Assembly: GCF_947301925.1 (NCBI RefSeq) | Contig: NZ_CAMYUE010000002.1 | Span: forward strand, 254,131-318,130 | DNA from: an uncultured Ruminococcus sp. | GTDB taxonomy: Bacteria > Bacillota > Clostridia > Oscillospirales > Ruminococcaceae | Length of the DNA stretch: 64,000 bases | Direction of reading: 5' to 3' | Shown here: piece by piece, positions 1 through 64,000 of the stretch | Layout: each line of letters opens with the position of its first letter | How positions within the stretch are numbered: the first letter of the stretch is position 1 | Notes under the pieces: model-generated | Seen by the model: only the letters and a program-made list of their open reading frames with translations | Told to the model about the DNA's origin: nothing | Database searches by the model: none | Made by a program: the position numbers and the translations under genes

Positions 1-729
1 TACCATCTGTACGAAGTTGGTGGCCTCTGCAAGGCTGTCCATAGTTCCTGTATCCAGCCATGCGAAGCCGCGTCCAAGAAGCTGTACATCGAGGAGCTCG
101 TCCTGAAGGTACATCTCGTTGAGGGTGGTTATCTCAAGCTCGCCTCTTGCAGAGGGCTTGACCTGATCTGCTCTTGCACTTACTCCTGCGGGATAGAAAT
201 AAAGACCTGTTACAGCGTAATTGCTCTTGGGCTGTGCAGGCTTTTCCTCAATGGAAAGAGCCTTGCCATTTTCGTCGAAATCAACTACTCCGAAGCGCTC
301 GGGATCGGGTACATAATAACCGAATACAGTTGCGCGGCTGTTATTCTCCGCATTGTCCTTTGCTGCGCGGAGTATGCTTCCGAAGCCGTTGCCGTAGAAG
401 ATATTGTCGCCCAGCACCATTGCGCAGGAGTCGTCGCCTATGAACTCCTTGCCCAGTATGAAGGCCTGAGCAAGTCCGTCGGGACTTGGCTGCACCTTGT
501 AGCTGAGGTTTATACCGTACTGAGAGCCGTCACCGAGAAGTCTCTCGAAATTGGGCAGATCAGTGGGTGTGGATATGATGAGTATATCCCTTATCCCCGC
601 CAGCATCAGCGTTGACAGCGGATAGTACACCATGGGCTTGTCGTACACGGGAAGCAGCTGCTTCGATGTTACCATTGTAAGCGGATAAAGTCTTGTGCCT
701 GATCCGCCTGCTAAAATAATACCTTTCAT
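1..729 (-). CDS. rfbA: Glucose-1-phosphate thymidylyltransferase (RmlA), 3' end outside window
   Basis: This enzyme makes dTDP-glucose from glucose-1-phosphate and dTTP, the first step of dTDP-rhamnose and related sugar synthesis in the cytoplasm. The N-terminus reads [14 protein letters not shown], the nucleotide-binding loop of the family, and an EEKP motif follows near residue 160. About 243 of the usual 290-300 residues are visible and the gene runs off the left edge. The start at 729 is preceded by an AGGTG ribosome site. It is the last visible gene of the leftward polysaccharide operon, 17 bases after the guanylate-kinase-like gene. The family call is very secure; the sugar finally made cannot be told because rmlBCD are not in view. 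Confidence 0.95.
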
Positions 730-746
730 TTTTCACCTCGTAATGA

Positions 747-1334
747 TTATTTTTTCAGGATCGTCCTTATATATTCATCGGCCTCCGAAAAGCATTCTTC
801 AAAGGCGCCGCTGTTGCTGAACCTGCGCTTTATGCCCGCCTCATTCAGCTTCTCCTCGGAGAAGTCCTCGCTGTCGGCGATAAACCTGCGGCAGAGCTCG
901 GTATATTTGGGCTTTTCCTCACGCATCTCTCTCTCCACAGCTCTTATGAGCCTGATGCCGTCGTCCACCTCGATGTACACGGGGATGACGCACTCGCTGC
1001 CGAAAAATGCCCTGAGCTTCACATAGGATTCAAGGGTACCTATGCCCAGATAGTTGCCCCTGACGAGGTCTATACTGTCACTGCAGGTGAAATAGGTCCA
1101 CTTACCGTAAACAGTGTCGTATGTCCTCTCCTCTATCACCTTTCCCTCGGCAAGCTTCTTTTCAAAGCCCTGTCTGTCGGTAAAATGATACTCGCGTCCC
1201 TCCTGCTCGTTCTCACGCATGGGGCGTGTGGTATAGAGCACAAGTGGCAGCAGCTCCCCTGATTCAAGGAGCTTTTTATATATAGTATCCTTTCCCGATG
1301 AGCTTTTTCCCATTATATAGAAAATACGGTTCAT
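747..1334 (-). CDS. Guanylate-kinase-like protein inside polysaccharide operon
   Basis: The 195-residue protein has a P-loop at residues 9-17 (GKSSSGKDT) and the nucleotide-monophosphate-binding signature TTRPMR at 35-40 followed by EGREYHF, so it belongs to the guanylate kinase family. Housekeeping Gmk normally has a GPSGAGKGT-type loop; here the loop is altered and the C-terminal half is poorly conserved. The gene sits between an epimerase and rmlA in a polysaccharide operon, which is unusual for gmk. It may be a paralogue that supplies or senses a nucleotide, or phosphorylates another substrate. Family assignment is good; the function is inferred only from the fold. Confidence 0.7.
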   Translation of the reverse strand: MNRIFYIMGKSSSGKDTIYKKLLESGELLPLVLYTTRPMRENEQEGREYHFTDRQGFEKKLAEGKVIEERTYDTVYGKWTYFTCSDSIDLVRGNYLGIGTLESYVKLRAFFGSECVIPVYIEVDDGIRLIRAVEREMREEKPKYTELCRRFIADSEDFSEEKLNEAGIKRRFSNSGAFEECFSEADEYIRTILKK

Positions 1335-1336
1335 TT

Positions 1337-2389
1337 TTATCGCCCCGTTTCCATAACTTCCATCATGCGCTCATACATATAGGCAAGGTCGCCCTCAGGC
1401 TTCCAACCGAGACCTGTGATAGCGTCCACAGAGAGATTGAGGAATGATGTATCCGGATATTTTGAAACATCGCCGTTCTCGGCAAAGGTCACAGAGATCT
1501 TTCCGCCGCCGAACCTTTCCGCCACAAACTCACCCATTTCCGCAATTGAGCAATAGGTGTCGGGATTTGAAGCATTATAGCTCTTTCCAGCCTCTCCGCG
1601 GAGGAGCACCGTGAGTATAGCAGTTGCAGCCTGTGCTGTGTAAAGGTAAGGGTGCTTGCTCTGACCCTTTGTCAGGAGCTGTATATCCTCTCCCTTCATA
1701 GCACATCTTGCCATCATCGCAAATACTCTCTTGTCATCATAGAGAACTCCGGGGCCAAAGGTCTGTGCAAGACGTATGCTCATTGCTCTTACGCCATATT
1801 CGCTGGCATAGGAGGCTGTGAGCGATTCGCTCATGCGCTTCGTCTCGGGATAACAGCTTCTTATGACAACAGGATCTATATATCCCAGCTTATCCTCCGT
1901 AAGGATATCCTCACTGGTGATCTTTCCGTATATCTCCATGCTGGAGAGGAATAGAAAGGCCTCTGTTTTCTTCTTTACTGCAAGATCAAGAAGATTGAGA
2001 GTACCCATTATACCTGCCTTTATGGTCTCTACGGGATGTGAAGCAAAGTAAGCGCTGGCTGTGGGGCTTGCGCCGTGGATTATATAATCCACATCTCCGT
2101 CTATCTCAAACGGCGTATCAAGATCCTTGCATATGAAGCTGAGGCATTCGTTCTCTGCCTCGCTGTCATCAAAGACCTCCTTTACTCTTTCAAGGGATCT
2201 TACAATGACTTTTATTTTTAATCCGAGGTCTTTCTTAATATTTGCAAGGAGCAGTCCCCTTATGACAGTGGAACCGATAAGTCCCGTTCCGCCTGTAATA
2301 AGAATAGTCCTGCCTTTCAGCTTATCCCAGGGGATATATGCTGCATTGCAGATATACTCCATATCCTCCTGTATGATCCTATGGGACAT
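1337..2389 (-). CDS. NAD-dependent sugar epimerase/dehydratase (extended SDR)
   Basis: This 350-residue extended short-chain dehydrogenase/reductase probably modifies a nucleotide sugar. The Rossmann NAD site GGTGLIGS lies at residues 33-40 and the catalytic Tyr180-x3-Lys184 pair (YPETK) is intact, with serines at 149-150 in the expected place. Length and pattern resemble UDP-glucuronate decarboxylase or 4-epimerase type enzymes often found beside TarI/IspD and LicD genes in capsule loci, but the exact substrate is not readable. The start is preceded by AAGGAGG. The gene lies 16 bases after the flippase gene and 2 bases before the guanylate-kinase-like gene. Confidence 0.8.
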   Translation of the reverse strand: MSHRIIQEDMEYICNAAYIPWDKLKGRTILITGGTGLIGSTVIRGLLLANIKKDLGLKIKVIVRSLERVKEVFDDSEAENECLSFICKDLDTPFEIDGDVDYIIHGASPTASAYFASHPVETIKAGIMGTLNLLDLAVKKKTEAFLFLSSMEIYGKITSEDILTEDKLGYIDPVVIRSCYPETKRMSESLTASYASEYGVRAMSIRLAQTFGPGVLYDDKRVFAMMARCAMKGEDIQLLTKGQSKHPYLYTAQAATAILTVLLRGEAGKSYNASNPDTYCSIAEMGEFVAERFGGGKISVTFAENGDVSKYPDTSFLNLSVDAITGLGWKPEGDLAYMYERMMEVMETGR

Positions 2390-2405
2390 GATACATTGAT
2401 CCTCC

Positions 2406-3890
2406 TTATTTTGATCTTATCATCTTCCATGATGACATCAGTTTCTTTCTGAATACTATTACCGCAGCAACTATGCAGGCTACAATAATATATCTGACAA
2501 GGATACTGTCGTAGAATGCGTTTGCTACACCGAATATAGCCAGCATTATCAGGCTGAAGCCCCATATGGTCTTTGAATCCACGGGACTCTCTTCAACATG
2601 AGCCTTCTTGCAGGTTATAAGCATGAACACATAGTGCAGGAACGACATCAGTGCATAGCATATCAGCGTGGTATACGCACAGGCTACATAGCCGAACATC
2701 TTTATTCCTACATAGTTGAGACCGATATTGAGCAGTGCACAGAATGTTGAAACATAGGCGATGTACTCGGTTTTTCCGTAATATGACTCAACGTCAACAA
2801 AAAGTGTGTACAGAAACAGGAAGTAAACACCGATAGTAACAGGGGGCGCAACCTTCAGTGCCTGATGATAGCTTTCGGGGAATATGAGAAATACCTCGGG
2901 GAGCAGCAGCATGAACATAACTATGACACCGCCCACAAGTATGACAAGCACGTTGGATATGTCCCTTACGTCCTTGTATCCCTTCTTGTCCAGCTTCTGG
3001 AAGCGCCAGGGCTTCAGTACCTGGTTCAGGGAATTCTGGAATATTATGATAACGCTTGCAAAGCTGTAAGCCACAGAATAAAATGCAACGTCAGCCTTGC
3101 TTGAGAACTTGTCAATCATTACTCTGTCCGACTGATTGAGTACATAGTAGGAAAGAGAATGAAAAACAAGCGGTCCCTGAAATCTTATGGCATACTTCAC
3201 ATAGTTGAAGAACCTCTGGGTGTTCTTGAATATGTGCGAGAAGTTAACGTGCTTAATCCAGAACGGAAGGCAGAAAACTATCTGTATGGCAAGAGTGCTG
3301 ATGACCTTTATATATGCTGTAGCGCCAAAAAGCTTTATTGTTATGATAGGAGCTAGGTTTGACACCAGCGCCATAAGTATGGTCACAGTTACAGCTGCCT
3401 TGTAGTCATACTCGAATCTCTTTCTGTTGAGCCAGCAGTGATACGGGGTATAGAATATGAAGTACAGTGAGAACAGCGAATAAAGCGCCAGCGTTACTCC
3501 TGTAAATCCTGAAAGTGGCCCCCTTAACAGCATGAATATAAAGAAGCATATAACTGTAAGTACATTAGATATAAAGACTATGGTCTGTTCAAAGTTCTTT
3601 ACATCATCCTTATATTTCAGCAGACCTCTTTGGAAGGCGCCGAGATAGAGCTCGAATGTTGCAAATATAGTGAATATCAGCTCATACGAGGTTATCAGGC
3701 TCATGGTGCCGTATTCTTCTTCGGACAGGAATCTTGCATAGATAGGCATACATATGAAGCTTATGCCCTTCAGCACAAAATTACATACCGTGAACCAGAA
3801 CGCTGCTCTCAGCGTTACAGGGAACGAACGGTACTTGTCCAGAAATTTTTGGGGTACCACCTTTTCTGCTATACTATCTAATTTAACCAC
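2406..3890 (-). CDS. Polysaccharide flippase (Wzx/MOP family)
   Basis: A 494-residue integral membrane protein with about 12-14 hydrophobic helices, beginning after a short cytoplasmic N-terminus. Composition and pattern fit the polysaccharide branch of the MOP superfamily (Wzx-like), which moves lipid-linked repeat units across the membrane. The start is a GTG at 3890. Together with the EpsG-like polymerase and the PglC-type priming transferase in the same operon it indicates a Wzx/Wzy-type assembly route. A 144-base gap, the largest in the operon, separates it from the polymerase gene upstream. Confidence 0.8.
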   Translation of the reverse strand: MVKLDSIAEKVVPQKFLDKYRSFPVTLRAAFWFTVCNFVLKGISFICMPIYARFLSEEEYGTMSLITSYELIFTIFATFELYLGAFQRGLLKYKDDVKNFEQTIVFISNVLTVICFFIFMLLRGPLSGFTGVTLALYSLFSLYFIFYTPYHCWLNRKRFEYDYKAAVTVTILMALVSNLAPIITIKLFGATAYIKVISTLAIQIVFCLPFWIKHVNFSHIFKNTQRFFNYVKYAIRFQGPLVFHSLSYYVLNQSDRVMIDKFSSKADVAFYSVAYSFASVIIIFQNSLNQVLKPWRFQKLDKKGYKDVRDISNVLVILVGGVIVMFMLLLPEVFLIFPESYHQALKVAPPVTIGVYFLFLYTLFVDVESYYGKTEYIAYVSTFCALLNIGLNYVGIKMFGYVACAYTTLICYALMSFLHYVFMLITCKKAHVEESPVDSKTIWGFSLIMLAIFGVANAFYDSILVRYIIVACIVAAVIVFRKKLMSSWKMIRSK

Positions 3891-4034
3891 TATCCTACCG
3901 ACCTTTATATGTTATTTAAGCGATTACGTCACTGATTTTTCTTCTCAAGCCTGTCAACGACAACGTTATGCAGATTTGAGAATAGTCATATTAATCATTT
4001 TCAAAACCATCTTTTCTATATACAGCACTTTGAT

Positions 4035-5183
4035 TTACTTGATAAGCTTATTATTCTCGAATAATGGATAAAATGCTATATCAAGATAGCCGCCGCGAAC
4101 ATAAAAATAATACAATGTATGAACTATATAAAATCCATAGTACGAAAAATACGTTGCAGGTACTCTTTCTGGTTTTACCTTTTTCTGTTTAAGGAAATCC
4201 GCAAAAATACAATATGATAAAATCAAGGTTACACGGGCCAGTCTCTCATAATCCTTTACATAAAGCTCTAAGGATAAGAAACTGAGGCTCAGTAATGTAG
4301 TTTTGAATACCATCTCAACAAAATTCAGATATTCTTTGGACACAGTTCCGCTTTTTCGATAGCTATCCAACATAAAGTATTCAACTATAACTGTTCCTAT
4401 CCTTACAACCACAAGGAAAAACAAACCTATAATAGTTCTTGTTCCATCAGACAAGAGCCATGAATTGATCTTGCTACGCGAAATAAAATGTGAAAGAAGA
4501 CTTGCTACAAAAGGTATATGCAATGAGAAAAGCAAAACAAAAAGAACTGCAGTAATTATCATTATTTTTTGGGTATCAAAATACTTTGCAACAAAAAAAA
4601 TCACAAAGAAAAACGCAGTTCGATGAAAGAGAATGCCAATAAAAATAAAGAAAAAAAACATCGCACTTCTGAAAGCGTCACTATGTAATATCTTCTGAAG
4701 TTTGTTTTTTCTTTTAAAAAAATATATTTTTTCTTTCTTGGGATCAAAAAAGAGGAAATAAATTCCTATCATTACAAATAATGTAGCTATATATGATCGA
4801 TATTGACATACCATTATCCAATACGGATATAGAATCGACAAAGCTAAAACCAGATTTGGACGTTTAGAAAACAGATCCACAACGATTTTTAAAAGAACTG
4901 TACACACGGTAGCAATAAAGACCAGAAATTCACCATAATTCCAGCCTATAATACGCCGGCATAAATAGCATAAATAAACAAATCCTTCTTCGCTAACCGT
5001 TGTTCCCCAAAGATCTCCTGTACCGATTCTTTCATATATCCAATAGTAATTCATATAATCCGCATTCCATGTATTGAACGCGAACAATACCCACATATAA
5101 AGAAGAATAACAATATTTACAATTTTATTTTTCGGGAAAACGAACCCAAGAACTATAAGAGTTGCGGCTGCCGCATATAACAT
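4035..5183 (-). CDS. EpsG-family membrane protein, probable polysaccharide polymerase (Wzy-like)
   Basis: A 382-residue membrane protein with roughly ten hydrophobic segments and the aromatic-rich loops typical of EpsG/Wzy proteins (for example WNADYMNYYWIYERI near residue 40). These proteins join repeat units of exopolysaccharide outside the membrane. The gene is clearly richer in A and T than its neighbours, with many AAAAAA runs and ATA/AAA codons, as is common for serotype-specific polymerases acquired by transfer. It starts 4 bases after the GT2 stop codon, preceded by GGGCAGG. The polymerase role is inferred from family and context. Confidence 0.65.
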   Translation of the reverse strand: MLYAAAATLIVLGFVFPKNKIVNIVILLYMWVLFAFNTWNADYMNYYWIYERIGTGDLWGTTVSEEGFVYLCYLCRRIIGWNYGEFLVFIATVCTVLLKIVVDLFSKRPNLVLALSILYPYWIMVCQYRSYIATLFVMIGIYFLFFDPKKEKIYFFKRKNKLQKILHSDAFRSAMFFFFIFIGILFHRTAFFFVIFFVAKYFDTQKIMIITAVLFVLLFSLHIPFVASLLSHFISRSKINSWLLSDGTRTIIGLFFLVVVRIGTVIVEYFMLDSYRKSGTVSKEYLNFVEMVFKTTLLSLSFLSLELYVKDYERLARVTLILSYCIFADFLKQKKVKPERVPATYFSYYGFYIVHTLYYFYVRGGYLDIAFYPLFENNKLIK

Positions 5184-5187
5184 CGCA

Positions 5188-6054
5188 TTACCTGCCCTTT
5201 TTTTTACGTTTATAATCTCTTACGCCTCTGATAAGAGCCCTGAGATTAGCTATCCTGTGCTTCTCAAGCAGGAGCTTCTTTGTCTCCCACTTGATAAGGA
5301 AGTTGTATTCTCCTCTCACATTGAGGAAATCCCTGTGCTTGTTTATGTAGTACAGGCCGTTTCTCACAAAGTAATAATTCCTGAAGGGAGAATGGTTATA
5401 TGTTGTTGCAAAATTGCGAAGCTTCTTGATATGCAGGAGCTTTCCGAGGCCGTTGAAAAAGGAATTCACGCCCAGCTTGCCCAGCTCCTGAATAATACGG
5501 GTAGTATTTATCCTGTATATCTTGTAACCGGCTTTCCTCAGGCGGGTCTCGATATCATAGTCCACATAGTCTATGAACATCCACTCATCGTACTCTCCGA
5601 CCTTGTTCCAGGCCTCCGTACTTATAAAGAAGCCTGCCGTGGGACACTTCTTCACTGTCTCCACCTTTTTGCTCAGGTCTCCGACAATGCCCTCGCCTCT
5701 CTTCTCGACAGCAGGGCAGAGCGCGCCTGCCTCCGGGAGCTTCAGGTACTTCTTGTACTCCTCCAGCAGGTTTTCGGCTACCATAGTATCCTGATCCAGA
5801 GAAAGAGTCCACTGTGAGCCGTTTTCCACAGCAGCTCTCATTCCTGCATTCAGAGCAGCAGCAATACCTTTATTCTCGCTGAACTCTATGAGCCTGTCAC
5901 AGCCAGAACGCTCTCTTATCTCAGCTATACTATCCGAATTATTATCAACAATGACCACAAAAAAGCCCTGTCTCTGAAGCTCTCTGACGTTTCCGATGAC
6001 TCGCTCAAGGTCCGGCTGATATGTAACGATCACAACAGCATATTCACTCTGCAT
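5188..6054 (-). CDS. Glycosyltransferase family 2
   Basis: A 288-residue GT-A fold transferase, rhamnosyltransferase-like. The N-terminus has VVIVTYQPD and VVIVDNNSDS, the NDP-sugar-binding pattern of GT2, followed by NKGIAAALNAG and the metal-binding DQD at about residues 93-95. It would add one sugar from a nucleotide donor to a lipid-linked intermediate on the cytoplasmic face. Resemblance to rhamnosyltransferases fits the presence of rmlA in the operon, but the donor is an inference. The start has an AAGGAAG ribosome site and the gene is 2 bases from the preceding gene. Confidence 0.85.
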   Translation of the reverse strand: MQSEYAVVIVTYQPDLERVIGNVRELQRQGFFVVIVDNNSDSIAEIRERSGCDRLIEFSENKGIAAALNAGMRAAVENGSQWTLSLDQDTMVAENLLEEYKKYLKLPEAGALCPAVEKRGEGIVGDLSKKVETVKKCPTAGFFISTEAWNKVGEYDEWMFIDYVDYDIETRLRKAGYKIYRINTTRIIQELGKLGVNSFFNGLGKLLHIKKLRNFATTYNHSPFRNYYFVRNGLYYINKHRDFLNVRGEYNFLIKWETKKLLLEKHRIANLRALIRGVRDYKRKKKGR

Positions 6055-6056
6055 AA

Positions 6057-7283
6057 TTACTTCCTTGCGATTTTTTTGATCTCTTTGTAGACACGGTCAC
6101 AGTTGCCGTTATCATGGTGCTTGAAAAACTCGTCTACTCTTTTTTTATACTTATTATCCATTACAAAGCCGTCTTTATACGACTTTTCAACGGCATTTAT
6201 AAGCTTATCCTCGTCGAAGAAGACCTCACCGAAGCCGTCCTCATCATAAGAAAAGCTCTCTCCGGGGGCATACTGATACTTCTCGAAATCTTCCACATCG
6301 AACTGATAATACATAACGGGCTTGTACATATAGGCAAAATCGTACACCACGCTTGAATAATCTGTTATCAGCAGAGCTGAAGCTCTCAGCAGATCCTGAA
6401 TTGAATAGCCGGAGGTGGTTCCCACCTTGATACGCGGAGAAGCAGGCTTTATGTATTTTGAATACTTCTGGGCGTACTCATGGAAATAGAATACAACGCT
6501 GAGGTCGTTCCTGTCAAGGAAGCTTATGAACCTTTCGCTGTTCACAAGGCCATTAAGGCACTTGTAATACCTCGAATCGAAGAACTTTTTCATGTTCTCC
6601 TTCTTCTGCTCATCAGTGGTGAGCAGTCTGTAGTCTATCCACTTTCTCCATGTAGGCATTATAAGGATCTGTTTTTTATTCAGTATATCATCGTTGAGAG
6701 TATCATGCCTCGGATATCCCGGACAACGCATGATACGGGGCGACTGACCGTTATCCTTGACTATGATGTCAGCGTCCTTCTCCGAGCAGGTGAACAGAAG
6801 CTGATAATTAGTCTCCTTGGCGTCAACAATGGAGGAATAACCTCTTGTAAATCCATGATTGAGGAAAACATACTTGAATCCTGTCAGCTTCCACTGGACA
6901 AGATCCTCGCATATCCTTCTGTAAGGAAAACCATAGCACTTGGTAGTGCCGATATAAACGTCCGCAGCCCAGAACAGCAGGAAATGCTTCCAGCCGCCAA
7001 AGGGTATGACGTTGCCGAACTGCTTTACAAGCTTATAATCAGCCGAATCGAATTCAATAGGATAGTAGACCTTCTGCTCCTTATGCTTTTCACGCATATA
7101 CTTGAAGAACCAGTATCCGTTGTCTCTTGCGAGAGCTTCGTATTCCGATACGACCCACATCCTTGGAGAAGCCAGTTTCCACAGCTTTCCCGGGATAAAG
7201 GTCAGTCCGAGCTTTATTATGCCCTTCCAGTCATCAGCCTTCATCTTCTTCAGCTGAACTGACAGTTTGTTCACAGCAGACAT
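6057..7283 (-). CDS. CDP-glycerol glycerophosphotransferase-like protein (TagB/TagF family)
   Basis: A 408-residue protein of the Glyphos_transf family, which transfers glycerol- or ribitol-phosphate from a CDP-activated donor to a growing polymer. It has the HGF motif near residue 143 and the characteristic TDYSSVVYDFAY block near residue 310, both part of the donor site in TagF-like enzymes. It lacks the long second domain of full TagF, so it may act as a single-addition enzyme like TagB. A cytidylyltransferase gene (TarI/IspD-like) lies directly upstream and could supply the donor. No transmembrane segment is evident; peripheral membrane association is expected. Confidence 0.85.
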   Translation of the reverse strand: MSAVNKLSVQLKKMKADDWKGIIKLGLTFIPGKLWKLASPRMWVVSEYEALARDNGYWFFKYMREKHKEQKVYYPIEFDSADYKLVKQFGNVIPFGGWKHFLLFWAADVYIGTTKCYGFPYRRICEDLVQWKLTGFKYVFLNHGFTRGYSSIVDAKETNYQLLFTCSEKDADIIVKDNGQSPRIMRCPGYPRHDTLNDDILNKKQILIMPTWRKWIDYRLLTTDEQKKENMKKFFDSRYYKCLNGLVNSERFISFLDRNDLSVVFYFHEYAQKYSKYIKPASPRIKVGTTSGYSIQDLLRASALLITDYSSVVYDFAYMYKPVMYYQFDVEDFEKYQYAPGESFSYDEDGFGEVFFDEDKLINAVEKSYKDGFVMDNKYKKRVDEFFKHHDNGNCDRVYKEIKKIARK

Positions 7284-7307
7284 TGAATGATCATCCCTTC
7301 GTCAGTA

Positions 7308-8027
7308 TCAGAGTCCGAATATCTGAGAGTCCTCTCTCGCGTCAACTATCGCACGGAATATATAATAATCCGAAGGCGTAGTTATCTTGATATTCTCTAT
7401 AGCGCCGGGCACGGTATATAGCTCGTGACCATAGTGGCGCATCATGCTTGCAGAATCTATAAACTGTATGTTTCCGTCCTTTTTTGACTTTTCATGAGCC
7501 TCGATTATATCCTTCAGCACGAAACACTGAGGAGCTCTTGCCATACAGCATCTTGATCTCTCAAAGATATCCGATATCTTTCCGTCTTCATCTGTAAGAG
7601 AAACAGTCTCGATGGCAGATGTCACGGTGATGGCATTTCCGTTCTTTTCAGCACACTCGATATCGGCAGTGATAGTAGCCTCGTCAACAAGAGGCCTTAC
7701 GCCGTCATGTATGAGAACTATGCTGTCGTCGCCAAAAAGCTCGGCTGCCTTTGTGAGGCCGTTGTATATTGAGGCCTGTCCCGTATCTCCGCCTGCTATA
7801 ACTGCCTTGACCTTTGTAAGGCGGAAGCGGTCAACCAGCTCACGGCAGTAGTCTATCCAGCTCTCAAGGATAACAAGAACGATGCCGTCGATATCCTTAT
7901 GCTTCTGGAAATGCTCTATAGTATAGACAAGTATGGGCTTGCCGTGAAGCTCAAGGAACTGCTTGGGCTTGGTTTTGGAATTCATTCTCTGGCCGGTGCC
8001 GCCGGCAAAAATCACAGCTACATTCAT
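7308..8027 (-). CDS. 2-C-methylerythritol/ribitol-phosphate cytidylyltransferase (IspD/TarI family)
   Basis: This 239-residue enzyme activates a polyol phosphate with CTP. The N-terminus MNVAVIFAGGTGQRM carries the cytidylyltransferase loop, followed by TKPKQF and, near residue 105, HDGVRPLVDE. IspD (isoprenoid pathway) and TarI (CDP-ribitol for teichoic acid) cannot be separated by eye, but location between LicD and a CDP-glycerol transferase-like gene favours TarI. The start at 8027 was chosen because it lies one base after the LicD stop and has an AAGGA site; an upstream in-frame extension to 8135 would overlap LicD. Confidence 0.8.
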   Translation of the reverse strand: MNVAVIFAGGTGQRMNSKTKPKQFLELHGKPILVYTIEHFQKHKDIDGIVLVILESWIDYCRELVDRFRLTKVKAVIAGGDTGQASIYNGLTKAAELFGDDSIVLIHDGVRPLVDEATITADIECAEKNGNAITVTSAIETVSLTDEDGKISDIFERSRCCMARAPQCFVLKDIIEAHEKSKKDGNIQFIDSASMMRHYGHELYTVPGAIENIKITTPSDYYIFRAIVDAREDSQIFGL

Positions 8028-8028
8028 A

Positions 8029-8934
8029 TTACTTTTTCCTTCCATTAGCTCCCTTTTCGGGGAAATAATAGATTCCTCTGTATTTAGTATAGGGATTATC
8101 CATATCGATATAGACGATATCGTGCTTTGCAACACGCTCTGGAAGCGGAGGGCGCTTCATATAGTTTCCGAATATCATTGTAAGGTACTCGTCATAGCCT
8201 TTGGGCAGCGGCATTTTATAGCCTTCAAAGTCCATCCATACAACGGAATCGAACCATTCCTTGGGGAAATTTATGAAGGAGGTCTTTCCCCATAGTTCCT
8301 TGACGTACTTGCACTTGTCCCATGAATACTTTGCCTTCTGCTTCTGGGCAAATATCCAGATATCGTCCTTTATCCTCTTTGAAGGGATAAGAGTATATAT
8401 GATCTTTGTGAGCACTCTCGCAGCCTTTCCGCGGTTATTGGGAAGGCGCTGATTATTAAACAGAGCGTAAACATATCCCCAGAAGATCTGATTGTACTGT
8501 AGTATCTTGCTGTCGGGTGCAGCGTCCATAGCGCCGAATTCAAGAGAAATACCATGACAAAGCTCATAATTCTGATTATAAGTACAAATGAAAGTGGTAT
8601 TGGGATCTCTCAGTGAAGAAGCACAGTGATGATAATTCACCTTGCGGTCGGAGCGGCATAATACATAGCGATCCTTTGCGCCGTACTTCTTCCAGAGCTT
8701 ATGGAACTTCTCATAATCCTCACGGGGCATCTGTACATCAACATCATCGTCCCACGGAACGAATCCGTGCTCTCTTACAGCACCAATGGCACCGCCGCCG
8801 ATAAGCCAGAACCTGAGCTTGTACTTCTGGCAGAACTCCTTGAAGTACAGCAGCATCTCAAGCATTTTACGCTGCATTTTCTTCAGCGTCTCATCGTCGA
8901 TCTCATATGGTTTAAAATACTGTTCAGTAGCCAT
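8029..8934 (-). CDS. LicD/FKTN-family phosphotransferase
   Basis: A 301-residue member of the LicD family, whose members transfer phosphocholine or polyol phosphates from CDP-linked donors to surface sugars. The nucleotidyltransferase-fold signature is clear: GGGAIGAVREHGF followed by WDDDVDV at residues 61-67, which holds the metal-binding aspartates. In this operon, with a TarI-like enzyme but no obvious choline kinase or uptake gene, polyol phosphate is the more likely cargo. The ATG at 8934 is preferred over a GTG at 8949 because TGAGGG lies 8 bases ahead of it. Confidence 0.85.
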   Translation of the reverse strand: MATEQYFKPYEIDDETLKKMQRKMLEMLLYFKEFCQKYKLRFWLIGGGAIGAVREHGFVPWDDDVDVQMPREDYEKFHKLWKKYGAKDRYVLCRSDRKVNYHHCASSLRDPNTTFICTYNQNYELCHGISLEFGAMDAAPDSKILQYNQIFWGYVYALFNNQRLPNNRGKAARVLTKIIYTLIPSKRIKDDIWIFAQKQKAKYSWDKCKYVKELWGKTSFINFPKEWFDSVVWMDFEGYKMPLPKGYDEYLTMIFGNYMKRPPLPERVAKHDIVYIDMDNPYTKYRGIYYFPEKGANGRKK

Positions 8935-8945
8935 CCTATTAACCC

Positions 8946-9908
8946 TCACATCTTAACAATTTTGATCTCGTTATACTTCATCATATAGATATCATCATCA
9001 TAGCCGCCGATATTCTTTTCATTGGCAATGCCCTTCAGATTATTCAGGATCAGGCTCATATGGTCACAGCCGCTCTCGTAGGCATGAGGATAACCTCCGC
9101 CGAAGCGCGGATTGACCTCGCTGATGTAATACTCGCCTCCGATATCGAAGATATCTATGTCTATCTGACCGCTGTAGCCTGCTTCCTTGGCAAATCTCTC
9201 GATCAGAGCGAACAGCTTGTCGTCCTTGAAGCTTACAGCCTTATCGGTCTCGCCTGCACGCATTTTTATCTTCTTCTTAGTGAATATTGAAACGACCTCT
9301 CCTGAGATCATGTCTATGTATACGTCTGCGCCGATCTCCTGACCGTCAAGGAACTCCTGTATCATCAGGCCCTCCTCATGGTTCATCAGAAGCTCTACCG
9401 TTTCCTTATCATAGACCTTTGATATACTTATAGAGGCAGATCCTCTTGCAGGCTTTACAAAAACAGGGAAAGAGACCTGACCTGCGTCGACTGCTTCAAA
9501 GAATTTCTCCTTGTCTTCCCATGAACGGGCACATTTATACCCGTGAGCCTTGAGCCATTCATACATCTGCATTTTATCAAGCGACATCTCGCACAGCTCA
9601 TAGGAACTACCTATCACTGTGACGCCGGCCTCACGGAACCTTTCGGAATTCTGTGCCAGCAGGCTCAGCTCGGGATCGATCAGGCTCAGGACGCCGCTGA
9701 TATTCTCCTTGCGGCAGATATCCAGAATGATATCCATATAATCCGGATCTGTGATCGACGGTACTATATAATATTTATCCGCTTCATAGATCGCAGGGCC
9801 AAGCTTGCTGGCATCTGTCGCAACGATAGTTCCGATACCGTCAAAGGCCCTTCTGAAATACTGAACGACCTTGTTTCTTGTTCCTGCTGCTAAAATCAAA
9901 AAATTCAT
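8946..9908 (-). CDS. ATP-grasp ligase (carbamoyl-phosphate-synthase-like)
   Basis: A 320-residue ATP-grasp protein. The N-terminal third is a pre-ATP-grasp Rossmann-like domain (MNFLILAAGTRNKVVQYF), the middle carries FPVFVKPARGSAS, the ATP-binding lysine and glycine loop, and the end has the metal-binding EVNPRFGGGYP at about residue 268. Such enzymes join a carboxylate to an amine, thiol or phosphate nucleophile. In capsule loci they can attach amino acids or build amide substituents. The stop overlaps the next gene only at the alternative GTG start, and the start overlaps the PLP-enzyme stop by 4 bases, so translation is coupled. Confidence 0.8.
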   Translation of the reverse strand: MNFLILAAGTRNKVVQYFRRAFDGIGTIVATDASKLGPAIYEADKYYIVPSITDPDYMDIILDICRKENISGVLSLIDPELSLLAQNSERFREAGVTVIGSSYELCEMSLDKMQMYEWLKAHGYKCARSWEDKEKFFEAVDAGQVSFPVFVKPARGSASISISKVYDKETVELLMNHEEGLMIQEFLDGQEIGADVYIDMISGEVVSIFTKKKIKMRAGETDKAVSFKDDKLFALIERFAKEAGYSGQIDIDIFDIGGEYYISEVNPRFGGGYPHAYESGCDHMSLILNNLKGIANEKNIGGYDDDIYMMKYNEIKIVKM

Positions 9909-10816
9909 TCTTTCCTCCTCAGCAAATCAAAAAATAACGGTGTTCCGCCTGTATGGATAAACAAAACGTTCTTTCCGCTGATATTTTTCATATACTCCGT
10001 CATGCCGCGGAATGCCAGACCCGTATATGTGGGGTCGAGGGATATACCGTAGCGCTTCAGGATATCAGTTATCAGAGCCGTTACTTCAGGACTGCCTTTT
10101 CCGTAGCCTGTAACATATTCATCTATAAATACAGTTTTTTTCTGTATCTCATCTTCCGATACACGATCACCCAGATAGGATCTAAGGCTGTCGATGACAA
10201 CGTCACGTCCTCTCGGGTTCTTGCGGGCGATGCTGATACCGATTATTTCACGCTCATCGCCGTTCAGCAGCTGACCTGCCACAAGGCCTGCGTGAGTCGT
10301 ACCTGTTCCCGACGCAAAAAAAATATGATCAAAATGAACGCCCAGTTCCTGCTCCTGCTCCACGATCTCACGGTAGCACTGAACATATGCTTCAGTACCC
10401 GTATTGCCGTGACCGCCGCCCTCGATGAAAAACGGGCGATATCCGTCCTCACGGAGCCTTCTCAGCGTATCCTCGATCGTATCATGTACCTCACTGACAG
10501 GAACGGTTTTCATCTCTGCTCCGAACAGTTCCATCATATAGCTGTTGAAGGTAGGCTCGCTTGCCTCCTCGGGACTGATGATGCAGCATTTAAGACCGCG
10601 CCTACAGCATTCATTTGAAATAACACGGCAATGATTCGAGCTGCTGGATCCGTAGGTCACAACGCAGTTATAGTCGGAAGAATCGATCTCCCTGAAGAAA
10701 AGCTCCGCTTTTCTCGCCTTATTGCCTCCGAAAGAAAAAGGGATAAGATCCTCGCGCTTGATCCAGAGATGATTGCCGCTGTACTCACCCAGATCCTGAA
10801 TGATCGTTTTATTCAT
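9905..10816 (-). CDS. PLP-dependent D-cysteine desulfhydrase / ACC-deaminase family enzyme
   Basis: A 303-residue fold-type II PLP enzyme. The cofactor lysine is Lys33 in FGGNKARK, the same position as in 1-aminocyclopropane-1-carboxylate deaminase, and a YGSSSSNHC loop near residue 77 matches the phosphate/carboxylate-binding site. Known members open or deaminate small D-amino acids. Finding one inside a polysaccharide operon, directly coupled to an ATP-grasp gene, suggests it makes or processes an amino-acid-like substituent of the polymer; this is inference. The start lies 8 bases inside the acetyltransferase gene. Substrate cannot be decided from sequence. Confidence 0.75.
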   Translation of the reverse strand: MNKTIIQDLGEYSGNHLWIKREDLIPFSFGGNKARKAELFFREIDSSDYNCVVTYGSSSSNHCRVISNECCRRGLKCCIISPEEASEPTFNSYMMELFGAEMKTVPVSEVHDTIEDTLRRLREDGYRPFFIEGGGHGNTGTEAYVQCYREIVEQEQELGVHFDHIFFASGTGTTHAGLVAGQLLNGDEREIIGISIARKNPRGRDVVIDSLRSYLGDRVSEDEIQKKTVFIDEYVTGYGKGSPEVTALITDILKRYGISLDPTYTGLAFRGMTEYMKNISGKNVLFIHTGGTPLFFDLLRRKE

Positions 10817-11330
10817 AGTGCCATTCCTCTCTCAGACAGCCGTAAACATAACGGTCAGCAAGCTTGCCGTGAGATAGGATATCCTGTCTTACAAGCCCCT
10901 CCTTCACAAAGCCTATCTTCTCGAAAAGGCCCTGTGCAGCCGTATTATCGGCTTCGGTATAGAGGTATATACGGTTGAGGCCAAGCACTTCAAAACCGTA
11001 TTTCAAAAGAAGCAGACTTGCCTTCTTGGCAATTCCCTTTCCCTTATACGCTACCTCGCCCATGGCGATGTAGTATTCTGCCTTGCTGTTCTTTCTGTCA
11101 ATGCTTAGCAGCCCTATGGTGCCCACAGGTACGCCGTCAGCAAGTATAGTTGCGTCATAGCGTGACTCATCGCCGATATGACTGTCGAACCATTTCTCCG
11201 TGCCCTCAACGCTGATAGGGATATCATAGTGAAGGAAACGGTTATTCTCCGAGCAGTTGATCCATTCAACCTTTTTAGGGATATCCTCCCTCTCAAACTT
11301 ACGGATTTCTACTGTCACGTCTTGCCACAT
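10809..11330 (-). CDS. GNAT family N-acetyltransferase
   Basis: A 173-residue RimJ/RimL-type acetyltransferase with the acetyl-CoA loop around YKGKGIAKKAS (about residues 95-105) and the C-terminal NRIYLYTEADNTAAQGLFEKIGF pattern split between two helices. With the DegT aminotransferase and PglC-type transferase that precede it, it could acetylate the 4-amino group of a UDP-amino sugar, the job done by GNAT enzymes such as PseH in other pathways. The start overlaps the sugar-transferase gene by 32 bases, and an AGGAAG site lies just ahead of it. Substrate is inferred from neighbours only. Confidence 0.8.
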   Translation of the reverse strand: MWQDVTVEIRKFEREDIPKKVEWINCSENNRFLHYDIPISVEGTEKWFDSHIGDESRYDATILADGVPVGTIGLLSIDRKNSKAEYYIAMGEVAYKGKGIAKKASLLLLKYGFEVLGLNRIYLYTEADNTAAQGLFEKIGFVKEGLVRQDILSHGKLADRYVYGCLREEWHYE

Positions 11331-11925
11331 CCAATCTTCCTGCCTTGATCTCGCTTCCCACGAGGATATCCGATCTCTTAACGACCTTGAGAACAGTCAT
11401 CATGATCACCTTGATATCCATTGCAAGCGAAATATTATCAACATATTCGATATCGTATCTGAATCTTTCTTCCCAGCTGCCTATGGCATTTCTGCCGTTG
11501 ACCTGAGCCCATCCGGTCAGTCCGGGTCTTACCAGATGGCGGCGTCTCTCGTTCTTTTTATAATACGGGAGATATTCCACCAGCAGCGGTCTGGGGCCCA
11601 CTATGGACATATCGCCGCTGAGGATATTGAAGAGCTCGGGGAGCTCGTCCAGGCTGGTGCTCCTGAGCCATCTTCCGTAGGCAGTGATCCTTTTATCATC
11701 GGGAAGCAGCTTACCGTGCTTGTCCTTCTTGTTGTTCATAGTCCTGAACTTGACAAGCTTGAATATCTTCTCGCGTTTTCCGGGGCGTTCCTGTGTGAAG
11801 AAGGGATTTCCGCCCATAGCAACAGCTCCGACAACAGTCAGGACAATAAGTATGGGTGAAAGGACAATTATCGCTCCCAGTGAAAGAACGAAGTCGAACA
11901 CTCTCTTGAAACACTTAGCATACAT
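11299..11925 (-). CDS. Undecaprenyl-phosphate sugar-1-phosphate transferase (PglC/WcaJ C-domain type)
   Basis: This 208-residue priming enzyme moves a sugar-1-phosphate from a UDP-sugar onto undecaprenyl phosphate, starting each repeat unit at the membrane. It has one N-terminal hydrophobic hairpin and the family blocks FKLVKFRTM, DELPELFNILSGDMSIVGP and RPGLTGWAQVNGRN. The short form matches PglC rather than the large WbaP proteins. The aminotransferase stop and this ATG share one base (TAATG), so the two are coupled. With that aminotransferase, the primer may be a bacillosamine-like diamino sugar. Confidence 0.9.
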   Translation of the reverse strand: MYAKCFKRVFDFVLSLGAIIVLSPILIVLTVVGAVAMGGNPFFTQERPGKREKIFKLVKFRTMNNKKDKHGKLLPDDKRITAYGRWLRSTSLDELPELFNILSGDMSIVGPRPLLVEYLPYYKKNERRRHLVRPGLTGWAQVNGRNAIGSWEERFRYDIEYVDNISLAMDIKVIMMTVLKVVKRSDILVGSEIKAGRLDVARRDSRNP

Positions 11926-13211
11926 TATTCAAAACAACTCCTGATAAGTTCTATTATGATATCCTGCTGTTCGGGTGTCATCTTGTTATCGCTGGGGAGA
12001 CACAGGCCCCTTTCAAATATATCAGCACCCACATCAGCTGCCTCGCCCAGATCAATGTAAGCGTTGGACTGGCCTCTGCCGTTTCCGTTTGCGGTAACGA
12101 AGCTGTTCATGCGGTAAACGGGCTGCATATGCATAGGCTTCCATATGGGACGTCCCTCGGCATTGAAGGAAGCCAGGGTTTCCAGTATCTCGGTAGGGCA
12201 GCTCTTTCCCTTTTCGGGGATATAGAGAGCCTTATCGTCGCTGCGAACCTGTCTGCACATTGCGTCCTTATCTACGAGAAGGCAGCTGAGCCAGAAATTA
12301 GGCGAGCTGTTCTTTTCGTCAAAGGGGTTCATGGATACGGGAAGTCCTTTGAGGCCTTCCTTATAGCGCTCGTATATAGCCTTTTTCTGAGCGATATGCT
12401 CGTCCAGATAGTTCATCTGTCCGCGGATTATGCCTGCGATGATATTGGACATACGGTAATTGTAGCCGATCTCCTCATGCTGATACCAGGGTGCAGCCTC
12501 TCTGGACTGAGTGGACCATTTGCGCACCTTATCGGCGTCTTCCTTGCTGTCGGTAAGGAACATACCGCCTGACGAACCTGTGATTATCTTGTTTCCGTTG
12601 AAGCTGATGGCGCTGTAATCGCCGAAGCAGCCTGTTTCTCTGCCCTTATATGTAGCTCCGAAGGATTCGGCGGCGTCCTCGACTATGAGTGCGCCGTGCT
12701 TATCGCATACAGCGCGGATCTCGTCGATCTTTGCGGGAACACCGTAGAGATGAACGAGTATCACCAGCTTTACATCGGGATAGAGCTCAAAAGCCTTTTC
12801 CAGAGCCTCGGGGCTCATATTCCATGTATCTCTCTCCGTATCAATAAAAACGGCCTCACCGTCCTCATAGGCAACGGGATTGATCGTAGCGTCAAAGGTC
12901 ATGTCCGCACAGAAAACCTTGTGTCCCTGGAGGGTGCCGCAGTTGGGTCTGGGCTGTCCGTAGAGCTTTTCGCCCGCAAGCTTTGTAGCGAGGTGGAGAG
13001 ACGCCGTTCCGCATGAAAGAGCAACAGCATACTTTACGCCTGCATACTCGGCAGCAAGCTTTTCGGCTTCATTGACATTGTCACCCGCCGTGGTGATCCA
13101 GTTCTTCTCGAATGCGTCATTGACCCACTTCTGCTCGTCACCGTGCATAGTAGGAGATGAAAGCCATACTTTTTCCTTGAAAGGGATAATATTGCTTTTG
13201 TTTACAAACAT
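11925..13211 (-). CDS. DegT/DnrJ/EryC1 sugar aminotransferase (PglE-like)
   Basis: A 428-residue PLP enzyme of fold type I that aminates a keto-sugar nucleotide. The PLP lysine is in SFNGNKIITG near residue 205, with VEDAAESFGA supplying the cofactor-contacting aspartate upstream. It resembles UDP-4-amino-4,6-dideoxy-N-acetylglucosamine transaminases. It is the first gene of the polysaccharide operon, with AGAAGGT ahead of the start and a strong promoter about 120 bases upstream. No 4,6-dehydratase is visible; it may lie beyond the left edge or elsewhere in the genome. Confidence 0.9.
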   Translation of the reverse strand: MFVNKSNIIPFKEKVWLSSPTMHGDEQKWVNDAFEKNWITTAGDNVNEAEKLAAEYAGVKYAVALSCGTASLHLATKLAGEKLYGQPRPNCGTLQGHKVFCADMTFDATINPVAYEDGEAVFIDTERDTWNMSPEALEKAFELYPDVKLVILVHLYGVPAKIDEIRAVCDKHGALIVEDAAESFGATYKGRETGCFGDYSAISFNGNKIITGSSGGMFLTDSKEDADKVRKWSTQSREAAPWYQHEEIGYNYRMSNIIAGIIRGQMNYLDEHIAQKKAIYERYKEGLKGLPVSMNPFDEKNSSPNFWLSCLLVDKDAMCRQVRSDDKALYIPEKGKSCPTEILETLASFNAEGRPIWKPMHMQPVYRMNSFVTANGNGRGQSNAYIDLGEAADVGADIFERGLCLPSDNKMTPEQQDIIIELIRSCFE

Positions 13212-13333
13212 CGGATTACCTTCTTAAATAATATTTTATGTCAGTCCCGCGAAGCAGAGCCTTCTGAAGGACATGACTATCAACCATCTATTTAACTATA
13301 TAATTTTACTTATAGTTATACAGTCACAAATAT

Positions 13334-13362
13334 ATTATACTATCTATCCGCCGAAAAATCAA
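13334..13362 (-). promoter_or_regulatory. Sigma-A promoter of polysaccharide operon
   Basis: On the minus strand TTGATT (13362-13357), 17 bases, then TATAAT (13339-13334). It gives a leader of about 115 bases before the aminotransferase gene and could drive the whole 13-kb operon. Confidence 0.7.
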
Positions 13363-13641
13363 TACCCAAAATGTGGAGCATATGGTTTTTTGGAAAAATT
13401 CGTCAAAATAGACAAGTATTGAAATGATACATTATAAATGGAGTGTTTTATGCTGCCGGAGCCTGTTTGCAGAGGAACAAAAGTATACATAATGTATAAT
13501 CCGTTATTTCATTACAGCCTCTTTCGGTCATCACAGCTGCGGAGAGCAGTTCCTGCCGGCGGACTTAACTGCCGCAGACGAGGTGCGTCCCGTGAAAACA
13601 CCGCAGTCTTAAACAGAAAAAATTTACAATTTGTCCATATA

Positions 13642-13669
13642 TTGTCTCCGCAAAATATTATAATATAAT
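13642..13669 (+). promoter_or_regulatory. Promoter of DUF3592 gene
   Basis: TTGTCT (13642-13647), 16 bases, TATAAT (13664-13669) within an AT-rich stretch; the start codon follows about 48 bases later. Confidence 0.5.
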
Positions 13670-13716
13670 TATAGCGGGCAAAACCGCCATTACATTCACA
13701 GGGGGGGAGATCATCC

Positions 13717-14277
13717 ATGACAGTATGGCCTGTATTTTTAACTGCGGGAGCGTTAGTGCTCTTTCTCGGAATAGGTTTTATAGTCCTTTTCAACTATCTA
13801 TATATTCAAAAGCCCAGGTACAGGAGCGAACACTATACAGCCACCGTCACAGGCACGGTTAAGGGGAGATCCAACTTCATCAGCAACGATATCTTCGTAC
13901 CGCTGGTAGAATATGAGGTGAACGGCCAGACCTACAAGGTGGCAGGTCCCCGATTCGCAGGCATCGTAAGCAAATCCATCGACATTGCAGGCATGGAAAT
14001 AGCCAAAGAAAAGAGCAACATACCTCTCACAGGTGAGCTTCCGCTGGTAGTGCATACCTCGAGCGGCATATCGGCTGCACAGGCTGCAATGGACGAGAGA
14101 TACCCCACAGGCAAGCAGGTCACCGTATACTACGATCCTGACTGCCCGAAGAACGCTTTCGTTGAGCGCGACGCTCCCGTTTCCAGGTCCCTGACCTCTG
14201 TTCTTATCGGCATATCTGCTGCGATAGCGGTCCTCGGCATAGTTTTTATAGTAATAGCTCTTATCAGCGCGATCTGA
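13717..14277 (+). CDS. DUF3592-like membrane protein
   Basis: A 186-residue protein with one N-terminal and one C-terminal transmembrane helix (about residues 7-28 and 160-183) flanking an extracytoplasmic domain. The domain has the pattern of DUF3592: VPLVEYEVNGQTY near residue 68 and VTVYYDPDCPKNAF near 137. No function is established for the family. The start has a GGGGGGAG ribosome site. A strong terminator ends the unit at 14350, so this is a single-gene transcript, separate from the operon that follows. Confidence 0.7.
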   Translation: MTVWPVFLTAGALVLFLGIGFIVLFNYLYIQKPRYRSEHYTATVTGTVKGRSNFISNDIFVPLVEYEVNGQTYKVAGPRFAGIVSKSIDIAGMEIAKEKSNIPLTGELPLVVHTSSGISAAQAAMDERYPTGKQVTVYYDPDCPKNAFVERDAPVSRSLTSVLIGISAAIAVLGIVFIVIALISAI

Positions 14278-14316
14278 TGTATCCGCTGAAGCTAAAAACG
14301 TGAATATAAAGCTTAC

Positions 14317-14350
14317 AAATGGCAGTCCGTTCAAGGGCTGCCATTTTTCT
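14317..14350 (+). terminator. Rho-independent terminator after DUF3592 gene
   Basis: A 12-bp stem (14317-14328 with 14335-14346, one G-T pair) and 6-base loop, followed by a T-rich tract. Confidence 0.9.
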
Positions 14351-14351
14351 G

Positions 14352-14380
14352 TTGTTTTTTCGTAAGGAATGTGATATAAT
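14352..14380 (+). promoter_or_regulatory. Promoter of lipoprotein-PqqD-kinase-exporter operon
   Basis: TTGTTT (14352-14357), 17 bases, TATAAT (14375-14380). The lipoprotein start codon follows 30 bases later. Confidence 0.65.
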
Positions 14381-14410
14381 ATTTTTATATGAACTTTAAA
14401 GGAGATCATC

Positions 14411-14806
14411 ATGAAAAGAATAATACCGATATTTTTTGCCGCAGCTCTTATTCTTGCAGGCTGTAAGGACGACAAGGCCACAGGTTCGGGAAGCAGCTCT
14501 GCCCCCGTGACCACCACAGCCGCACAGACAACTGCGGATAATACCCAAGCAGCTGCCACCACCACAGCAGCCGAAGCAGTCACCACCACAGCATCGGCAG
14601 CAACGACTTCAACTGCGGAGGCCTCTGCCGACGCAGGCACCACAGCCGCAACAGCAGCAGCCACCACTTCAGCCACGGCTGATGACGGCGGGATCATACC
14701 TCCCGAGGCAAACGAAGCTCCTGCGGAAAGAGAGCTGGAATATCCCGCAACCGACCCCAACGACGAGGACGCTCCCATAGAGCTGCCGCTGATACCCATA
14801 ACCTGA
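14411..14806 (+). CDS. Small Thr/Ala-rich lipoprotein, first gene of the PqqD operon
   Basis: A 131-residue protein with a signal peptide ending in the lipobox LILAGC (Cys about residue 17). The middle is a low-complexity linker of Thr, Ala and Ser (repeated TTTA-like units), and the end is acidic and proline-rich, finishing PIELPLIPIT. No enzyme domain is present. AAAGGAG precedes the start. The next gene, a PqqD-type protein, begins 18 bases after its stop, so the two are very likely co-transcribed. It may be a surface anchor or spacer, or the substrate of the downstream enzymes; neither can be shown here. Confidence 0.7.
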   Translation: MKRIIPIFFAAALILAGCKDDKATGSGSSSAPVTTTAAQTTADNTQAAATTTAAEAVTTTASAATTSTAEASADAGTTAATAAATTSATADDGGIIPPEANEAPAERELEYPATDPNDEDAPIELPLIPIT

Positions 14807-14824
14807 TAGAAAGAGAGTGTAATC

Positions 14825-15085
14825 ATGAGACTTGATCCAAGATTTCTCACCCACGAATCCAAGGGCGAGCACATAACCGTATCCACCAGCGGTACGTCCT
14901 TCAGCGGTCTTATCCGCAGCAACTCCACCGCAGCCTTCATCATCGAGTGCCTGAAGACCGACACCACAGAGGCTGCCATCGTTGACAAGCTGCTGGAGAA
15001 ATACGACGTTGACCGCGCCGTTGTCGAAAAGGACACCACGGCAGTAATAGCCAAGCTCCGCTCCATAGGAGCCATAGAAGAATGA
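14825..15085 (+). CDS. PqqD-family protein (RiPP recognition element)
   Basis: An 86-residue protein with the small winged-helix fold pattern of PqqD: an N-terminal beta segment (VSTSGTSFSGLIRSN), then SNSTAAFIIECL, and a C-terminal helical half ending in LRSIGAIEE. PqqD-like domains bind the leader of a precursor peptide and present it to modifying enzymes. Its 3' end overlaps the nucleotidyltransferase start by 4 bases. The presence of an RRE next to a kinase and an exporter points to peptide maturation. The family call is good; the peptide it would bind is not recognised. Confidence 0.75.
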   Translation: MRLDPRFLTHESKGEHITVSTSGTSFSGLIRSNSTAAFIIECLKTDTTEAAIVDKLLEKYDVDRAVVEKDTTAVIAKLRSIGAIEE

Positions 15086-16215
15086 ACGCCGAGCGCAGGG
15101 ATCTGATATACCTGCTCTCCTGTGCCGTTAATTCCATTGTTCCCGACAAAGAAAGAGTCGAGGCCATGGATCTCGGCAAGCTCTATGAGCTCTGCAAGCT
15201 GCACACTCTCAGGGGAACGGTGTTCACCGCACTGAACAGCGCAGGGATACAGCATGAAGGCTTCTCCGCTGCCTATAACAATGCGGTGAGAAAGAACATT
15301 ATCCTCGATTCGGAGCGCGGAGCCATAACCGCCGAAATGGAAAAACAGGGCATATGGTATCTGCCACTGAAGGGCGCCGTGCTGAAGGAGCTCTACCCCA
15401 AAACCGGTATGCGTGAGATGTCCGACAACGACATACTCTACGACTCATCAAGGCAGAACGACCTCAAGGAGATAATGCTTGCAAGAGGATATACCGCCGA
15501 GAGCGTGGGCAAGAGCTACACCGACGAATACAAGAAGCCTCCCGTGCTCAACATGGAGATGCACACCTCTCTGTTCGTGTACGGACAGAATGAAAAACTT
15601 TTCCGTTACTATGAGGACATGAGCCGTCTCATGAAGCCCGACGAGGACAGCAGATACGGCCGTCATTTCTCCGACGAGGACTTCTACGTCTATATGACCG
15701 CTCACGAATACCGCCATCACAACGGCGGCGGCACGGGTATACGCTCGCTGGTGGACTGCTATGTCTTTATGAAGGCCATGGAAGGAAAGCTGGACAGAGG
15801 CTATATCGAGGAGCAGCTGAAGCAGCTGGGCATTGCCGATTACGAAAAGCAGCGCCTCGAACTCTCCATGAAGCTGTTCTCCTCAGCGGAGGAGCCCGTC
15901 CTCACCGGGGACGAGGAGGCAGAGCTGGAAAAATACCTTGTATTCGGCACATACGGCACCGTTGAAAACGTTGGCACCAACAGCGTCAGGAAGTACATCG
16001 AGAAGTCGGGAAGGGGCTCAAAGGCAGGCTTCATAAGAGCAAGACTGTTCCCCGACCTTGAATTCATGAAGCATCACTATCCCTTTTTCTACAAAACGAA
16101 GGTACTGCTCCCTGTGGCATACGTCTGGCGCTGGATAAAGGGAATATTCACAAGGCCCGAAAAACTCAGGGCAGAGATGAAGGCACTGAAGAAATATGAT
16201 AACAAGAAACTATAA
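15082..16215 (+). CDS. Nucleotidyltransferase-family protein (NTP_transf_5 type)
   Basis: A 377-residue protein of the uncharacterised nucleotidyltransferase family often found with PqqD and lasso-peptide kinases. Residues 95-107 (PLKGAVLKELYP region) and REMSDNDIL at 111-119 form the fold's active site, with Asp115 and Asp117 as probable metal ligands. A conserved-looking EYRHHNGG segment follows near residue 210. It would be cytoplasmic and could modify a peptide or small molecule with a nucleotide, but no activity is proven for the family. It overlaps the preceding gene by 4 bases and the next by 20. Confidence 0.7.
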   Translation: MNAERRDLIYLLSCAVNSIVPDKERVEAMDLGKLYELCKLHTLRGTVFTALNSAGIQHEGFSAAYNNAVRKNIILDSERGAITAEMEKQGIWYLPLKGAVLKELYPKTGMREMSDNDILYDSSRQNDLKEIMLARGYTAESVGKSYTDEYKKPPVLNMEMHTSLFVYGQNEKLFRYYEDMSRLMKPDEDSRYGRHFSDEDFYVYMTAHEYRHHNGGGTGIRSLVDCYVFMKAMEGKLDRGYIEEQLKQLGIADYEKQRLELSMKLFSSAEEPVLTGDEEAELEKYLVFGTYGTVENVGTNSVRKYIEKSGRGSKAGFIRARLFPDLEFMKHHYPFFYKTKVLLPVAYVWRWIKGIFTRPEKLRAEMKALKKYDNKKL

Positions 16216-16927
16216 GATAGCGGACAGAGTGGTGAAGATAAGCTCTGTGTACGACGATGTCCACACATACTGCCGGGACTATGCCACCGACGAGCCCGCC
16301 GACTATTCCGTTGTGACCTCTCAGGAGGACATTGAATTTGAGCGCATGAAGTCGCGCAGGGAAGAAGAGCTGGAGGGCATACCAGTCCACAGCTTCTCAG
16401 ACGGCTATCTGGAGGAGCTTGCGGTATACCGCCGCATAGCCAAAGAGATGATAGACCATGACACTATCCTCTTTCACGGCTCGGTCATAGCCGTTGACGG
16501 AGAGGGCTTCCTGTTCACCGCAAAGTCGGGCACAGGCAAATCCACCCACACAAGGCTTTGGCGTGAATACTTCGGCGAACGCGCAGTAATGGTCAACGAC
16601 GACAAGCCCCTTTTAAAAATCGGAGAATGCGGCGTCACCGCCTACGGTACTCCCTACAGCGGCAAGCACCGTCTCGGGGCAAATATCTCCGTTCCGCTGA
16701 AGGCCATCTGCATACTCACAAGGGCGGAACAGAACCATATTGAGCGGATATCCCGCGAGGAGGCCTACCCTATGCTCTTACAGCAGGTCTACCGTCCCGC
16801 GGATATGCTGAAAATGAGCAGTACCCTTTCTCTGGTGGACAGACTGGCCGACAACGTCAGGCTGTACCGTCTGGGCTGCAACATGGATATAGAGGCGGCA
16901 AAGGTCGCCTATGAGGGCATGAGATGA
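16196..16927 (+). CDS. HPr-kinase-like peptide kinase
   Basis: A 243-residue protein with a C-terminal HPr kinase-like domain: FHGSVIAVDGEGFLF leads to the P-loop AKSGTGKST at about residues 105-114, followed by NDDKPLL. It lacks the N-terminal domain and length (about 310) of true HPr kinase. Relatives in paeninodin-type lasso clusters phosphorylate a serine of the precursor, so a peptide kinase role is plausible. The start overlaps the nucleotidyltransferase gene by 20 bases with little independent ribosome site, which implies coupling. Substrate is unknown. Confidence 0.75.
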   Translation: MITRNYKIADRVVKISSVYDDVHTYCRDYATDEPADYSVVTSQEDIEFERMKSRREEELEGIPVHSFSDGYLEELAVYRRIAKEMIDHDTILFHGSVIAVDGEGFLFTAKSGTGKSTHTRLWREYFGERAVMVNDDKPLLKIGECGVTAYGTPYSGKHRLGANISVPLKAICILTRAEQNHIERISREEAYPMLLQQVYRPADMLKMSSTLSLVDRLADNVRLYRLGCNMDIEAAKVAYEGMR

Positions 16928-17361
16928 CCACTTTTGAAGAAATACTGGAGCGGGACGGCAGGCTGGTCTATACCAATGTGGGAGACAGTATGCGTCCGCT
17001 CATACGACAGGACAGGGACCTTCTCATCATAGAGAAGCCGAACGGCAGGCTGAAGAAGTACGACGTTCCGCTGTACAGACGCGACAGCGGCCAGTATGTG
17101 CTACACAGGATACTGAAGGTGCGCAGCGAGGACTATGTCATATGCGGAGACAACCGCACAAATAAGGAATACGGCATCACAGACCGCCATATCATCGGCG
17201 TGCTGACGGCAGTCGTGCGCGGCGGCAGGGAGATCCCCGTCACAGACAGGAAATACAGACTGTACGTCCATATGTGGTGCGACTTCTTCCCCATACGCGC
17301 TTTCATACTGAAAGCAAAAAAACTCCCGAAATGGCTGAAAAGGAAATATGGAAAGAAATAA
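16924..17361 (+). CDS. S24/S26-family peptidase with Ser-His pair, no membrane anchor
   Basis: A 145-residue signal-peptidase-like protein. Ser22 lies in NVGDSMRPL, the nucleophile motif of S26 peptidases, and His61 in YVLHRIL occupies the place of the usual general-base lysine, as in the SipW/ER-type enzymes. CGDNRTNKEYG near residue 77 matches the conserved GDN block. Unlike ordinary signal peptidases it has no clear N-terminal transmembrane helix, so it may work in the cytoplasm or be held by partners. It overlaps the kinase gene by 4 bases and the exporter gene by 14. It could cut a leader peptide before or during export. Confidence 0.75.
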   Translation: MTTFEEILERDGRLVYTNVGDSMRPLIRQDRDLLIIEKPNGRLKKYDVPLYRRDSGQYVLHRILKVRSEDYVICGDNRTNKEYGITDRHIIGVLTAVVRGGREIPVTDRKYRLYVHMWCDFFPIRAFILKAKKLPKWLKRKYGKK

Positions 17362-19054
17362 TGCGATAAAATGGCTCTACGCCGTTCCCGGCAGAAACAA
17401 GCTGTATATCCTTGCGCTGACAGTGATACAGGCTCTTTTCGGAAGCAGCGGCGTGCTGTACGCGCTGCTGCTGCGCAATATCGTGAACTGCGCCACCGAT
17501 CACGACCGCAGCGGCTTCCGGTACAACGTTTTGCTTGCGCTGCTGCTGGTGCTGGGACAGGTGGCTCTCCGTGCAGTCATGCGCTGGCTGAACGAGCTTT
17601 CAAAGTCCACCTTCGAGAACCTGTTCAAGGAAAGGCTCATGAAGAATATCCTCCGCAAGGATTTTGCCAGCGTCAACGCCGTACACTCGGGAGAATGGCT
17701 GAACCGCCTCACCAACGACACGGTGGTGGTCTCCGACAGCTATGCGGAGATAATCCCGGGACTTGTGGGCATGATAGTCAAGATGATAAGCGCAGTGGCT
17801 ATGATGATAGTGCTGGACTGGCGCTTCGCCTGTGTGCTTCTCCCCTGCGGCATCGTGCTGATACTGTTCACATATGCCTTCCGACGGGTGCTGAAAAAGC
17901 TCCACAAGAACGTGCAGGAGCGTGACGGAAAGCTCCGCATATTCCTTCAGGAACGCATTGGCAGCATGATGATGATACGCTCATTTGCCGCCGAGGAGCA
18001 GACCTCTGCGGAGAGCGCCGAGAAGATGGCCGAGCACAAGACCGCACGAATGAAGAAGAACCGCTTCTCCAACGTGTGCAATATAGGATTCGGCCTGGCT
18101 ATGAACGGTATGTACCTCTTCGGCGCCTGCTACTGCGGCTACGGCATTCTCATCGGCACCATAAGCTACGGTACTCTTACCGCTATAACACAGCTTATCT
18201 CACAGATACAGACTCCCTTTGCAAATATAACGGGATATCTTCCCAAATTTTACGCCATGACCGCCAGCGCAGAGCGCCTTATGGAGATCGAGAGCTTCGA
18301 GGACGAGAGCAGCGCTGCTCCCCTTGAGATAGACGCGGTCAGGAGCTATTACGGCAGCAACTTCGCCTCCTTCGGGCTTAAAAACGCCGACTTCACCTAC
18401 TATCCCGCAGTGGACAGCATAAAGAAGCTCTCAAAGGATGATATGCCCGTAGTTCTCCACGATATAAGCATGGAGATAAAAAAGGGCGAGTATGTGGCCT
18501 TTACGGGACACAGCGGCTGCGGTAAATCCACTGTGCTGAAGCTCCTTATGAGCATTTACCGCCTTGACGGCGGACAGCGCTTTCTCAGGGACAGGGACGG
18601 CACGGAACGGACCCTTTCCGCGGAATGGCACAGGCTCTTCGCCTATGTGCCCCAGGGAAATCAGCTCATGAGCGGCACTATCCGCGAGGTCATCGCCTTT
18701 GCGGACAGATCCGACAGCGGCAACGATGAACGTATAGCAAACGCCCTAAAAATAGCCTGCGCCGGGGATTTTGTGGCAGCTCTTGAGGAGGGCGCGGACA
18801 CCCTTCTCGGCGAGCGCGGAACAGGCCTCTCGGAGGGACAGATGCAGAGGATCGCCATTGCCAGAGCCATATTCTCGGAGAGCCCCGTGCTTCTTCTGGA
18901 CGAAGCCACATCCGCTCTGGACGAGCGCACGGAAAGGCAGCTGCTGGAAAATCTGCGGAATATGACCGACAAGACAGTTGTCATAGTGACACATCGTCCT
19001 GCTGCTCTGGAGATATGCGACAGGGTGATCGACTTCACCGAAATGATGAAATGA
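17348..19054 (+). CDS. ABC exporter, fused membrane and ATPase domains
   Basis: A 568-residue half-transporter that would work as a homodimer. The N-terminal 310 residues have six hydrophobic helices of the type I exporter fold; the C-terminal ATPase has Walker A GHSGCGKST near residue 386, a slightly altered signature LSEGQMQRIAIARAIF near 494, Walker B VLLLDEATSALD and the switch histidine in VTHRP. There is no N-terminal peptidase domain, which fits with the separate peptidase encoded just upstream. It is the last gene of the overlapping operon, closed by a strong terminator. Likely cargo is a modified peptide. Confidence 0.85.
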   Translation: MERNNAIKWLYAVPGRNKLYILALTVIQALFGSSGVLYALLLRNIVNCATDHDRSGFRYNVLLALLLVLGQVALRAVMRWLNELSKSTFENLFKERLMKNILRKDFASVNAVHSGEWLNRLTNDTVVVSDSYAEIIPGLVGMIVKMISAVAMMIVLDWRFACVLLPCGIVLILFTYAFRRVLKKLHKNVQERDGKLRIFLQERIGSMMMIRSFAAEEQTSAESAEKMAEHKTARMKKNRFSNVCNIGFGLAMNGMYLFGACYCGYGILIGTISYGTLTAITQLISQIQTPFANITGYLPKFYAMTASAERLMEIESFEDESSAAPLEIDAVRSYYGSNFASFGLKNADFTYYPAVDSIKKLSKDDMPVVLHDISMEIKKGEYVAFTGHSGCGKSTVLKLLMSIYRLDGGQRFLRDRDGTERTLSAEWHRLFAYVPQGNQLMSGTIREVIAFADRSDSGNDERIANALKIACAGDFVAALEEGADTLLGERGTGLSEGQMQRIAIARAIFSESPVLLLDEATSALDERTERQLLENLRNMTDKTVVIVTHRPAALEICDRVIDFTEMMK

Positions 19055-19083
19055 CGTCAGATCCTCATGAATATCAACCATAG

Positions 19084-19116
19084 CGGAGACCTCCTGCACG
19101 GAGGTCTCCGTTTTTT
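19084..19116 (+). terminator. Terminator of PqqD-exporter operon
   Basis: A perfect 11-bp GC-rich stem (19084-19094 with 19100-19110), 5-base loop, then TTTTTT. Confidence 0.95.
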
Positions 19117-19136
19117 GATGCTTTTATCACAAAAAA

Positions 19137-19167
19137 TGTATAATCCCACTTTTTTCTGCGTAAACTA
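19137..19167 (+). promoter_or_regulatory. Possible sporulation-type (sigma-G/F-like) promoter of spoVT
   Basis: TGTATA (19137-19142), 18 bases, TAAACTA (19161-19167). This partly matches sigma-G promoters, which drive spoVT in Bacillus. The match is imperfect and could be chance. Confidence 0.3.
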
Positions 19168-19202
19168 TTCCCACAAAGCATTTATCAAACGGAGGGAATA
19201 TA

Positions 19203-19745
19203 ATGAAAGCAACAGGAATAGTAAGACGTATAGACGACCTCGGACGCGTGGTGATACCTAAGGAGATCCGCCGCACCATGCGCATACGGGAGGGCGATCC
19301 GCTGGAAATATATACCAACAGCGAGGGCGAGGTAATATTCAAGAAGTACTCCGCCGTCAGCGAGATGAGCCAGAATGCAGTCTATGTGGCGGATATCATG
19401 CACAAGATAGCAGGCTGTCCCGTGCTGATAACCGACAAGGATCACATTGTGGCCTCTGCGGGAGTGCCCCGCCGCGAATTTGCCGAGCGCCGCGTAACAG
19501 GTCAGCTGGAGGAGCTCATGGAGAGCCGCGGCCAGTTCTTCTGTCCCGACGGAAAGACCAACAGCTTCTTCCCTGCTGAGGGAGTGGACAGAACAGCCAT
19601 AGCTGCCCTTCCAATAATAACCGCAGGTGACGTTTCGGGAGCCGTGGCCTTCCTGACCAGTGAAAAATGCCATGAGGTAACCGACCTCCAGAAAAGTCTC
19701 ATAAACGCCGCCGCACAGTTCCTTGCGCGGCAGATAGAAGGATAA
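19203..19745 (+). CDS. spoVT: SpoVT-like AbrB/GAF transcription regulator
   Basis: A 180-residue DNA-binding protein. The N-terminal 50 residues are a classic AbrB swapped-hairpin domain (GIVRRIDDLGRVVIPKEIRR, then IREGDPLEIYTNSEGEV), and residues 60-178 form a GAF-like domain, the architecture and length of SpoVT (178 residues in Bacillus). SpoVT modulates forespore genes and spore coat quality. AbrB-only paralogues are about 95 residues, so the GAF half supports this name. GGAGGG precedes the start. It is a single-gene unit ended by a bidirectional hairpin shared with uvrA. Confidence 0.85.
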   Translation: MKATGIVRRIDDLGRVVIPKEIRRTMRIREGDPLEIYTNSEGEVIFKKYSAVSEMSQNAVYVADIMHKIAGCPVLITDKDHIVASAGVPRREFAERRVTGQLEELMESRGQFFCPDGKTNSFFPAEGVDRTAIAALPIITAGDVSGAVAFLTSEKCHEVTDLQKSLINAAAQFLARQIEG

Positions 19746-19749
19746 AAAA

Positions 19750-19785
19750 AGGAGTATTCCCTCCCCACGGAGAGAATACTCCTTA
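19750..19785. terminator. Bidirectional terminator between spoVT and uvrA
   Basis: An 11-bp stem (19750-19760 with 19775-19785) flanked by an A-run on the left and T-rich bases on the right, so it can act on both convergent genes. Confidence 0.85.
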
Positions 19786-19789
19786 TTTA

Positions 19790-22612
19790 TTATTTGAGGT
19801 AGGGCTTCAGATACTGTCCCGTGTAGGACCTTTCGCACTGTGCCACTTCCTCGGGAGTGCCCTGCGCCACGATGGTGCCGCCGCCGTCGCCGCCCTCGGG
19901 ACCCAGATCGATGATATGGTCCGCCACCTTGATGACGTTGAGGTTGTGCTCGATGACCAGCACCGTATTTCCCTGATCCGTCAGCTGCTGGAGCACATCT
20001 ATGAGCTTGTGTACGTCCGCGGTATGAAGTCCCGTGGTGGGTTCGTCGAGGATATAGATGGTATTGCCCGTGGAGCGCTTCGACAGCTCCGTGGAGAGCT
20101 TCACACGCTGAGCCTCGCCGCCCGAAAGTGTAGTCGCAGGCTGACCTATCTTTATATAGCCCAGTCCAACTTCCTGTAAGGTCTTCAGCTTCTTGGCTAT
20201 CCTGGGGATATGCTCGAAGAACTCAACGCCTTCGTCCACTGTCATTTCCAGCACATCGTATATTGACTTTCCCTTGTAGTGTATATCCAGGGTCTCACGG
20301 TTGTACCGCTTTCCCTTGCACACCTCGCAGGGAACATAGATATCCGGCAGGAAGTGCATCTCTATCTTTATGATGCCGTCGCCCTCGCAGGCCTCGCAGC
20401 GTCCGCCCTTTACGTTGAAGGAGAACCTTCCGCTTGAATAGCCGTGAGCCTTGGCGTCGGGAGTCTTTGCAAAGAGCTCGCGTATATCGCCGAAAACTCC
20501 CGTATAGGTAGCGGGATTTGAACGGGGCGTCCTGCCTATGGGGGACTGATCTATACATATAACCTTGTCCAGGTATTCTGTACCCTCCATATCCTCAAAG
20601 GCTCCGCTCCTTGTCTTGGCGCGGTTGAGCCTTGCGGCAAGGTGCTTGTATATGACCTCGTTCACCAGCGAGGACTTGCCCGAGCCGGAAACTCCCGTAA
20701 CGCACACCAGCTCACCGAGAGGTATGCTTACGTCGATATTGCGAAGGTTATGCTCGGAAGCTCCGCGGACGGTAAGGAATTTTCCGTTTCCGCTCCTGCG
20801 CTTTACGGGTATCTCTATCTTCTTTTTTCCGCTGAGGTACTGTCCCGTTATGGAGCTCTTACACTTGAGAAGCTTGTCCACAGTGCCTGCGAACACCACT
20901 TCTCCGCCGTGGATACCTGCTCCCGGACCGATATCCACGATATAGTCCGCCGCCAGCATGGTATCGTCGTCGTGCTCCACCACTATCAGCGTATTGCCGA
21001 GATCGCGGAGCCTTTTCAGCGTAGCTATCAGCTTGTCGTTGTCGCGCTGATGCAGGCCGATACTTGGCTCGTCAAGGATATACAGCACTCCCACCAGCGA
21101 GGAGCCTATCTGTGTGGCAAGACGAATCCTCTGGCTCTCGCCGCCCGAAAGGGTGCCTGCTCCGCGGGAGAGCGTGAGGTATTCCAGTCCCACGCTGCCC
21201 AGGAAGCCCAGACGTTCCTTTATCTCCTTTATGATACGCTCGCCCACAAAGCTGTCATGCTCCGAGAGCTTCAGCCCGTTGAAGAAACGCAGTCCCTCCT
21301 TCACCGAGAGGTCGGTGAGCTGGCTGATATTCTTATCCCCTACCGTAACGGCAAGGTACTCGTCGCGGAGCCTTCTGCCCTTGCATACAGGACAGCTGAC
21401 CTCGCTCATATGCTCCTCTATCTCGTTCCTTGACAGCTCGCTGGAGGTCTCCTTATAGCGGCGTTCAAGGTTGTTGATAACGCCCTCGAAGGGTGAACGG
21501 TAGCTGCCTCCGCCCAGAGAAGCAGGCCTTTTCAGGTCAAGCATATCGTCTCCCGTACCGTACAGGAACAGATCCATCTGCTCCTTTGTCAGCTCCTTTA
21601 CGGGAACGTCCAGAGGAATGCCGTACTTCTTGGATATGGCGCGGTAATACATGGAAGATATGGAGGCCTCGTCGCGGCTGTTCCAGCCCGAGGCGGTAAT
21701 AGCTCCCTCCTCTATGGAGAGCTCCTTGTCAGGCACGACAAGGTCGGGATCTATATGCTTGAAAACGCCCAGGCCAGTGCATTTCGGGCAGGCTCCCACG
21801 GGATTGTTGAATGAGAACATAACCGGCTCCAGCTCGCCTATACTTATGTTGTGCTCGGGACAGGCGTAATTCTGCGAGAAAAGTATCTCCTCGCCGCCGA
21901 TGACGTCGGCAATGGCAAGTCCCCCCGTAAGGCTGAATACAGTTTCAAGGCTGTCGGTGATACGGGACTCTATGCCCTCTTTTATGACGATACGGTCAAC
22001 GATTATCTCGATATTGTGCTTCTTGTTCTTGTCAAGCTTTATCTCCTCCGAGAGCTCGTACATGATACCGTCAACTCTTACGCGGACAAAGCCCGACTTC
22101 CTTGCGCTTTCCAGCTCCTTTGCGTACTGTCCCTTGCGGTTCCTTACGATAGGAGCAAGAAGCTGAAGCTTTGTACCCTGCGGCAGCTCCATAAGGGTAT
22201 CCACCATCTGGTCAATGGTCTGCTGGGATATCTCCCTGCCGCAGACAGGACAGTGGGGCACGCCGATACGGGCGTACAGAAGTCGCAGATAGTCGTATAT
22301 CTCCGTTACGGTACCCACGGTGGAACGGGGATTTTTCGAGGTGGTCTTCTGGTCAATGGAGATAGCGGGAGAAAGTCCCTCTATGCTGTCCACATCGGGC
22401 TTTTCCATCTGTCCGAGGAACATTCTCGCGTAGGAGGAAAGGCTCTCCACATACCTGCGCTGACCGTCAGCGTAGATGGTATCGAAGGCGAGGGAGGATT
22501 TTCCCGAGCCCGACAGTCCCGTCATTACGATGAGTCGGTCGCGGGGCAGCTCCAGATCTATATTTTTGAGGTTATTGGCTCGTGCGCCTTTAATAATAAT
22601 CTTATCGGTCAT
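19790..22612 (-). CDS. uvrA: Excinuclease ABC subunit A
   Basis: UvrA recognises DNA damage and loads UvrB in nucleotide excision repair. The 940-residue protein has two ABC ATPase halves: Walker [11 protein letters not shown] near residue 35 and [10 protein letters not shown] near 640, with LSGGE signatures and [11 protein letters not shown] / [11 protein letters not shown]alker B regions. Zinc-binding cysteine pairs are present ([32 protein letters not shown]). Length matches the family (about 940). The ATG at 22612 was chosen over an upstream TTG because CAGGAG lies 6 bases ahead of it. Confidence 0.98.
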
Positions 22613-22654
22613 ATTTTTCTCCTGAAAGAACAAAGCATATTGCGAACAAAGTAT

Positions 22655-22683
22655 ATTATACCATATTATTATTCAAAAATAAA
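22655..22683 (-). promoter_or_regulatory. Probable uvrA promoter
   Basis: On the minus strand TTTATT (22683-22678), 17 bases, TATAAT (22660-22655). The -35 is weak. No full LexA palindrome was seen. Confidence 0.45.
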
Positions 22684-22716
22684 CACCCAGAACATATTTT
22701 CTTCTTTTAACATTAT

Positions 22717-22746
22717 AAAAGGCTCCCGTTTATTCGGGAGCCTTTT
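22717..22746 (-). terminator. Terminator of DUF1846 gene
   Basis: A perfect 12-bp stem (22717-22728 with 22735-22746) just downstream of the stop codon, with T-runs available on either strand. Confidence 0.85.
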
Positions 22747-22747
22747 T

Positions 22748-24217
22748 TCATGCCTGATATTTGGGTTCGCAGGTGAGATTGATGCCGAGGCGCTTGAAGA
22801 TACGCTCGTCAACCGATGAGAGGATAACCGTGGAGTGTACCTCGCAGCCGCGGAGCTTTGATATCTGATCCATGGCCTTCTTGGCGTTCTCGTCGGTATT
22901 GGCGCAGATGGAAAGAGCCAGCAGAGTCTCGTCTGTGTGCATTCTGGGATTGTTGTTGCCCAGGTGGTTCACCTTCAGCTCCATGATGGGCTCAATTACA
23001 TGAGGCGACATGAGAAGTATCTCATCATCTATCTGAGCGAAATGCTTTAGAGCGTTGAGCAGCAGAGCCGAAACAGCTCCCAACAGGTTTGAGGTGCGTC
23101 CCGTAAGGATAGTACCGTCGGGAAGCTCCATAGCAGCCGCAGGGCCGCCTGTCTCCTTCTCCTTTTCAAGGGCAGAGGCAACCACCTTTCTGTCCTCGGG
23201 AGTAACGTTTGCCTGCTTCATGAGGAGCTCCAGCTTCATTACCTCCTCGATGGAGATAAGACCCTTTCTGTTGTCGCACATACCTGTGTAGTATCTGCGG
23301 ATGATCTCCTGCTTTGCGGCCTCGCAAACGGCCTCGTCGTCAACTATGCAGTTGCCTGCCATATTCACGCCCATATCCGTAGGAGACTTGTAGGGCGACT
23401 CGCCGAGGATATTCTCGAACATGGCATTGAGCACGGGGAATATCTCCACATCGCGGTTATAGTTAACGGTAGTCTTGCCGTAGGCCTCAAGGTGGAAGGG
23501 ATCTATCATATTCACGTCGTTGAGGTCGGCAGTAGCGGCCTCATAGGCGATATTCACGGGGTGACGGAGAGGAAGGTTCCATATGGGGAAGGTCTCGAAC
23601 TTGGCGTAGCCTGCGTCCACTCCCCTCTTGTGCTCATGGTAGAGCTGAGAGAGACAGGTAGCCATTTTTCCGCTTCCGGGACCGGGAGCTGTGATGACCA
23701 CGAGCTTTCTGGAGGTCTCGATATAATCGTTCCTGCCGTAGCCCTCGTCGCTGATTATGTACTGAAGGTTAGAGGGATAGCCCTTGATGCTGTAGTGATG
23801 ATATACCTTTATGCCCAGAGCCTCCAGACGCTTCTGGAAGGCGTCAGCGGTGGGCTGGCCGTCGTATCTTGTGAGAACAACGCTGCTGACATAGAGACCT
23901 ATCTTTGTGAACACGTTGAAGAGCCTGATAACGTCCACATCATAGGTAATGCCCAGATCTCCCCTGACCTTGTTCTTCTCGATATCATCGGAGTTGATTA
24001 CTATTACGATCTCTGCGTCTTCCTTCAGCTGAAGGAGCATCTGCAGCTTGCTGTCGGGTTTGAAGCCCGGAAGCACTCTTGAAGCGTGGTAATCGTCAAA
24101 GAGCTTTCCACCGAACTCAAGGTAAAGCTTATCGCCGAACTGAGCGATACGCTGCCTGATATGCTCAGACTGCATTTTCAGATATTTTTCGTTGTCAAAT
24201 CCGACCTTTGTACTCAT
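22748..24217 (-). CDS. DUF1846 domain protein
   Basis: A 489-residue protein that matches DUF1846 over its full length, starting STKVGFDNEKYLKMQSEHIR and containing TAPGPGSGKMATCLSQLYHE near residue 170, a P-loop-like segment. The family is widespread in Firmicutes. It has a two-domain, probably nucleotide-binding structure but no established function. The protein is soluble with no signal peptide. GGAGGAA precedes the ATG, the gene has its own sigma-A promoter and terminator, and it is monocistronic. The family name is secure; function is not known. Confidence 0.9.
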   Translation of the reverse strand: MSTKVGFDNEKYLKMQSEHIRQRIAQFGDKLYLEFGGKLFDDYHASRVLPGFKPDSKLQMLLQLKEDAEIVIVINSDDIEKNKVRGDLGITYDVDVIRLFNVFTKIGLYVSSVVLTRYDGQPTADAFQKRLEALGIKVYHHYSIKGYPSNLQYIISDEGYGRNDYIETSRKLVVITAPGPGSGKMATCLSQLYHEHKRGVDAGYAKFETFPIWNLPLRHPVNIAYEAATADLNDVNMIDPFHLEAYGKTTVNYNRDVEIFPVLNAMFENILGESPYKSPTDMGVNMAGNCIVDDEAVCEAAKQEIIRRYYTGMCDNRKGLISIEEVMKLELLMKQANVTPEDRKVVASALEKEKETGGPAAAMELPDGTILTGRTSNLLGAVSALLLNALKHFAQIDDEILLMSPHVIEPIMELKVNHLGNNNPRMHTDETLLALSICANTDENAKKAMDQISKLRGCEVHSTVILSSVDERIFKRLGINLTCEPKYQA

Positions 24218-24249
24218 TTCTGATTCCTCCCGTTACACTATAATAATTA

Positions 24250-24278
24250 ATTATATATCAAACCTCGTCAAATTTCAA
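24250..24278 (-). promoter_or_regulatory. Promoter of DUF1846 gene
   Basis: On the minus strand TTGAAA (24278-24273), 17 bases, TATAAT (24255-24250). Confidence 0.75.
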
Positions 24279-24374
24279 GTACCAAACAGAAAAAAATTGA
24301 TTTCCCCCGCAGTTTTTTCTCACGGAGGCGCTCCACACCCATTGGGCATAATTTGTAAATTTTTAGTTAATCTC

Positions 24375-24403
24375 TTGAATGTTTATATGTAATATGTTAT
24401 AAT
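24375..24403 (+). promoter_or_regulatory. Promoter of GGDEF gene
   Basis: TTGAAT (24375-24380), 17 bases, TATAAT (24398-24403), 33 bases ahead of the start codon. Confidence 0.75.
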
Positions 24404-24436
24404 AGTATAAGGTCTTCTGAGGGGAAGGAGGATACT

Positions 24437-25564
24437 ATGAACCTGCAATGCATTATAGTTACGAACGGTATAGGTATAGCAATGCTGGTGATATTACAGA
24501 TAAGCAGCTATCTGGTAAGACAGAGAAAGCTGCCAAGCGACCGGGTGTTCACGGCAATGATACTGCTGACCGCTCTTGCCTGCGCAAGCGAGACGATATC
24601 ATTCATCGTCGACGGCAAGACTTTCTTCGGAGCTCACACAGCCGCTATGCTCACAGATACACTTACATACGCCATAAACGTCACAACATCATATCTCTGG
24701 TGCATATATGTTGACCTCAGGCTCTACAAGCAGGAGAGCCGCCTGAAAAAATACTACTCATGGCTGGCCGTACCTACCCTGATACTCCTGCTTGCGCTCA
24801 TACCTAATCTGAAATGGGGATACCTGTTCAGCTTCGACGGAAACAACCTATACAGCCGTCAGCCGCTGGGATACATTTATTATATCTCGGTATTCATGTA
24901 TCTCGGCTTCAGCGTCTGCGTCAGATACAGATACTACAAGGGCTCTGCAAAGACAAGGTTCTTTCCTATATGGATGTTCCTTATGCCCATAATAATCGGC
25001 ACCACTGCCCAGATGGTATTCTACGGCATTTCGCTGGCATGGTGCTCCGTGGCCCTGGGCCTTGTAGGCACCCACATGAGCTTACAGAACGAGCTGTCGT
25101 ATATCGACCCGCTGACAAAGCTCTGCAACCGCAATTACCTCGACCATGTTCTTGCCGATGTGTCCCGTAAGGGCACGGAGCTTGGCGGAGTAATGATAGA
25201 TATCGACTTCTTCAAGAGCATAAACGATATGTTCGGCCATTCCGTAGGCGATGAGGCTCTCATCTCCGCCGCAGAGATAATCAATGCGGCAAAGCCTGCA
25301 AAGAGCATATCCGTTAGGTTCGCAGGAGACGAATTCATCATAATCGCCAGAGTTAACAATGAATTCGAGCTCATGAACATCGAGAACAGCCTGCGCAATC
25401 AGCTGGAGAAGTTCAACGTCTCCGACAAAACTGAATACAAGCTCTCGTTCTCCATCGGTACGGCTCTCTACAACGGCAAAAGGAGCATCGACAGCTTCCT
25501 CAACGAAATGGACGACAAGATGTACTCCGAGAAGAAGCGCAAGCACTGCCGCTCCACAGCGTGA
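24437..25564 (+). CDS. Membrane-bound diguanylate cyclase (AGDEF variant)
   Basis: A 375-residue protein with about six or seven N-terminal membrane helices (residues 1-215) and a C-terminal GGDEF domain (about 225-375). It has the DPLTKLCNR start of the domain, IDIDFFKSINDMFGH for metal and substrate binding, and RFAGDEFIII at the active site. The first Gly of GGDEF is Ala here; some AGDEF enzymes are active, so cyclic-di-GMP synthesis is possible but not certain. No EAL domain or effector gene lies nearby. GGAAGGAGG precedes the start. Confidence 0.85.
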   Translation: MNLQCIIVTNGIGIAMLVILQISSYLVRQRKLPSDRVFTAMILLTALACASETISFIVDGKTFFGAHTAAMLTDTLTYAINVTTSYLWCIYVDLRLYKQESRLKKYYSWLAVPTLILLLALIPNLKWGYLFSFDGNNLYSRQPLGYIYYISVFMYLGFSVCVRYRYYKGSAKTRFFPIWMFLMPIIIGTTAQMVFYGISLAWCSVALGLVGTHMSLQNELSYIDPLTKLCNRNYLDHVLADVSRKGTELGGVMIDIDFFKSINDMFGHSVGDEALISAAEIINAAKPAKSISVRFAGDEFIIIARVNNEFELMNIENSLRNQLEKFNVSDKTEYKLSFSIGTALYNGKRSIDSFLNEMDDKMYSEKKRKHCRSTA

Positions 25565-25584
25565 AAAAACAGGCTGCTCCCCAC

Positions 25585-25613
25585 TTGACAAGCGAAAAAA
25601 GTTGTGTTATGAT
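25585..25613 (+). promoter_or_regulatory. Promoter of tyrosine T-box operon
   Basis: TTGACA (25585-25590), 17 bases, TATGAT (25608-25613), a near-consensus sigma-A promoter directly ahead of the T-box leader. Confidence 0.85.
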
Positions 25614-25619
25614 ATAAGG

Positions 25620-25855
25620 GCAAAAACCGTGAACGAATAAAACCTGTGCAGTGCCCGATCCAGAGAGTTCCCGTATGGTGCGAGGGAATGACGGCGTACA
25701 GAGACCTACATTCGGGAGTTGCCGCATTGAACACAAGTAGGTGCGGACGGGTATGCCCGTTACAGCTTGACGAGGCTGAGTATTGCTCAGTGAATCGGGG
25801 TGGTACCGCGAGTAGCTTCGCCCCCGGACAGTTTATGCTGTTCGGGGGCTTTTGT
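25620..25855 (+). promoter_or_regulatory. T-box riboswitch, tyrosine-specific, upstream of membrane gene and tyrS
   Basis: The leader senses uncharged tRNA and lets transcription through when it is bound. The conserved T-box GGGGTGGTACCGCG is at 25797-25810; its TGGT bulge (25801-25804) pairs with an ACCA tRNA end. A terminator of 11 bp (25821-25831 with 25838-25848) followed by CTTTT competes with the antiterminator. The AGAGAG stem-I element is near 25662. The likely specifier is TAC at 25707-25709 (CCTACA context), tyrosine, matching tyrS downstream; another TAC lies at 25697-25699. Confidence 0.9.
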
Positions 25856-25875
25856 ATTTGCAAAGGAGGAGGATC

Positions 25876-26337
25876 ATGAAAAAGGCAATACCTTATCTGT
25901 GCATCTCGGCGATCATCTTTCTGCTGCCGCTTCTTTTTCTGTACATCGGCTTCATAAACCCCGCAAATTCGGACAGCAGCTCGCCGTTTATCCGCATGGC
26001 TGTATGTACCGCTCTGGGCTTCATGCTGACGGCTCTCCTCACAAGGTATATGCACCCCTATACGGGACTGGCGGGACTTGACAGCGCAAAGCTCAATCTT
26101 GGCTTCACTATCGCCCTGCTCCTTGCGCTTTTAGTGGAGTTCGTCACCTTCGGCGGCGATAGGGTGGCTCCCTATATGGAGAGACTTGCCGAAAGGAACT
26201 CAGGCGGCGCAGGCGAATACTTCTACGGATACATTAAATATGTATTTATGACCGGACAGGCTCTCATAGCCCTCCGCACCTTCATACATTCGGCCCTGCT
26301 GGGCGCCCTGAAGGCAATAATGAGGCACGCTGACTGA
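25876..26337 (+). CDS. Small membrane protein between Tyr T-box and tyrS
   Basis: A 153-residue protein with three or four hydrophobic helices (about residues 4-24, 37-56, 68-86 and possibly 118-140). No known family was recognised. The ATG at 25876 has a strong AAAGGAGGAGG site; an in-frame upstream codon inside the T-box terminator is rejected. It lies directly after the T-box and 117 bases before tyrS, with no separate terminator that is convincing, so its expression should rise when tyrosine is short. That suggests, but does not show, a link to tyrosine supply. Confidence 0.7.
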   Translation: MKKAIPYLCISAIIFLLPLLFLYIGFINPANSDSSSPFIRMAVCTALGFMLTALLTRYMHPYTGLAGLDSAKLNLGFTIALLLALLVEFVTFGGDRVAPYMERLAERNSGGAGEYFYGYIKYVFMTGQALIALRTFIHSALLGALKAIMRHAD

Positions 26338-26454
26338 ACAGTAACACCGAAAGGTCGTGATATACATGAAAACGCCCGATGTTTTCATTCTTTATGGCAG
26401 TATGGCTGCCGATCAAGCTTAATAATAAAACAATAATATAAAGGAGAATAAATT

Positions 26455-27672
26455 ATGACTACTTTTGAAGAACTCAAGCGCAGAGGTCTCCTCGCGCAGC
26501 TCACAGACGAAAAAGAGATAGAGGAGCTCGTCAACGCAGGCAAGGCTACCTTCTACATCGGCTTCGACCCCACAGCGGACTCTCTCCATGTAGGTCACTT
26601 CATGGCGCTCTGCCTTATGAAGCGTCTCCAGATGGCAGGCAACAAGCCCATCGTGCTCATCGGCGGCGGTACAGCCATGATCGGCGACCCTTCGGGCAAG
26701 ACCGACATGAGAAAGATGATGACTCCTGAGACTATCCAGCACAACGTTGACTGCTTCAAGAAGCAGATGAGCCGATTCATCGACTTCTCGGAGGACAAGG
26801 CCATCATCGTCAACAACGCAGACTGGCTCATGAAGCTGAACTACATCGAGCTTCTCCGCGACGTGGGAGCTCACTTCAGCGTAAACCGTATGCTCTCTCA
26901 CGAGTGCTACAAGCAGCGTATGGAGCGCGGTCTTACCTTCCTGGAATTCAACTACATGATAATGCAGAGCTACGACTTCCTTGAGCTTTTCCAGAAATAC
27001 GGCTGCAATATGCAGTTCGGCGGCGACGACCAGTGGGCAAATATGCTGGGCGGCACAGAGCTCATCAGAAGAAAGCTGGGCAAGGACGCTTACGCAATGA
27101 CCATCACCCTGCTCCTCAACTCCGAGGGCAAGAAGATGGGCAAGACCGAGAAGGGCGCAGTATGGCTGGATCCCGAAAAGACAACTCCCTACGAGTTCTT
27201 CCAGTACTGGAGAAACGTGGACGACGCAGACGTTATCAAGTGCCTGAAGATGCTGACCTTCGTACCCGTTGAGCAGATCGAGGAAATGGAAAAGACCATG
27301 GAGGGCGCACAGTTCAACGCTGCCAAGGAGCTCCTTGCTTACGAGCTCACAAAGCTGGTTCACGGCGAGGAGGAAGCTGAAAAGGCAAAGGCAGCTGCAA
27401 AGGCACTCTTCGGCGGAAGCGGCTCCAATGAGAATATGCCCGTAGCCGAGATAGACTCCGCAGACCTTACCGACGGCGCCATCGGCCTTCTCAACCTTCT
27501 GGTCAAGGCAGAGCTTGCTCCTTCCGTATCCGAGGCAAGACGTCTTGTACAGCAGGGCGGCATCACAGTGAACGACGAGAAAAAGACAGACCCCAAGGAG
27601 ATGATCCGTCTTGACGGAGAGCTCATAGTCCGCAAGGGCAAGAAGGCATTCAAGAAAGTCATAGCAAAGTGA
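26455..27672 (+). CDS. tyrS: Tyrosyl-tRNA synthetase
   Basis: TyrRS charges tRNA-Tyr with tyrosine. The 405-residue protein has the class I HIGH-type motif in [13 protein letters not shown] (about residues 37-49), the KMSKS-type loop KKMGKT near 230, and a C-terminal S4 RNA-binding domain ([19 protein letters not shown]). Length matches the bacterial TyrRS family of about 400-420 residues. AAAGGAG precedes the start. It is expected to be read from the T-box promoter through the small membrane-protein gene. Two small hairpins in the 117-base gap (near 26367 and 26396) may be processing or pausing sites. Confidence 0.97.
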
Positions 27673-27733
27673 TTACATAACGTAATATAGGCAAATCTTT
27701 ATACACCTTTATGAAATTTTTTTGAATAAGCTA

Positions 27734-27762
27734 TTGACAAATCCTGTAAAACATCGTATAAT
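27734..27762 (+). promoter_or_regulatory. Promoter of prepilin-like gene
   Basis: TTGACA (27734-27739), 17 bases, TATAAT (27757-27762): a full consensus match, implying strong expression. Confidence 0.9.
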
Positions 27763-27813
27763 GTAATCAAGAACACAAACTTTTTTGCACTATAAAACTA
27801 TGGGGGGATTTAT

Positions 27814-28377
27814 ATGGCAAAAATATCAAAAAAGGGCTTCACACTGGTTGAGCTGATCGTCGTTATAGCCATCATTGGCGTTCTGGCAGCAATACTCGTT
27901 CCATCAATGCTGGGCTATGTCAAGCGCTCAAAGCGTACATCTGACATTTCCAGTGCAAAGAGTATCCACGACAGCGTCATGGCTATCCTTGCAGACAACG
28001 AGGAGGCAGCTGAATCCTTCGGTGCCAGCGGTACTTCAAAACACCATGCAAGCGGCAAGACCGGCGAAAATACCGACAACTATGACTTTGTTATAGTATG
28101 TTCCAAGGATGGTGCTTCCAACAACGGAAAGAATCATTCCTCATGGACAAGCGGCAGCAAGGATGCAAAAGCATTCCTGGATGCACTGAATCATTTCATG
28201 GGAAAGGGCAAGACACCTGTTAAGTTCCAGAAGTCATCTTCCGGCAAGAAGCTTAACCGCTGGTTCATAGGCTACCGTGATCCAGATCCTATCGACGTAG
28301 AGATCTGGGTAGGCGACGGTACTACTAATACGCCTATGTACAGAGTATGGCCTGACGCAAACTCAGATTATGAGTAA
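27814..28377 (+). CDS. Type IV prepilin-like protein, solitary
   Basis: A 187-residue protein with a class III signal: KKGFTLVELIVVIAIIGVLAA, in which prepilin peptidase would cut after Gly8 leaving Phe at +1 and Glu at +5, followed by a 20-residue hydrophobic helix. The remaining 150 residues are polar, rich in Gly, Ser, Lys and Asp, with a tryptophan-containing end. No pilus ATPase, PilC or prepilin peptidase gene is near, so assembly proteins must be encoded elsewhere. Consensus promoter and strong terminator define a single-gene, highly expressed unit. Confidence 0.85.
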   Translation: MAKISKKGFTLVELIVVIAIIGVLAAILVPSMLGYVKRSKRTSDISSAKSIHDSVMAILADNEEAAESFGASGTSKHHASGKTGENTDNYDFVIVCSKDGASNNGKNHSSWTSGSKDAKAFLDALNHFMGKGKTPVKFQKSSSGKKLNRWFIGYRDPDPIDVEIWVGDGTTNTPMYRVWPDANSDYE

Positions 28378-28384
28378 AAACAGT

Positions 28385-28420
28385 ATCCCCGTATGCAGCA
28401 AATGCTTACGGGGATGTTTT
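28385..28420 (+). terminator. Terminator of prepilin-like gene
   Basis: A 9-bp stem (ATCCCCGTA with TACGGGGAT, ends 28385 and 28415) with an inner GCA/TGC extension, then GTTTTT. Confidence 0.85.
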
Positions 28421-28425
28421 TATGG

Positions 28426-28453
28426 AAAAAGCTCCGCAGCCGCGGAGCTTTTT
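28426..28453 (-). terminator. Terminator of lipoprotein/RING operon
   Basis: A perfect 12-bp stem (28426-28437 with 28442-28453), 4-base loop; A and T runs at both ends allow action on the minus-strand lipoprotein gene. Confidence 0.85.
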
Positions 28454-28464
28454 TTGTTATATGT

Positions 28465-29001
28465 TCAGTCCTTGTAATTGTAAAATGCCATGAAGCTGTC
28501 CGAGCTGTATCCGCAGGACAAGAACCTCTTCTGTGCCGACTCAGCCGTTACCGCACCGCGTACAGCCGCCGCCAGCTTTGAATAGGAGCGCTTGTCGATA
28601 TCGCTCATTTTGCCGGTGGCTCCGCTTATCTGAAGCATATTGAAGTTCAGCCTCACGTCCATGAATCCGTCCGCGATTATGTACTCGCCGAACTGAGACT
28701 TCATATAGTAATAGTCAACCTTATCCTTGCTGCATATCAGCATTATCTGCGAAGGTATATACGAATCACAGCCCGTATAGGCTCCCCCGTCGTAATCGCC
28801 GATCTTATCCTTATCCCTGAAGATCTTCACACGGGTGGTATTATCGGGATAGCCAGTCTGCTCGCAGTAATTCACCAGATACCTCTCCCCCAGCGGATTG
28901 CTGAGCTGATAGGTATAGGTGGGATAGTCGCGGAGCCCGCAGCCTGCAAGAGCAAGACACAGCACCGCTGCAAAAAGGATACAAAGCCTTCTTATCCTCA
29001 T
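28465..29001 (-). CDS. Predicted lipoprotein of unknown function
   Basis: A 178-residue protein with a basic N-terminus, hydrophobic core and lipobox LALAGC (Cys21), so it should be lipid-anchored on the outer face of the membrane. The mature part is rich in Tyr, Asp and Lys with no recognised domain. AAGGGGGACG precedes the start. It lies 69 bases downstream of the RING-like membrane protein gene on the same strand and probably shares its transcript. Confidence 0.75.
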   Translation of the reverse strand: MRIRRLCILFAAVLCLALAGCGLRDYPTYTYQLSNPLGERYLVNYCEQTGYPDNTTRVKIFRDKDKIGDYDGGAYTGCDSYIPSQIMLICSKDKVDYYYMKSQFGEYIIADGFMDVRLNFNMLQISGATGKMSDIDKRSYSKLAAAVRGAVTAESAQKRFLSCGYSSDSFMAFYNYKD

Positions 29002-29070
29002 TTTCGTCCCCCTTGTATCAGAAGCCTCCTGCCATGCCCCCGCAGGAACGGCTCCCCTTTTCTTATGTTC

Positions 29071-30054
29071 TTATACCTTATAGACCTCCCTGAATGTGAA
29101 CACGAACTCAACGCAGAAGAACAGTGCCGCAAAGGCTATCAGCGTAACACCGTACCTTATGAGCATAATGAATATCACGTTCAGGGGCTTAATGCCGCCT
29201 GATGACTTTATCTGCGAGGCAGGACCGCGGCGCATCTTTATCTTCTTTATGGAGCGCATGGTGAACCTGTAGTAAAGCCAGTTGGAGAAGAAGCATATCA
29301 GCGCTCTTGCGCTGAGATTAAGGGCAAGGCCTATATCTCCCAGCAGCCTGATAGTCTTTGTATTGTCCGACAGGAAGTTTGCCAGCTCCGCAGGAATCTC
29401 CTCGGCATACTCCTTCAGATATATGAGCAGATCCGACGGAAAGCCCAGCAGAGTGCCTACCACCACGGTTATTATCGCCCAGCCCCACATTCTTCTGTTT
29501 GCGAAGAACAGAGACGGGAATATCAGTCCCAGTATATTGAACGACGGACGGACGCCGTCCTCCTTCAGGCGCTTGAACTTGGGCAGATAGTATATGGTAT
29601 TGGGGCCGACGAAATCGCTGACCTCCCGCATTGTGGCTCCGCCCATATCCTCATTCTGGTCGTAGCCCAGATAGTTTATGGGATCTATGAGCTCGTCTGC
29701 GTCGGGGATAGGAAATCCTTCATTCCACTGACTGCCGCTGCGGTCCCCTGTCTGTCTCTGACCGCCGTCCCCGGAAGCTCTCACAGCTCTCAGGTCGGTG
29801 CCGCAGCGCTGACAGCTTTCATCCTTCTCACTGTTTGAAAAGCGGCATACGGGACATATCCTGTACCGCGGACCGGATACGGTTGCCTTTTCCCATTTCC
29901 TGCCTTCTGCGTGAAATCCGGCATTTGCGCAGGTCATCGTGGAAGTATAACAATCCCTGTGATGAGGCGTGCCGCAGTCGGGACACACTACTATATCGTC
30001 ATCGGGAGTAAATATCTTATTGCATACGGGGCATTTCTCACCAACATAACCCAT
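29071..30054 (-). CDS. Prokaryotic RING/zinc-ribbon membrane protein
   Basis: A 327-residue protein. The first 50 residues hold a RING-finger-like zinc site (CPVCNKIF at 8, CPDCGTPHHRDCY at 24), followed near residue 64 by a zinc ribbon (CPVCRFSN and CQRCGTDL), an acidic and Gln-rich linker, and four C-terminal hydrophobic helices resembling a DUF2628-type region. Such proteins are common in gut Clostridia and have no assigned role. The ATG at 30054 is preferred to one at 30084 because AGGAGG lies 9 bases upstream. Confidence 0.7.
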   Translation of the reverse strand: MGYVGEKCPVCNKIFTPDDDIVVCPDCGTPHHRDCYTSTMTCANAGFHAEGRKWEKATVSGPRYRICPVCRFSNSEKDESCQRCGTDLRAVRASGDGGQRQTGDRSGSQWNEGFPIPDADELIDPINYLGYDQNEDMGGATMREVSDFVGPNTIYYLPKFKRLKEDGVRPSFNILGLIFPSLFFANRRMWGWAIITVVVGTLLGFPSDLLIYLKEYAEEIPAELANFLSDNTKTIRLLGDIGLALNLSARALICFFSNWLYYRFTMRSIKKIKMRRGPASQIKSSGGIKPLNVIFIMLIRYGVTLIAFAALFFCVEFVFTFREVYKV

Positions 30055-30097
30055 TTTTCCTGCCTCCTTTTTATCTGTTTGCATATGTCTGAAATAT

Positions 30098-30127
30098 ATT
30101 ATACCACTTTCGCAGGTTAAAAATCAA
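30098..30127 (-). promoter_or_regulatory. Promoter of RING-like/lipoprotein operon
   Basis: On the minus strand TTGATT (30127-30122), 18 bases, TATAAT (30103-30098). Confidence 0.65.
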
Positions 30128-30207
30128 GTATTTTAGCACAATATCCGTTACAAGAGAGTAAAAAAATGAAAAAAAATCAAAATACTATGGTAATTTCTTC
30201 TCAAGTG

Positions 30208-30216
30208 TGCTATAAT
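30208..30216 (+). promoter_or_regulatory. Extended -10 promoter of M16-lgt-folD operon
   Basis: TGCTATAAT at 30208-30216; the -35 region is poor, but the TGn extension can compensate. The first start codon follows about 38 bases later. Confidence 0.5.
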
Positions 30217-30253
30217 ATGGTGTATAGCTTTTTTAGATTGGAGTGTTATCCTG

Positions 30254-31519
30254 ATGATATACAAAAGGTCTGAACTTGGCGATAAAATCGGCTTCACCTC
30301 TATAATTGACAAAAAATTCAAGACCTGTTCCCTTGGTGTATATTTCCTGACGGAGCTGAGCGAAAAGACAGCTGCCGTCAATAACCTTGCCACCGGCATA
30401 CTGACAGTCTCCAGCAGCGGCTTCAGGACATACGCAGCACTGTGCGAAAAGCTCTCCGAGCTCTACGGCGCAGGTCTGGGCTCCTCGGCCCGCAAGAAGG
30501 GCGACGCCCAGATACTGGGTCTGAAGGCCTCATGGCTGGACAACAGATACGCAATAGACGGCGAGGATATCAGCGGCGAGATGCTCAGCCTTATAAGGGA
30601 CTGCCTTTTCAGTCCCAATGCAAAGGACGGCGCCTTTGACGAGGATTCCTTCGCAATGGTGAAAAAAGACCTCATCGACCGCATAGACGGCGAGCTCAAC
30701 CAGAAGCGAAGCTACGCTCTGGCACAGGCGGCCGCAGTGGCATACAGGGGCGAGCCTGCGGAGTGTACAGGCTACGGAAGCAGAGAGGCCGCTTCGTCGG
30801 CAACTCCCGCAGAGGCCTTCAGAGCTTACCGTGAGCTTCTGAAAACCGCTCAGATAGAGATATTCTACGTTGCACCGCAGGAGGACGACTCGTTCGCGGA
30901 GATGTTCCGCAGCAGCTTCGGCAGCATTGACAGAGCTCCCAAAGCAGTGAACATACGCAACCACAGTCCCCTGAAGGCTCAGGTCGAGACCGTCTCCGAG
31001 GAATTCGACGTGAATCAGTGCAAGGCTGTATTCGCCTTCAAGACCGATTCGGACGACAGATACGCCCTGAAAATGCTCAGCATAATCTACGGCGAGCTGC
31101 CATTCTCCAAACTCTTCCTCAACGTCCGCGAGAAGAACAGCCTATGCTATTACTGCACCAGTCGTTCCATCTCCGTAAAGGGTTCATTTTTCGTGGATAT
31201 CGGCGTTGAGCGCAGCAACATAAAGACCGCCGAGGACGAGATAATGGCTCAGCTTGATGAGGTAAGAAAGGGCAACATCACCGACCAGGAAATGCAGGGC
31301 GCTCTCATGGCGCTGGATAACGCAGTATTACAGGTAGGCGACACTCCCACCTCATATATAGGCTGGTATCTGGACTGCTTCTGCGACGGGGAGTTCATCA
31401 CCCCAGAGGAGCACTTCCTCAGATTCAAGGCAGTCACAAAGGAGCGTATCGTCGAGGCAGCTAAATCGCTGAAGCCCGACAGCGTATACCTCATGCTCAA
31501 CAAGGAGGTGCAGGGATAA
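30254..31519 (+). CDS. M16-family protein without active-site motif (YfmF-like)
   Basis: A 421-residue M16 (insulinase-like) homologue. It has the alternating alpha-beta pattern of the family and the C-terminal segment NVREKNSLCYYCTSRS, which matches the R/Y substrate-closing motif, but no HxxEH zinc site. Non-catalytic partners of this kind pair with an active M16 protein to form a two-subunit peptidase. The active partner is encoded immediately downstream, sharing one base (TAATG). GGAGTG precedes the start. The role in cytoplasmic peptide turnover is inferred from family. Confidence 0.85.
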   Translation: MIYKRSELGDKIGFTSIIDKKFKTCSLGVYFLTELSEKTAAVNNLATGILTVSSSGFRTYAALCEKLSELYGAGLGSSARKKGDAQILGLKASWLDNRYAIDGEDISGEMLSLIRDCLFSPNAKDGAFDEDSFAMVKKDLIDRIDGELNQKRSYALAQAAAVAYRGEPAECTGYGSREAASSATPAEAFRAYRELLKTAQIEIFYVAPQEDDSFAEMFRSSFGSIDRAPKAVNIRNHSPLKAQVETVSEEFDVNQCKAVFAFKTDSDDRYALKMLSIIYGELPFSKLFLNVREKNSLCYYCTSRSISVKGSFFVDIGVERSNIKTAEDEIMAQLDEVRKGNITDQEMQGALMALDNAVLQVGDTPTSYIGWYLDCFCDGEFITPEEHFLRFKAVTKERIVEAAKSLKPDSVYLMLNKEVQG

Positions 31520-32796
31520 TGGAAAAAGAGATCATCACAGGCGCCCGCACGGGAGACAGCTGCATACACGTCAAGCACAGCAGCGGTCTTGATATCTACA
31601 TCTGCGAGATGAACGACTTCAGCAGCATAGAAGCCATTATCGGCACCAGATACGGCTCCGTGAACAACATATTCAAGAACGCCGCCGACAGCGATTACAC
31701 CACCGTCCCCGAAGGCATAGCCCACTTCCTTGAGCACAAGCTCTTCGAGAATGAGGACTGCGGTGTATTCGAGCTCTACGCAAAGACAGGAGCCTCCGGC
31801 AACGCATTCACTGCCTTCGACAAGACCTGCTACACCTTCAGCTGCTCCAAGAACTATGAGAAGAATCTGGAGATACTGCTGGATTTCGTACAGAAGCCCT
31901 ACTTCACCAAGGAAAACGTGGACAAGGAAATGGGTATCATCGGCCAGGAGATAAAAATGACCAACGATAACCCCGAATGGCGCGTATTCTTCAATATGCT
32001 CCGCTGTATGTTCCACGCCCACCCCATAAAGACCGACATCGCAGGTACAGTTGAAAGTATCTCGAAGATAGACGCAGATCTGCTCTACAAGTGCTATGAC
32101 GCCTTCTACAACCTGAACAATATGGTGCTCGCCATAGCAGGCAACATAAAGGCCGATACAGTGCTTGAGATATGCGACCGCTGTCTCCGTCCCACCGAGG
32201 ACAAGGGACTTGAGACCGTATTCCCCGATGAGCCTGCCGGCATTGTGCAGCCCGAGTTCATCGAAAAGCAGCCGGTGGGAGCCTCCATATTCCAGCTGGG
32301 CTATAAATGCACTCCGAGCGACGGCGCACAGCGACTGAAGGACGCTGCCGCCGCCTCCACAGCCGCGGCTCTCCTCACGGACCCCGCCCTCCCCATGTGC
32401 GAGAGGCTCCTTAAAGAGGAGATCATCAACTCCACATTCGGCGGAGAGGTGTTCTGCGGAAGCGGCTATTTCACCGTGTTCTTCAGCGGCGAATCGGATC
32501 ACCCCCAAAGGATCAGGGAGGCCGTAAACGCCGAGATAGAAAGACTCATCAGCGAGGGCATAAGGGAGAAGGACTTCCAGAGGATAAAGAAATCCTCCTA
32601 CGGTATGCTCATACGGGAGCTGAACAATGTGGAAGCAGTGGCAAGTCTCATGCTCTGCGCACACATGGACGAAGTCGGTCCTTACGACGCTATAGAGGCT
32701 CTTTCAGACCTTACCGGCGCCGATGTGATAGATTATATGCGCAGGGAGCTGCGCCCTGACAGATGCGTTCTGTCGGTAATTGAAAAGGAGGCATAA
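31519..32796 (+). CDS. M16-family zinc peptidase (YfmH-like)
   Basis: A 425-residue active partner of the preceding protein. The inverted zinc motif HFLEH is at residues 69-73 and the downstream glutamate is in the region FTKENVDKEMGIIGQEI, as in other M16 enzymes. It should degrade peptides in a chamber formed with the inactive partner. No signal peptide is present, so it is probably cytoplasmic. Overlap of one base with the upstream gene and 4 bases to lgt indicate a tight operon. In many Firmicutes a YfmF/YfmH pair also lies near lgt or lipid genes. Confidence 0.88.
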   Translation: MEKEIITGARTGDSCIHVKHSSGLDIYICEMNDFSSIEAIIGTRYGSVNNIFKNAADSDYTTVPEGIAHFLEHKLFENEDCGVFELYAKTGASGNAFTAFDKTCYTFSCSKNYEKNLEILLDFVQKPYFTKENVDKEMGIIGQEIKMTNDNPEWRVFFNMLRCMFHAHPIKTDIAGTVESISKIDADLLYKCYDAFYNLNNMVLAIAGNIKADTVLEICDRCLRPTEDKGLETVFPDEPAGIVQPEFIEKQPVGASIFQLGYKCTPSDGAQRLKDAAAASTAAALLTDPALPMCERLLKEEIINSTFGGEVFCGSGYFTVFFSGESDHPQRIREAVNAEIERLISEGIREKDFQRIKKSSYGMLIRELNNVEAVASLMLCAHMDEVGPYDAIEALSDLTGADVIDYMRRELRPDRCVLSVIEKEA

Positions 32797-32800
32797 TCCC

Positions 32801-34027
32801 ATGAATGAAACAACACTATTAGAACCCCACGAAATACAATTCCCCGAGCTTGGCTGGAAATTCAGCATCGACCCCACAGCCTTTACGGTATTCGGCTTCC
32901 AGATACAGTGGTACGGTATCATCATCACTATCGGACTGATACTCGCCCTTGTATACGCCCTGCCAAAGATGAAGCGCTTCGGCCTTGATTCCGACAGAGC
33001 CATCGACGCAGTCATAGGCGGAGTCATCGGCGGCATAATCGGCGCCCGTATCTACTATGTACTCATGCGCTGGGACGAATACAAATGGGACTGGAAGGCA
33101 ATAGTCAACACCCGCAACGGCGGCCTGGCCATTTACGGCGGTATAATCGGCGCACTTTTAGTCGGTTTTATAATATGTAAGATCAAGAAGATAAAGATTC
33201 TGCCCATGCTGGACATCACCGCTCTGGGACTTCTCATAGGCCAGGGCATAGGACGCTGGGGCAACTTCGTCAATCAGGAGGCCTTCGGTACCAATACCGA
33301 TTCCTTCCTGGGCATGACAGGCGGAACTATCCAGCGCACTATCTCCGAGGGCATGAGCCTTGATGGTGATATGTACAAGAACGGTCTGGAAATGCTCTGG
33401 GAAAAGCCCGTACACCCCTGCTTCCTCTATGAGTCGGTATGGTGTCTGCTGGGCTTTGTGATACTGGCATTTCTCTCCAAGCGCAGGAAGTTCGACGGCC
33501 AGATCTTCCTCATGTACCTTGCATGGTACGGCGCAGAGCGCTTCGTAGTTGAAGGCCTCCGCACCGACAGCCTCATGCTGGGCAATATCCGCATCTCACA
33601 GGCGCTGTCCGCAGTATTGTTTGTTGTGTCAGTGCTCCTGCTGATAGTATTCTTCATCAGAAGGAAGCGCGATCCCGAGAGCTTCGTGCTCTACGCAAAC
33701 ACCGAGGAATCCCACCGTCTTATCGAGGAGAGCCGCAGAAAGCGCATGGGTATCTCCAAGGAGGACGCCAAGGCAGGCAGCGGTGACGATGATGAGGACG
33801 ACCTTGACATCTTCAACGATGATGATGACGACTTCGACGAGGACGAGCTGGACGATGAGGACACTATCCTCGGCGGCGATGATGACGACGATGATGAAGA
33901 TGATGACGATGACGAGGAAGACGAACATCAACCTGTTCCTGTAAAGGACGACGATGAAGATAACGACGAAGATGAAGACGACGATGATGAGGACGAGGAG
34001 TCCGATGATGATAAGGAGGATAAATAA
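32801..34027 (+). CDS. lgt: Prolipoprotein diacylglyceryl transferase with long acidic tail
   Basis: Lgt attaches diacylglycerol to the cysteine of lipoprotein precursors. The first 320 residues hold seven membrane helices and the signature GRWGNFVNQEAFG near residue 150, with the catalytic-arginine region AERFVVEGLRTDSL near 255. The last roughly 80 residues are almost entirely Asp and Glu, which is not part of Lgt in other bacteria (usual length about 260-300). The ATG at 32801 has AAGGAGG nine bases ahead; an earlier in-frame ATG overlaps the M16 gene. The tail is in frame and ends in AAGGAGG used by folD. Confidence 0.93.
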   Translation: MNETTLLEPHEIQFPELGWKFSIDPTAFTVFGFQIQWYGIIITIGLILALVYALPKMKRFGLDSDRAIDAVIGGVIGGIIGARIYYVLMRWDEYKWDWKAIVNTRNGGLAIYGGIIGALLVGFIICKIKKIKILPMLDITALGLLIGQGIGRWGNFVNQEAFGTNTDSFLGMTGGTIQRTISEGMSLDGDMYKNGLEMLWEKPVHPCFLYESVWCLLGFVILAFLSKRRKFDGQIFLMYLAWYGAERFVVEGLRTDSLMLGNIRISQALSAVLFVVSVLLLIVFFIRRKRDPESFVLYANTEESHRLIEESRRKRMGISKEDAKAGSGDDDEDDLDIFNDDDDDFDEDELDDEDTILGGDDDDDDEDDDDDEEDEHQPVPVKDDDEDNDEDEDDDDEDEESDDDKEDK

Positions 34028-34885
34028 ATGGCACAGATTATCGACGGAAAAGCAGTTTCCGCAGCAGTAAAGAACGAGGTAGCAGAGGAAGCTGCCAGAC
34101 TCAGGGACGAAAAGGGACTCAAGGTAGGCCTTGCGGTAGTTATCGTAGGCAACAATCCCGCTTCAAGAGTATATGTCAACAACAAGAAGAAGGCCTGCGA
34201 GGCAGTAGGCTTCCAGTCATTCGAGTACGCTCTGGACGAATCCACCACACAGGAGCAGCTTCTTGACCTGGTAAACGTACTTAACCGCGACGACAGAGTA
34301 AACGGAATACTGGTACAGCTCCCCCTGCCCAAGCACATCGACGAGAAGGCTGTTATCAACGCTATCTCACCCGACAAGGACGTTGACGCCTTCCACCCCA
34401 TCAACGTGGGCAAGATAATGATAGGCGAGTATTCCTTCCTTCCATGCACTCCCGCAGGCGTTATGCGCCTTATTGAGAGCACAGGCACGGATATCACAGG
34501 CAAGCAGTGCGTAGTTATCGGCAGAAGCAATATCGTCGGCAAGCCACAGGCAATGCTGCTTCTCCAGAAGAACGGCACCGTTACTATCTGCCACTCCAAG
34601 ACAAAGAACCTCAAGGAGGTATGCCTCGGCGCTGATATCCTTGTAGTTGCCATCGGCCGCGCTAACTTCGTTACAGGCGATATGATAAAGGAAGGCGCTG
34701 TAGTCATCGACGTAGGCATGAACCGCCTCGACAACGGCAAGCTCTGCGGCGACGTTGAGTTCGAGTCCGCCGAGAAGAAGGCTTCGTTCATCACTCCCGT
34801 ACCCGGCGGCGTAGGTCCCATGACTATCGCAATGCTTATGAAGAACACCCTCACAGCTGCAAAACAGCAGGCAGGAATCGAATAA
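34028..34885 (+). CDS. folD: Methylenetetrahydrofolate dehydrogenase/cyclohydrolase
   Basis: FolD interconverts methylene-, methenyl- and formyl-tetrahydrofolate, feeding purine and formyl-methionine synthesis. The 285-residue protein has the conserved [18 protein letters not shown] active-site region (catalytic Lys near residue 56), [22 protein letters not shown] and the nucleotide site [10 protein letters not shown], ending in DVGMNR and [11 protein letters not shown]. Length is typical. The ATG directly follows the lgt stop codon, and its AAGGAGG site lies inside the end of lgt, so translation is coupled. Confidence 0.97.
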
Positions 34886-34890
34886 TTTGT

Positions 34891-34920
34891 AAGGAACGCC
34901 GAACCCGGCGTTCCTTTTTT
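34891..34920 (+). terminator. Terminator of M16-lgt-folD operon
   Basis: An 11-bp stem (AAGGAACGCCG with CGGCGTTCCTT) and 4-base loop followed by TTTTTT. Confidence 0.95.
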
Positions 34921-34987
34921 GTAGGGGTAGATAATATCAGCCCGCAAAATTTCTCGTTATATCGGGCGGCGGAACGCCGCCCCTACA
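34920..34987. repeat. Palindrome-ended repeat element, 68 bases (REP/MITE-like)
   Basis: The element is bounded by inverted TGTAGGGG (34920-34927) and CCCCTACA (34980-34987), and contains an 8-bp palindrome GGGCGGCG/CGCCGCCC (34964-34971, 34975-34982). Related palindromes followed by CCCCTA occur at 40833 and 41159. It lies between the folD terminator and the NSS promoter and codes for nothing visible. Confidence 0.6.
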
Positions 34988-35012
34988 GACAATTTTTTTG
35001 CAAGACTTGATA

Positions 35013-35041
35013 TTGATTTTTCCTATAACTAATGCTATAAT
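35013..35041 (+). promoter_or_regulatory. Promoter of NSS transporter gene
   Basis: TTGATT (35013-35018), 17 bases, TATAAT (35036-35041). Confidence 0.75.
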
Positions 35042-35089
35042 TATATTTGTATCGCATCATACCAACGACAACGAAAGGAATGTATCATA

Positions 35090-36499
35090 ATGAAAACTGA
35101 AACAAAGGCTGAGACCTCCAGAGGAGGCTTCGGCTCTAAGATAGGCTTCGTCCTTGCCGCAGCAGGCTCCGCGGTGGGACTTGGCAACATATGGCGGTTC
35201 CCTTACCTTGCCGCAAAATACGGCGGCGGCATCTTCCTGCTGGTATACATAATATTCGCCATAACCTTCGGCTTCACACTGATGCTCACTGAGATAGCCA
35301 TAGGCAGGCGCACGGGAAAAAGCGTTATCGGCGCCTACAAAACCGTGGACAAGCGCTTCTCGCCTCTGGGTATTCTTGCGGCAGTGATACCTGCACTGAT
35401 ACTCCCCTACTACTGCGTCATAGGCGGCTGGGTGCTGAAGTATATGACGGTATTCGTAACAGGCGGCGGAGAGGCTGCTTCCGTTGCGGAATACGCCTCC
35501 TCCTCAGACCCCGGTACGAAGCTGACCTTCTTCGAGCACTTCATAGGTATGCTGGAGCAGCCTGCCGCATTCTTCATAATATATGTGCTCCTCACCTCTG
35601 TTGTAGTCTTTCTCGGAGTTGAAAAGGGCATTGAAAAGGTCAGCAAATTCCTCATGCCCGTGCTGCTGGTGCTGATAATCGGCATAGCTGTATACACTCT
35701 CACACTTGACGGTGCAGGAGAGGGCCTGAAGTATTACCTGCTCCCGGATTTTGAGGGCTTTACCGCCTCAAAGCTGCTGAGAACAGTAGCTGCGGCCTGC
35801 GGTCAGCTGTTCTACTCGATGTCCATAGCTATGGGTATCATGGTGACCTACGGCTCGTACATGAGAAAAGAGGACTCCCTTGAAAGCTCGGTGCGCCAGA
35901 TAGAGATCTTCGATACTCTTGTAGCTATCCTTGCGGGAATGATAATCGTCCCCGCAGTATTCGTATTCTCAGGCGGCGACCAGACAGCTCTCAACAAGGG
36001 GCCGGGACTCATGTTCATAACCCTTCCCAAGGTATTCGCTTCCATGCCCGCAGGCCAGATAATAGGCACAGCCTTCTTTATCCTGGTATCACTGGCAGCC
36101 CTCACCTCCTCCATATCCCTTATGGAAACAGTGGTGGCAGTTGTCATGGAAAAGTTCGGGCTCAGCCGTTCAAGCAGCTGTATCGCTGTCATCGCAGTGA
36201 CTGTGGCTGTCGGTATGCTCTCCGTACTGGGCTACAGCGTATGGTCTGAGGTAAAGATATTCGGTATGCAGATACTTGATTTCTTCGACTTCGCCACGAA
36301 CAATATAATGATGCCCGTCCTTGCCTTCTTCACCTGCATACTCATAGGCTTTACAGTAAAGACAAAGTATGTGGAGGAGGAAGTGATGTTCGGCGAAAAG
36401 CGCTTCCGCTCAAAGCTGATGTACAGCGTCATGATAAAATACATCTGTCCCGTATGTATGATAATGATACTCATTACGCCATTTGTTACAGAGATATGA
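35090..36499 (+). CDS. Sodium-dependent neurotransmitter-type symporter (NSS/SNF family)
   Basis: A 469-residue transporter with about 11-12 membrane helices. The N-terminus has the NSS signature GSAVGLGNIWRFPYLAAKYGG (split over helix 1), where the unwound helix binds sodium and substrate. Bacterial members move amino acids with sodium across the cytoplasmic membrane. The short N-tail and loss of a long C-tail fit prokaryotic forms. It is monocistronic, with GAAAGGAA ahead of the start. Substrate (for example leucine, tryptophan or alanine) cannot be told. Confidence 0.92.
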   Translation: MKTETKAETSRGGFGSKIGFVLAAAGSAVGLGNIWRFPYLAAKYGGGIFLLVYIIFAITFGFTLMLTEIAIGRRTGKSVIGAYKTVDKRFSPLGILAAVIPALILPYYCVIGGWVLKYMTVFVTGGGEAASVAEYASSSDPGTKLTFFEHFIGMLEQPAAFFIIYVLLTSVVVFLGVEKGIEKVSKFLMPVLLVLIIGIAVYTLTLDGAGEGLKYYLLPDFEGFTASKLLRTVAAACGQLFYSMSIAMGIMVTYGSYMRKEDSLESSVRQIEIFDTLVAILAGMIIVPAVFVFSGGDQTALNKGPGLMFITLPKVFASMPAGQIIGTAFFILVSLAALTSSISLMETVVAVVMEKFGLSRSSSCIAVIAVTVAVGMLSVLGYSVWSEVKIFGMQILDFFDFATNNIMMPVLAFFTCILIGFTVKTKYVEEEVMFGEKRFRSKLMYSVMIKYICPVCMIMILITPFVTEI

Positions 36500-36503
36500 T
36501 ATC

Positions 36504-36533
36504 AAGGCTCCCCTGCTTTCGGGGGAGCTTTTT
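36504..36533 (+). terminator. Terminator of NSS transporter gene
   Basis: A hairpin of about 9 bp (AAGGCTCCCC with GGGGGAGCTT, one bulge) followed by TTTTT. Confidence 0.85.
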
Positions 36534-36608
36534 GCATTGTCAAAAGCAACGAAAAGACAGGCTGTTTACCGACGGTTTACGGCAATCTGCTACATTATTC
36601 CAAAGCTA

Positions 36609-36637
36609 TTGACATTTAATTAGCAAACGTGTAAAAT
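36609..36637 (+). promoter_or_regulatory. Promoter of MBOAT/SGNH operon
   Basis: TTGACA (36609-36614), 17 bases, TAAAAT (36632-36637). A leader of about 90 bases follows; no known riboswitch was recognised in it. Confidence 0.7.
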
Positions 36638-36735
36638 AATAGTGTATGAGTTTTTATAATGCTATTTTCCGCAGATTTTAAAGAGAAACAAACAGCGGGA
36701 GCTCTAACAAATGAATTAACTAAAGGGTGGTATAT

Positions 36736-38427
36736 TTGGTATTCAGCAGTCTGGTCTTTATCTTTATATTCCTGCCTGTTTTTTTGATAGCCTATTCGGC
36801 GTCCGAGAAAAAATACAGAGATGTCGTGCTGGTAATTTCCGCACTCGTGGCGGGTGCGGCATTGTTCTATTCCATGAGGCTCATAAGGCCTCTCCCCATT
36901 CTGATTTATCTGGCATCGGTGATATGGATACTCTATGAATCCAGAAAAGCATCGGAAAAGGGCTTCCGATGCGTGGTCATATTCTTTGGCATCGTCATGG
37001 CGGCCATTGTTTTCTTCTATATAATGAAGCTGACAAAACCGCTTTACATAATAATCTTCCTCATCACATCAGCCTTCCTTCTGATACAGGCCTATACCTC
37101 CACAAGGATAGGCTATCAGAACCTTATCATATTCACGGGAAGCGTACTGTTCTACAGCTTCGGCGTAAAGGATCCCATATACATAATGCTGTTCCTGCTG
37201 ACGGTGCTGCTCAACTTCATCGTGGGACAGTTCATCGAATGCAGCAAATACACAAAGAAGCTCTGGCTCATTTTCGGCATAGCCTTCAACTTCTGGTGGC
37301 TGATATTCTTCAAATACTGGACCTTCGGTACGGAGAACATCAACCACTTCTTCCACCAGAGCCTGACGGTAAAGAATATAATCCTTCCCATAGGTATCAG
37401 CTTCTACACCTTCCAGAACGTCTCATATATTATCGACGTTTACAGGAGCAAGGCCAAGGCTGAAAAGAACCTGATAAACTACGGCGCTTACATCACTATG
37501 TTCCCCCAGCTCATAGCCGGCCCTATCGTCACCTACGATCACGTCGCCAAGGAGCTGAAGTCCCGTACCCACACCGCACAGAAGATCGAGGACGGACTCA
37601 AGACCTTTACCATAGGTCTGGGCTACAAGGTGCTCATCGCCAACCAGATAGGCGGCCTGTGGAGCGATATTTCCGCCATAGGCTACGAGAGCATATCCAC
37701 CAAGCTGGCATGGCTGGGCATATTCGCATACTCCTTCCAGCTCTACTTCGACTTCTGCGGATACTCTCTCATGGCCATCGGTCTGGGAAAGATAATGGGC
37801 TTCAATATCCCAAGGAACTTCGATCACCCGTATATGTCGCTGACCATGACAGAGTTCTGGCGCCGCTGGCATATGACTCTGGGTACATGGTTCAAGGACT
37901 ATATCTATATCCCTCTGGGCGGCAACCGCAAGGGACCGAAAAGAATGGTGTTCAATACCCTTGTGGTATGGCTGTTCACCGGACTCTGGCACGGCGCCAG
38001 CTGGAACTTCGTGCTCTGGGGACTTGTGCTCTTCATCATCATAATGAGCGAGAAATTCTGGACAGGCAATGCGCTGAACAGGATAAAGCCTCTGGGTCAC
38101 GCCTATATGCTGCTTATTATACCGCTTACATGGCTGATATTCGCGGTAACGGACTTCCACCAGCTGGGTATTTACTTCAAGCAGCTGATACCCTTCGTCC
38201 ACCAGAAGAGCCAGGCCGTAATGCCGGGAGACTATGCGCATTACTGGGCTAAATACTGGAAATACTTCGCGGCAGCCCTGGTGTTCTCCACAAGGATACC
38301 CGAGGCCATCTACAAAAAGATGAAGAATTCCGTTGTGACGGCAGTCCTGCTGATAGCGGTATTCTGGGCAGCCGTATACTGTATGTACATGGGTATGGAC
38401 GACCCGTTCATGTATTTCAGATTTTAA
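36736..38427 (+). CDS. MBOAT-family O-acyltransferase (AlgI-like) with extended N-terminus
   Basis: A 563-residue membrane protein of the MBOAT family that moves acetyl groups across the membrane for O-acetylation of surface polymers. Conserved blocks are ILPIGISFYTFQNVSYIIDVYR (split), FWRRWHMTLGTWFKDYIYIPLGGNRKG and the catalytic histidine in LWHGASWNFVLWG. The N-terminal 150 residues contain three similar helix-pair units where typical relatives have one. The TTG at 36736 is preferred to an in-frame GTG at 36727 because AAAGGGTGG sits at proper distance and VFSSLVFIFIFLP is the usual N-terminus. The SGNH partner gene follows after 12 bases. Confidence 0.88.
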   Translation: MVFSSLVFIFIFLPVFLIAYSASEKKYRDVVLVISALVAGAALFYSMRLIRPLPILIYLASVIWILYESRKASEKGFRCVVIFFGIVMAAIVFFYIMKLTKPLYIIIFLITSAFLLIQAYTSTRIGYQNLIIFTGSVLFYSFGVKDPIYIMLFLLTVLLNFIVGQFIECSKYTKKLWLIFGIAFNFWWLIFFKYWTFGTENINHFFHQSLTVKNIILPIGISFYTFQNVSYIIDVYRSKAKAEKNLINYGAYITMFPQLIAGPIVTYDHVAKELKSRTHTAQKIEDGLKTFTIGLGYKVLIANQIGGLWSDISAIGYESISTKLAWLGIFAYSFQLYFDFCGYSLMAIGLGKIMGFNIPRNFDHPYMSLTMTEFWRRWHMTLGTWFKDYIYIPLGGNRKGPKRMVFNTLVVWLFTGLWHGASWNFVLWGLVLFIIIMSEKFWTGNALNRIKPLGHAYMLLIIPLTWLIFAVTDFHQLGIYFKQLIPFVHQKSQAVMPGDYAHYWAKYWKYFAAALVFSTRIPEAIYKKMKNSVVTAVLLIAVFWAAVYCMYMGMDDPFMYFRF

Positions 38428-38439
38428 GGAGAGACTGAA

Positions 38440-39402
38440 TTGAGCAATTTAAAGAAACTGATATATACTCTGCTGCTTGCAGTCACCTGCGTATTCGCTT
38501 CGCCCTTCATATTCAGACAGATATGGAATAAAAGCGATCTGAAGCAGGTCAGGGCAGCTAAAAAGGAGCCCACACTGAGCTCCGCTGCGGATCCTGCGTC
38601 GGGAGAACAGACTACAACCGCTCCCGCTAACGCTCAGCCCACCTCCGAGGGGGAGACAGCTCCCGCAGACAATGCCGAAACACCTACAGAGCCAGCTCCC
38701 ACTCAGAACATATTCGTTCAGAGCGGCCCGGAATACTTCGATGACGCACTTTTCATAGGCGATTCCAGAACAGTGGGTCTCAAGGACTACGGTACCCTGA
38801 AGAATGCGGATTACTTCTGTGATATCGGCCTTTCGGCATATAAGATAGACAACACCACTGTCGGCGGAAGCACCGTCTGGGGCAAGCTCAACGCCAGGAA
38901 GTACGGCAAGATCTACGTTATGCTCGGCATAAACGAAGTGGGCAATGATATCGAATCCACTGCCGCCTCCTACAGAAAGCTGGTGGACGGCATTCGTCAG
39001 GTGCAGCCCGACGCTGTGCTCTACCTCGAGGGCAACCTCCACGTTACCTACGCGGCTCAGACCTCCCTCATCAGCAACGAGCGCATTGATATGCTCAATG
39101 CAAAGCTCCGGGAGATCGCCGAGTCCAACACCAATACATACTATCTGGAAGTAAACAGCGTTTTCGACGACGAATACGGAGCCCTCACAAGCGATTATAC
39201 CGAGGACGGTATCCATGTATTCGCTAAATACTACCCCATCTGGTGCGACTGGCTCTGCCAGAACACCGTATCACAGGGCGGAGCTCCTGCGGCTGAGCCT
39301 GCACCTGCGGAGGCAACTGCTGCTCCCGCTGAGGAAAAGCCTGCGGAGACAGAGCCGACAACTGAGGCACGTCCCCAGAATGAAGAATTTTCAAATCGCT
39401 GA
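38440..39402 (+). CDS. Secreted SGNH/GDSL-family hydrolase or acetyltransferase, MBOAT partner
   Basis: A 320-residue exported protein. An N-terminal membrane helix (residues 7-25) is followed by a Thr/Ala/Pro/Glu linker (about 40-95), an SGNH domain (about 100-285) and a Pro/Ala/Glu-rich tail. The nucleophile is in FIGDSRTVGL, the Asn block is LGINEVG and the Asp-His pair is in EDGIHVFAKYY. In MBOAT/SGNH pairs this subunit passes acetyl groups to the polysaccharide outside the membrane. The start is TTG with AAGGAGA eight bases ahead. Confidence 0.85.
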   Translation: MSNLKKLIYTLLLAVTCVFASPFIFRQIWNKSDLKQVRAAKKEPTLSSAADPASGEQTTTAPANAQPTSEGETAPADNAETPTEPAPTQNIFVQSGPEYFDDALFIGDSRTVGLKDYGTLKNADYFCDIGLSAYKIDNTTVGGSTVWGKLNARKYGKIYVMLGINEVGNDIESTAASYRKLVDGIRQVQPDAVLYLEGNLHVTYAAQTSLISNERIDMLNAKLREIAESNTNTYYLEVNSVFDDEYGALTSDYTEDGIHVFAKYYPIWCDWLCQNTVSQGGAPAAEPAPAEATAAPAEEKPAETEPTTEARPQNEEFSNR

Positions 39403-39408
39403 TTACTG

Positions 39409-39428
39409 CGGGCGGACATCTCCGCCCG
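39409..39428. repeat. Short palindrome between SGNH and kinase genes
   Basis: A perfect 8-bp stem CGGGCGGA/TCCGCCCG with CATC loop. There is no T-run, so it is a weak terminator at best; it resembles the GC palindromes at 34964, 40833 and 41159. Confidence 0.5.
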
Positions 39429-39460
39429 TACTCATATAGGGAATATGAAAGGAGATCACC

Positions 39461-40777
39461 ATGGCAGAATTAAAACCCGGCTACAAGGGCAGAACAGTCT
39501 ATAACTCCACATTCACAATACTGGAATTTCTCGGCGGAGGCGGTCAGGGAAACGTTTACCGCGTGGAATGCGGCGGCAAACAGATGGCGCTGAAGTGGTA
39601 TCACAAGTCCACTATTGAGAAGATGAAAAACCCCCAGGAATTCTACGAGAACCTGAAGGCCAACATCAAAAAGGGCGCCCCCACAAAGAACTTCCTATGG
39701 CCAGAGGAGCTCTCCGACTGGATAGACGGCAGCTTCGGCTATATCATGCCCCTGCGTCCCAAGGGCTATGAGGAGCTGACACGCTTCCTGCTCTGGGATC
39801 CCAAGACAAGACGCATGAAGGCCAGCTTCGCAAATATCACCGCACGCTGCAATGCGGCTATCAATATCATCGAGGGCTTCCGCGCCCTCCACAACGACGG
39901 CTACAGCTATCAGGACCTGAATAACGGCAACTTCTTCATCGATCCGCAGAACGGCGACGTTCTTATATGCGACAACGACAACGTTTCCGAGCGCGGCGTC
40001 AATTTCGGCATTGCAGGAAAGCAGCGCTATATGGCTCCGGAGGTAGTTCTCGGCGGCTCTCCCGACAAGCGCTCCGACCGCTTCTCGCTGGCTGTTATCC
40101 TGTTCCGTATGCTCTTTATCGAGCACCCGCTGGAGGGCAAGTATTCCACTCCTCCGTGTATGACTCCCGAGCTGGAAAAGAAGTTCTACGGCAGCGATCC
40201 CGTTTTCGTTCTCGATCCCGAGGACGACCGCAATGCCGCAAACAATCAGCTCAATACCAATACTCTCCGTTTCTGGAAGATATACCCCGACTATATACGC
40301 GACCTCTTTATACAGTCATTCGGCAAGAGCTCCGTTAAGCCGCCCTACGACCGCGTCATTGAGATGACCTGGCTGGACGCCTTCGTCAGGCTCAGGAGCG
40401 AGACCGTTCCCTGTCCTCACTGCGGCAAGGAGACATTCATAGCTCCCAAGTATTCGGTGAACTGTATGTACTGCGGCGGTCAGCTGACCTGCACTGACAG
40501 TATAAAGTTCAAGCGCTTTGAGCTGCCAGCCTTCGGCGGTGCAAAGCTCTATGACGGAATGGCAAGCGACACCGAGGGTGACTTTCACAAGATCATCGGC
40601 GAGGTGGTCCGCAATAAGAAGGACCCCAGCAAGCACGCTCTCCGCAATCTCACAAATGATACATGGAACGTAAAACTCCCTGATAATACGGTAAAAACCG
40701 TTGACCCCAACGGTATCATGCCTATTAATAAGGGCTTCGTCCTCACTATCGGCAGAAGTGAGGGCACTGTAGAATAA
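39461..40777 (+). CDS. Serine/threonine protein kinase with zinc ribbon and FHA-like C-terminus
   Basis: A 438-residue soluble kinase. The glycine loop GGGGQG is at residues 25-30 and the ATP lysine at Lys45. The catalytic loop is YQDLNNGN, with Tyr in place of the usual His but Asp and Asn kept, and the metal-binding aspartate is in CDNDN, so it may be active but is atypical. A four-cysteine zinc ribbon (CPHCGKE and CMYCGG, about 310-335) is followed by a C-terminal beta-rich segment ending VLTIGRSEGTVE that looks like part of an FHA-type fold. AAAGGAG precedes the start. Target unknown. Confidence 0.82.
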   Translation: MAELKPGYKGRTVYNSTFTILEFLGGGGQGNVYRVECGGKQMALKWYHKSTIEKMKNPQEFYENLKANIKKGAPTKNFLWPEELSDWIDGSFGYIMPLRPKGYEELTRFLLWDPKTRRMKASFANITARCNAAINIIEGFRALHNDGYSYQDLNNGNFFIDPQNGDVLICDNDNVSERGVNFGIAGKQRYMAPEVVLGGSPDKRSDRFSLAVILFRMLFIEHPLEGKYSTPPCMTPELEKKFYGSDPVFVLDPEDDRNAANNQLNTNTLRFWKIYPDYIRDLFIQSFGKSSVKPPYDRVIEMTWLDAFVRLRSETVPCPHCGKETFIAPKYSVNCMYCGGQLTCTDSIKFKRFELPAFGGAKLYDGMASDTEGDFHKIIGEVVRNKKDPSKHALRNLTNDTWNVKLPDNTVKTVDPNGIMPINKGFVLTIGRSEGTVE

Positions 40778-40780
40778 GCC

Positions 40781-40816
40781 AAAAACCGAAACAGGTTTAC
40801 TGTTTCGGTTTTTTCA
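40781..40816 (+). terminator. Terminator of protein kinase gene
   Basis: A 13-bp stem (AAAACCGAAACAG with CTGTTTCGGTTTT), 5-base loop and continuing T-run. Confidence 0.95.
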
Positions 40817-40826
40817 TTTTATGATA

Positions 40827-41123
40827 TTATTTGGGACGTCGAGGACGCCGTCCCCTACATAAGCTCACTATTCCAATGATAATGAGTATGGGAGCTGCTA
40901 TTATCAGCGCAAGGCCTGCTTTTTCGGAAATACTGATATCCATGAATAATCTTTCGGAAATGAATATTGCTGTCGGGCCATCTGCGCCGCCGATAATTCC
41001 TATGCTCTCGGGTTCGGGAGCTGTCAGCAAGCTCACAAGCCTGATAATATTCCGTATATTAAAGAGCGCTCCAACTGCAAGAAAGATGATACCCGTTAAT
41101 ATAAAAGCTTTTCCTTTTTTCAT
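40827..41123 (-). CDS. Microprotein carrying the decarboxylase beta-subunit motif
   Basis: A 98-residue protein with two hydrophobic helices (about residues 6-25 and 65-85) around the sequence SIGIIGGADGPTAIFIS, the core motif of the membrane beta subunit of sodium-pumping decarboxylases (OadB/GcdB type). The true subunits have nine or more helices and about 370-430 residues, so this is either a remnant or a separate small family. The last residues (GRRPRRP) are encoded by a palindromic repeat. The start is uncertain: ATG at 41123 or GTG at 41132. Related stand-alone proteins are, to my knowledge, common in gut Firmicutes. Confidence 0.5.
   Translation of the reverse strand: MKKGKAFILTGIIFLAVGALFNIRNIIRLVSLLTAPEPESIGIIGGADGPTAIFISERLFMDISISEKAGLALIIAAPILIIIGIVSLCRGRRPRRPK
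40833..40859. repeat. Palindromic repeat with CCCCTACA tail
   Basis: GGGACG (40833-40838) pairs with CGTCCC (40849-40854), followed by CCTACA, as in the element at 34964-34987. It overlaps the 3' end of the microprotein gene. Confidence 0.5.
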
Positions 41124-41158
41124 GTCTTTCACCAGCTCACTTCCCTCAATAACCGAAC

Positions 41159-41180
41159 GGGCTGCCAAAGGCAGCCCCTA
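41159..41180. repeat. Palindromic repeat with CCCCTA tail
   Basis: GGGCTGCC (41159-41166), AAA loop, GGCAGCCC (41170-41177), then CTA. It stands upstream of the microprotein gene, which is thus bracketed by two such palindromes in the same orientation. Confidence 0.5.
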
Positions 41181-41185
41181 AAATC

Positions 41186-41213
41186 TTAGTTCTTAGTTCT
41201 TAGCTCTTAGTTC
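41186..41213. repeat. Heptanucleotide tandem repeat TTAGTTC, four units
   Basis: TTAGTTC, TTAGTTC, TTAGCTC, TTAGTTC in perfect 7-base register, directly after a palindrome and just before the CNNM gene stop. A second 7-base-period element lies at 49404-49509. Confidence 0.75.
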
Positions 41214-41219
41214 TAATTG

Positions 41220-42491
41220 CTATTCTTCGTCCTCGTCATCTTCCTCATCATCGTCGGTGGGAAGGATCTCGATTATGACCTTTTCCACGGTCTGCTCGTT
41301 GACCTCGGCAGCCGTTATGCGGAAGATACCGCTCTCGGCGGTCTCTCCTGCTTCGGGGATATGCTCCATGACATCGGTCACCCAGCCGCCTACGGAGGTA
41401 TAATCCGTAGTTATCATATCCTCGTCAAGGTCAAGCATCTCCAACATATCGCTTATGCTCATATCGCCTGCGACCTCGTACTTATCGGGAGCGATCATCA
41501 TGATATTGGTCTCGATCTCATCGTCCTCGTCGTATATCTCGCCTACCAGCTCCTCGATGATGTCCTCAAGGGTAACTATACCCTTGGTACCGCCGTACTG
41601 GTCGATGACTACTGCAAGATGTACCTTTGAACGCTGCATATCACGCATTGCCTCGCTTATGAGCTTGGTATCGGCTATGTGGGGAACCTCCTGTATGATG
41701 GAGGTTATGTCTCTTCCGCCCTCCACAAGCATTTTGAAGAAGGCCTTGTTGGTGATGATACCGCGGATATTGTCAAGGCTCTTCTCATAGACGGGCAGAC
41801 GGGAATACATTTCCCTGCTGAAAAGCTCCTTTATCTCGTCGATGGTGGAGCCTATCTCAACGCCTACCACCTTGACGCGGGGGATCAGTATCTCGTTGAC
41901 GGTTATCTCGTCGAATTCAAGCGCACTCTTCACAAGCTCGCTCTCCTGCTCCTCTATGACGCCCTGCTCCTCGATCTCGTCGATCATGTACTTCAGCTCG
42001 TCCTCGGTGACGCTGGGAGCCTCATCACCCTTGGCTACTGCCGACGACAGCTTGTTCAGCAGCCACACGAAGGGCTTGAACAGAGTCACAAGAAACGAAA
42101 GCGGCCCTGCAAAGGCAAGAGCAAGCTTCTCAGCGTTCTTCTTGGCGTAGGACTTAGGCAGAACCTCGCAGAATACCAGCACCAGCACTGTGATGACGAT
42201 AGTGGACACCGCAGCGCCCTTGCTGCCCATTATACTTATAAATATGATAGTGCTGACGGACGATGTGGCGATATTGACGATATTATTGCCTATGAGAACC
42301 GCAGTAAGCACCTCGTCGAAGCGGTTTGCAAGTCTCAGCGCCTTTTTCGCCTTTTTGCTGCCCTGTGCCTCGTAGTTCTTGAGGCGGAGCTTATTGACGC
42401 TGGAATATGCGGTCTCGGTACCGGAAAACACCGCCGAGAACAACATCATCACAATGACCAGAACTATCTTCCATATATCCGAACTGTCCAT
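41220..42491 (-). CDS. CNNM/CBS-domain transporter-like protein (HlyC/CorC family)
   Basis: A 423-residue protein with an N-terminal DUF21 (CNNM) membrane domain of three or four helices (motif FSGTETAYSSVNKLRLKN near residue 20), a pair of CBS domains (about 200-320; includes MYSRLPVYEKSLDNI) and a C-terminal CorC_HlyC domain with an acidic end. The family is linked to magnesium or cobalt efflux and resistance. The ATG at 42491 is chosen over one at 42551 because AAAGGAA lies just upstream of it and the family starts with the helix. It is a single-gene unit. Confidence 0.9.
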   Translation of the reverse strand: MDSSDIWKIVLVIVMMLFSAVFSGTETAYSSVNKLRLKNYEAQGSKKAKKALRLANRFDEVLTAVLIGNNIVNIATSSVSTIIFISIMGSKGAAVSTIVITVLVLVFCEVLPKSYAKKNAEKLALAFAGPLSFLVTLFKPFVWLLNKLSSAVAKGDEAPSVTEDELKYMIDEIEEQGVIEEQESELVKSALEFDEITVNEILIPRVKVVGVEIGSTIDEIKELFSREMYSRLPVYEKSLDNIRGIITNKAFFKMLVEGGRDITSIIQEVPHIADTKLISEAMRDMQRSKVHLAVVIDQYGGTKGIVTLEDIIEELVGEIYDEDDEIETNIMMIAPDKYEVAGDMSISDMLEMLDLDEDMITTDYTSVGGWVTDVMEHIPEAGETAESGIFRITAAEVNEQTVEKVIIEILPTDDDEEDDEDEE

Positions 42492-42522
42492 AATATTCCT
42501 TTCCTTGATATATAATGTTTTT

Positions 42523-42551
42523 ATTATATCATACATTATTGAATAATGCAA
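42523..42551 (-). promoter_or_regulatory. Promoter of CNNM/CBS gene
   Basis: On the minus strand TTGCAT (42551-42546), 17 bases, TATAAT (42528-42523). Confidence 0.7.
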
Positions 42552-42609
42552 GCGGGAAAAATCATAATTCAGCAGCGTGAAGCTGCTGAAGCTTCTCTTA
42601 TAACACAGT

Positions 42610-42706
42610 TTTCACATAAGGATGGCTATTGTGAAAGAAATTACACAAAAACTTCCTCAAAACGATACAATTACCGCAAACTTATTTCACATAAGCCAAA
42701 TATAAT
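42610..42706 (+). promoter_or_regulatory. htrA promoter region with TTTCACA repeats
   Basis: The 11-base sequence TTTCACATAAG occurs twice (42610-42620 and 42685-42695). The first copy is also half of an inverted repeat TTTCACA-N13-TGTGAAA (42610-42616, 42630-42636). TATAAT at 42701-42706 is a good -10 with no sigma-A -35, so an activator binding the second copy is plausible. Confidence 0.5.
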
Positions 42707-42765
42707 ATAGTCACAGCCTGAGGGAAAGCCTCAGAGATAACATACCGAAAGGAACAGTGAAAATT

Positions 42766-44349
42766 ATGAGTGAGTATAATTACACATACAATTCAAATAA
42801 TGATCCCCAGTACAACGGGAATACATATAACGGCTCCGAAATGGGCGGAGCTCCCTCCCCCAAGAAACCCAAGAAGCATACAGGCCTCAAGATCGCCGCT
42901 GGCATTATGGCCATGGCTCTTGTATCCGGAGGCTCTATCGGAGCTTACCGTTACTTCGCAGGCGAGAACTTCCCGCTGACTTCTATTTCCGATGAAGCCG
43001 ACAAGGACAAATCCAAGGATACGGTGTCCAAGTCAGACAGCGCACTTACCGCTCAGAATATCAGCATCATCGAGCCCGTTGAGTCAGACGGCAAGGCACT
43101 CTCAAACGAGGAGATCGTAAAGAAGGTGCTCCCATCTGTAGTAGGCGTTGAGTCCTCATTTGAAGTTGAGACGCAGATACAGTCCTCTATCCCCGATGAC
43201 TTCTTCGATTTCGGTTTCGGAGGCTTCGGCGGCTTCGGAGGTTATGACTACGGCGAGACAACTCCTCAGACAAGACAGTATAAGGGTACAGGTACAGGCG
43301 TTATCGTCTCCGATAACGGCTACATCGTTACAAACGCTCACGTTATCTACGACAGCGAGTACGGCGCAGGTCTGGCAACGGAAGTAAACGTGCTTCTCGG
43401 CGACGACAACACATACGAGGCTGAGGTCATCGGCTATGATGTTGACCTTGATCTTGCAGTTCTCAAAATAGACGAGACAGGTCTTACAGCCGCCGAATTC
43501 GGCAACAGCGACGAGCTTGAGCTCGGTGAATCCGTTATCGCTATCGGAAACCCTCTGGGCTTCGATCTCATGAACACCGTTACAGGCGGTATGATCTCCG
43601 GACTTAACCGTGACATCACTATCAACGACAAGGCCATGAACCTTATCCAGACCGACGCTGCCATAAATTCGGGCAACTCCGGCGGTCCCCTTATCAATAA
43701 ATACGGTCAGGTCATCGGTATCAATTCCTCAAAGATGTCATCGTCCTACTCCACATCGGGAGCTTCCATCGAGGGTATCGGCTTCGCTATCCCTTCAAAT
43801 GTAACAGCCTCTATCATTGACGATATCATGAAGTACGGCCATGTTACAGGAAAGCCTCAGTTAGGCATCAGCTGCAGGACCATTGATGAAACAGCTGTAG
43901 AAATGTATAATCTCCCCGCAGGCGTTATCGTAAACAGCGTAAACGAAGGCGGTGCTGCCGACAAGGCCGGCATACAGGAAGGCGATATCATCGTAGAGGC
44001 TGACGGCGAGAAGGTCACCTCCACAGCAGATCTTACCGTAAAGAAGAACAAGCACTCCGCAGGTGATGATCTCGAACTGACCATCATCAGAAACGGCGAA
44101 GAAAAGAAGATCGTCGTAACTCTCGACGAGCAGGAATATGAGGCTCCCGAAGAGAGCAAGGAAAAAGAGGAGGAATCCGAAGAGGATACCGCCGAGTCAA
44201 AGAAAAATAAGTCCGACAAGGACGATGACGAAGATGAGGACGAGGAAGAAGAGACCACCAAGAAGTCTTCCAAGAAGTCCAAGAGCGAGAAGATCGAACG
44301 CCCCGACTTCCTTGAAAAGGACGCAGACGCCGAGGCAGAGCAGGACTGA
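42766..44349 (+). CDS. htrA: HtrA/DegP-like serine protease with charged tail
   Basis: A 527-residue membrane-anchored quality-control protease. A cytoplasmic N-terminus rich in Asn, Tyr and Gly leads to a helix at about residues 41-62, then a trypsin-like domain with His (TNAHVI, about 191), Asp (DVDLDLAVLKI, about 227) and Ser (GNSGGPL, about 305), one PDZ domain (about 375-460) and a 70-residue Glu/Asp/Lys/Ser tail. A Gly-Phe-rich loop precedes the protease core. The ATG at 42766 has AAAGGAA upstream at workable distance. The repeats in the promoter suggest stress-responsive control. Confidence 0.92.
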   Translation: MSEYNYTYNSNNDPQYNGNTYNGSEMGGAPSPKKPKKHTGLKIAAGIMAMALVSGGSIGAYRYFAGENFPLTSISDEADKDKSKDTVSKSDSALTAQNISIIEPVESDGKALSNEEIVKKVLPSVVGVESSFEVETQIQSSIPDDFFDFGFGGFGGFGGYDYGETTPQTRQYKGTGTGVIVSDNGYIVTNAHVIYDSEYGAGLATEVNVLLGDDNTYEAEVIGYDVDLDLAVLKIDETGLTAAEFGNSDELELGESVIAIGNPLGFDLMNTVTGGMISGLNRDITINDKAMNLIQTDAAINSGNSGGPLINKYGQVIGINSSKMSSSYSTSGASIEGIGFAIPSNVTASIIDDIMKYGHVTGKPQLGISCRTIDETAVEMYNLPAGVIVNSVNEGGAADKAGIQEGDIIVEADGEKVTSTADLTVKKNKHSAGDDLELTIIRNGEEKKIVVTLDEQEYEAPEESKEKEEESEEDTAESKKNKSDKDDDEDEDEEEETTKKSSKKSKSEKIERPDFLEKDADAEAEQD

Positions 44350-44379
44350 TAGTTTTCATATCACTTCTTCATTTATAAA

Positions 44380-44411
44380 AATAAGCTCCCCGAACTAACG
44401 GGGAGCTTATT
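44380..44411. terminator. Bidirectional terminator between htrA and valS
   Basis: A perfect 13-bp stem AATAAGCTCCCCG/CGGGGAGCTTATT with 6-base loop between the two convergent genes. Confidence 0.85.
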
Positions 44412-44420
44412 GCGTTTATA

Positions 44421-47042
44421 TCACTTTCTGAAGGCTGCCATAGACTGCTCTATCTTTGCCATCTTCTCCTCTGCCTTTGCCAGCTTTGCCTTTTCGGCTT
44501 CAATGAGCTGCGCGGGAGCCTTTGCGATAAAGCCCTGATTGTTCAGCTTTCCGCTTAGGAAGTCTATATCCTTCTGTACCTTTGCCTTCTCCTTTTCGAG
44601 ACGTGCTATCTCCTTCTCCTTGTCTACCAGCTCGTCCATAGGGATAAAGATACGGGCGGAATCGGTAACTGCGTTGGCAGAATCAGGGATATCGAACTTG
44701 TCCCCTGTTTCTACTGCGGAAGCAGATGCCAGCTTCTCAAAGAATACTGCGCATGAGCTGAACAGTTCCTTGTCGGCTGTCTCGATGAAGAGCTTTGCCT
44801 TTACCGACGGAGGTACGTTCATCTCTGTACGAACATTGCGGACTGCCTTTATTGCGGAGATTATCTTCTCGAAGGCCTTCTCCTCTGCACTGTAGTCGAT
44901 AGCTTCATCGTAGGTGGGGTAGGTCTCAAGGATTATCATTGATTTCTCGTTATTGAGAACCTGCCATATCTCCTCAGTGATGAAAGGCATGAAGGGGTGA
45001 AGGAGCTTCAGCATACCCTGCATAGCCCATACCAGTACAGCCTGAGCCTTTGCCATTGTCTCGCCGCCTGCCTGTATACGGGGCTTTGTGAGCTCGATGT
45101 ACCAGTCGCAGTAAACGTCCCAGATAAAGTCGTATATCTTCTGTGAAGCTACGCCAAGCTCGTACCTGTCGAGGTTTTCGCCAACTTCCTTTGCAAGCTG
45201 ATTGAACTTATTTACCAGCCACTTGTCCTCAAGCTCAAGCTCTGAGGGAAGTCCCTTGAACTCGAAGTCCTCGGGAAGGTTCATCATGATGAAACGTGAA
45301 GCGTTCCAGAGCTTGTTTGCGAAGTTTCTTGCTGCCTTTACCTTTTCATCGATATAACGCATATCGTTTCCGGGCGAGTTACCTGTTGCCAGCATAAATC
45401 TCAGTGCGTCTGCACCGTACTCGTTGATGACCTCAAGGGGATCGATACCGTTGCCCAGTGACTTGGACATCTTGCGTCCCTGTGAATCGCGGACCAGTCC
45501 GTGTATGAGAACTGTGTCAAAGGGAACCTTGCCCATGTTCTCAAGACCGCTGAACATCATTCTGATTACCCAGAAGAAGATGATATCATATCCTGTTACG
45601 AGGGTATTTGTGGGGTAGAAGTATTTAAGGTCCTCTGTGTTCTCGGGCCAGCCCAGTGTGGAGAATGGCCAGAGTGCAGAGCTGAACCATGTATCGAGAG
45701 TGTCTGGATCCTGTCTCATGGGCTTGCCGCACTTGGGACAAACCGCGCTGCTCTCCTTGGTGACTACCATTTCGCCGCACTCGTCGCAGTAGAATGCGGG
45801 TATCTGATGTCCCCACCAGATCTGACGGGATATACACCAGTCCTTGATGTTTTCAAGCCAGTGGAAGTATACCTTGTCGAAGCGCTCGGGAACGAACTTG
45901 GTATCGCCGTTCTTTACTGCTGCGATAGCAGGCTCTGCAAGGGGCTTCATCTTTACGAACCACTGTGTCGATACCTTGGGTTCTACGGTAGTTCCGCAGC
46001 GGTAGCAGGTACCTACGTTATGGCTGTATTCTTCTATCTTGACGAGAGCGCCTTCTTTTTCAAGGTCCTCAACGATCTTCTTTCTTGCCTCATAGCGGTC
46101 CATGCCTGCGTATGCAGGATAATCGTCGTTGATAGTGGCGTCGTCGTTCATTACGTTGATAACCGGCAGGTTGTGACGGAGACCTACCTCGAAGTCGTTA
46201 GGGTCGTGAGCAGGAGTGATCTTAACCACGCCTGTACCGAAGTCCATCTCAACATAGTCATCGGCAACTATAGGTATCTCTCTGTGAACGATAGGCAGGA
46301 TAACTGTCTTGCCCACAAGGTCTGTGTAGCGCTCGTCCTTGGGGTTTACGGCTACGGCTGTATCGCCCAGGAGAGTTTCGGGACGTGTGGTAGCAAGCTC
46401 CAGATAGCCGTCGGAGTCCTTTATCTTGTAGCGGAGGTGCCAGAAATGACCTGCCTGATCCTCGTAGGTTACTTCAGCGTCGGACAGCGATGTGCGGCAC
46501 TTGGGACACCAGTTGATTATACGCTCGCCTCTGTAGATAAGGCCTTTTTCGTAGTACTTGATGAAAACTTCCTTAACTGCCTTTGAGCAGCCCTCGTCCA
46601 TGGTGAAGCGCTCGCGTGACCAGTCGCAGGAGGAGCCCAGCTTTTTGAGCTGCTCAACGATACGACCGCCGTACTGCTTCTTCCACTCCCATGCACGCTT
46701 CATGAAGCCCTCACGTCCCAGGTCTTCCTTTGTAATGCCTTCCTTGCGCATGGCCTCTACTATCTTGGCTTCTGTAGCGATAGCAGCGTGGTCTGTACCG
46801 GGGAGCCACAGTGCGCTGTAGCCGCTCATTCTCTTCCAGCGGATAAGGATATCCTGTAATGTCTCATCAAGGGCGTGTCCCATGTGGAGCTGTCCTGTGA
46901 TGTTCGGAGGGGGAATAACTATAGTGTAGGGCGTTTTCTTGGGGTCAGCCTCTGCACGGAAACAGCCCTTTTCGTTCCATGCGGCGTAGATACGGTCCTC
47001 AAAGTCCTTGGGATCGTAAGCCTTTGCAAGTTCCTTTGCCAT
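44421..47042 (-). CDS. valS: Valyl-tRNA synthetase
   Basis: ValRS charges tRNA-Val and edits misacylated threonine. The 873-residue class I enzyme has [15 protein letters not shown] (HIGH motif, about residues 39-53), an editing domain, a zinc-like cluster (CDECGEMVV and CPKCGKP), [14 protein letters not shown] (KMSKS, about 520), an anticodon-binding region and a C-terminal coiled coil rich in Lys, Glu and Ala that ends in QSMAAFRK. The second ATG at 47042 is preferred because AGGAG lies 8 bases ahead; the first at 47048 is too close to it. A T-box leader controls it. Confidence 0.97.
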
Positions 47043-47104
47043 TTTCATTCTCCTTTTTGTGACAGCCAGCCGCCGTCACCGTATTTTTGTCGGTCCGTGC
47101 AAAT

Positions 47105-47370
47105 AAAAATCGCCCCGAACCTTTACGGTCCAGGGCGAACAAAAGTCCGTGTTACCACCTGAATTCGGGTATTATCCCGCACTCTGCGAAGCCGCTTAGC
47201 TTCTTCCCCTGTAACGTGAGGATCACGCCGCATACTACTGAGCATTTGCCGTTGGCACGCGAAGCTCCGAAGCTACTTCCGCAAGCCCCTCATACTGCCT
47301 TTCACCCTGCGGCAGCTCTCTGAAAATCGGGTATCCTGCGTACTCCTCTTCATCATCGCCTTTGAATACT
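47105..47370 (-). promoter_or_regulatory. T-box riboswitch of valS
   Basis: Read on the minus strand, the conserved T-box AGGTGGTAACACGG is at 47160-47147; its TGGT pairs with an ACCA tRNA end. A terminator (stem between 47136 and 47111, GGACC/GGTTC plus CGCCC/GGGCG) followed by ATTTTTATTT lies ahead of valS. AGAGAG of stem I is near 47320. A GTA (valine) triplet at 47276-47274 is the best specifier candidate, but its flanks are not perfect. Confidence 0.88.
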
Positions 47371-47375
47371 CTCCT

Positions 47376-47404
47376 ATTATACACGATAAAATTCCGTTTG
47401 TCAA
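47376..47404 (-). promoter_or_regulatory. Promoter of valS T-box
   Basis: On the minus strand TTGACA (47404-47399), 17 bases, TATAAT (47381-47376): full consensus. Confidence 0.9.
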
Positions 47405-47502
47405 GGGAAAAGTCAAAGACTAAGAGCTATGGACAGAAATTGCAGGGGGGGGACAATACTCGCCTCAAACTTGCATCTTTTTTCGGACATATGACATCTG
47501 TC

Positions 47503-47790
47503 TTACTTCAATTTCTGCCAAATAATAAAAAGCACGACATAAATAATAGTTCCCAAAATGTTTCCGCTAAGCAAATCTTTAGATTTTAAAGCAGTTTTAT
47601 CCATAATCGCATATACTATCCAACCGATTAGTGGGAGAAAGATTCCAAGTGCAGCAATTCCATTTGTATTCCTTGTACTTCCAATAACATTATCAGAAAC
47701 ATTTATATTCGTATTTTGTTGTACTCCACATTTCGGGCATATAACAGCTTCGTCATCAATTTGACTACCACATTTTCTACAAAAAGCCAT
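47503..47790 (-). CDS. Small zinc-ribbon membrane protein
   Basis: A 95-residue protein. An N-terminal zinc ribbon (CRKCGSQI and CPKCGVQ, residues 4-23) is joined by a polar Asn/Thr linker to two hydrophobic helices (about 45-65 and 75-92). Such zinc-ribbon proteins are common in Clostridia and have no set function. AAGGAGG precedes the start. The gene and its flanks are distinctly richer in A and T than the rest of the window, which suggests recent acquisition. No promoter or partner gene is obvious. Confidence 0.7.
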   Translation of the reverse strand: MAFCRKCGSQIDDEAVICPKCGVQQNTNINVSDNVIGSTRNTNGIAALGIFLPLIGWIVYAIMDKTALKSKDLLSGNILGTIIYVVLFIIWQKLK

Positions 47791-48079
47791 TACTTTTCCT
47801 CCTTAATAATTTATGATAAAGAACTATTAATAAACTTGTTTGTTGATGATTTCAGAAATGATTTGTTTGTATTAACATTAATATTGTAACATGCAGTAAA
47901 AAAATGTCAAGTATGATAATTGCTGAATTAATACGAAACATTTATAACATAATGACGAAATTATATCTTATGACCTTCAACGACGCTCCCCCTTGTGAAA
48001 TAGTTTAATTCTATTATTTTTATCTCTTGATGCGAAAGACATTCCCCTGCAAAAAAACGTGAAAAATTCTGTTTTCCCC
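47791..48079. other. AT-rich intergenic stretch upstream of the putative small RNA
   Basis: About 290 bases with no open frame of interest, no strong hairpin and no clear promoter apart from weak AT-rich matches that could serve the zinc-ribbon gene. It joins the small-RNA/prfB leader region. Confidence 0.5.
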
Positions 48080-48108
48080 TTGTACTCCGCGAAAAGCTGT
48101 GATATAAT
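48080..48108 (+). promoter_or_regulatory. Promoter of putative small RNA / prfB leader
   Basis: TTGTAC (48080-48085), 17 bases, TATAAT (48103-48108). Confidence 0.65.
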
Positions 48109-48114
48109 ATACCC

Positions 48115-48202
48115 GAGGCGGGGTGAAAAAGCTCGCCCCCTCTCTCTCACTATTTAAGGAAGCAGCCAACTTGTGTGAGAGCAAGTCAGCTGCTTCTTTT
48201 TT
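48115..48202 (+). ncRNA. Candidate small RNA or attenuator upstream of prfB
   Basis: A transcript of about 85-90 bases is bounded by a good promoter and a strong terminator: GAAGCAGC (48159-48166) pairs with GCTGCTTC (48189-48196), followed by TTTTTT. An inner CTTG/CAAG pairing extends the hairpin. A competing pairing exists between CTCTCAC (48144-48150) and GTGAGAG (48175-48181), so two structures are possible. No start codon with a ribosome site lies inside. It could be a free small RNA or an early-termination leader for prfB. Confidence 0.45.
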
Positions 48203-48223
48203 CTAAAAAATAACGTTTTGCTC

Positions 48224-48252
48224 TTGAAGTTGCAATAAAACTGTGTTATAAT
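48224..48252 (+). promoter_or_regulatory. Promoter of prfB
   Basis: TTGAAG (48224-48229), 17 bases, TATAAT (48247-48252), directly after the small-RNA terminator. Confidence 0.75.
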
Positions 48253-48284
48253 ATATGTATCTATGTTTGAAAGGATTTGAAACC

Positions 48285-49403
48285 ATGATCATACTTGACG
48301 AACTCAGAGTCGAAATGACGGGCTACCGCAAGGAAATGGCGGAGCTTGCCGACGTTCTGAATATAGAAGCTGCCAAGAAGCGCGTTGCGGAGCTTGGCGA
48401 CGAAACTGCAAAGGAAGGCTTCTGGGACGACCTGGAAAACTCCCAGAAGGTACTCAAGGAGCAGAAGTCCCTTGAGAAGAAGATCGAGAAGTACAACCAG
48501 CTCAACGAAAATCTCGAGGATATCATCACTCTTATCGAGCTCTCTATCGAAGCTGACGACGAGAGCGATATCGAGGAGATAAAGAGCGAATCCGACGCAT
48601 TCAAGACCAAGCTGGAGGACGAAAAGCTGGCTACTCTCCTCACAGGCGAGTACGACGGCGCTAACGCTATCCTCACATTCCACGCAGGCGCAGGCGGTAC
48701 AGAGGCTCAGGACTGGGCAGAAATGCTCTACCGTATGTACAACCGCTGGGCTGAGCGCCACGAGTTCAAGGTGGAGCTCCTCGACTACCTGGACGGTGAC
48801 GAAGCAGGTATAAAGTCCGCTTCTATCCTTATCGAGGGCGAAAACGCCTACGGCTACATGAAGTCAGAGTCAGGCGTTCACAGACTTGTCCGTGTATCAC
48901 CCTTTGACGCGCAGGGACGCAGACACACTTCATTCGCTGCTCTGGAAGTAATGCCCGAGCTCGATGACTCCATTGAGGTAGATATCCGCCCCGAGGATAT
49001 CGAAATGGAGGTTTACCGTTCAAGCGGCGCAGGCGGACAGAAGGTAAACAAGACCAGCTCTGCTGTACGTCTTATCCATAAGCCCACAGGTATCGTTGTA
49101 TCATGTCAGACTCAGCGAAGCCAGTACCAGAACAAGGACTACGCCATGAAGATGCTCCGCTCAAAGCTGGTGGAGATCAAGGAGAGAGAACACCTTGAAA
49201 AGATCGAGGATATCAAGGGCGTTCAGAACCAGATCGCATGGGGCTCGCAGATACGCTCATATGTATTCATGCCCTACACTCTTGTAAAGGACACCCGTAC
49301 AGGCTTTGAAAACGGTAATATCCAGGCCGTTATGGACGGAGATATCGACGGCTTTATCAATGCTTACCTGAAGTCCCTTTCACACGGAACTCTTGAAAAA
49401 TAA
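48285..49403 (+). CDS. prfB: Peptide chain release factor 2, no programmed frameshift
   Basis: RF2 ends translation at UGA and UAA. The 372-residue protein has the stop-reading SPF tripeptide in VSPFDAQGRRHTSFA and the catalytic GGQ in SSGAGGQKVNKTSS. The N-terminal helical domain is complete and encoded in one frame. In many bacteria an in-frame UGA near codon 26 forces a +1 shift; here the corresponding stretch (ADVLNIEAAKKR) has no stop, so the autoregulatory frameshift is absent. The ATG at 48285 is used; an in-frame TTG at 48255 lies too close to the promoter. Confidence 0.96.
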   Translation: MIILDELRVEMTGYRKEMAELADVLNIEAAKKRVAELGDETAKEGFWDDLENSQKVLKEQKSLEKKIEKYNQLNENLEDIITLIELSIEADDESDIEEIKSESDAFKTKLEDEKLATLLTGEYDGANAILTFHAGAGGTEAQDWAEMLYRMYNRWAERHEFKVELLDYLDGDEAGIKSASILIEGENAYGYMKSESGVHRLVRVSPFDAQGRRHTSFAALEVMPELDDSIEVDIRPEDIEMEVYRSSGAGGQKVNKTSSAVRLIHKPTGIVVSCQTQRSQYQNKDYAMKMLRSKLVEIKEREHLEKIEDIKGVQNQIAWGSQIRSYVFMPYTLVKDTRTGFENGNIQAVMDGDIDGFINAYLKSLSHGTLEK

Positions 49404-49509
49404 GTTGAGAGTTGAAAGTGGAGAGTTGAGAGTTTTTATACACTCAGCTCTCCTTTTTATAATATCGCCGCAGGCGATACCTTAACTCTTAACTCTCAAT
49501 TCTCAATTA
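49404..49509. repeat. Inverted pair of heptanucleotide repeat tracts
   Basis: The left arm is GTTGAGA, GTTGAAA, GTGGAGA, GTTGAGA (49404-49431); the right arm is TTAACTC, TTAACTC, TCAATTC, TCAATTA (49482-49509). Both run in a strict 7-base period and are roughly inverted copies of each other around a small hairpin TATCGCC/GGCGATA (49463-49479). It fills the space between prfB and the DUF4363 gene. Confidence 0.7.
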
Positions 49510-49884
49510 AAAAACACTATTCATCAGCGGCGTTTCGCCGCTTTTCATCATTTCAAGAATATCGTGGAGCTCCGCAAGCTCTGCACGGAGCTCTGTATCC
49601 TCCGACTCCGACAGCTCTGTGATGCGGGAGCATAATCTGTCCGCCTCCACAAGCTTGTCGTATCTTACCAAAAAAGAAGCCCTGCTGCGGAAATGCTCCC
49701 ACTTTCCGTTAAGCTCCTCCGCCCCCGGTGACAAGACCTCAGTCTGTCCGTTCTCCGCTGCCGTGCTCAGCCTTTCTATATCCCGAAGCATCCCGTCGCA
49801 GCGGCGGTTCACCCATATGCCCGCAAATGTGCTGACCGCCAGCAATATCAGCAGCACCGCCCCGCTGATCTTAACTCTCGTCAT
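49507..49884 (-). CDS. DUF4363 protein
   Basis: A 125-residue protein with an N-terminal membrane helix (about residues 5-24) and a helical, charged extracytoplasmic part (DRLCSRITELSESEDTEL and similar), which fits the DUF4363 family. Members are usually encoded next to DUF421 (YetF) proteins, as here, where the two genes overlap by 14 bases. No function is established; a partner role for the DUF421 protein is likely. The 3' end abuts a heptanucleotide repeat element. Confidence 0.75.
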   Translation of the reverse strand: MTRVKISGAVLLILLAVSTFAGIWVNRRCDGMLRDIERLSTAAENGQTEVLSPGAEELNGKWEHFRSRASFLVRYDKLVEADRLCSRITELSESEDTELRAELAELHDILEMMKSGETPLMNSVF

Positions 49885-50590
49885 GGCTACCTCCTTTAAG
49901 GCTCAGGCTCAGGGGAGGGCTCCCCTTTTTGTCCGCCGCAAAGCAGCTCCCCGAGCTGTCTGCGGTCATTATGAATACGTCCCCGATCCTAAGGCCGTTG
50001 GCAGCCAGCAGCATTTCCACAGTGCTCCTGCCGAGCTTCAGGGATTCCAGCGCGTTGTCCACAAATCTGCCGTCTGATATTATCAGCACGGGGGGATCCT
50101 GCTCCTCCGCCTTTATCCTCATATCTCTCCTTGTGGGAGTATCAAGGGACTGCTTCTTCATTACCGAGACGCTGCCCGTGGTCTCCACTATGGCGTACTG
50201 CACCTCGCTTATATCGAATATATCGTTGCTGCGCAGAGCCATGAGCAGGTCGTCCGCGGAGAACCGCAGCTCCCGCATAACAGCTCTGTCGATTATACCG
50301 TCACGGATAATTATTTTCGGACTTCCCGATATTAGCTTCCTTAGCCGCGGAAAGCTGAGGCTAAGCCGCGACACCAGCACCTCGAAGCACACAAGGGACA
50401 GTATAGGCGTAACTCCCACTATTACAGGGATATTCACGTCCTCTATGGGCAGGGTGGCGATATTGGATACAAGTATGGTGATGACCAGCTCCGAGGGCTG
50501 GAGCTCCCCCAGCTGACGCTTGCCCATGAGTCTCACCGCAAATATTACCAGTATATAAAGCATAACGGAACGTATAAGAACAACGCACAT
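49871..50590 (-). CDS. DUF421/YetF-family membrane protein
   Basis: A 239-residue protein with three N-terminal helices and the family block VRLMGKRQLGELQPSELVI (about residues 18-36), followed by a YetF-type soluble beta domain (about 85-225). Some relatives affect spore germination or membrane stress in Bacillus, but the biochemical role is unknown. The ATG at 50590 has GAAGGAGC just upstream; a longer frame to 50785 runs back into the kinase-like gene and is not credible. The gene overlaps DUF4363 by 14 bases. Confidence 0.82.
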   Translation of the reverse strand: MCVVLIRSVMLYILVIFAVRLMGKRQLGELQPSELVITILVSNIATLPIEDVNIPVIVGVTPILSLVCFEVLVSRLSLSFPRLRKLISGSPKIIIRDGIIDRAVMRELRFSADDLLMALRSNDIFDISEVQYAIVETTGSVSVMKKQSLDTPTRRDMRIKAEEQDPPVLIISDGRFVDNALESLKLGRSTVEMLLAANGLRIGDVFIMTADSSGSCFAADKKGSPPLSLSLKGGSHDES

Positions 50591-50641
50591 AAAAACAGCT
50601 CCTTCGGGCTTATTCTGCCTCAAAGGAGCTGATATATACAC

Positions 50642-50667
50642 AAAGCCCCGTAAAAACGGGGCTTTTT
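50642..50667 (-). terminator. Hairpin after cytidylate-kinase-like gene
   Basis: A 10-bp stem AAAGCCCCGT/ACGGGGCTTT immediately after the stop codon. The T-run on the minus strand is short, so read-through into the DUF421 gene is possible. Confidence 0.6.
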
Positions 50668-51291
50668 TCAGTCGTCGAAACGGGCGTTGTATTCCTGATA
50701 GGCCTTCACGATGATATCCGCGCAGAGCTCGTCGCCCAGCTCGGCACTGTTGAGGCAGAGGGAATACTGATCCTTGTCCTGCCATACCCTGCCGGTATTG
50801 ACATTGTAGAAGGTCTCGCGGCGCTTATCCGCCTTTTTCATTATGGATTCGGCTTTATTCTCGCTGATCTCATACTGTTCCACGGCACGCTTCATTCTGG
50901 ACTCGGGATCTGCATAGATATACACGCTGAAGCAGCCCTTATCCTCCAGGATATAGCTTCCGCAGCGTCCTACCAGCACGAAGCTCTTTTCCTTCTCGGC
51001 TATCTCGTTTATGATACGGCTCTCCATAAGGAAGACCTTGTCCGAAAGGGGAAGGTTCTCCTCCATTGTCCTTGCGGGATTTGCCGACAGCAGCAGCGAA
51101 TACAGAAAGCTTGTAGGCACGTTCTCCTCAGCGCTTTCAAGGTATTCCGGCGCAATGCCGCATTTCTCCGCAGTCATTTCAAGTATCTGCCTGTTATAGC
51201 AGTTGATCCCAAGCTTATCGGCAGCAAGCTTTCCGATAATGCTTCCGCCGCTTCCGTACTGTCTTTCGATTGTAATGATGGTCTTTTTCAT
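50668..51291 (-). CDS. Cytidylate-kinase-like family protein
   Basis: A 207-residue protein of the cytidylate-kinase-like family (distinct from Cmk). The N-terminus MKKTIITIERQYGSGG is the P-loop form typical of this group, followed by LVGRCGSYIL near residue 105 and VYIYADPESRMKRA near 122, which matches the lid and nucleotide contact region. It probably phosphorylates a nucleotide or small molecule in the cytoplasm, but no substrate is proven for the family. It has its own sigma-A promoter. Confidence 0.82.
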   Translation of the reverse strand: MKKTIITIERQYGSGGSIIGKLAADKLGINCYNRQILEMTAEKCGIAPEYLESAEENVPTSFLYSLLLSANPARTMEENLPLSDKVFLMESRIINEIAEKEKSFVLVGRCGSYILEDKGCFSVYIYADPESRMKRAVEQYEISENKAESIMKKADKRRETFYNVNTGRVWQDKDQYSLCLNSAELGDELCADIIVKAYQEYNARFDD

Positions 51292-51350
51292 CGGATATTC
51301 CCCCGTGATATGAGATTTCTTATTAGATATGATAAAATAACTACAAATAT

Positions 51351-51378
51351 ATTATACCACGTTTTGCACATATTTCAA
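51351..51378 (-). promoter_or_regulatory. Promoter of cytidylate-kinase-like gene
   Basis: On the minus strand TTGAAA (51378-51373), 16 bases, TATAAT (51356-51351). Confidence 0.7.
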
Positions 51379-51466
51379 GATTATCACTAATAATAATTGT
51401 CTAAATAGTAAAATTCTATATTTTCAACAATTAACCTTCCCCCGAATTGTGCATTTTTCAGGATAA

Positions 51467-51498
51467 AAAACCTCCCGTCGCTTAGAACAACGGGAGGT
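51467..51498 (-). terminator. Terminator of gdhA
   Basis: A 10-bp stem AACCTCCCGT/ACGGGAGGTT, read on the minus strand and followed by TTTTTT. Confidence 0.9.
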
Positions 51499-51547
51499 TA
51501 TAGGTTTACTTTACCGCTCTACTGATGAGTCACCGTCAGTATATCGA

Positions 51548-52960
<1,413 letters not shown>

Positions 52961-52965
52961 TTAAA

Positions 52966-52994
52966 ATTATATCACTCCCCGTCATGATTTGCAA
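52966..52994 (-). promoter_or_regulatory. Promoter of gdhA
   Basis: On the minus strand TTGCAA (52994-52989), 17 bases, TATAAT (52971-52966). Confidence 0.75.
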
Positions 52995-53179
52995 TACTTT
53001 ATTGCATTAAATTTGCAAATTTCTCCGTTTTTGTGCTATACACACAAAAAAACTTATCCGCTTTGTGCAGACCGACGATTTTACATCTGTGATATGACTG
53101 CGTTATCTGTTTTTCCGACTTATACCGCCTTTGCCACAGCGTGCATATCCGCTTTTTACGGCCTTTTTCATTTTATGTA
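52995..53179. other. Divergent intergenic region between gdhA and HD gene
   Basis: With the flanking promoters this non-coding stretch covers 52916-53249. It is AT-rich with several CACAAA-like and TTTTTCC-like tracts but no palindrome or ORF that could be supported. Confidence 0.5.
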
Positions 53180-53208
53180 TTGATTTTCCGAGTAAAATGA
53201 TATATAAT
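53180..53208 (+). promoter_or_regulatory. Promoter of HD-protein/sulfhydrylase operon
   Basis: TTGATT (53180-53185), 17 bases, TATAAT (53203-53208). Confidence 0.75.
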
Positions 53209-53249
53209 ATATACTATCGGACAGACCGATGGATCAGGAGGTAGATCAG

Positions 53250-53783
53250 ATGCTGAAAGCTATCTGCTCCTCAAAGGAGCTGACAAACAACAGCTATTAC
53301 GCCTGTATCTGCGATATAATAGACAGCAGACAGGTGCAGCAGCTGAAAAATATAACTCATCACATCTCCACCACTCGTTTCCAGCATTGCGTCAATGTGT
53401 CATACTACAGCTATCTTGTGTGCAGAGCGTTCAGGCTCAACGCCCGTTCCGCCGCAAGGGCAGGGCTTCTCCACGACCTTTTCTACTACGACAGAAAGGT
53501 TTACAACGCCGGAAAGCAGAAGGGGCAGGCGTCTCACAGCAGCAACCACTCAATGTTAGCCTGCGCCAACGCCTGCGAGGTAACCGACATCACCAACCTC
53601 GAACGTGACATGATAGAGAAGCATATGTGGCCTGTCACAAGACCCATGCCCAGATACAAGGAGACATACATCATAACCGTTATCGACAAATACTGTGCTG
53701 TTCTCGAATTCTGCGTACCGAAGGTGCAAAGGATAGTCCGCAGAAAGCGCGGTAATATATATTCAGGAGGTATACCACAATGA
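53250..53783 (+). CDS. HD-domain phosphohydrolase
   Basis: A 177-residue HD protein. The metal-binding residues are the His in RFQHCVNVS, the HD pair in GLLHDLFYYD, and further histidines in HSSNHSM and EKHMWPV, the pattern of small HD hydrolases that act on nucleotides or phosphate esters. The ATG at 53250 is preferred to one at 53229 because AGGAGG lies 8 bases ahead. Its stop overlaps the start of the sulfhydrylase gene by 4 bases, so the two are translated together, although no metabolic link is known. Confidence 0.82.
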   Translation: MLKAICSSKELTNNSYYACICDIIDSRQVQQLKNITHHISTTRFQHCVNVSYYSYLVCRAFRLNARSAARAGLLHDLFYYDRKVYNAGKQKGQASHSSNHSMLACANACEVTDITNLERDMIEKHMWPVTRPMPRYKETYIITVIDKYCAVLEFCVPKVQRIVRRKRGNIYSGGIPQ

Positions 53784-55048
53784 AGATCGAAACCAAATGC
53801 CTGCACGCAGGCTACACACCAAAGAATACCGAGCCGAGAGTCGTTCCGATAGTACAGAGCACGACCTATGTCTACGATTCCACAGACGATGTCGCCGCCG
53901 TATTCGACGACCCTACCAAGAGCCTTATATACTCAAGATTTGAAAATCCCACAGTTATGGCTGTTGAGGACAAGATAGCCGCTCTCGAGGGCGGTATAGG
54001 TGCTATGTGTACCTCCAGCGGTCAGGCAGCCTCTCTCCTCTCCCTTCTCAATATCCTGAAGGCAGGAGACAGCTTCATCTCGGCAGCTACCATTTACGGC
54101 GGTACTATCAACCTTTTTGCCTATACGCTCAAGAAGCTGGGCATCGAGTGCATTTTCGTTGACGCAGACGCTCCCGAGGACGAGATCAGGGCAGCCTTCA
54201 AGCCCAACACAAAGGCTGTTTTCGGCGAGACTCTCGCCAATCCCGCACTCTCTGTCTTTGACATTGAGAAATTCGCTAAGATAGCTCACGAGAACAAGGT
54301 CCCCCTCATCATCGACAACACCTTCCCCACTCCTATCCTTTGCAGACCCTTTGAGTACGGTGCGGATATAGTTATCCACTCCACTACAAAATACATGGAT
54401 GGTCATGCAGTACAGGGCGGCGGCGTTATCGTTGACTCGGGCAACTTCGACTGGACAAACGGCAACTTCCCCGAGTTCACCGAGCCCGACGAGAGCTATC
54501 ACGGCACTATATACACAAAGACCTACGGCAAGGCTGCCTATATCATAAAGGCAAGGATGCAGCTCATGAGAGACTTCGGCTGCTACCCCTCGGCTCAGTC
54601 CGCATTCTACCTCAATCTGGGTCTTGAGACCCTCCACATCCGCATGAAGCAGTACTGTGAAAACGCAACCAAGGTGGCAGAATATCTCGAAGCTAACGAC
54701 CACGTTGAATCCGTAAACTATCCCGCTCTCAAGAGCAGCAGATACCACGAGCTGGCAAAGAAGTACCTCCCCGACGGTACAAGCGGAGTTATCTCCTTCA
54801 TCATCAAGGGCGGCAGGAGCACAGCCGTAAAGTTCATGGATTCACTGAAGCTGGCCTCAAACGAGGTACACGTTGCCGATATCCGCACCTGTGTTCTCCA
54901 TCCTGCAAGCGCTACACACCGTCAGCTCACTGACGAGCAGCTTGTCGCAGCAGGCATAAACGGCGGTCTTATCAGACTTTCCGTAGGCCTCGAGAACGTT
55001 GACGATATCATCGACGATCTCAAGCAGGCATTTGCAGCTATCGACTGA
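53780..55048 (+). CDS. O-acetylhomoserine aminocarboxypropyltransferase (sulfhydrylase)
   Basis: This PLP enzyme makes homocysteine (or methionine) from O-acetylhomoserine and sulfide or methanethiol. The 422-residue protein has the cofactor lysine in HSTTKYMDGH near residue 204, YSRFENPTVMAVEDKIAALEGG near the N-terminus and SVGLENVDDIIDDLKQAF at the end, all typical of the Cys/Met metabolism family. Length (about 425) fits MetY rather than the shorter MetB/MetC. It is coupled to the HD gene; a flavodoxin gene follows after 39 bases. Homology names could also include related lyases. Confidence 0.93.
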   Translation: MKIETKCLHAGYTPKNTEPRVVPIVQSTTYVYDSTDDVAAVFDDPTKSLIYSRFENPTVMAVEDKIAALEGGIGAMCTSSGQAASLLSLLNILKAGDSFISAATIYGGTINLFAYTLKKLGIECIFVDADAPEDEIRAAFKPNTKAVFGETLANPALSVFDIEKFAKIAHENKVPLIIDNTFPTPILCRPFEYGADIVIHSTTKYMDGHAVQGGGVIVDSGNFDWTNGNFPEFTEPDESYHGTIYTKTYGKAAYIIKARMQLMRDFGCYPSAQSAFYLNLGLETLHIRMKQYCENATKVAEYLEANDHVESVNYPALKSSRYHELAKKYLPDGTSGVISFIIKGGRSTAVKFMDSLKLASNEVHVADIRTCVLHPASATHRQLTDEQLVAAGINGGLIRLSVGLENVDDIIDDLKQAFAAID

Positions 55049-55087
55049 TAATCATATTTTGCCACTGCTACAAAAGAGGAAACAATC

Positions 55088-55615
55088 ATGAAATCGATCA
55101 TCGTATATTCATCTCAGACAGGTTTTACCAAGAAATATTCCGAATGGCTGGCAGAGAGCATCGGTGCGGAACTGATGACTGTAAAGGAAGCAGCAAAAAA
55201 GGACGACTCCTTCTTTGACAGCTTTGATACCATAATCTACGGCGGCTGGGTGGCTGTCGAAAAGATACACAAGCTGGACTGGTTCACCAACAGGATAGAA
55301 AAATGGCGTGACAAGAAGCTTGCCGTGTTCTGCACGGGAGCAAGTCCCGCAACCTATTCCGGCGTACAGAACCTCCTTGACAGATCTCTCACCGATGAAC
55401 AGAAAAAATACGCAAAAGCCTTCTACTGCCCCGGAGGACTTGACTACAGCAAGATGTCCCTGGGCTCCAAAATGCTCATGAAGACCTTTGCCGCTATGCT
55501 CAAGAACAAGAAGAACAAGACCGACGACGAGATCGCCATGGCAGAGCACGTTGCCCACTCCTGCGATCAGACCGACAAAAAGTATCTTGAGCCCATTTTA
55601 GAATATCTGAAATAA
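55088..55615 (+). CDS. Flavodoxin-domain protein
   Basis: A 175-residue soluble FMN-binding protein. The phosphate loop is YSSQTGFTKKYSEWLA (residues 7-22), followed by the flavin-contacting IIYGGWVAVEKIH near 50 and FCTGASPATYSG near 83, resembling flavodoxin domains of the HemG/FlaV type. It may carry electrons or act as an oxidoreductase. It follows the sulfhydrylase gene by 39 bases on the same strand and probably belongs to the same transcript, which ends at the strong terminator just downstream. Partner enzyme unknown. Confidence 0.85.
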   Translation: MKSIIVYSSQTGFTKKYSEWLAESIGAELMTVKEAAKKDDSFFDSFDTIIYGGWVAVEKIHKLDWFTNRIEKWRDKKLAVFCTGASPATYSGVQNLLDRSLTDEQKKYAKAFYCPGGLDYSKMSLGSKMLMKTFAAMLKNKKNKTDDEIAMAEHVAHSCDQTDKKYLEPILEYLK

Positions 55616-55620
55616 GAACA

Positions 55621-55649
55621 CGCTCCCCTGTATGCTCAGGGGAGCGTTT
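55621..55649 (+). terminator. Terminator of HD-sulfhydrylase-flavodoxin operon
   Basis: A 10-bp stem CGCTCCCCTG/CAGGGGAGCG with 6-base loop, then TTTC. Confidence 0.85.
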
Positions 55650-55657
55650 CTGCATGA

Positions 55658-55685
55658 AAATGCCGTACCATAAGGTACGGCATTT
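55658..55685 (-). terminator. Terminator of four-helix membrane protein gene
   Basis: A perfect 12-bp stem AAATGCCGTACC/GGTACGGCATTT with 4-base loop, just after the minus-strand stop codon. Confidence 0.8.
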
Positions 55686-55689
55686 ATTA

Positions 55690-56154
55690 TCAGTCTTTTC
55701 TGAAGAGCTCTCTCAGTACCAGCGCACCGCCTGCGGCTGTCAGGCCGAACATGACGATGAAGGTGAAGGCGTTGGATCTTACCCAGTGGAGATGAGTGGT
55801 CATCATTACGCTCAGAAGCACGATGACGATACCTATGGAAAGCACCACCCAGCCGAAGATCTTCCTATCCATGAGGAACAGCATACCGATACCTATGATG
55901 ATAGGAAGCATTATAAGTCCGTTTGCAAGGTGGAATCCGCCGAAGCTGAAGATATGTCCGCCGTAGCCCCATGAGCTGGTGACCTCGATATTCTGGAATA
56001 TCATGAACAGTCCGCCGCCCAGCATGAGAAGTCCCACAAAGAAGGTCAGCAGACGGTTCCCGCTGTCAGCGGAAGTGGCCCTCACCGACTTGCGGCTCTC
56101 AAGGAGCTCCTTGTACATTTTATCAAGCTCTTTGTCTTTTGTTGTTTTTGGCAT
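55690..56154 (-). CDS. Four-helix membrane protein of unknown function
   Basis: A 154-residue protein with a charged cytoplasmic N-terminus (about 32 residues, Lys/Glu-rich) and four hydrophobic helices at about 35-55, 70-92, 98-116 and 128-147. A glycine-rich loop (SSWGYGGHIFSFGGFH) joins the first two helices. No family was recognised. GGGGGGCGG precedes the start, and the gene has a consensus sigma-A promoter and its own terminator, so it is probably well expressed. Confidence 0.7.
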   Translation of the reverse strand: MPKTTKDKELDKMYKELLESRKSVRATSADSGNRLLTFFVGLLMLGGGLFMIFQNIEVTSSWGYGGHIFSFGGFHLANGLIMLPIIIGIGMLFLMDRKIFGWVVLSIGIVIVLLSVMMTTHLHWVRSNAFTFIVMFGLTAAGGALVLRELFRKD

Positions 56155-56187
56155 AATACCGCCCCCCTATATCAATATTGCAAGTAT

Positions 56188-56216
56188 ATTATACTCCATA
56201 GGCCGTCCGGTGTCAA
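56188..56216 (-). promoter_or_regulatory. Promoter of four-helix membrane protein gene
   Basis: On the minus strand TTGACA (56216-56211), 17 bases, TATAAT (56193-56188): full consensus. Confidence 0.9.
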
Positions 56217-56299
56217 GTATACTGCGGAAAATTCATCTTCTTTTCATCTTTTCCGTTACCGCCCCGCCGTGAAAGTTTTATGAAATTAACAGGCCGCTA

Positions 56300-56328
56300 T
56301 TGACAAGGCGGTAATAATAAAGTATAAT
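56300..56328 (+). promoter_or_regulatory. Promoter of zinc ABC transporter operon
   Basis: TTGACA (56300-56305), 17 bases, TATAAT (56323-56328): full consensus, with a metal-repressor box over the start of transcription. Confidence 0.9.
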
Positions 56329-56334
56329 ATAATT

Positions 56335-56349
56335 TGAAAATGATTATCA
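56335..56349 (+). promoter_or_regulatory. Zur/Fur-type operator
   Basis: TGAAAATGATTATCA is a 7-1-7 inverted repeat (6 of 7 pairs match), the layout of Fur-family boxes in Firmicutes. It begins 6 bases after the -10, where bound repressor would block transcription. Next to a zinc-type transporter, Zur is the likely regulator. Confidence 0.75.
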
Positions 56350-56372
56350 AATTCAATTACGGAGTTTCAGAC

Positions 56373-57347
56373 ATGAACAGAAACATAAGATCGTTAGCTT
56401 TCGCGGCCGCAGTTTTTATTGCTGCCGCTTCGTTTACAGGCTGCTCGGCAGGCGGCAGCAAGCACAATGACGGCAGTATCAGCATAGTCTGCGCGTCATT
56501 CTCCGAATACGACTGGACAAGGAATATCATCGGCGACAGCGACGGCGCTGAGGTAACATATCTCCTCAGCAGCGGCATAGACCTTCACAACTATCAGCCG
56601 AGCGCAAAGGACATAATGACCATATCCGACTGCGATGTATTCATATACGCAGGCGGCGAGTCGGACAGCTGGGCAAAGGACGCCATGAGAGACGTCAGCA
56701 GCAAGGATATGACGGTAGTCAGGCTCTTTGAGGTGTTGGGAGACGCCGTCAAGGAGGAAGAGCTCAAGGAGGGCATGGAGGCCGAAGAAGACGAAGAGGA
56801 CGGCGGGCCCGAATACGATGAGCACGTCTGGCTCTCTCTGAGAAATGCCGAGACCATATGCGGCGAGATATGCGATGTCCTCTGTGAAAAGCTCCCCGGG
56901 AACGAAAGCGTATACCGCTCCAATCTGGAAAGCTATACCTCGGAGCTCCGCACTCTTGACGCTGAATATACGGAAATGGCGGAGGACTCGGCCAAGAGAA
57001 CAGTACTCTTCGGGGACAGATTCCCCTTCCGCTATCTCTGCGACGACTATGATATCGACTACTATGCCGCATTTCCCGGCTGCTCCGCCGAGACCGCAGC
57101 CAGCTTCGAGACCGTCACCACCCTTTCCGACAAGCTGAACGAGCTGGACCTCGATACCGTATTCATCATCGAGAATTCCGACGACTCCATAGCGAAGTCC
57201 ATCATCAGCAATTCAGGCCGCAAGGACGTATCCATAGAGACTCTCAACTCAATACAGTCGGTGACTCAGAAGGATATCGACGGCGGCTCCACATATTTAT
57301 CCATAATGAGGAACAACCTTGAAACTTTAAAGAAGGTGCTTGATTAA
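56373..57347 (+). CDS. znuA: Metal ABC transporter substrate-binding lipoprotein (ZnuA/AdcA-like)
   Basis: A 324-residue lipoprotein (lipobox SFTGC, Cys about 23) of the cluster A-I metal-binding family. The first ligand histidine is in GIDLHNYQPSAKD, the second in DEHVWLSLRNAE; the third segment is FGDRFPFRYLCDDYDIDYY, with acidic residues where others have His. The loop before the second His is acidic (Glu/Asp) rather than His-rich. It should capture zinc, possibly manganese, outside the membrane. The ATG at 56373 has ACGGAG upstream; the longer frame begins inside the operator. Confidence 0.9.
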   Translation: MNRNIRSLAFAAAVFIAAASFTGCSAGGSKHNDGSISIVCASFSEYDWTRNIIGDSDGAEVTYLLSSGIDLHNYQPSAKDIMTISDCDVFIYAGGESDSWAKDAMRDVSSKDMTVVRLFEVLGDAVKEEELKEGMEAEEDEEDGGPEYDEHVWLSLRNAETICGEICDVLCEKLPGNESVYRSNLESYTSELRTLDAEYTEMAEDSAKRTVLFGDRFPFRYLCDDYDIDYYAAFPGCSAETAASFETVTTLSDKLNELDLDTVFIIENSDDSIAKSIISNSGRKDVSIETLNSIQSVTQKDIDGGSTYLSIMRNNLETLKKVLD

Positions 57348-58070
57348 ATGGGCGCATTACTGAAATGCGAGAACGTCTCACTGGGCTATGAGGGAGACGT
57401 TGTTACAAAAAACCTCAACTTCACCGTCAGCAGCGGCGATTACCTTTGTATAGTCGGCGAGAACGGCTCGGGAAAGAGCACGCTCATAAAGGCTCTGCTG
57501 GGACTGAAGCCCCCAATAAGCGGCAGCATCTCCCTCTGCGGAGAGGTGGGCAGGAACGAGATAGGCTATCTCCCTCAGCAGACCATGGTTCAGCGCGACT
57601 TCCCCGCCTCGGTGCGGGAGATAGTGCTGTCGGGCTGCATGAACCGCTGCGGCTTCCGCCCCTTCTACAACAGGGAGGAGAAAATGCTGGCTCATGATAT
57701 GATGCGCCGCCTCGAGATAGAGCCCCTGTCAAAGCGCTGCTACAGGGAGCTGTCAGGCGGTCAGCAGCAGCGTGTGCTCCTTGCAAGAGCCCTCTGCGCC
57801 GCAAGAAAGATGATACTCCTGGACGAGCCCGTAACAGGTCTTGACCCCAAGGCCACAAACGAGATGTACGAGCTCATAGACAGCCTCAACAAAAAGGACG
57901 GCATAACCGTCATAATGGTGTCACATGACATGAACGCCGCCGTGAGATATGCATCCCATATACTCCATGTCGGCAGAAAGCAGCTTTTCTTCGGCACCAA
58001 GGAGGACTACCTCACCAGCAAGACAGGTCAGGCCTTCCTTGCTGTAATGGGAGGTGACGAGGATGAGTGA
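57348..58070 (+). CDS. znuC: Metal ABC transporter ATPase (ZnuC-like)
   Basis: A 240-residue ATPase that powers the metal importer. Walker A is GENGSGKSTLIKALLG (about residues 36-51), the signature is LSGGQQQRVLLARAL near 137, Walker B is MILLDEPVTGLDPKA and the switch histidine is in VMVSHDMNAAVRYA. The ATG directly follows the znuA stop codon, so translation is coupled, and the 3' end overlaps the permease gene by 8 bases. Length and motifs fit ZnuC/AdcC. Confidence 0.93.
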   Translation: MGALLKCENVSLGYEGDVVTKNLNFTVSSGDYLCIVGENGSGKSTLIKALLGLKPPISGSISLCGEVGRNEIGYLPQQTMVQRDFPASVREIVLSGCMNRCGFRPFYNREEKMLAHDMMRRLEIEPLSKRCYRELSGGQQQRVLLARALCAARKMILLDEPVTGLDPKATNEMYELIDSLNKKDGITVIMVSHDMNAAVRYASHILHVGRKQLFFGTKEDYLTSKTGQAFLAVMGGDEDE

Positions 58071-58935
58071 TATCTTCGGCACCCTTCACGAGTATTTCCG
58101 TCACGACTTCATCATCTACGCCATGATAGTGGGGCTTCTCATCGCGCTGTGCTCCTCGCTTCTGGGAGTCACCCTTGTAATGAAGCGCTTCTCCTTCATC
58201 GGCGACGGACTTTCACACGTTGCCTTCGGTGCAATGGCTGTGGCCACCATAACGGGCGTCACCAACAATATGCTCATAATCATGCCCGTAACCATATGCT
58301 CGGCCATACTCCTTCTGCGCACAGGCAGCAACACCAAGATAAAGGGCGACGCTGCCATTGCCATGATATCGGTGGGAGCCCTCGCTCTCGGCTATATGCT
58401 CATGAATATTGCCGCACGCAGCGGAAGCGGCCGCACCACCAGCAACGTCACCGCAGACGTATGCAGCACTCTTTTCGGCTCCACCTCCATACTCACCCTT
58501 ACACTGACCGATGTGTGGATATGCGTTGCCATGTCCGCCATAGTAGTTGCGGTGTTCCTGGTGTTCTACAACAAGATATTCGCCGTGACCTTCGACGAGA
58601 ACTTCGCCAAGGCTACGGGAGTGCGCTCGGATATGTACAACCTCCTCATCGCGGTGGTAATAGCGGTCATTATCGTTATCGCCATGAAATTCGTGGGCTC
58701 GCTGCTCATATCTGCGCTGATAATCTTCCCCGCACTGTCGGCAATGAGGGTGTTCAAAAGCTTCAGGAGCGTCATCATATGCTCGGTGGTGATATCCCTC
58801 ATATGCGCTGCAAGCGGAATACTCATATCCATTATTGCGGAAACTCCCGTGGGCGCTACCATAGTATCCGCGGATATATGCGTGTTCTTCCTGTTCTGTC
58901 TCACCTCCTTCGCAGCGAAGAAGGTCAGCAGATAA
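58063..58935 (+). CDS. znuB: Metal ABC transporter permease (ZnuB-like)
   Basis: A 290-residue membrane permease with eight or nine helices of the ABC-3 family. Typical segments include LLIALCSSLLGVTLVMKRFSFIGDGLSHVAFG (split) near the N-terminus, with GDGLSHVAFGAMA close to the ATPase-coupling region, and ALIIFPALSAMRVFKSF near residue 225. It forms the channel through which the captured metal enters. The ATG at 58063 is chosen because GGAGGTGA lies 5 bases ahead; the alternative GTG at 58054 would overlap that site. Confidence 0.92.
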   Translation: MSDIFGTLHEYFRHDFIIYAMIVGLLIALCSSLLGVTLVMKRFSFIGDGLSHVAFGAMAVATITGVTNNMLIIMPVTICSAILLLRTGSNTKIKGDAAIAMISVGALALGYMLMNIAARSGSGRTTSNVTADVCSTLFGSTSILTLTLTDVWICVAMSAIVVAVFLVFYNKIFAVTFDENFAKATGVRSDMYNLLIAVVIAVIIVIAMKFVGSLLISALIIFPALSAMRVFKSFRSVIICSVVISLICAASGILISIIAETPVGATIVSADICVFFLFCLTSFAAKKVSR

Positions 58936-58969
58936 CGGAACGCTCCCGTTACACATCAGCAAAAAGCAC

Positions 58970-59008
58970 AAAACACTTCCGAAAACATATACGGAAGTGT
59001 TTTTCTTT
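58970..59008 (+). terminator. Terminator of zinc transporter operon
   Basis: A 12-bp stem AAAACACTTCCG/CGGAAGTGTTTT followed by TCTTT. Confidence 0.9.
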
Positions 59009-59028
59009 ACCATAAATAACGGTACGGC

Positions 59029-59058
59029 TTGACAAGCCGCTCTTAAATGTGCTATCAT
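59029..59058 (+). promoter_or_regulatory. Promoter of XRE-cupin/acyl-CoA synthetase operon
   Basis: TTGACA (59029-59034), 18 bases, TATCAT (59053-59058). Confidence 0.7.
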
Positions 59059-59110
59059 TAAAGTTATACAGTTTAAATGTATCAATATATTCTACAGAGG
59101 AGGTTACGCT

Positions 59111-59656
59111 ATGGAAACCATTAATGAGATCGCAGCTCGTATCCGCGAACTGCGCGAAGTATGCGGCTACACACAGGAGCAGCTATCAGAGGAGCTGGGA
59201 CTATCAGTGGAGCAGTACGCAGGCTATGAACAGAACGGTGATTTTCCTATCAGCGTCATCTATGAGATCGCAAACAAATTCGGAGTCGATTTCAATGAGC
59301 TCGTCACAGGCGAACCCAGCCGTATCGACACATTCCAGGTCGTCCGCCGCGGTAAGGGCAGAAGCATAAGCCGCTTTCCCGGATACCGTTTCAAGGATCT
59401 TGCTTTCCGTTATGCAGACAAGGTGATGCAGCCCCTTCTCGTAACTCTCGAACCCTCAGACGAGCCCGCAAAGCTTGTCTCACATTCAGGCCAGGAGTTC
59501 AACCTTGTCCTGAAGGGCAGTATCGCTGTGGTATTTGAAGATCAGGAGATCATACTCAACGAGGGCGATTCCATATACTTCAACCCCACATATCTCCACG
59601 GACAGCGCTGCGTCGGCGACAGCAAGGCAAGATTCCTCACCATGATCGCTGAATAA
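59111..59656 (+). CDS. XRE-family regulator with C-terminal cupin
   Basis: A 181-residue regulator. Residues 5-65 form a Cro/CI-type helix-turn-helix (YTQEQLSEELGLSVEQYAGYE then NKFGVDFNELVTGE), and residues 105-178 a cupin_2 barrel (GQEFNLVLKGSIAVVFEDQE, NEGDSIYFNPTYLHG). The cupin probably senses a small molecule. Such proteins commonly sit upstream of an AMP-forming acyl-CoA synthetase, as here with 40 bases between genes, and likely control it. AGAGGAGG precedes the start. Confidence 0.9.
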   Translation: METINEIAARIRELREVCGYTQEQLSEELGLSVEQYAGYEQNGDFPISVIYEIANKFGVDFNELVTGEPSRIDTFQVVRRGKGRSISRFPGYRFKDLAFRYADKVMQPLLVTLEPSDEPAKLVSHSGQEFNLVLKGSIAVVFEDQEIILNEGDSIYFNPTYLHGQRCVGDSKARFLTMIAE

Positions 59657-59696
59657 GACCGCTTGAACAAGCGTATACAAAGGAGTTATTTCAGAA

Positions 59697-61373
59697 ATGC
59701 TTTTAGACCGTTATCTCCCTCGTATAGAATTCGATTCATACGAGGATTTCAAGGAAAATTACAGGGTAAATGTTCCCGAGAACTTCAACTTCGGCTGGGA
59801 TATAGTTGACGAATGGGCTAAGCAGGAGCCCGAAAAGAAGGCTCTTGTATGGCTCAGCCACGACAAGCAGGAGCGCATCTTCACATTTACCGATATATCA
59901 AAGCTCTCAAATCAGACCTGCAACTATTTCCGCAGTCTCGGCCTCAAAAAGGGTGACGTTGTTCTCCTTATACTCCGCCGCCGCTGGGAATACTGGGTAA
60001 TAGCAACAGCTCTCCATAAAATGGGAGTTATCCTTATCCCGGGCAATCTGCTCTTTACCACACACGATATCGCTTACCGCGGCAATATGGCAGGTATTTC
60101 CGCCATCATTGCCTGCGACGATGAATATATCCGCGGCCAGATCGACGGAGCGGCTCCCCAGATAGAGACTCTCCGCAAGAAGATAGCCGTTGCCGAGCCC
60201 CGCGAAGGCTGGGACTTCTTCGAGGACGAGATCGCAAAGTATCCCGATACCTTTGAGCGTCCCACAGGCGAGGAGGCCACAAAGGCCACGGACACAATGC
60301 TGATATACTTCACATCGGGCTCTACAGGTATGCCCAAGATGGTATGTCATAACTACGCACATCCCCTGGGGCATATCGTTACCGCCAAATACTGGCACCA
60401 GGTACAGGAGAACAAGCTCCATATGTCCATATCCGACTCAGGCTGGGCCAAGTTCGGCTGGGGCAAGATCTACGGACAGTGGATATGCGGCGCTATACAG
60501 TTCGCATACGACTTCACGGGCAGGTTCAACGCAAAAGATATCCTGGAGGTAATAAGTCACTACAAGCTGACCACCTTCTGCGCACCTCCCACCATGTACC
60601 GCTTCATGCTCCAGGAGGACATGACAAAGTACGACCTCTCCTCAATCCAGAACTTCTGCAACGCAGGCGAGCCCCTCAACCCCGAGGTATTCAACCGTAT
60701 CTACGAGCTCACAGGCAAGAAGATGCGCGAGGGCTTCGGCCAGACAGAGGGCACCGTACTTATCGCAAACTTCCCCTGGATAGACCCCAAGCCCGGCTCA
60801 ACAGGCAAGCCTTCTCCCCTTTACAATATCCACCTGCTCCGTGCAGACGGTACAGAGTGCGAGGACGGTGAAGAGGGCAGCATCATGGTATGCGGCATAG
60901 ACAAGGAGCGTCCCACGGGACTCTTCTGCGGCTACTACAAGAACCCCGAGCTCACCGAGGCCGTTCTCGGCGGCGAGAACTACGACACAGGCGACGTTGC
61001 ATGGCGCGATTCCAAGGGCTATTACTGGTTCGTGGGAAGAAACGATGATGTGATCAAGTGCTCAGGCTACCGTATAGGCCCCTTCGAGGTAGAGAGCGCT
61101 CTCCTCACACACCCTGCTGTTGTTGAATCCGCTATAACAGGCGCTCCCGATCCCATAAGAGGTCAGGTAGTAAAGGCCACAGTCGTTCTGGCCGAGGGCT
61201 ACACTCCCTCACCCGAGCTCACAAAGGAGCTTCAGGATCATGTAAAGCATGAGACTGCGCCCTATAAGTATCCCCGTGTCATCGAGTACGTAGACGAGCT
61301 CCCCAAGACTCTGGGCGGCAAGATAAAGCGTGCTCAGATACGTCATCAGGACGAGGAGAACTCAGCAAAATAA
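59697..61373 (+). CDS. AMP-forming acyl-CoA synthetase
   Basis: A 558-residue adenylate-forming enzyme that activates a fatty or aromatic acid to its CoA thioester. The AMP-binding P-loop is YFTSGSTGMPKM near residue 205, followed by GFGQTEGTV near 345, YDTGDVAWRDSKGYYWFVGR near 430 and the C-terminal catalytic lysine in LPKTLGGKIKR near 540. It resembles medium-chain acyl-CoA or acetyl-CoA synthetases. AAAGGAG precedes the start. It follows the XRE-cupin gene by 40 bases. Substrate cannot be fixed from sequence. Confidence 0.9.
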   Translation: MLLDRYLPRIEFDSYEDFKENYRVNVPENFNFGWDIVDEWAKQEPEKKALVWLSHDKQERIFTFTDISKLSNQTCNYFRSLGLKKGDVVLLILRRRWEYWVIATALHKMGVILIPGNLLFTTHDIAYRGNMAGISAIIACDDEYIRGQIDGAAPQIETLRKKIAVAEPREGWDFFEDEIAKYPDTFERPTGEEATKATDTMLIYFTSGSTGMPKMVCHNYAHPLGHIVTAKYWHQVQENKLHMSISDSGWAKFGWGKIYGQWICGAIQFAYDFTGRFNAKDILEVISHYKLTTFCAPPTMYRFMLQEDMTKYDLSSIQNFCNAGEPLNPEVFNRIYELTGKKMREGFGQTEGTVLIANFPWIDPKPGSTGKPSPLYNIHLLRADGTECEDGEEGSIMVCGIDKERPTGLFCGYYKNPELTEAVLGGENYDTGDVAWRDSKGYYWFVGRNDDVIKCSGYRIGPFEVESALLTHPAVVESAITGAPDPIRGQVVKATVVLAEGYTPSPELTKELQDHVKHETAPYKYPRVIEYVDELPKTLGGKIKRAQIRHQDEENSAK

Positions 61374-61389
61374 CACATAAGCAAATTCA

Positions 61390-61422
61390 TCGCCCGTCCG
61401 CAGAAATGGTCGGGCGATTTTT
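61390..61422 (+). terminator. Terminator of XRE-cupin/acyl-CoA synthetase operon
   Basis: An 8-bp stem ATCGCCCG/CGGGCGAT with a loop of about 14 bases, followed by TTTTT. Confidence 0.8.
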
Positions 61423-61438
61423 GCAAAAAAACAACGGG

Positions 61439-61469
61439 ATACCCCGTTTATTATTAATAGTATCCGTAA
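61439..61469 (+). promoter_or_regulatory. Putative SigI promoter of sigI-rsgI operon
   Basis: ATACCCC (61439-61445), 18 bases, CCGTAA (61464-61469). The same two elements with the same spacing stand ahead of the secreted proline-rich gene at 63398. C-rich -35 and CGWA-like -10 elements are typical of SigI promoters in Clostridium thermocellum. No sigma-A promoter fits here as well, so autoregulation is likely. Confidence 0.65.
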
Positions 61470-61496
61470 TCTATAAGTACAATGGGGGTGGCATAT

Positions 61497-62219
61497 ATGA
61501 ATTCTGATGCGCATCAAATCATATCCCAGGTCTATAAGGCAAAAACAGACAGCCACGCGGCAGATGAGCTCATCTCTGCTTATATGCCGTTCATAAAGTC
61601 GGAAACAGCCAGATTTATCAACCGTCCTCCCGACAAGAGCGACGACGAGCTCAGCATCGCCATGTTCGCCTTTTACGAAGCTATACAGAACTATTCCAAG
61701 CTTCGCGGATCATTCCTGAAATTTGCGGCACTGCAGATAAGGAACCGCCTGATAGATAACTACCGAAAAGAAAAGAAAAACAAAGGACAGATATCTCTCG
61801 ACGTTTCAGATGACGAAAAAACAGACCTGAAAGATACTATCCGTGACGAACACGACGTATATGAAGAAAACGAGCTCCGCGAGGCCACAAAGCAGGAGAT
61901 CGCCGAGCTGACTGCGCAGATGCAGGACTTCGGCGTTTCCATGAGCGACGTCGCAGACAATTCCCCCCGTCAGAAGCGTACTCTCGAAAGCTGTCAGAAG
62001 GCTGTACGCTATGCAAGAAACAATCCCGATATCCTTGAGGAATTCCTCAGGACCAAACGTGTCCCGCTGGCCAGACTTGCCGAGGGAGCAGATGTGGAGA
62101 GAAAAACTCTCGAAAGGCACAGACGCTACCTGGTGGCGGTGCTGCTCATATGCACCAACGGCTACGAGATAATGCGCGGACACATCATGCAGGTACTTAA
62201 AGGTGGTGAGAAAACATGA
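61497..62219 (+). CDS. sigI: RNA polymerase sigma factor SigI
   Basis: A 240-residue alternative sigma factor. The region-2 part is ADELISAYMPFIKSETARFI and later FYEAIQNYSKLRGSFLKFAALQIRNRLIDNYRKEK, the core-binding and -10-reading helices of SigI, and the C-terminal part carries a helix-turn-helix-like end (RLAEGADVERKTLERHRRYLVAVLLI). It has no extracytoplasmic sigma-factor region-4 of standard type, as in SigI. GGGGGTGG precedes the ATG at 61497; an earlier in-frame ATG at 61482 is closer to no ribosome site. The anti-sigma gene overlaps by 4 bases. Confidence 0.92.
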   Translation: MNSDAHQIISQVYKAKTDSHAADELISAYMPFIKSETARFINRPPDKSDDELSIAMFAFYEAIQNYSKLRGSFLKFAALQIRNRLIDNYRKEKKNKGQISLDVSDDEKTDLKDTIRDEHDVYEENELREATKQEIAELTAQMQDFGVSMSDVADNSPRQKRTLESCQKAVRYARNNPDILEEFLRTKRVPLARLAEGADVERKTLERHRRYLVAVLLICTNGYEIMRGHIMQVLKGGEKT

Positions 62220-63316
62220 AATATATAGTTATGGAATGTAATAAGGGTTTCGCAGTCCTTATGGACGAGGAATCCCGCTTTGTCAAGGCTGCCGATCTGC
62301 GCTATGAGGTGGGTCAGACAGTAACCGATCCCGTACTCATGGAAGAGGAGTCAGGCAGAGCAGGTAAAATAACTTTTCATGTGGGCCGCGCGATCGCAGT
62401 CGCAGCCTGTCTTGTACTCATGGTATCAGCCGGTTCGATATACTATTCAAGGAACCTCAAGCCTCATTCAACAATCGTTATCTCATCGGACGCTAATATC
62501 AGACTGGATCTCAATAAAAAGGGCAAGGTCCTCCATATAAGATGTGAGGACAGTCTCGGCAGGGAGATACTGAAGGACTACAACGGCAAGGGCAAGGATA
62601 TGCTCACCGTTGCAAACGAGATACTGGAGCTTGAAAAGGAAAAGGGCGTCATATCAGACGGCGACACGGTAAACTTCTATATAGAGTCGGATAATTCCGG
62701 AGACTTCAATACCTATAAATCCGATGTGGAGCACGGTATCGCTGATATCAATGTAAATGTACGCGGACTTGACAGATCCGCCCCCGAACCTCCAAAGAAC
62801 GGCGAAAAGTCTGCTGCTCCCGCAAAGCCCGGAGCTGAAAAACCGGATCCTGCAAAGAACGATACAAAGCCCGACGCTCCCAAGCCTCCCGCAAACGGCG
62901 AGAAGGTGCCGGAGCCTCCGGCTCCTCCCGCAGCTGCCGATCCTCCTGCTCCTCCGAATGGCGAGGTAAAGCCGGCGGAAGTAAACGATCCGCCCGCTCC
63001 GCCTGAACCGGCAGTAACACCGGAGCCTCCCAAGGAGGAGATAAAGCCCGGCAATAACAATGCGGAGCCTCCCAAGCCCGACGACGGAGTTGAGCCTCCA
63101 AAGCCCGAGGATCACCCTGCGGCAGTTCCGCCGAAGCACGATCCGAAAGCACTGCTGCCTGTGGGAGAGCACTTCCCAGACGCAGCTCTCATTGCGGACG
63201 AAGCACATATAGCTGTTCTTGCAGAGGAACCTGCTGAAAATATAACAGGGAAAGATGAAACGGAGCCTGCTCCGGTTCCACCTCCCTCTCCCCTTCCCCC
63301 GAGAAAACATGAATAA
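62216..63316 (+). CDS. rsgI: RsgI-type membrane anti-sigma factor with proline-rich ectodomain
   Basis: A 366-residue membrane protein that should hold SigI inactive until a surface signal arrives. Residues 1-52 are an RsgI_N cytoplasmic domain (MKYIVMECNKGFAVLMDEE), residues 58-77 a single membrane helix, residues 80-180 an extracytoplasmic domain with a repeated Asp/Asn-rich pattern, and from about 182 onward a long low-complexity region of Pro, Ala, Glu and Lys (units such as PEPPAPPAA and NDPPAPPEP). No carbohydrate-binding module is seen, unlike cellulosome RsgI proteins. A terminator follows. Confidence 0.88.
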   Translation: MKYIVMECNKGFAVLMDEESRFVKAADLRYEVGQTVTDPVLMEEESGRAGKITFHVGRAIAVAACLVLMVSAGSIYYSRNLKPHSTIVISSDANIRLDLNKKGKVLHIRCEDSLGREILKDYNGKGKDMLTVANEILELEKEKGVISDGDTVNFYIESDNSGDFNTYKSDVEHGIADINVNVRGLDRSAPEPPKNGEKSAAPAKPGAEKPDPAKNDTKPDAPKPPANGEKVPEPPAPPAAADPPAPPNGEVKPAEVNDPPAPPEPAVTPEPPKEEIKPGNNNAEPPKPDDGVEPPKPEDHPAAVPPKHDPKALLPVGEHFPDAALIADEAHIAVLAEEPAENITGKDETEPAPVPPPSPLPPRKHE

Positions 63317-63328
63317 ATATAGAGAAAG

Positions 63329-63361
63329 TACAGGACGCACGTAAGCGTCCTGTATTTTTTT
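63329..63361 (+). terminator. Terminator of sigI-rsgI operon
   Basis: A perfect 10-bp stem TACAGGACGC/GCGTCCTGTA, 6-base loop, TTTTTTT. It separates the sigI operon from the next gene. Confidence 0.95.
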
Positions 63362-63397
63362 ATACCCTCTGAAATATTTTTCAAAAATATTTTTGTG

Positions 63398-63428
63398 ATA
63401 CCCCTTTTTTTGTATTGGAACTCCGTAA
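63398..63428 (+). promoter_or_regulatory. Putative SigI promoter of secreted proline-rich gene
   Basis: ATACCCC (63398-63404), 18 bases, CCGTAA (63423-63428), identical in both elements and spacing to the element at 61439. An AT-rich inverted repeat (about 63371-63394) lies just upstream and may help activation. The start codon follows about 75 bases later. Confidence 0.65.
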
Positions 63429-63503
63429 ACTGTTAATGTAACACAAAACAAGTGTTAAACTCCCGAAGAGGAGTGTAATAAATAAGTAAAGGAGTAATCA
63501 ATC

Positions 63504-64000
63504 ATGAAAAGCAAAAAGCAAATTCTCGCTGCAATCGCTGCTATGTCTGTTCTCTCATCTGTAGCAGGACTTAACACATTTGCTGCAAACGAGAAAACAG
63601 AAGAGACAGCTGTAACAGTTGCAGCTGAGGAAACAGCAGAAGCTGTTGAGGAAGTTACCGACGACGCTGAAGCTGTAGATGCTGAGGCACCTGCTCCCGC
63701 TGAAGAAGACGGCGAGAAGCCCGAGCCCCCTGCACCGCCCGTAGCTCCCGAGGACGGCGAGCTCCCTGAGCCCCCCGCTCCTGTTGAAGGCGAAGAGGCT
63801 GAAAAGCCCGCTAAGCCCATCGTTATCGATGTAACAGATCTCCTCGATCAGATCCGTGACTTCATCGACGCTAACAAGATCGATATCCTCACAGACGATA
63901 TCATCGAGAACTGGGACAACATCAAGAAGGTTGACGTTCACTTCGATACAAACGAGAAGCCCGAGGCTCCCGTAGCTGAGGACGGCGAAGAGGCTGAGAA
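63504..64000 (+). CDS. Secreted proline/acid-rich protein, 3' end outside window
   Basis: At least 165 residues are visible. A signal peptide (MKSKKQILAAIAAMSVLSSV then GLNTFAA, cut probably after AFA near 27) leads to a low-complexity region rich in Glu, Ala, Pro and Gly (GEKPEPPAPPVAPEDGELP), then a short predicted helical part (TDLLDQIRDFIDANKID) and another acidic-proline stretch. The composition is close to the RsgI ectodomain. GTAAAGGAG precedes the ATG. It has its own SigI-type promoter and is separated from rsgI by a terminator, so it is a likely SigI target. Function unknown; a surface or wall-associated role is plausible. Confidence 0.75.
   Translation, partial: MKSKKQILAAIAAMSVLSSVAGLNTFAANEKTEETAVTVAAEETAEAVEEVTDDAEAVDAEAPAPAEEDGEKPEPPAPPVAPEDGELPEPPAPVEGEEAEKPAKPIVIDVTDLLDQIRDFIDANKIDILTDDIIENWDNIKKVDVHFDTNEKPEAPVAEDGEEAE

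Follow-up and report, generated by a model that had tools for sequence, protein, structure and literature searches.

Twin elements before sigI-rsgI and a neighbouring secreted-protein gene of Ruminococcus are very probably SigI promoters

Introduction

Two neighbouring intergenic regions in a 64,000-nucleotide stretch of Ruminococcus DNA (hereafter the window), one before sigI and the other before a gene for a secreted protein, share the same pair of short words. This raises the question of whether both are promoters read by SigI, the sigma factor encoded between them, and how far such a regulon extends. The window belongs to a 3.49-Mb genome (G000:C2), which we place in the Ruminococcus flavefaciens group: among the 80 matches listed, from which records of the genome itself were possibly excluded, the named SigI nearest to its own comes from R. 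flavefaciens ND2009, with 93% identity.

What is known of SigI rests on Bacillus and on cellulosomal Clostridium, and no work on SigI in Ruminococcus was found by title or abstract start among the best literature matches listed. According to PMC4711584, the Bacillales SigI promoter is given as ACCCCC--AA-N15-CGAA----T, and the C. thermocellum SigI promoters as AAA-N13/14-CGWA with a -35 of CCCYYAAA for SigI3 and CNNAAA for SigI6.

Results

Twin elements in the window

The sequence ATACCCC-N18-CCGTAA occurs in two exact copies, at 61439-61469 and 63398-63428, both on the + strand and nowhere else in the window. The pattern ATACCCCN{16,20}CCGTAA matches twice in the window versus 0 matches in 100 dinucleotide shuffles, which bears out the original observation of a 7-base and a 6-base word 18 nt apart with differing spacers. 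The features of the region are as follows.

61388..61424, + strand: terminator-like hairpin with T run after the acyl-CoA ligase gene, separating this gene from sigI
61441..61468, + strand: putative SigI-type promoter of sigI-rsgI (ACCCC 61441-61445, GTTTA 61446-61450, CGTA 61465-61468)
61497..62219, + strand: sigI, 240 aa when started at this ATG (the longest frame opens at 61482)
62216..63316, + strand: rsgI, 366 aa, with RsgI_N (weak), a hydrophobic stretch, RsgI_M and a long Pro-rich tail
63326..63361, + strand: intrinsic terminator after rsgI, from its fold energy
63400..63427, + strand: putative SigI-type promoter of the secreted-protein gene (ACCCC 63400-63404, T-tract 63405-63411, CGTA 63424-63427)
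63504..64000, + strand: 5' part of the gene (L007:3635-4639) that encodes a secreted repeat protein of 334 aa, rich in Pro and Glu; its 3' end lies outside the window

The hairpin between the ligase gene and sigI folds with -18.4 kcal/mol (61384-61428, z -3.2). The one after rsgI folds with -20.0 kcal/mol (63326-63366, z -7.2) and is followed by a T run, in agreement with the strong terminator that had been noted between the two units. Downstream of CGTA, the first element has CTATAA and the second CTGTTAA. By analogy with the C. thermocellum start sites in Table 1 of PMC4711584, sigI-rsgI transcription would start near 61478; the start for the secreted-protein gene is expected near 63437, and 76 nt separate the CGTA of the second element from the ATG of the secreted protein. 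The first -35 word also lies within a short inverted repeat, AACGGG-ATAC-CCCGTT (61433-61448), and the genus logo described below has no matching conservation upstream of TACCCC.

SigI and RsgI

The sigI product matches TIGR02895 over positions 1-218 of 219 (E 2e-48), with 165 bits, below the curated cut-off of 185. It is full-length and aligns to SigI6 and SigI1 (PDB 8i24 and 8i23) over nearly its whole length. It is the one full-length SigI match in the genome; 6 further matches, with E 8e-8 or weaker, cover the profile partly. At the position of the minor-groove His (His171 of SigI6), the product has Gln, as do the SigI of 63/63 genus loci and 111 of the 126 distinct SigI that we compared. 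In the available text of the published structural work, Gln is absent from the named mutants of this position.

The rsgI gene overlaps sigI by 4 bases, and its product has the architecture of an RsgI, with an RsgI_N domain (E 0.002, under its cut-off), a membrane stretch judged by hydrophobicity, and an RsgI_M domain (E 5e-8, over its cut-off). No binding module was detected by Pfam. The tail is rich in proline: the median Pro content is 24% in 62 genus RsgI tails (minimum 3%) versus 15% in 50 targets, and Pro makes up 3% of the 32 window frames of at least 300 aa.

RsgI self-cleavage takes place at a bond that we take to be Asn-Pro. Its register comes from PDB 8hdj_B and 8heq_B of RsgI2, which begin at the equivalent of A93 and are read as the RsgI2 fragment after the cut, supporting the Asn-Pro position. 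The window's RsgI has Asp-Ala there, and Asn-Pro is found in 0/62 genus RsgI. Among the 111 loci with Gln-type SigI, 26 have Asn-Pro, all outside the genus; the 85 without it comprise 61 genus loci, 23 near relatives (L206-L258), and L165. That loss of Asn-Pro is unique to the Ruminococcus lineage is not supported, since the same search also misses it in the single His-type locus, in 4/5 Ala-type loci, and in L165, with frames taken as called.

Conservation of the element across the genus

SigI was detected in 63 of the 125 genus genomes, and the sigI locus was read from each; the upstream region is readable in 62 of them, that of L094 being cut by the contig end. ACCCC-N19/20-CG(T/C)A lies within 160 nt upstream of sigI in 59/62, and the remaining three have ACCTC, ACCCT or ACACC, each a one-letter change in ACCCC, with CGTA at the right distance. 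CGCA takes the place of CGTA before sigI in 5 genus members. The words are kept, and the spacers have diverged between species and between the two sites of each genome.

We built logos from 51 distinct sigI sites and from 59 distinct target sites, each with a distance of 24; the two agree on TACCCC, a T-tract, a variable stretch, CGTA, and CT. The T-tract and CT are independent evidence in the sigI logo only, because the target set was chosen with them. CGTA begins 24 nt after the A of ACCCC, or 25 nt in some species. These logos refine the consensus first proposed: TACCCC, an A/T tract that is mostly T, CGTA and CT are retained, and the outer letters of the 7-base and 6-base words are less conserved. 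The resemblance to C. thermocellum promoters that had been claimed holds in part. Both window sites have a CGWA -10 at the correct distance from a C-rich -35, but ACCCC is the Bacillales -35, and the A-tract is here mostly a T-tract: 13-14 nt before CGWA the window sites have TTTA and TTTT instead of AAA.

We compared tract and SigI residue over the 126 distinct SigI loci. Those with Gln comprise 89 with a T-tract, 6 with an A-tract, 6 with a mixed tract, and 10 without a site by pattern. The others comprise 1 with His (A-tract), 5 with Ala (2 A, 1 T, 2 none), 6 with Ser (none found), 1 with Arg (T), and 2 unread. A strict pairing of Gln with the T-tract is thus ruled out, since both tract directions occur with Gln; the 6 A-tract loci of Gln type include L058, L063, L075 and L076 within the genus.

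Specificity in the genome and the genus

In the 3.49-Mb genome, ACCCCN{17,22}CCGTAA has 6 matches; the 4 besides the window pair overlap open frames, and 2 of these are an identical sequence on two contigs. We then searched the 125 genus genomes with the strict pattern ACCCCNYTTTN{14,15}CGTAN{2,3}CT, which matches 65 of them, comprising 60/63 with SigI and 5/62 without (G026, G050, G060, G077, and G107). The three genomes with SigI that lack a match are G041, G057, and G088. The reversed control has 0 matches in the 125 genomes. The refutation named beforehand, an element frequent elsewhere and unlinked to gene starts, is not what we find.

There are 115 strict matches, 114 of which were classed by the gene that they precede: 42 sigI, 60 the Pro-rich gene (assigned from the composition and signal-like beginning of its product), 3 CotH, 2 Cthe_2159-type, 1 proS, and 6 other. 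Among these 6, the contigs of L051 and L156 end close to where a Pro-rich gene would be expected to start, and L152 has a proS-like start downstream. In the genomes without detected SigI, the strict site precedes the Pro-rich gene in G077 (53% complete) and a Cthe_2159-type gene in G050; in G107, the gene behind it is cut, and its beginning resembles the Pro-rich gene. In L152 (G026) and L154 (G060), whose genomes have no detected SigI, a strict site stands before proS or a start that resembles it. The remaining three of the 6 are L138, L139 and L140 (G009, G010 and G021), which have in common a SigI-type site at about 2001, with no gene found in its direction; the site is followed by ATTATAATATACTG and may be the start of an antisense or small RNA.

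The secreted Pro-rich target

Pfam gave no match in 26/26 members of the Pro-rich family scanned. A profile (A1) built from 26 rows matches 65/125 genomes, namely 61/63 with SigI and 4/62 without. The two SigI genomes without a match are G044, which has a candidate divergent member, and G088. Among the four matches without SigI, those in G033, G053 and G067 cover only the signal-peptide part of frames of 882-886 aa, and that in G077 is nearly full length.

The gene and its site lie on a different contig from sigI in 8 SigI genomes. In five of these (G012, G013, G045, G075, G087), 4.7-8.7 kb downstream of sigI were read without meeting the Pro-rich gene; in the other three, the sigI contig is short, so physical linkage may still exist. 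The Pro-rich gene is on the opposite strand in L058, L065, L070, L074, L075, and L083. The target protein contains one or two copies of a unit of about 45 aa (63813-63950 and downstream, L007). In relatives, this unit is predicted to fold as helix-strand-strand-helix (model pLDDT 88), and the model has no significant match in the PDB (best E 4.6).

A likely third site and the size of the regulon

With a relaxed pattern, 5 places came up in the window's own genome. Two are the window sites, two are weak, and the fifth, C1:660383, is intergenic and reads ACCCC-N19-CGTAAACTATAA, with a mixed tract (GATTA), 337 nt upstream of a gene whose 898-aa product carries LTD, CotH and type I dockerin domains. 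C1:660383 is likely a third, weaker SigI site. The CotH-dockerin gene cseP of C. thermocellum is activated by SigI6 (PMC4711584).

For the best 30 CotH orthologues with upstream sequence read (27 from genomes with SigI, 3 from genomes without), the relaxed pattern finds a site before 6 of the 27, those of the window's genome, G008, G022, and G059, and weaker ones in G011 and G089; among the six, one has GCCCC and one lies 579 nt away. It finds none upstream of the other 21 or of the 3 without SigI; G015, one of the 21, has an ACCTC version.

A wide regulon was considered and rejected: of the places found in the own genome with three patterns, the two window sites and the CotH site alone were convincing. 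Weaker matches at C1:649315, C7:17042, C15:52172, C24:3209, C4:73348, C5:101876 and C13:58230 overlap open frames. C1:247932 overlaps none, has no tract, and is followed by the next frame 331 nt on; judged from its sequence, it is at best a weak candidate.

Sites beyond the genus

Outside the genus, we read the downstream genes of 25 sigI loci, which come from related genera in the family and from further families in the order and include L261-L265. Behind sigI-rsgI, 17 of the 25 have a lipoprotein-like gene with an RsgI_M-like signature, and 15 of these 17 genes have a lenient form of the site, (A/G)CCCC-N19/20-CG(T/C/A)A, in the 320 nt before them. As background, this form occurs in 58/10200 windows of 320 nt drawn at random from the opposite strand of the same loci, and in 470/10200 when both strands are taken with the real sites included. 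The tract is weak in some of the 15 sites (L262, L264). Pfam RsgI_M was confirmed in the two lipoproteins tested, those of L264 (with PepSY) and L322. In L312, three similar SigI-type sites stand in tandem before the RsgI_M lipoprotein gene.

The loci without such a lipoprotein are L305, L308-L310, L313, L318, L321 and L324, and L308 ends early. In L305, the gene behind sigI-rsgI (L305:3238-5085), with a site at -67, encodes a secreted protein that contains many EIIEPEVSEETSE repeats and has no match in Pfam. In L264, genes for VTC, DUF4956 and CotH follow sigI-rsgI-lipoprotein by Pfam, and other loci look similar by sequence.

Matching repeats in RsgI and target were tried as a rule and rejected: strict DTDYG-type repeats are common to RsgI and lipoprotein in only 4/17 lipoprotein loci (L261, L311, L314, L320), and we therefore keep the match as a lead. 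In Ruminococcus, the likeness between RsgI and target is one of composition only (Pro).

Discussion

Judged by sequence comparison, both window elements are very probably SigI promoters. We hold with high confidence that they serve RNA polymerase carrying the genome's only SigI, which would give autoregulation of sigI-rsgI and a dedicated secreted target. Autoregulation and a neighbouring target were both part of the original prediction, and the comparative data support them: the sites are kept while their spacers have diverged, and the motif is nearly confined to genomes with SigI and stays with the target gene away from sigI.

The elements might instead be operators for a DNA-binding repressor or activator, with transcription started by overlapping sigma-A promoters. 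The CTATAA beside CGTA does look like a sigma-A -10, one weak sigma-70-like match lies at 61454-61483, and the first element sits in the short inverted repeat at 61433-61448. However, the spacing and both words agree with published SigI promoters, and the presence of the element tracks SigI across the 125 genomes. Moreover, no sigma-70-like match lies near the second site, the region as a whole having 5 versus 4.3 expected. We consider this explanation very improbable. The probability that the twin elements reflect chance or a duplicated intergenic region is close to nil: the two sites are 1.96 kb apart, so that copying would be possible, but the diverging spacers, the kept words, the genus-wide conservation, and the 0/100 shuffles all contradict it.

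It is unlikely, if less so, that the circuit is a sensor of plant material with broad control over cellulosome genes, like that of C. thermocellum. The R. flavefaciens group, to which the organism belongs, forms cellulosomes, and one of its three own sites precedes a dockerin gene; against this, relaxed searches of the genome gave no convincing gene-linked site besides that of CotH, the RsgI lacks a Pfam-detected binding module, and the RsgI receptor suite is, according to PMC11557425, used only by microbes with Acetivibrio-type cellulosomes.

Taking SigI promoters as the preferred reading, we infer promoter activity, start points and the release step as follows. Membrane-bound RsgI would hold SigI in check, and release of SigI would start the circuit. 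By analogy with solved systems, SigI would read ACCCC in the major groove and the A/T tract next to it in the minor groove, and use as -10 the CGTA whose C lies 24-25 nt after the A of ACCCC. Freed SigI would switch on its own operon (positive autoregulation) and the secreted Pro-rich protein, as well as, in the window's species and some relatives, the CotH-kinase/lamin-tail/dockerin protein. Since the tract direction and the SigI residue are unlike those of the solved systems, these details of recognition should be checked before being transferred.

The role of the secreted protein may be one of feedback, and the recurrence of sensor-like targets suggests that this acts via a shared ligand or protease. 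We tentatively propose, as a somewhat doubtful generalization, that SigI throughout the order drives itself and a secreted look-alike of its sensor, a decoy whose feedback would shut the signal off. In several genera and families, the look-alike would be the RsgI_M lipoprotein; in Ruminococcus, it would be the Pro-rich, RsgI-tail-like protein. The secreted product could occupy the ligand or the protease of RsgI. The Ruminococcus RsgI probably no longer self-cleaves, and an outside first protease would then be needed. Self-cutting of the periplasmic domain of RsgI is described as the first signal step in PMC12203970, and a lineage without the known first cleavage bond allows asking how RsgI signals without it.

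As in Bacillales (PMC4711584), the Ruminococcus system has an ACCCC -35, a CG-A -10, a sigI-rsgI pair, and a promoter before sigI; unlike there, it has a T-tract instead of AA, CGTA instead of CGAA, a distance of 24 instead of 25, and a Pro-rich secreted protein as the neighbouring target. With C. thermocellum SigI/RsgI, as described in PMC4711584, PMC6056542 and PMC10575876, it shares the CGWA -10, an A/T tract 13-14 nt upstream, autoregulation, and a CotH-dockerin gene among the targets (cseP, SigI6). It differs from the latter in its single SigI, in Gln for His171, in the mostly flipped tract, in an RsgI without Asn-Pro or a Pfam-detected binding module, and in its few detected targets. The rumen lineage thus offers a very small, testable regulon with a clear consensus, and natural variation at a SigI residue and a DNA tract deemed essential by structural work; the occurrence of the tract in both directions allows asking how SigI reads either orientation of an A-tract.

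In PMC7112168, VTC (polyphosphate polymerase), DUF4956 and CotH are accessory genes of pel clusters, which L264 resembles by this trio alone. In the stretches read from the VTC-DUF4956 loci of the window's genome, the relaxed pattern has a single weak match, with ACCCT and CGCA and lacking a tract, some 0.6 kb upstream of the L326 VTC frame, and none at L325. Within the genus, L147 (G056) and L153 (G050) carry divergent VTC-domain and Cthe_2159-type genes, with a SigI-type element upstream of each.
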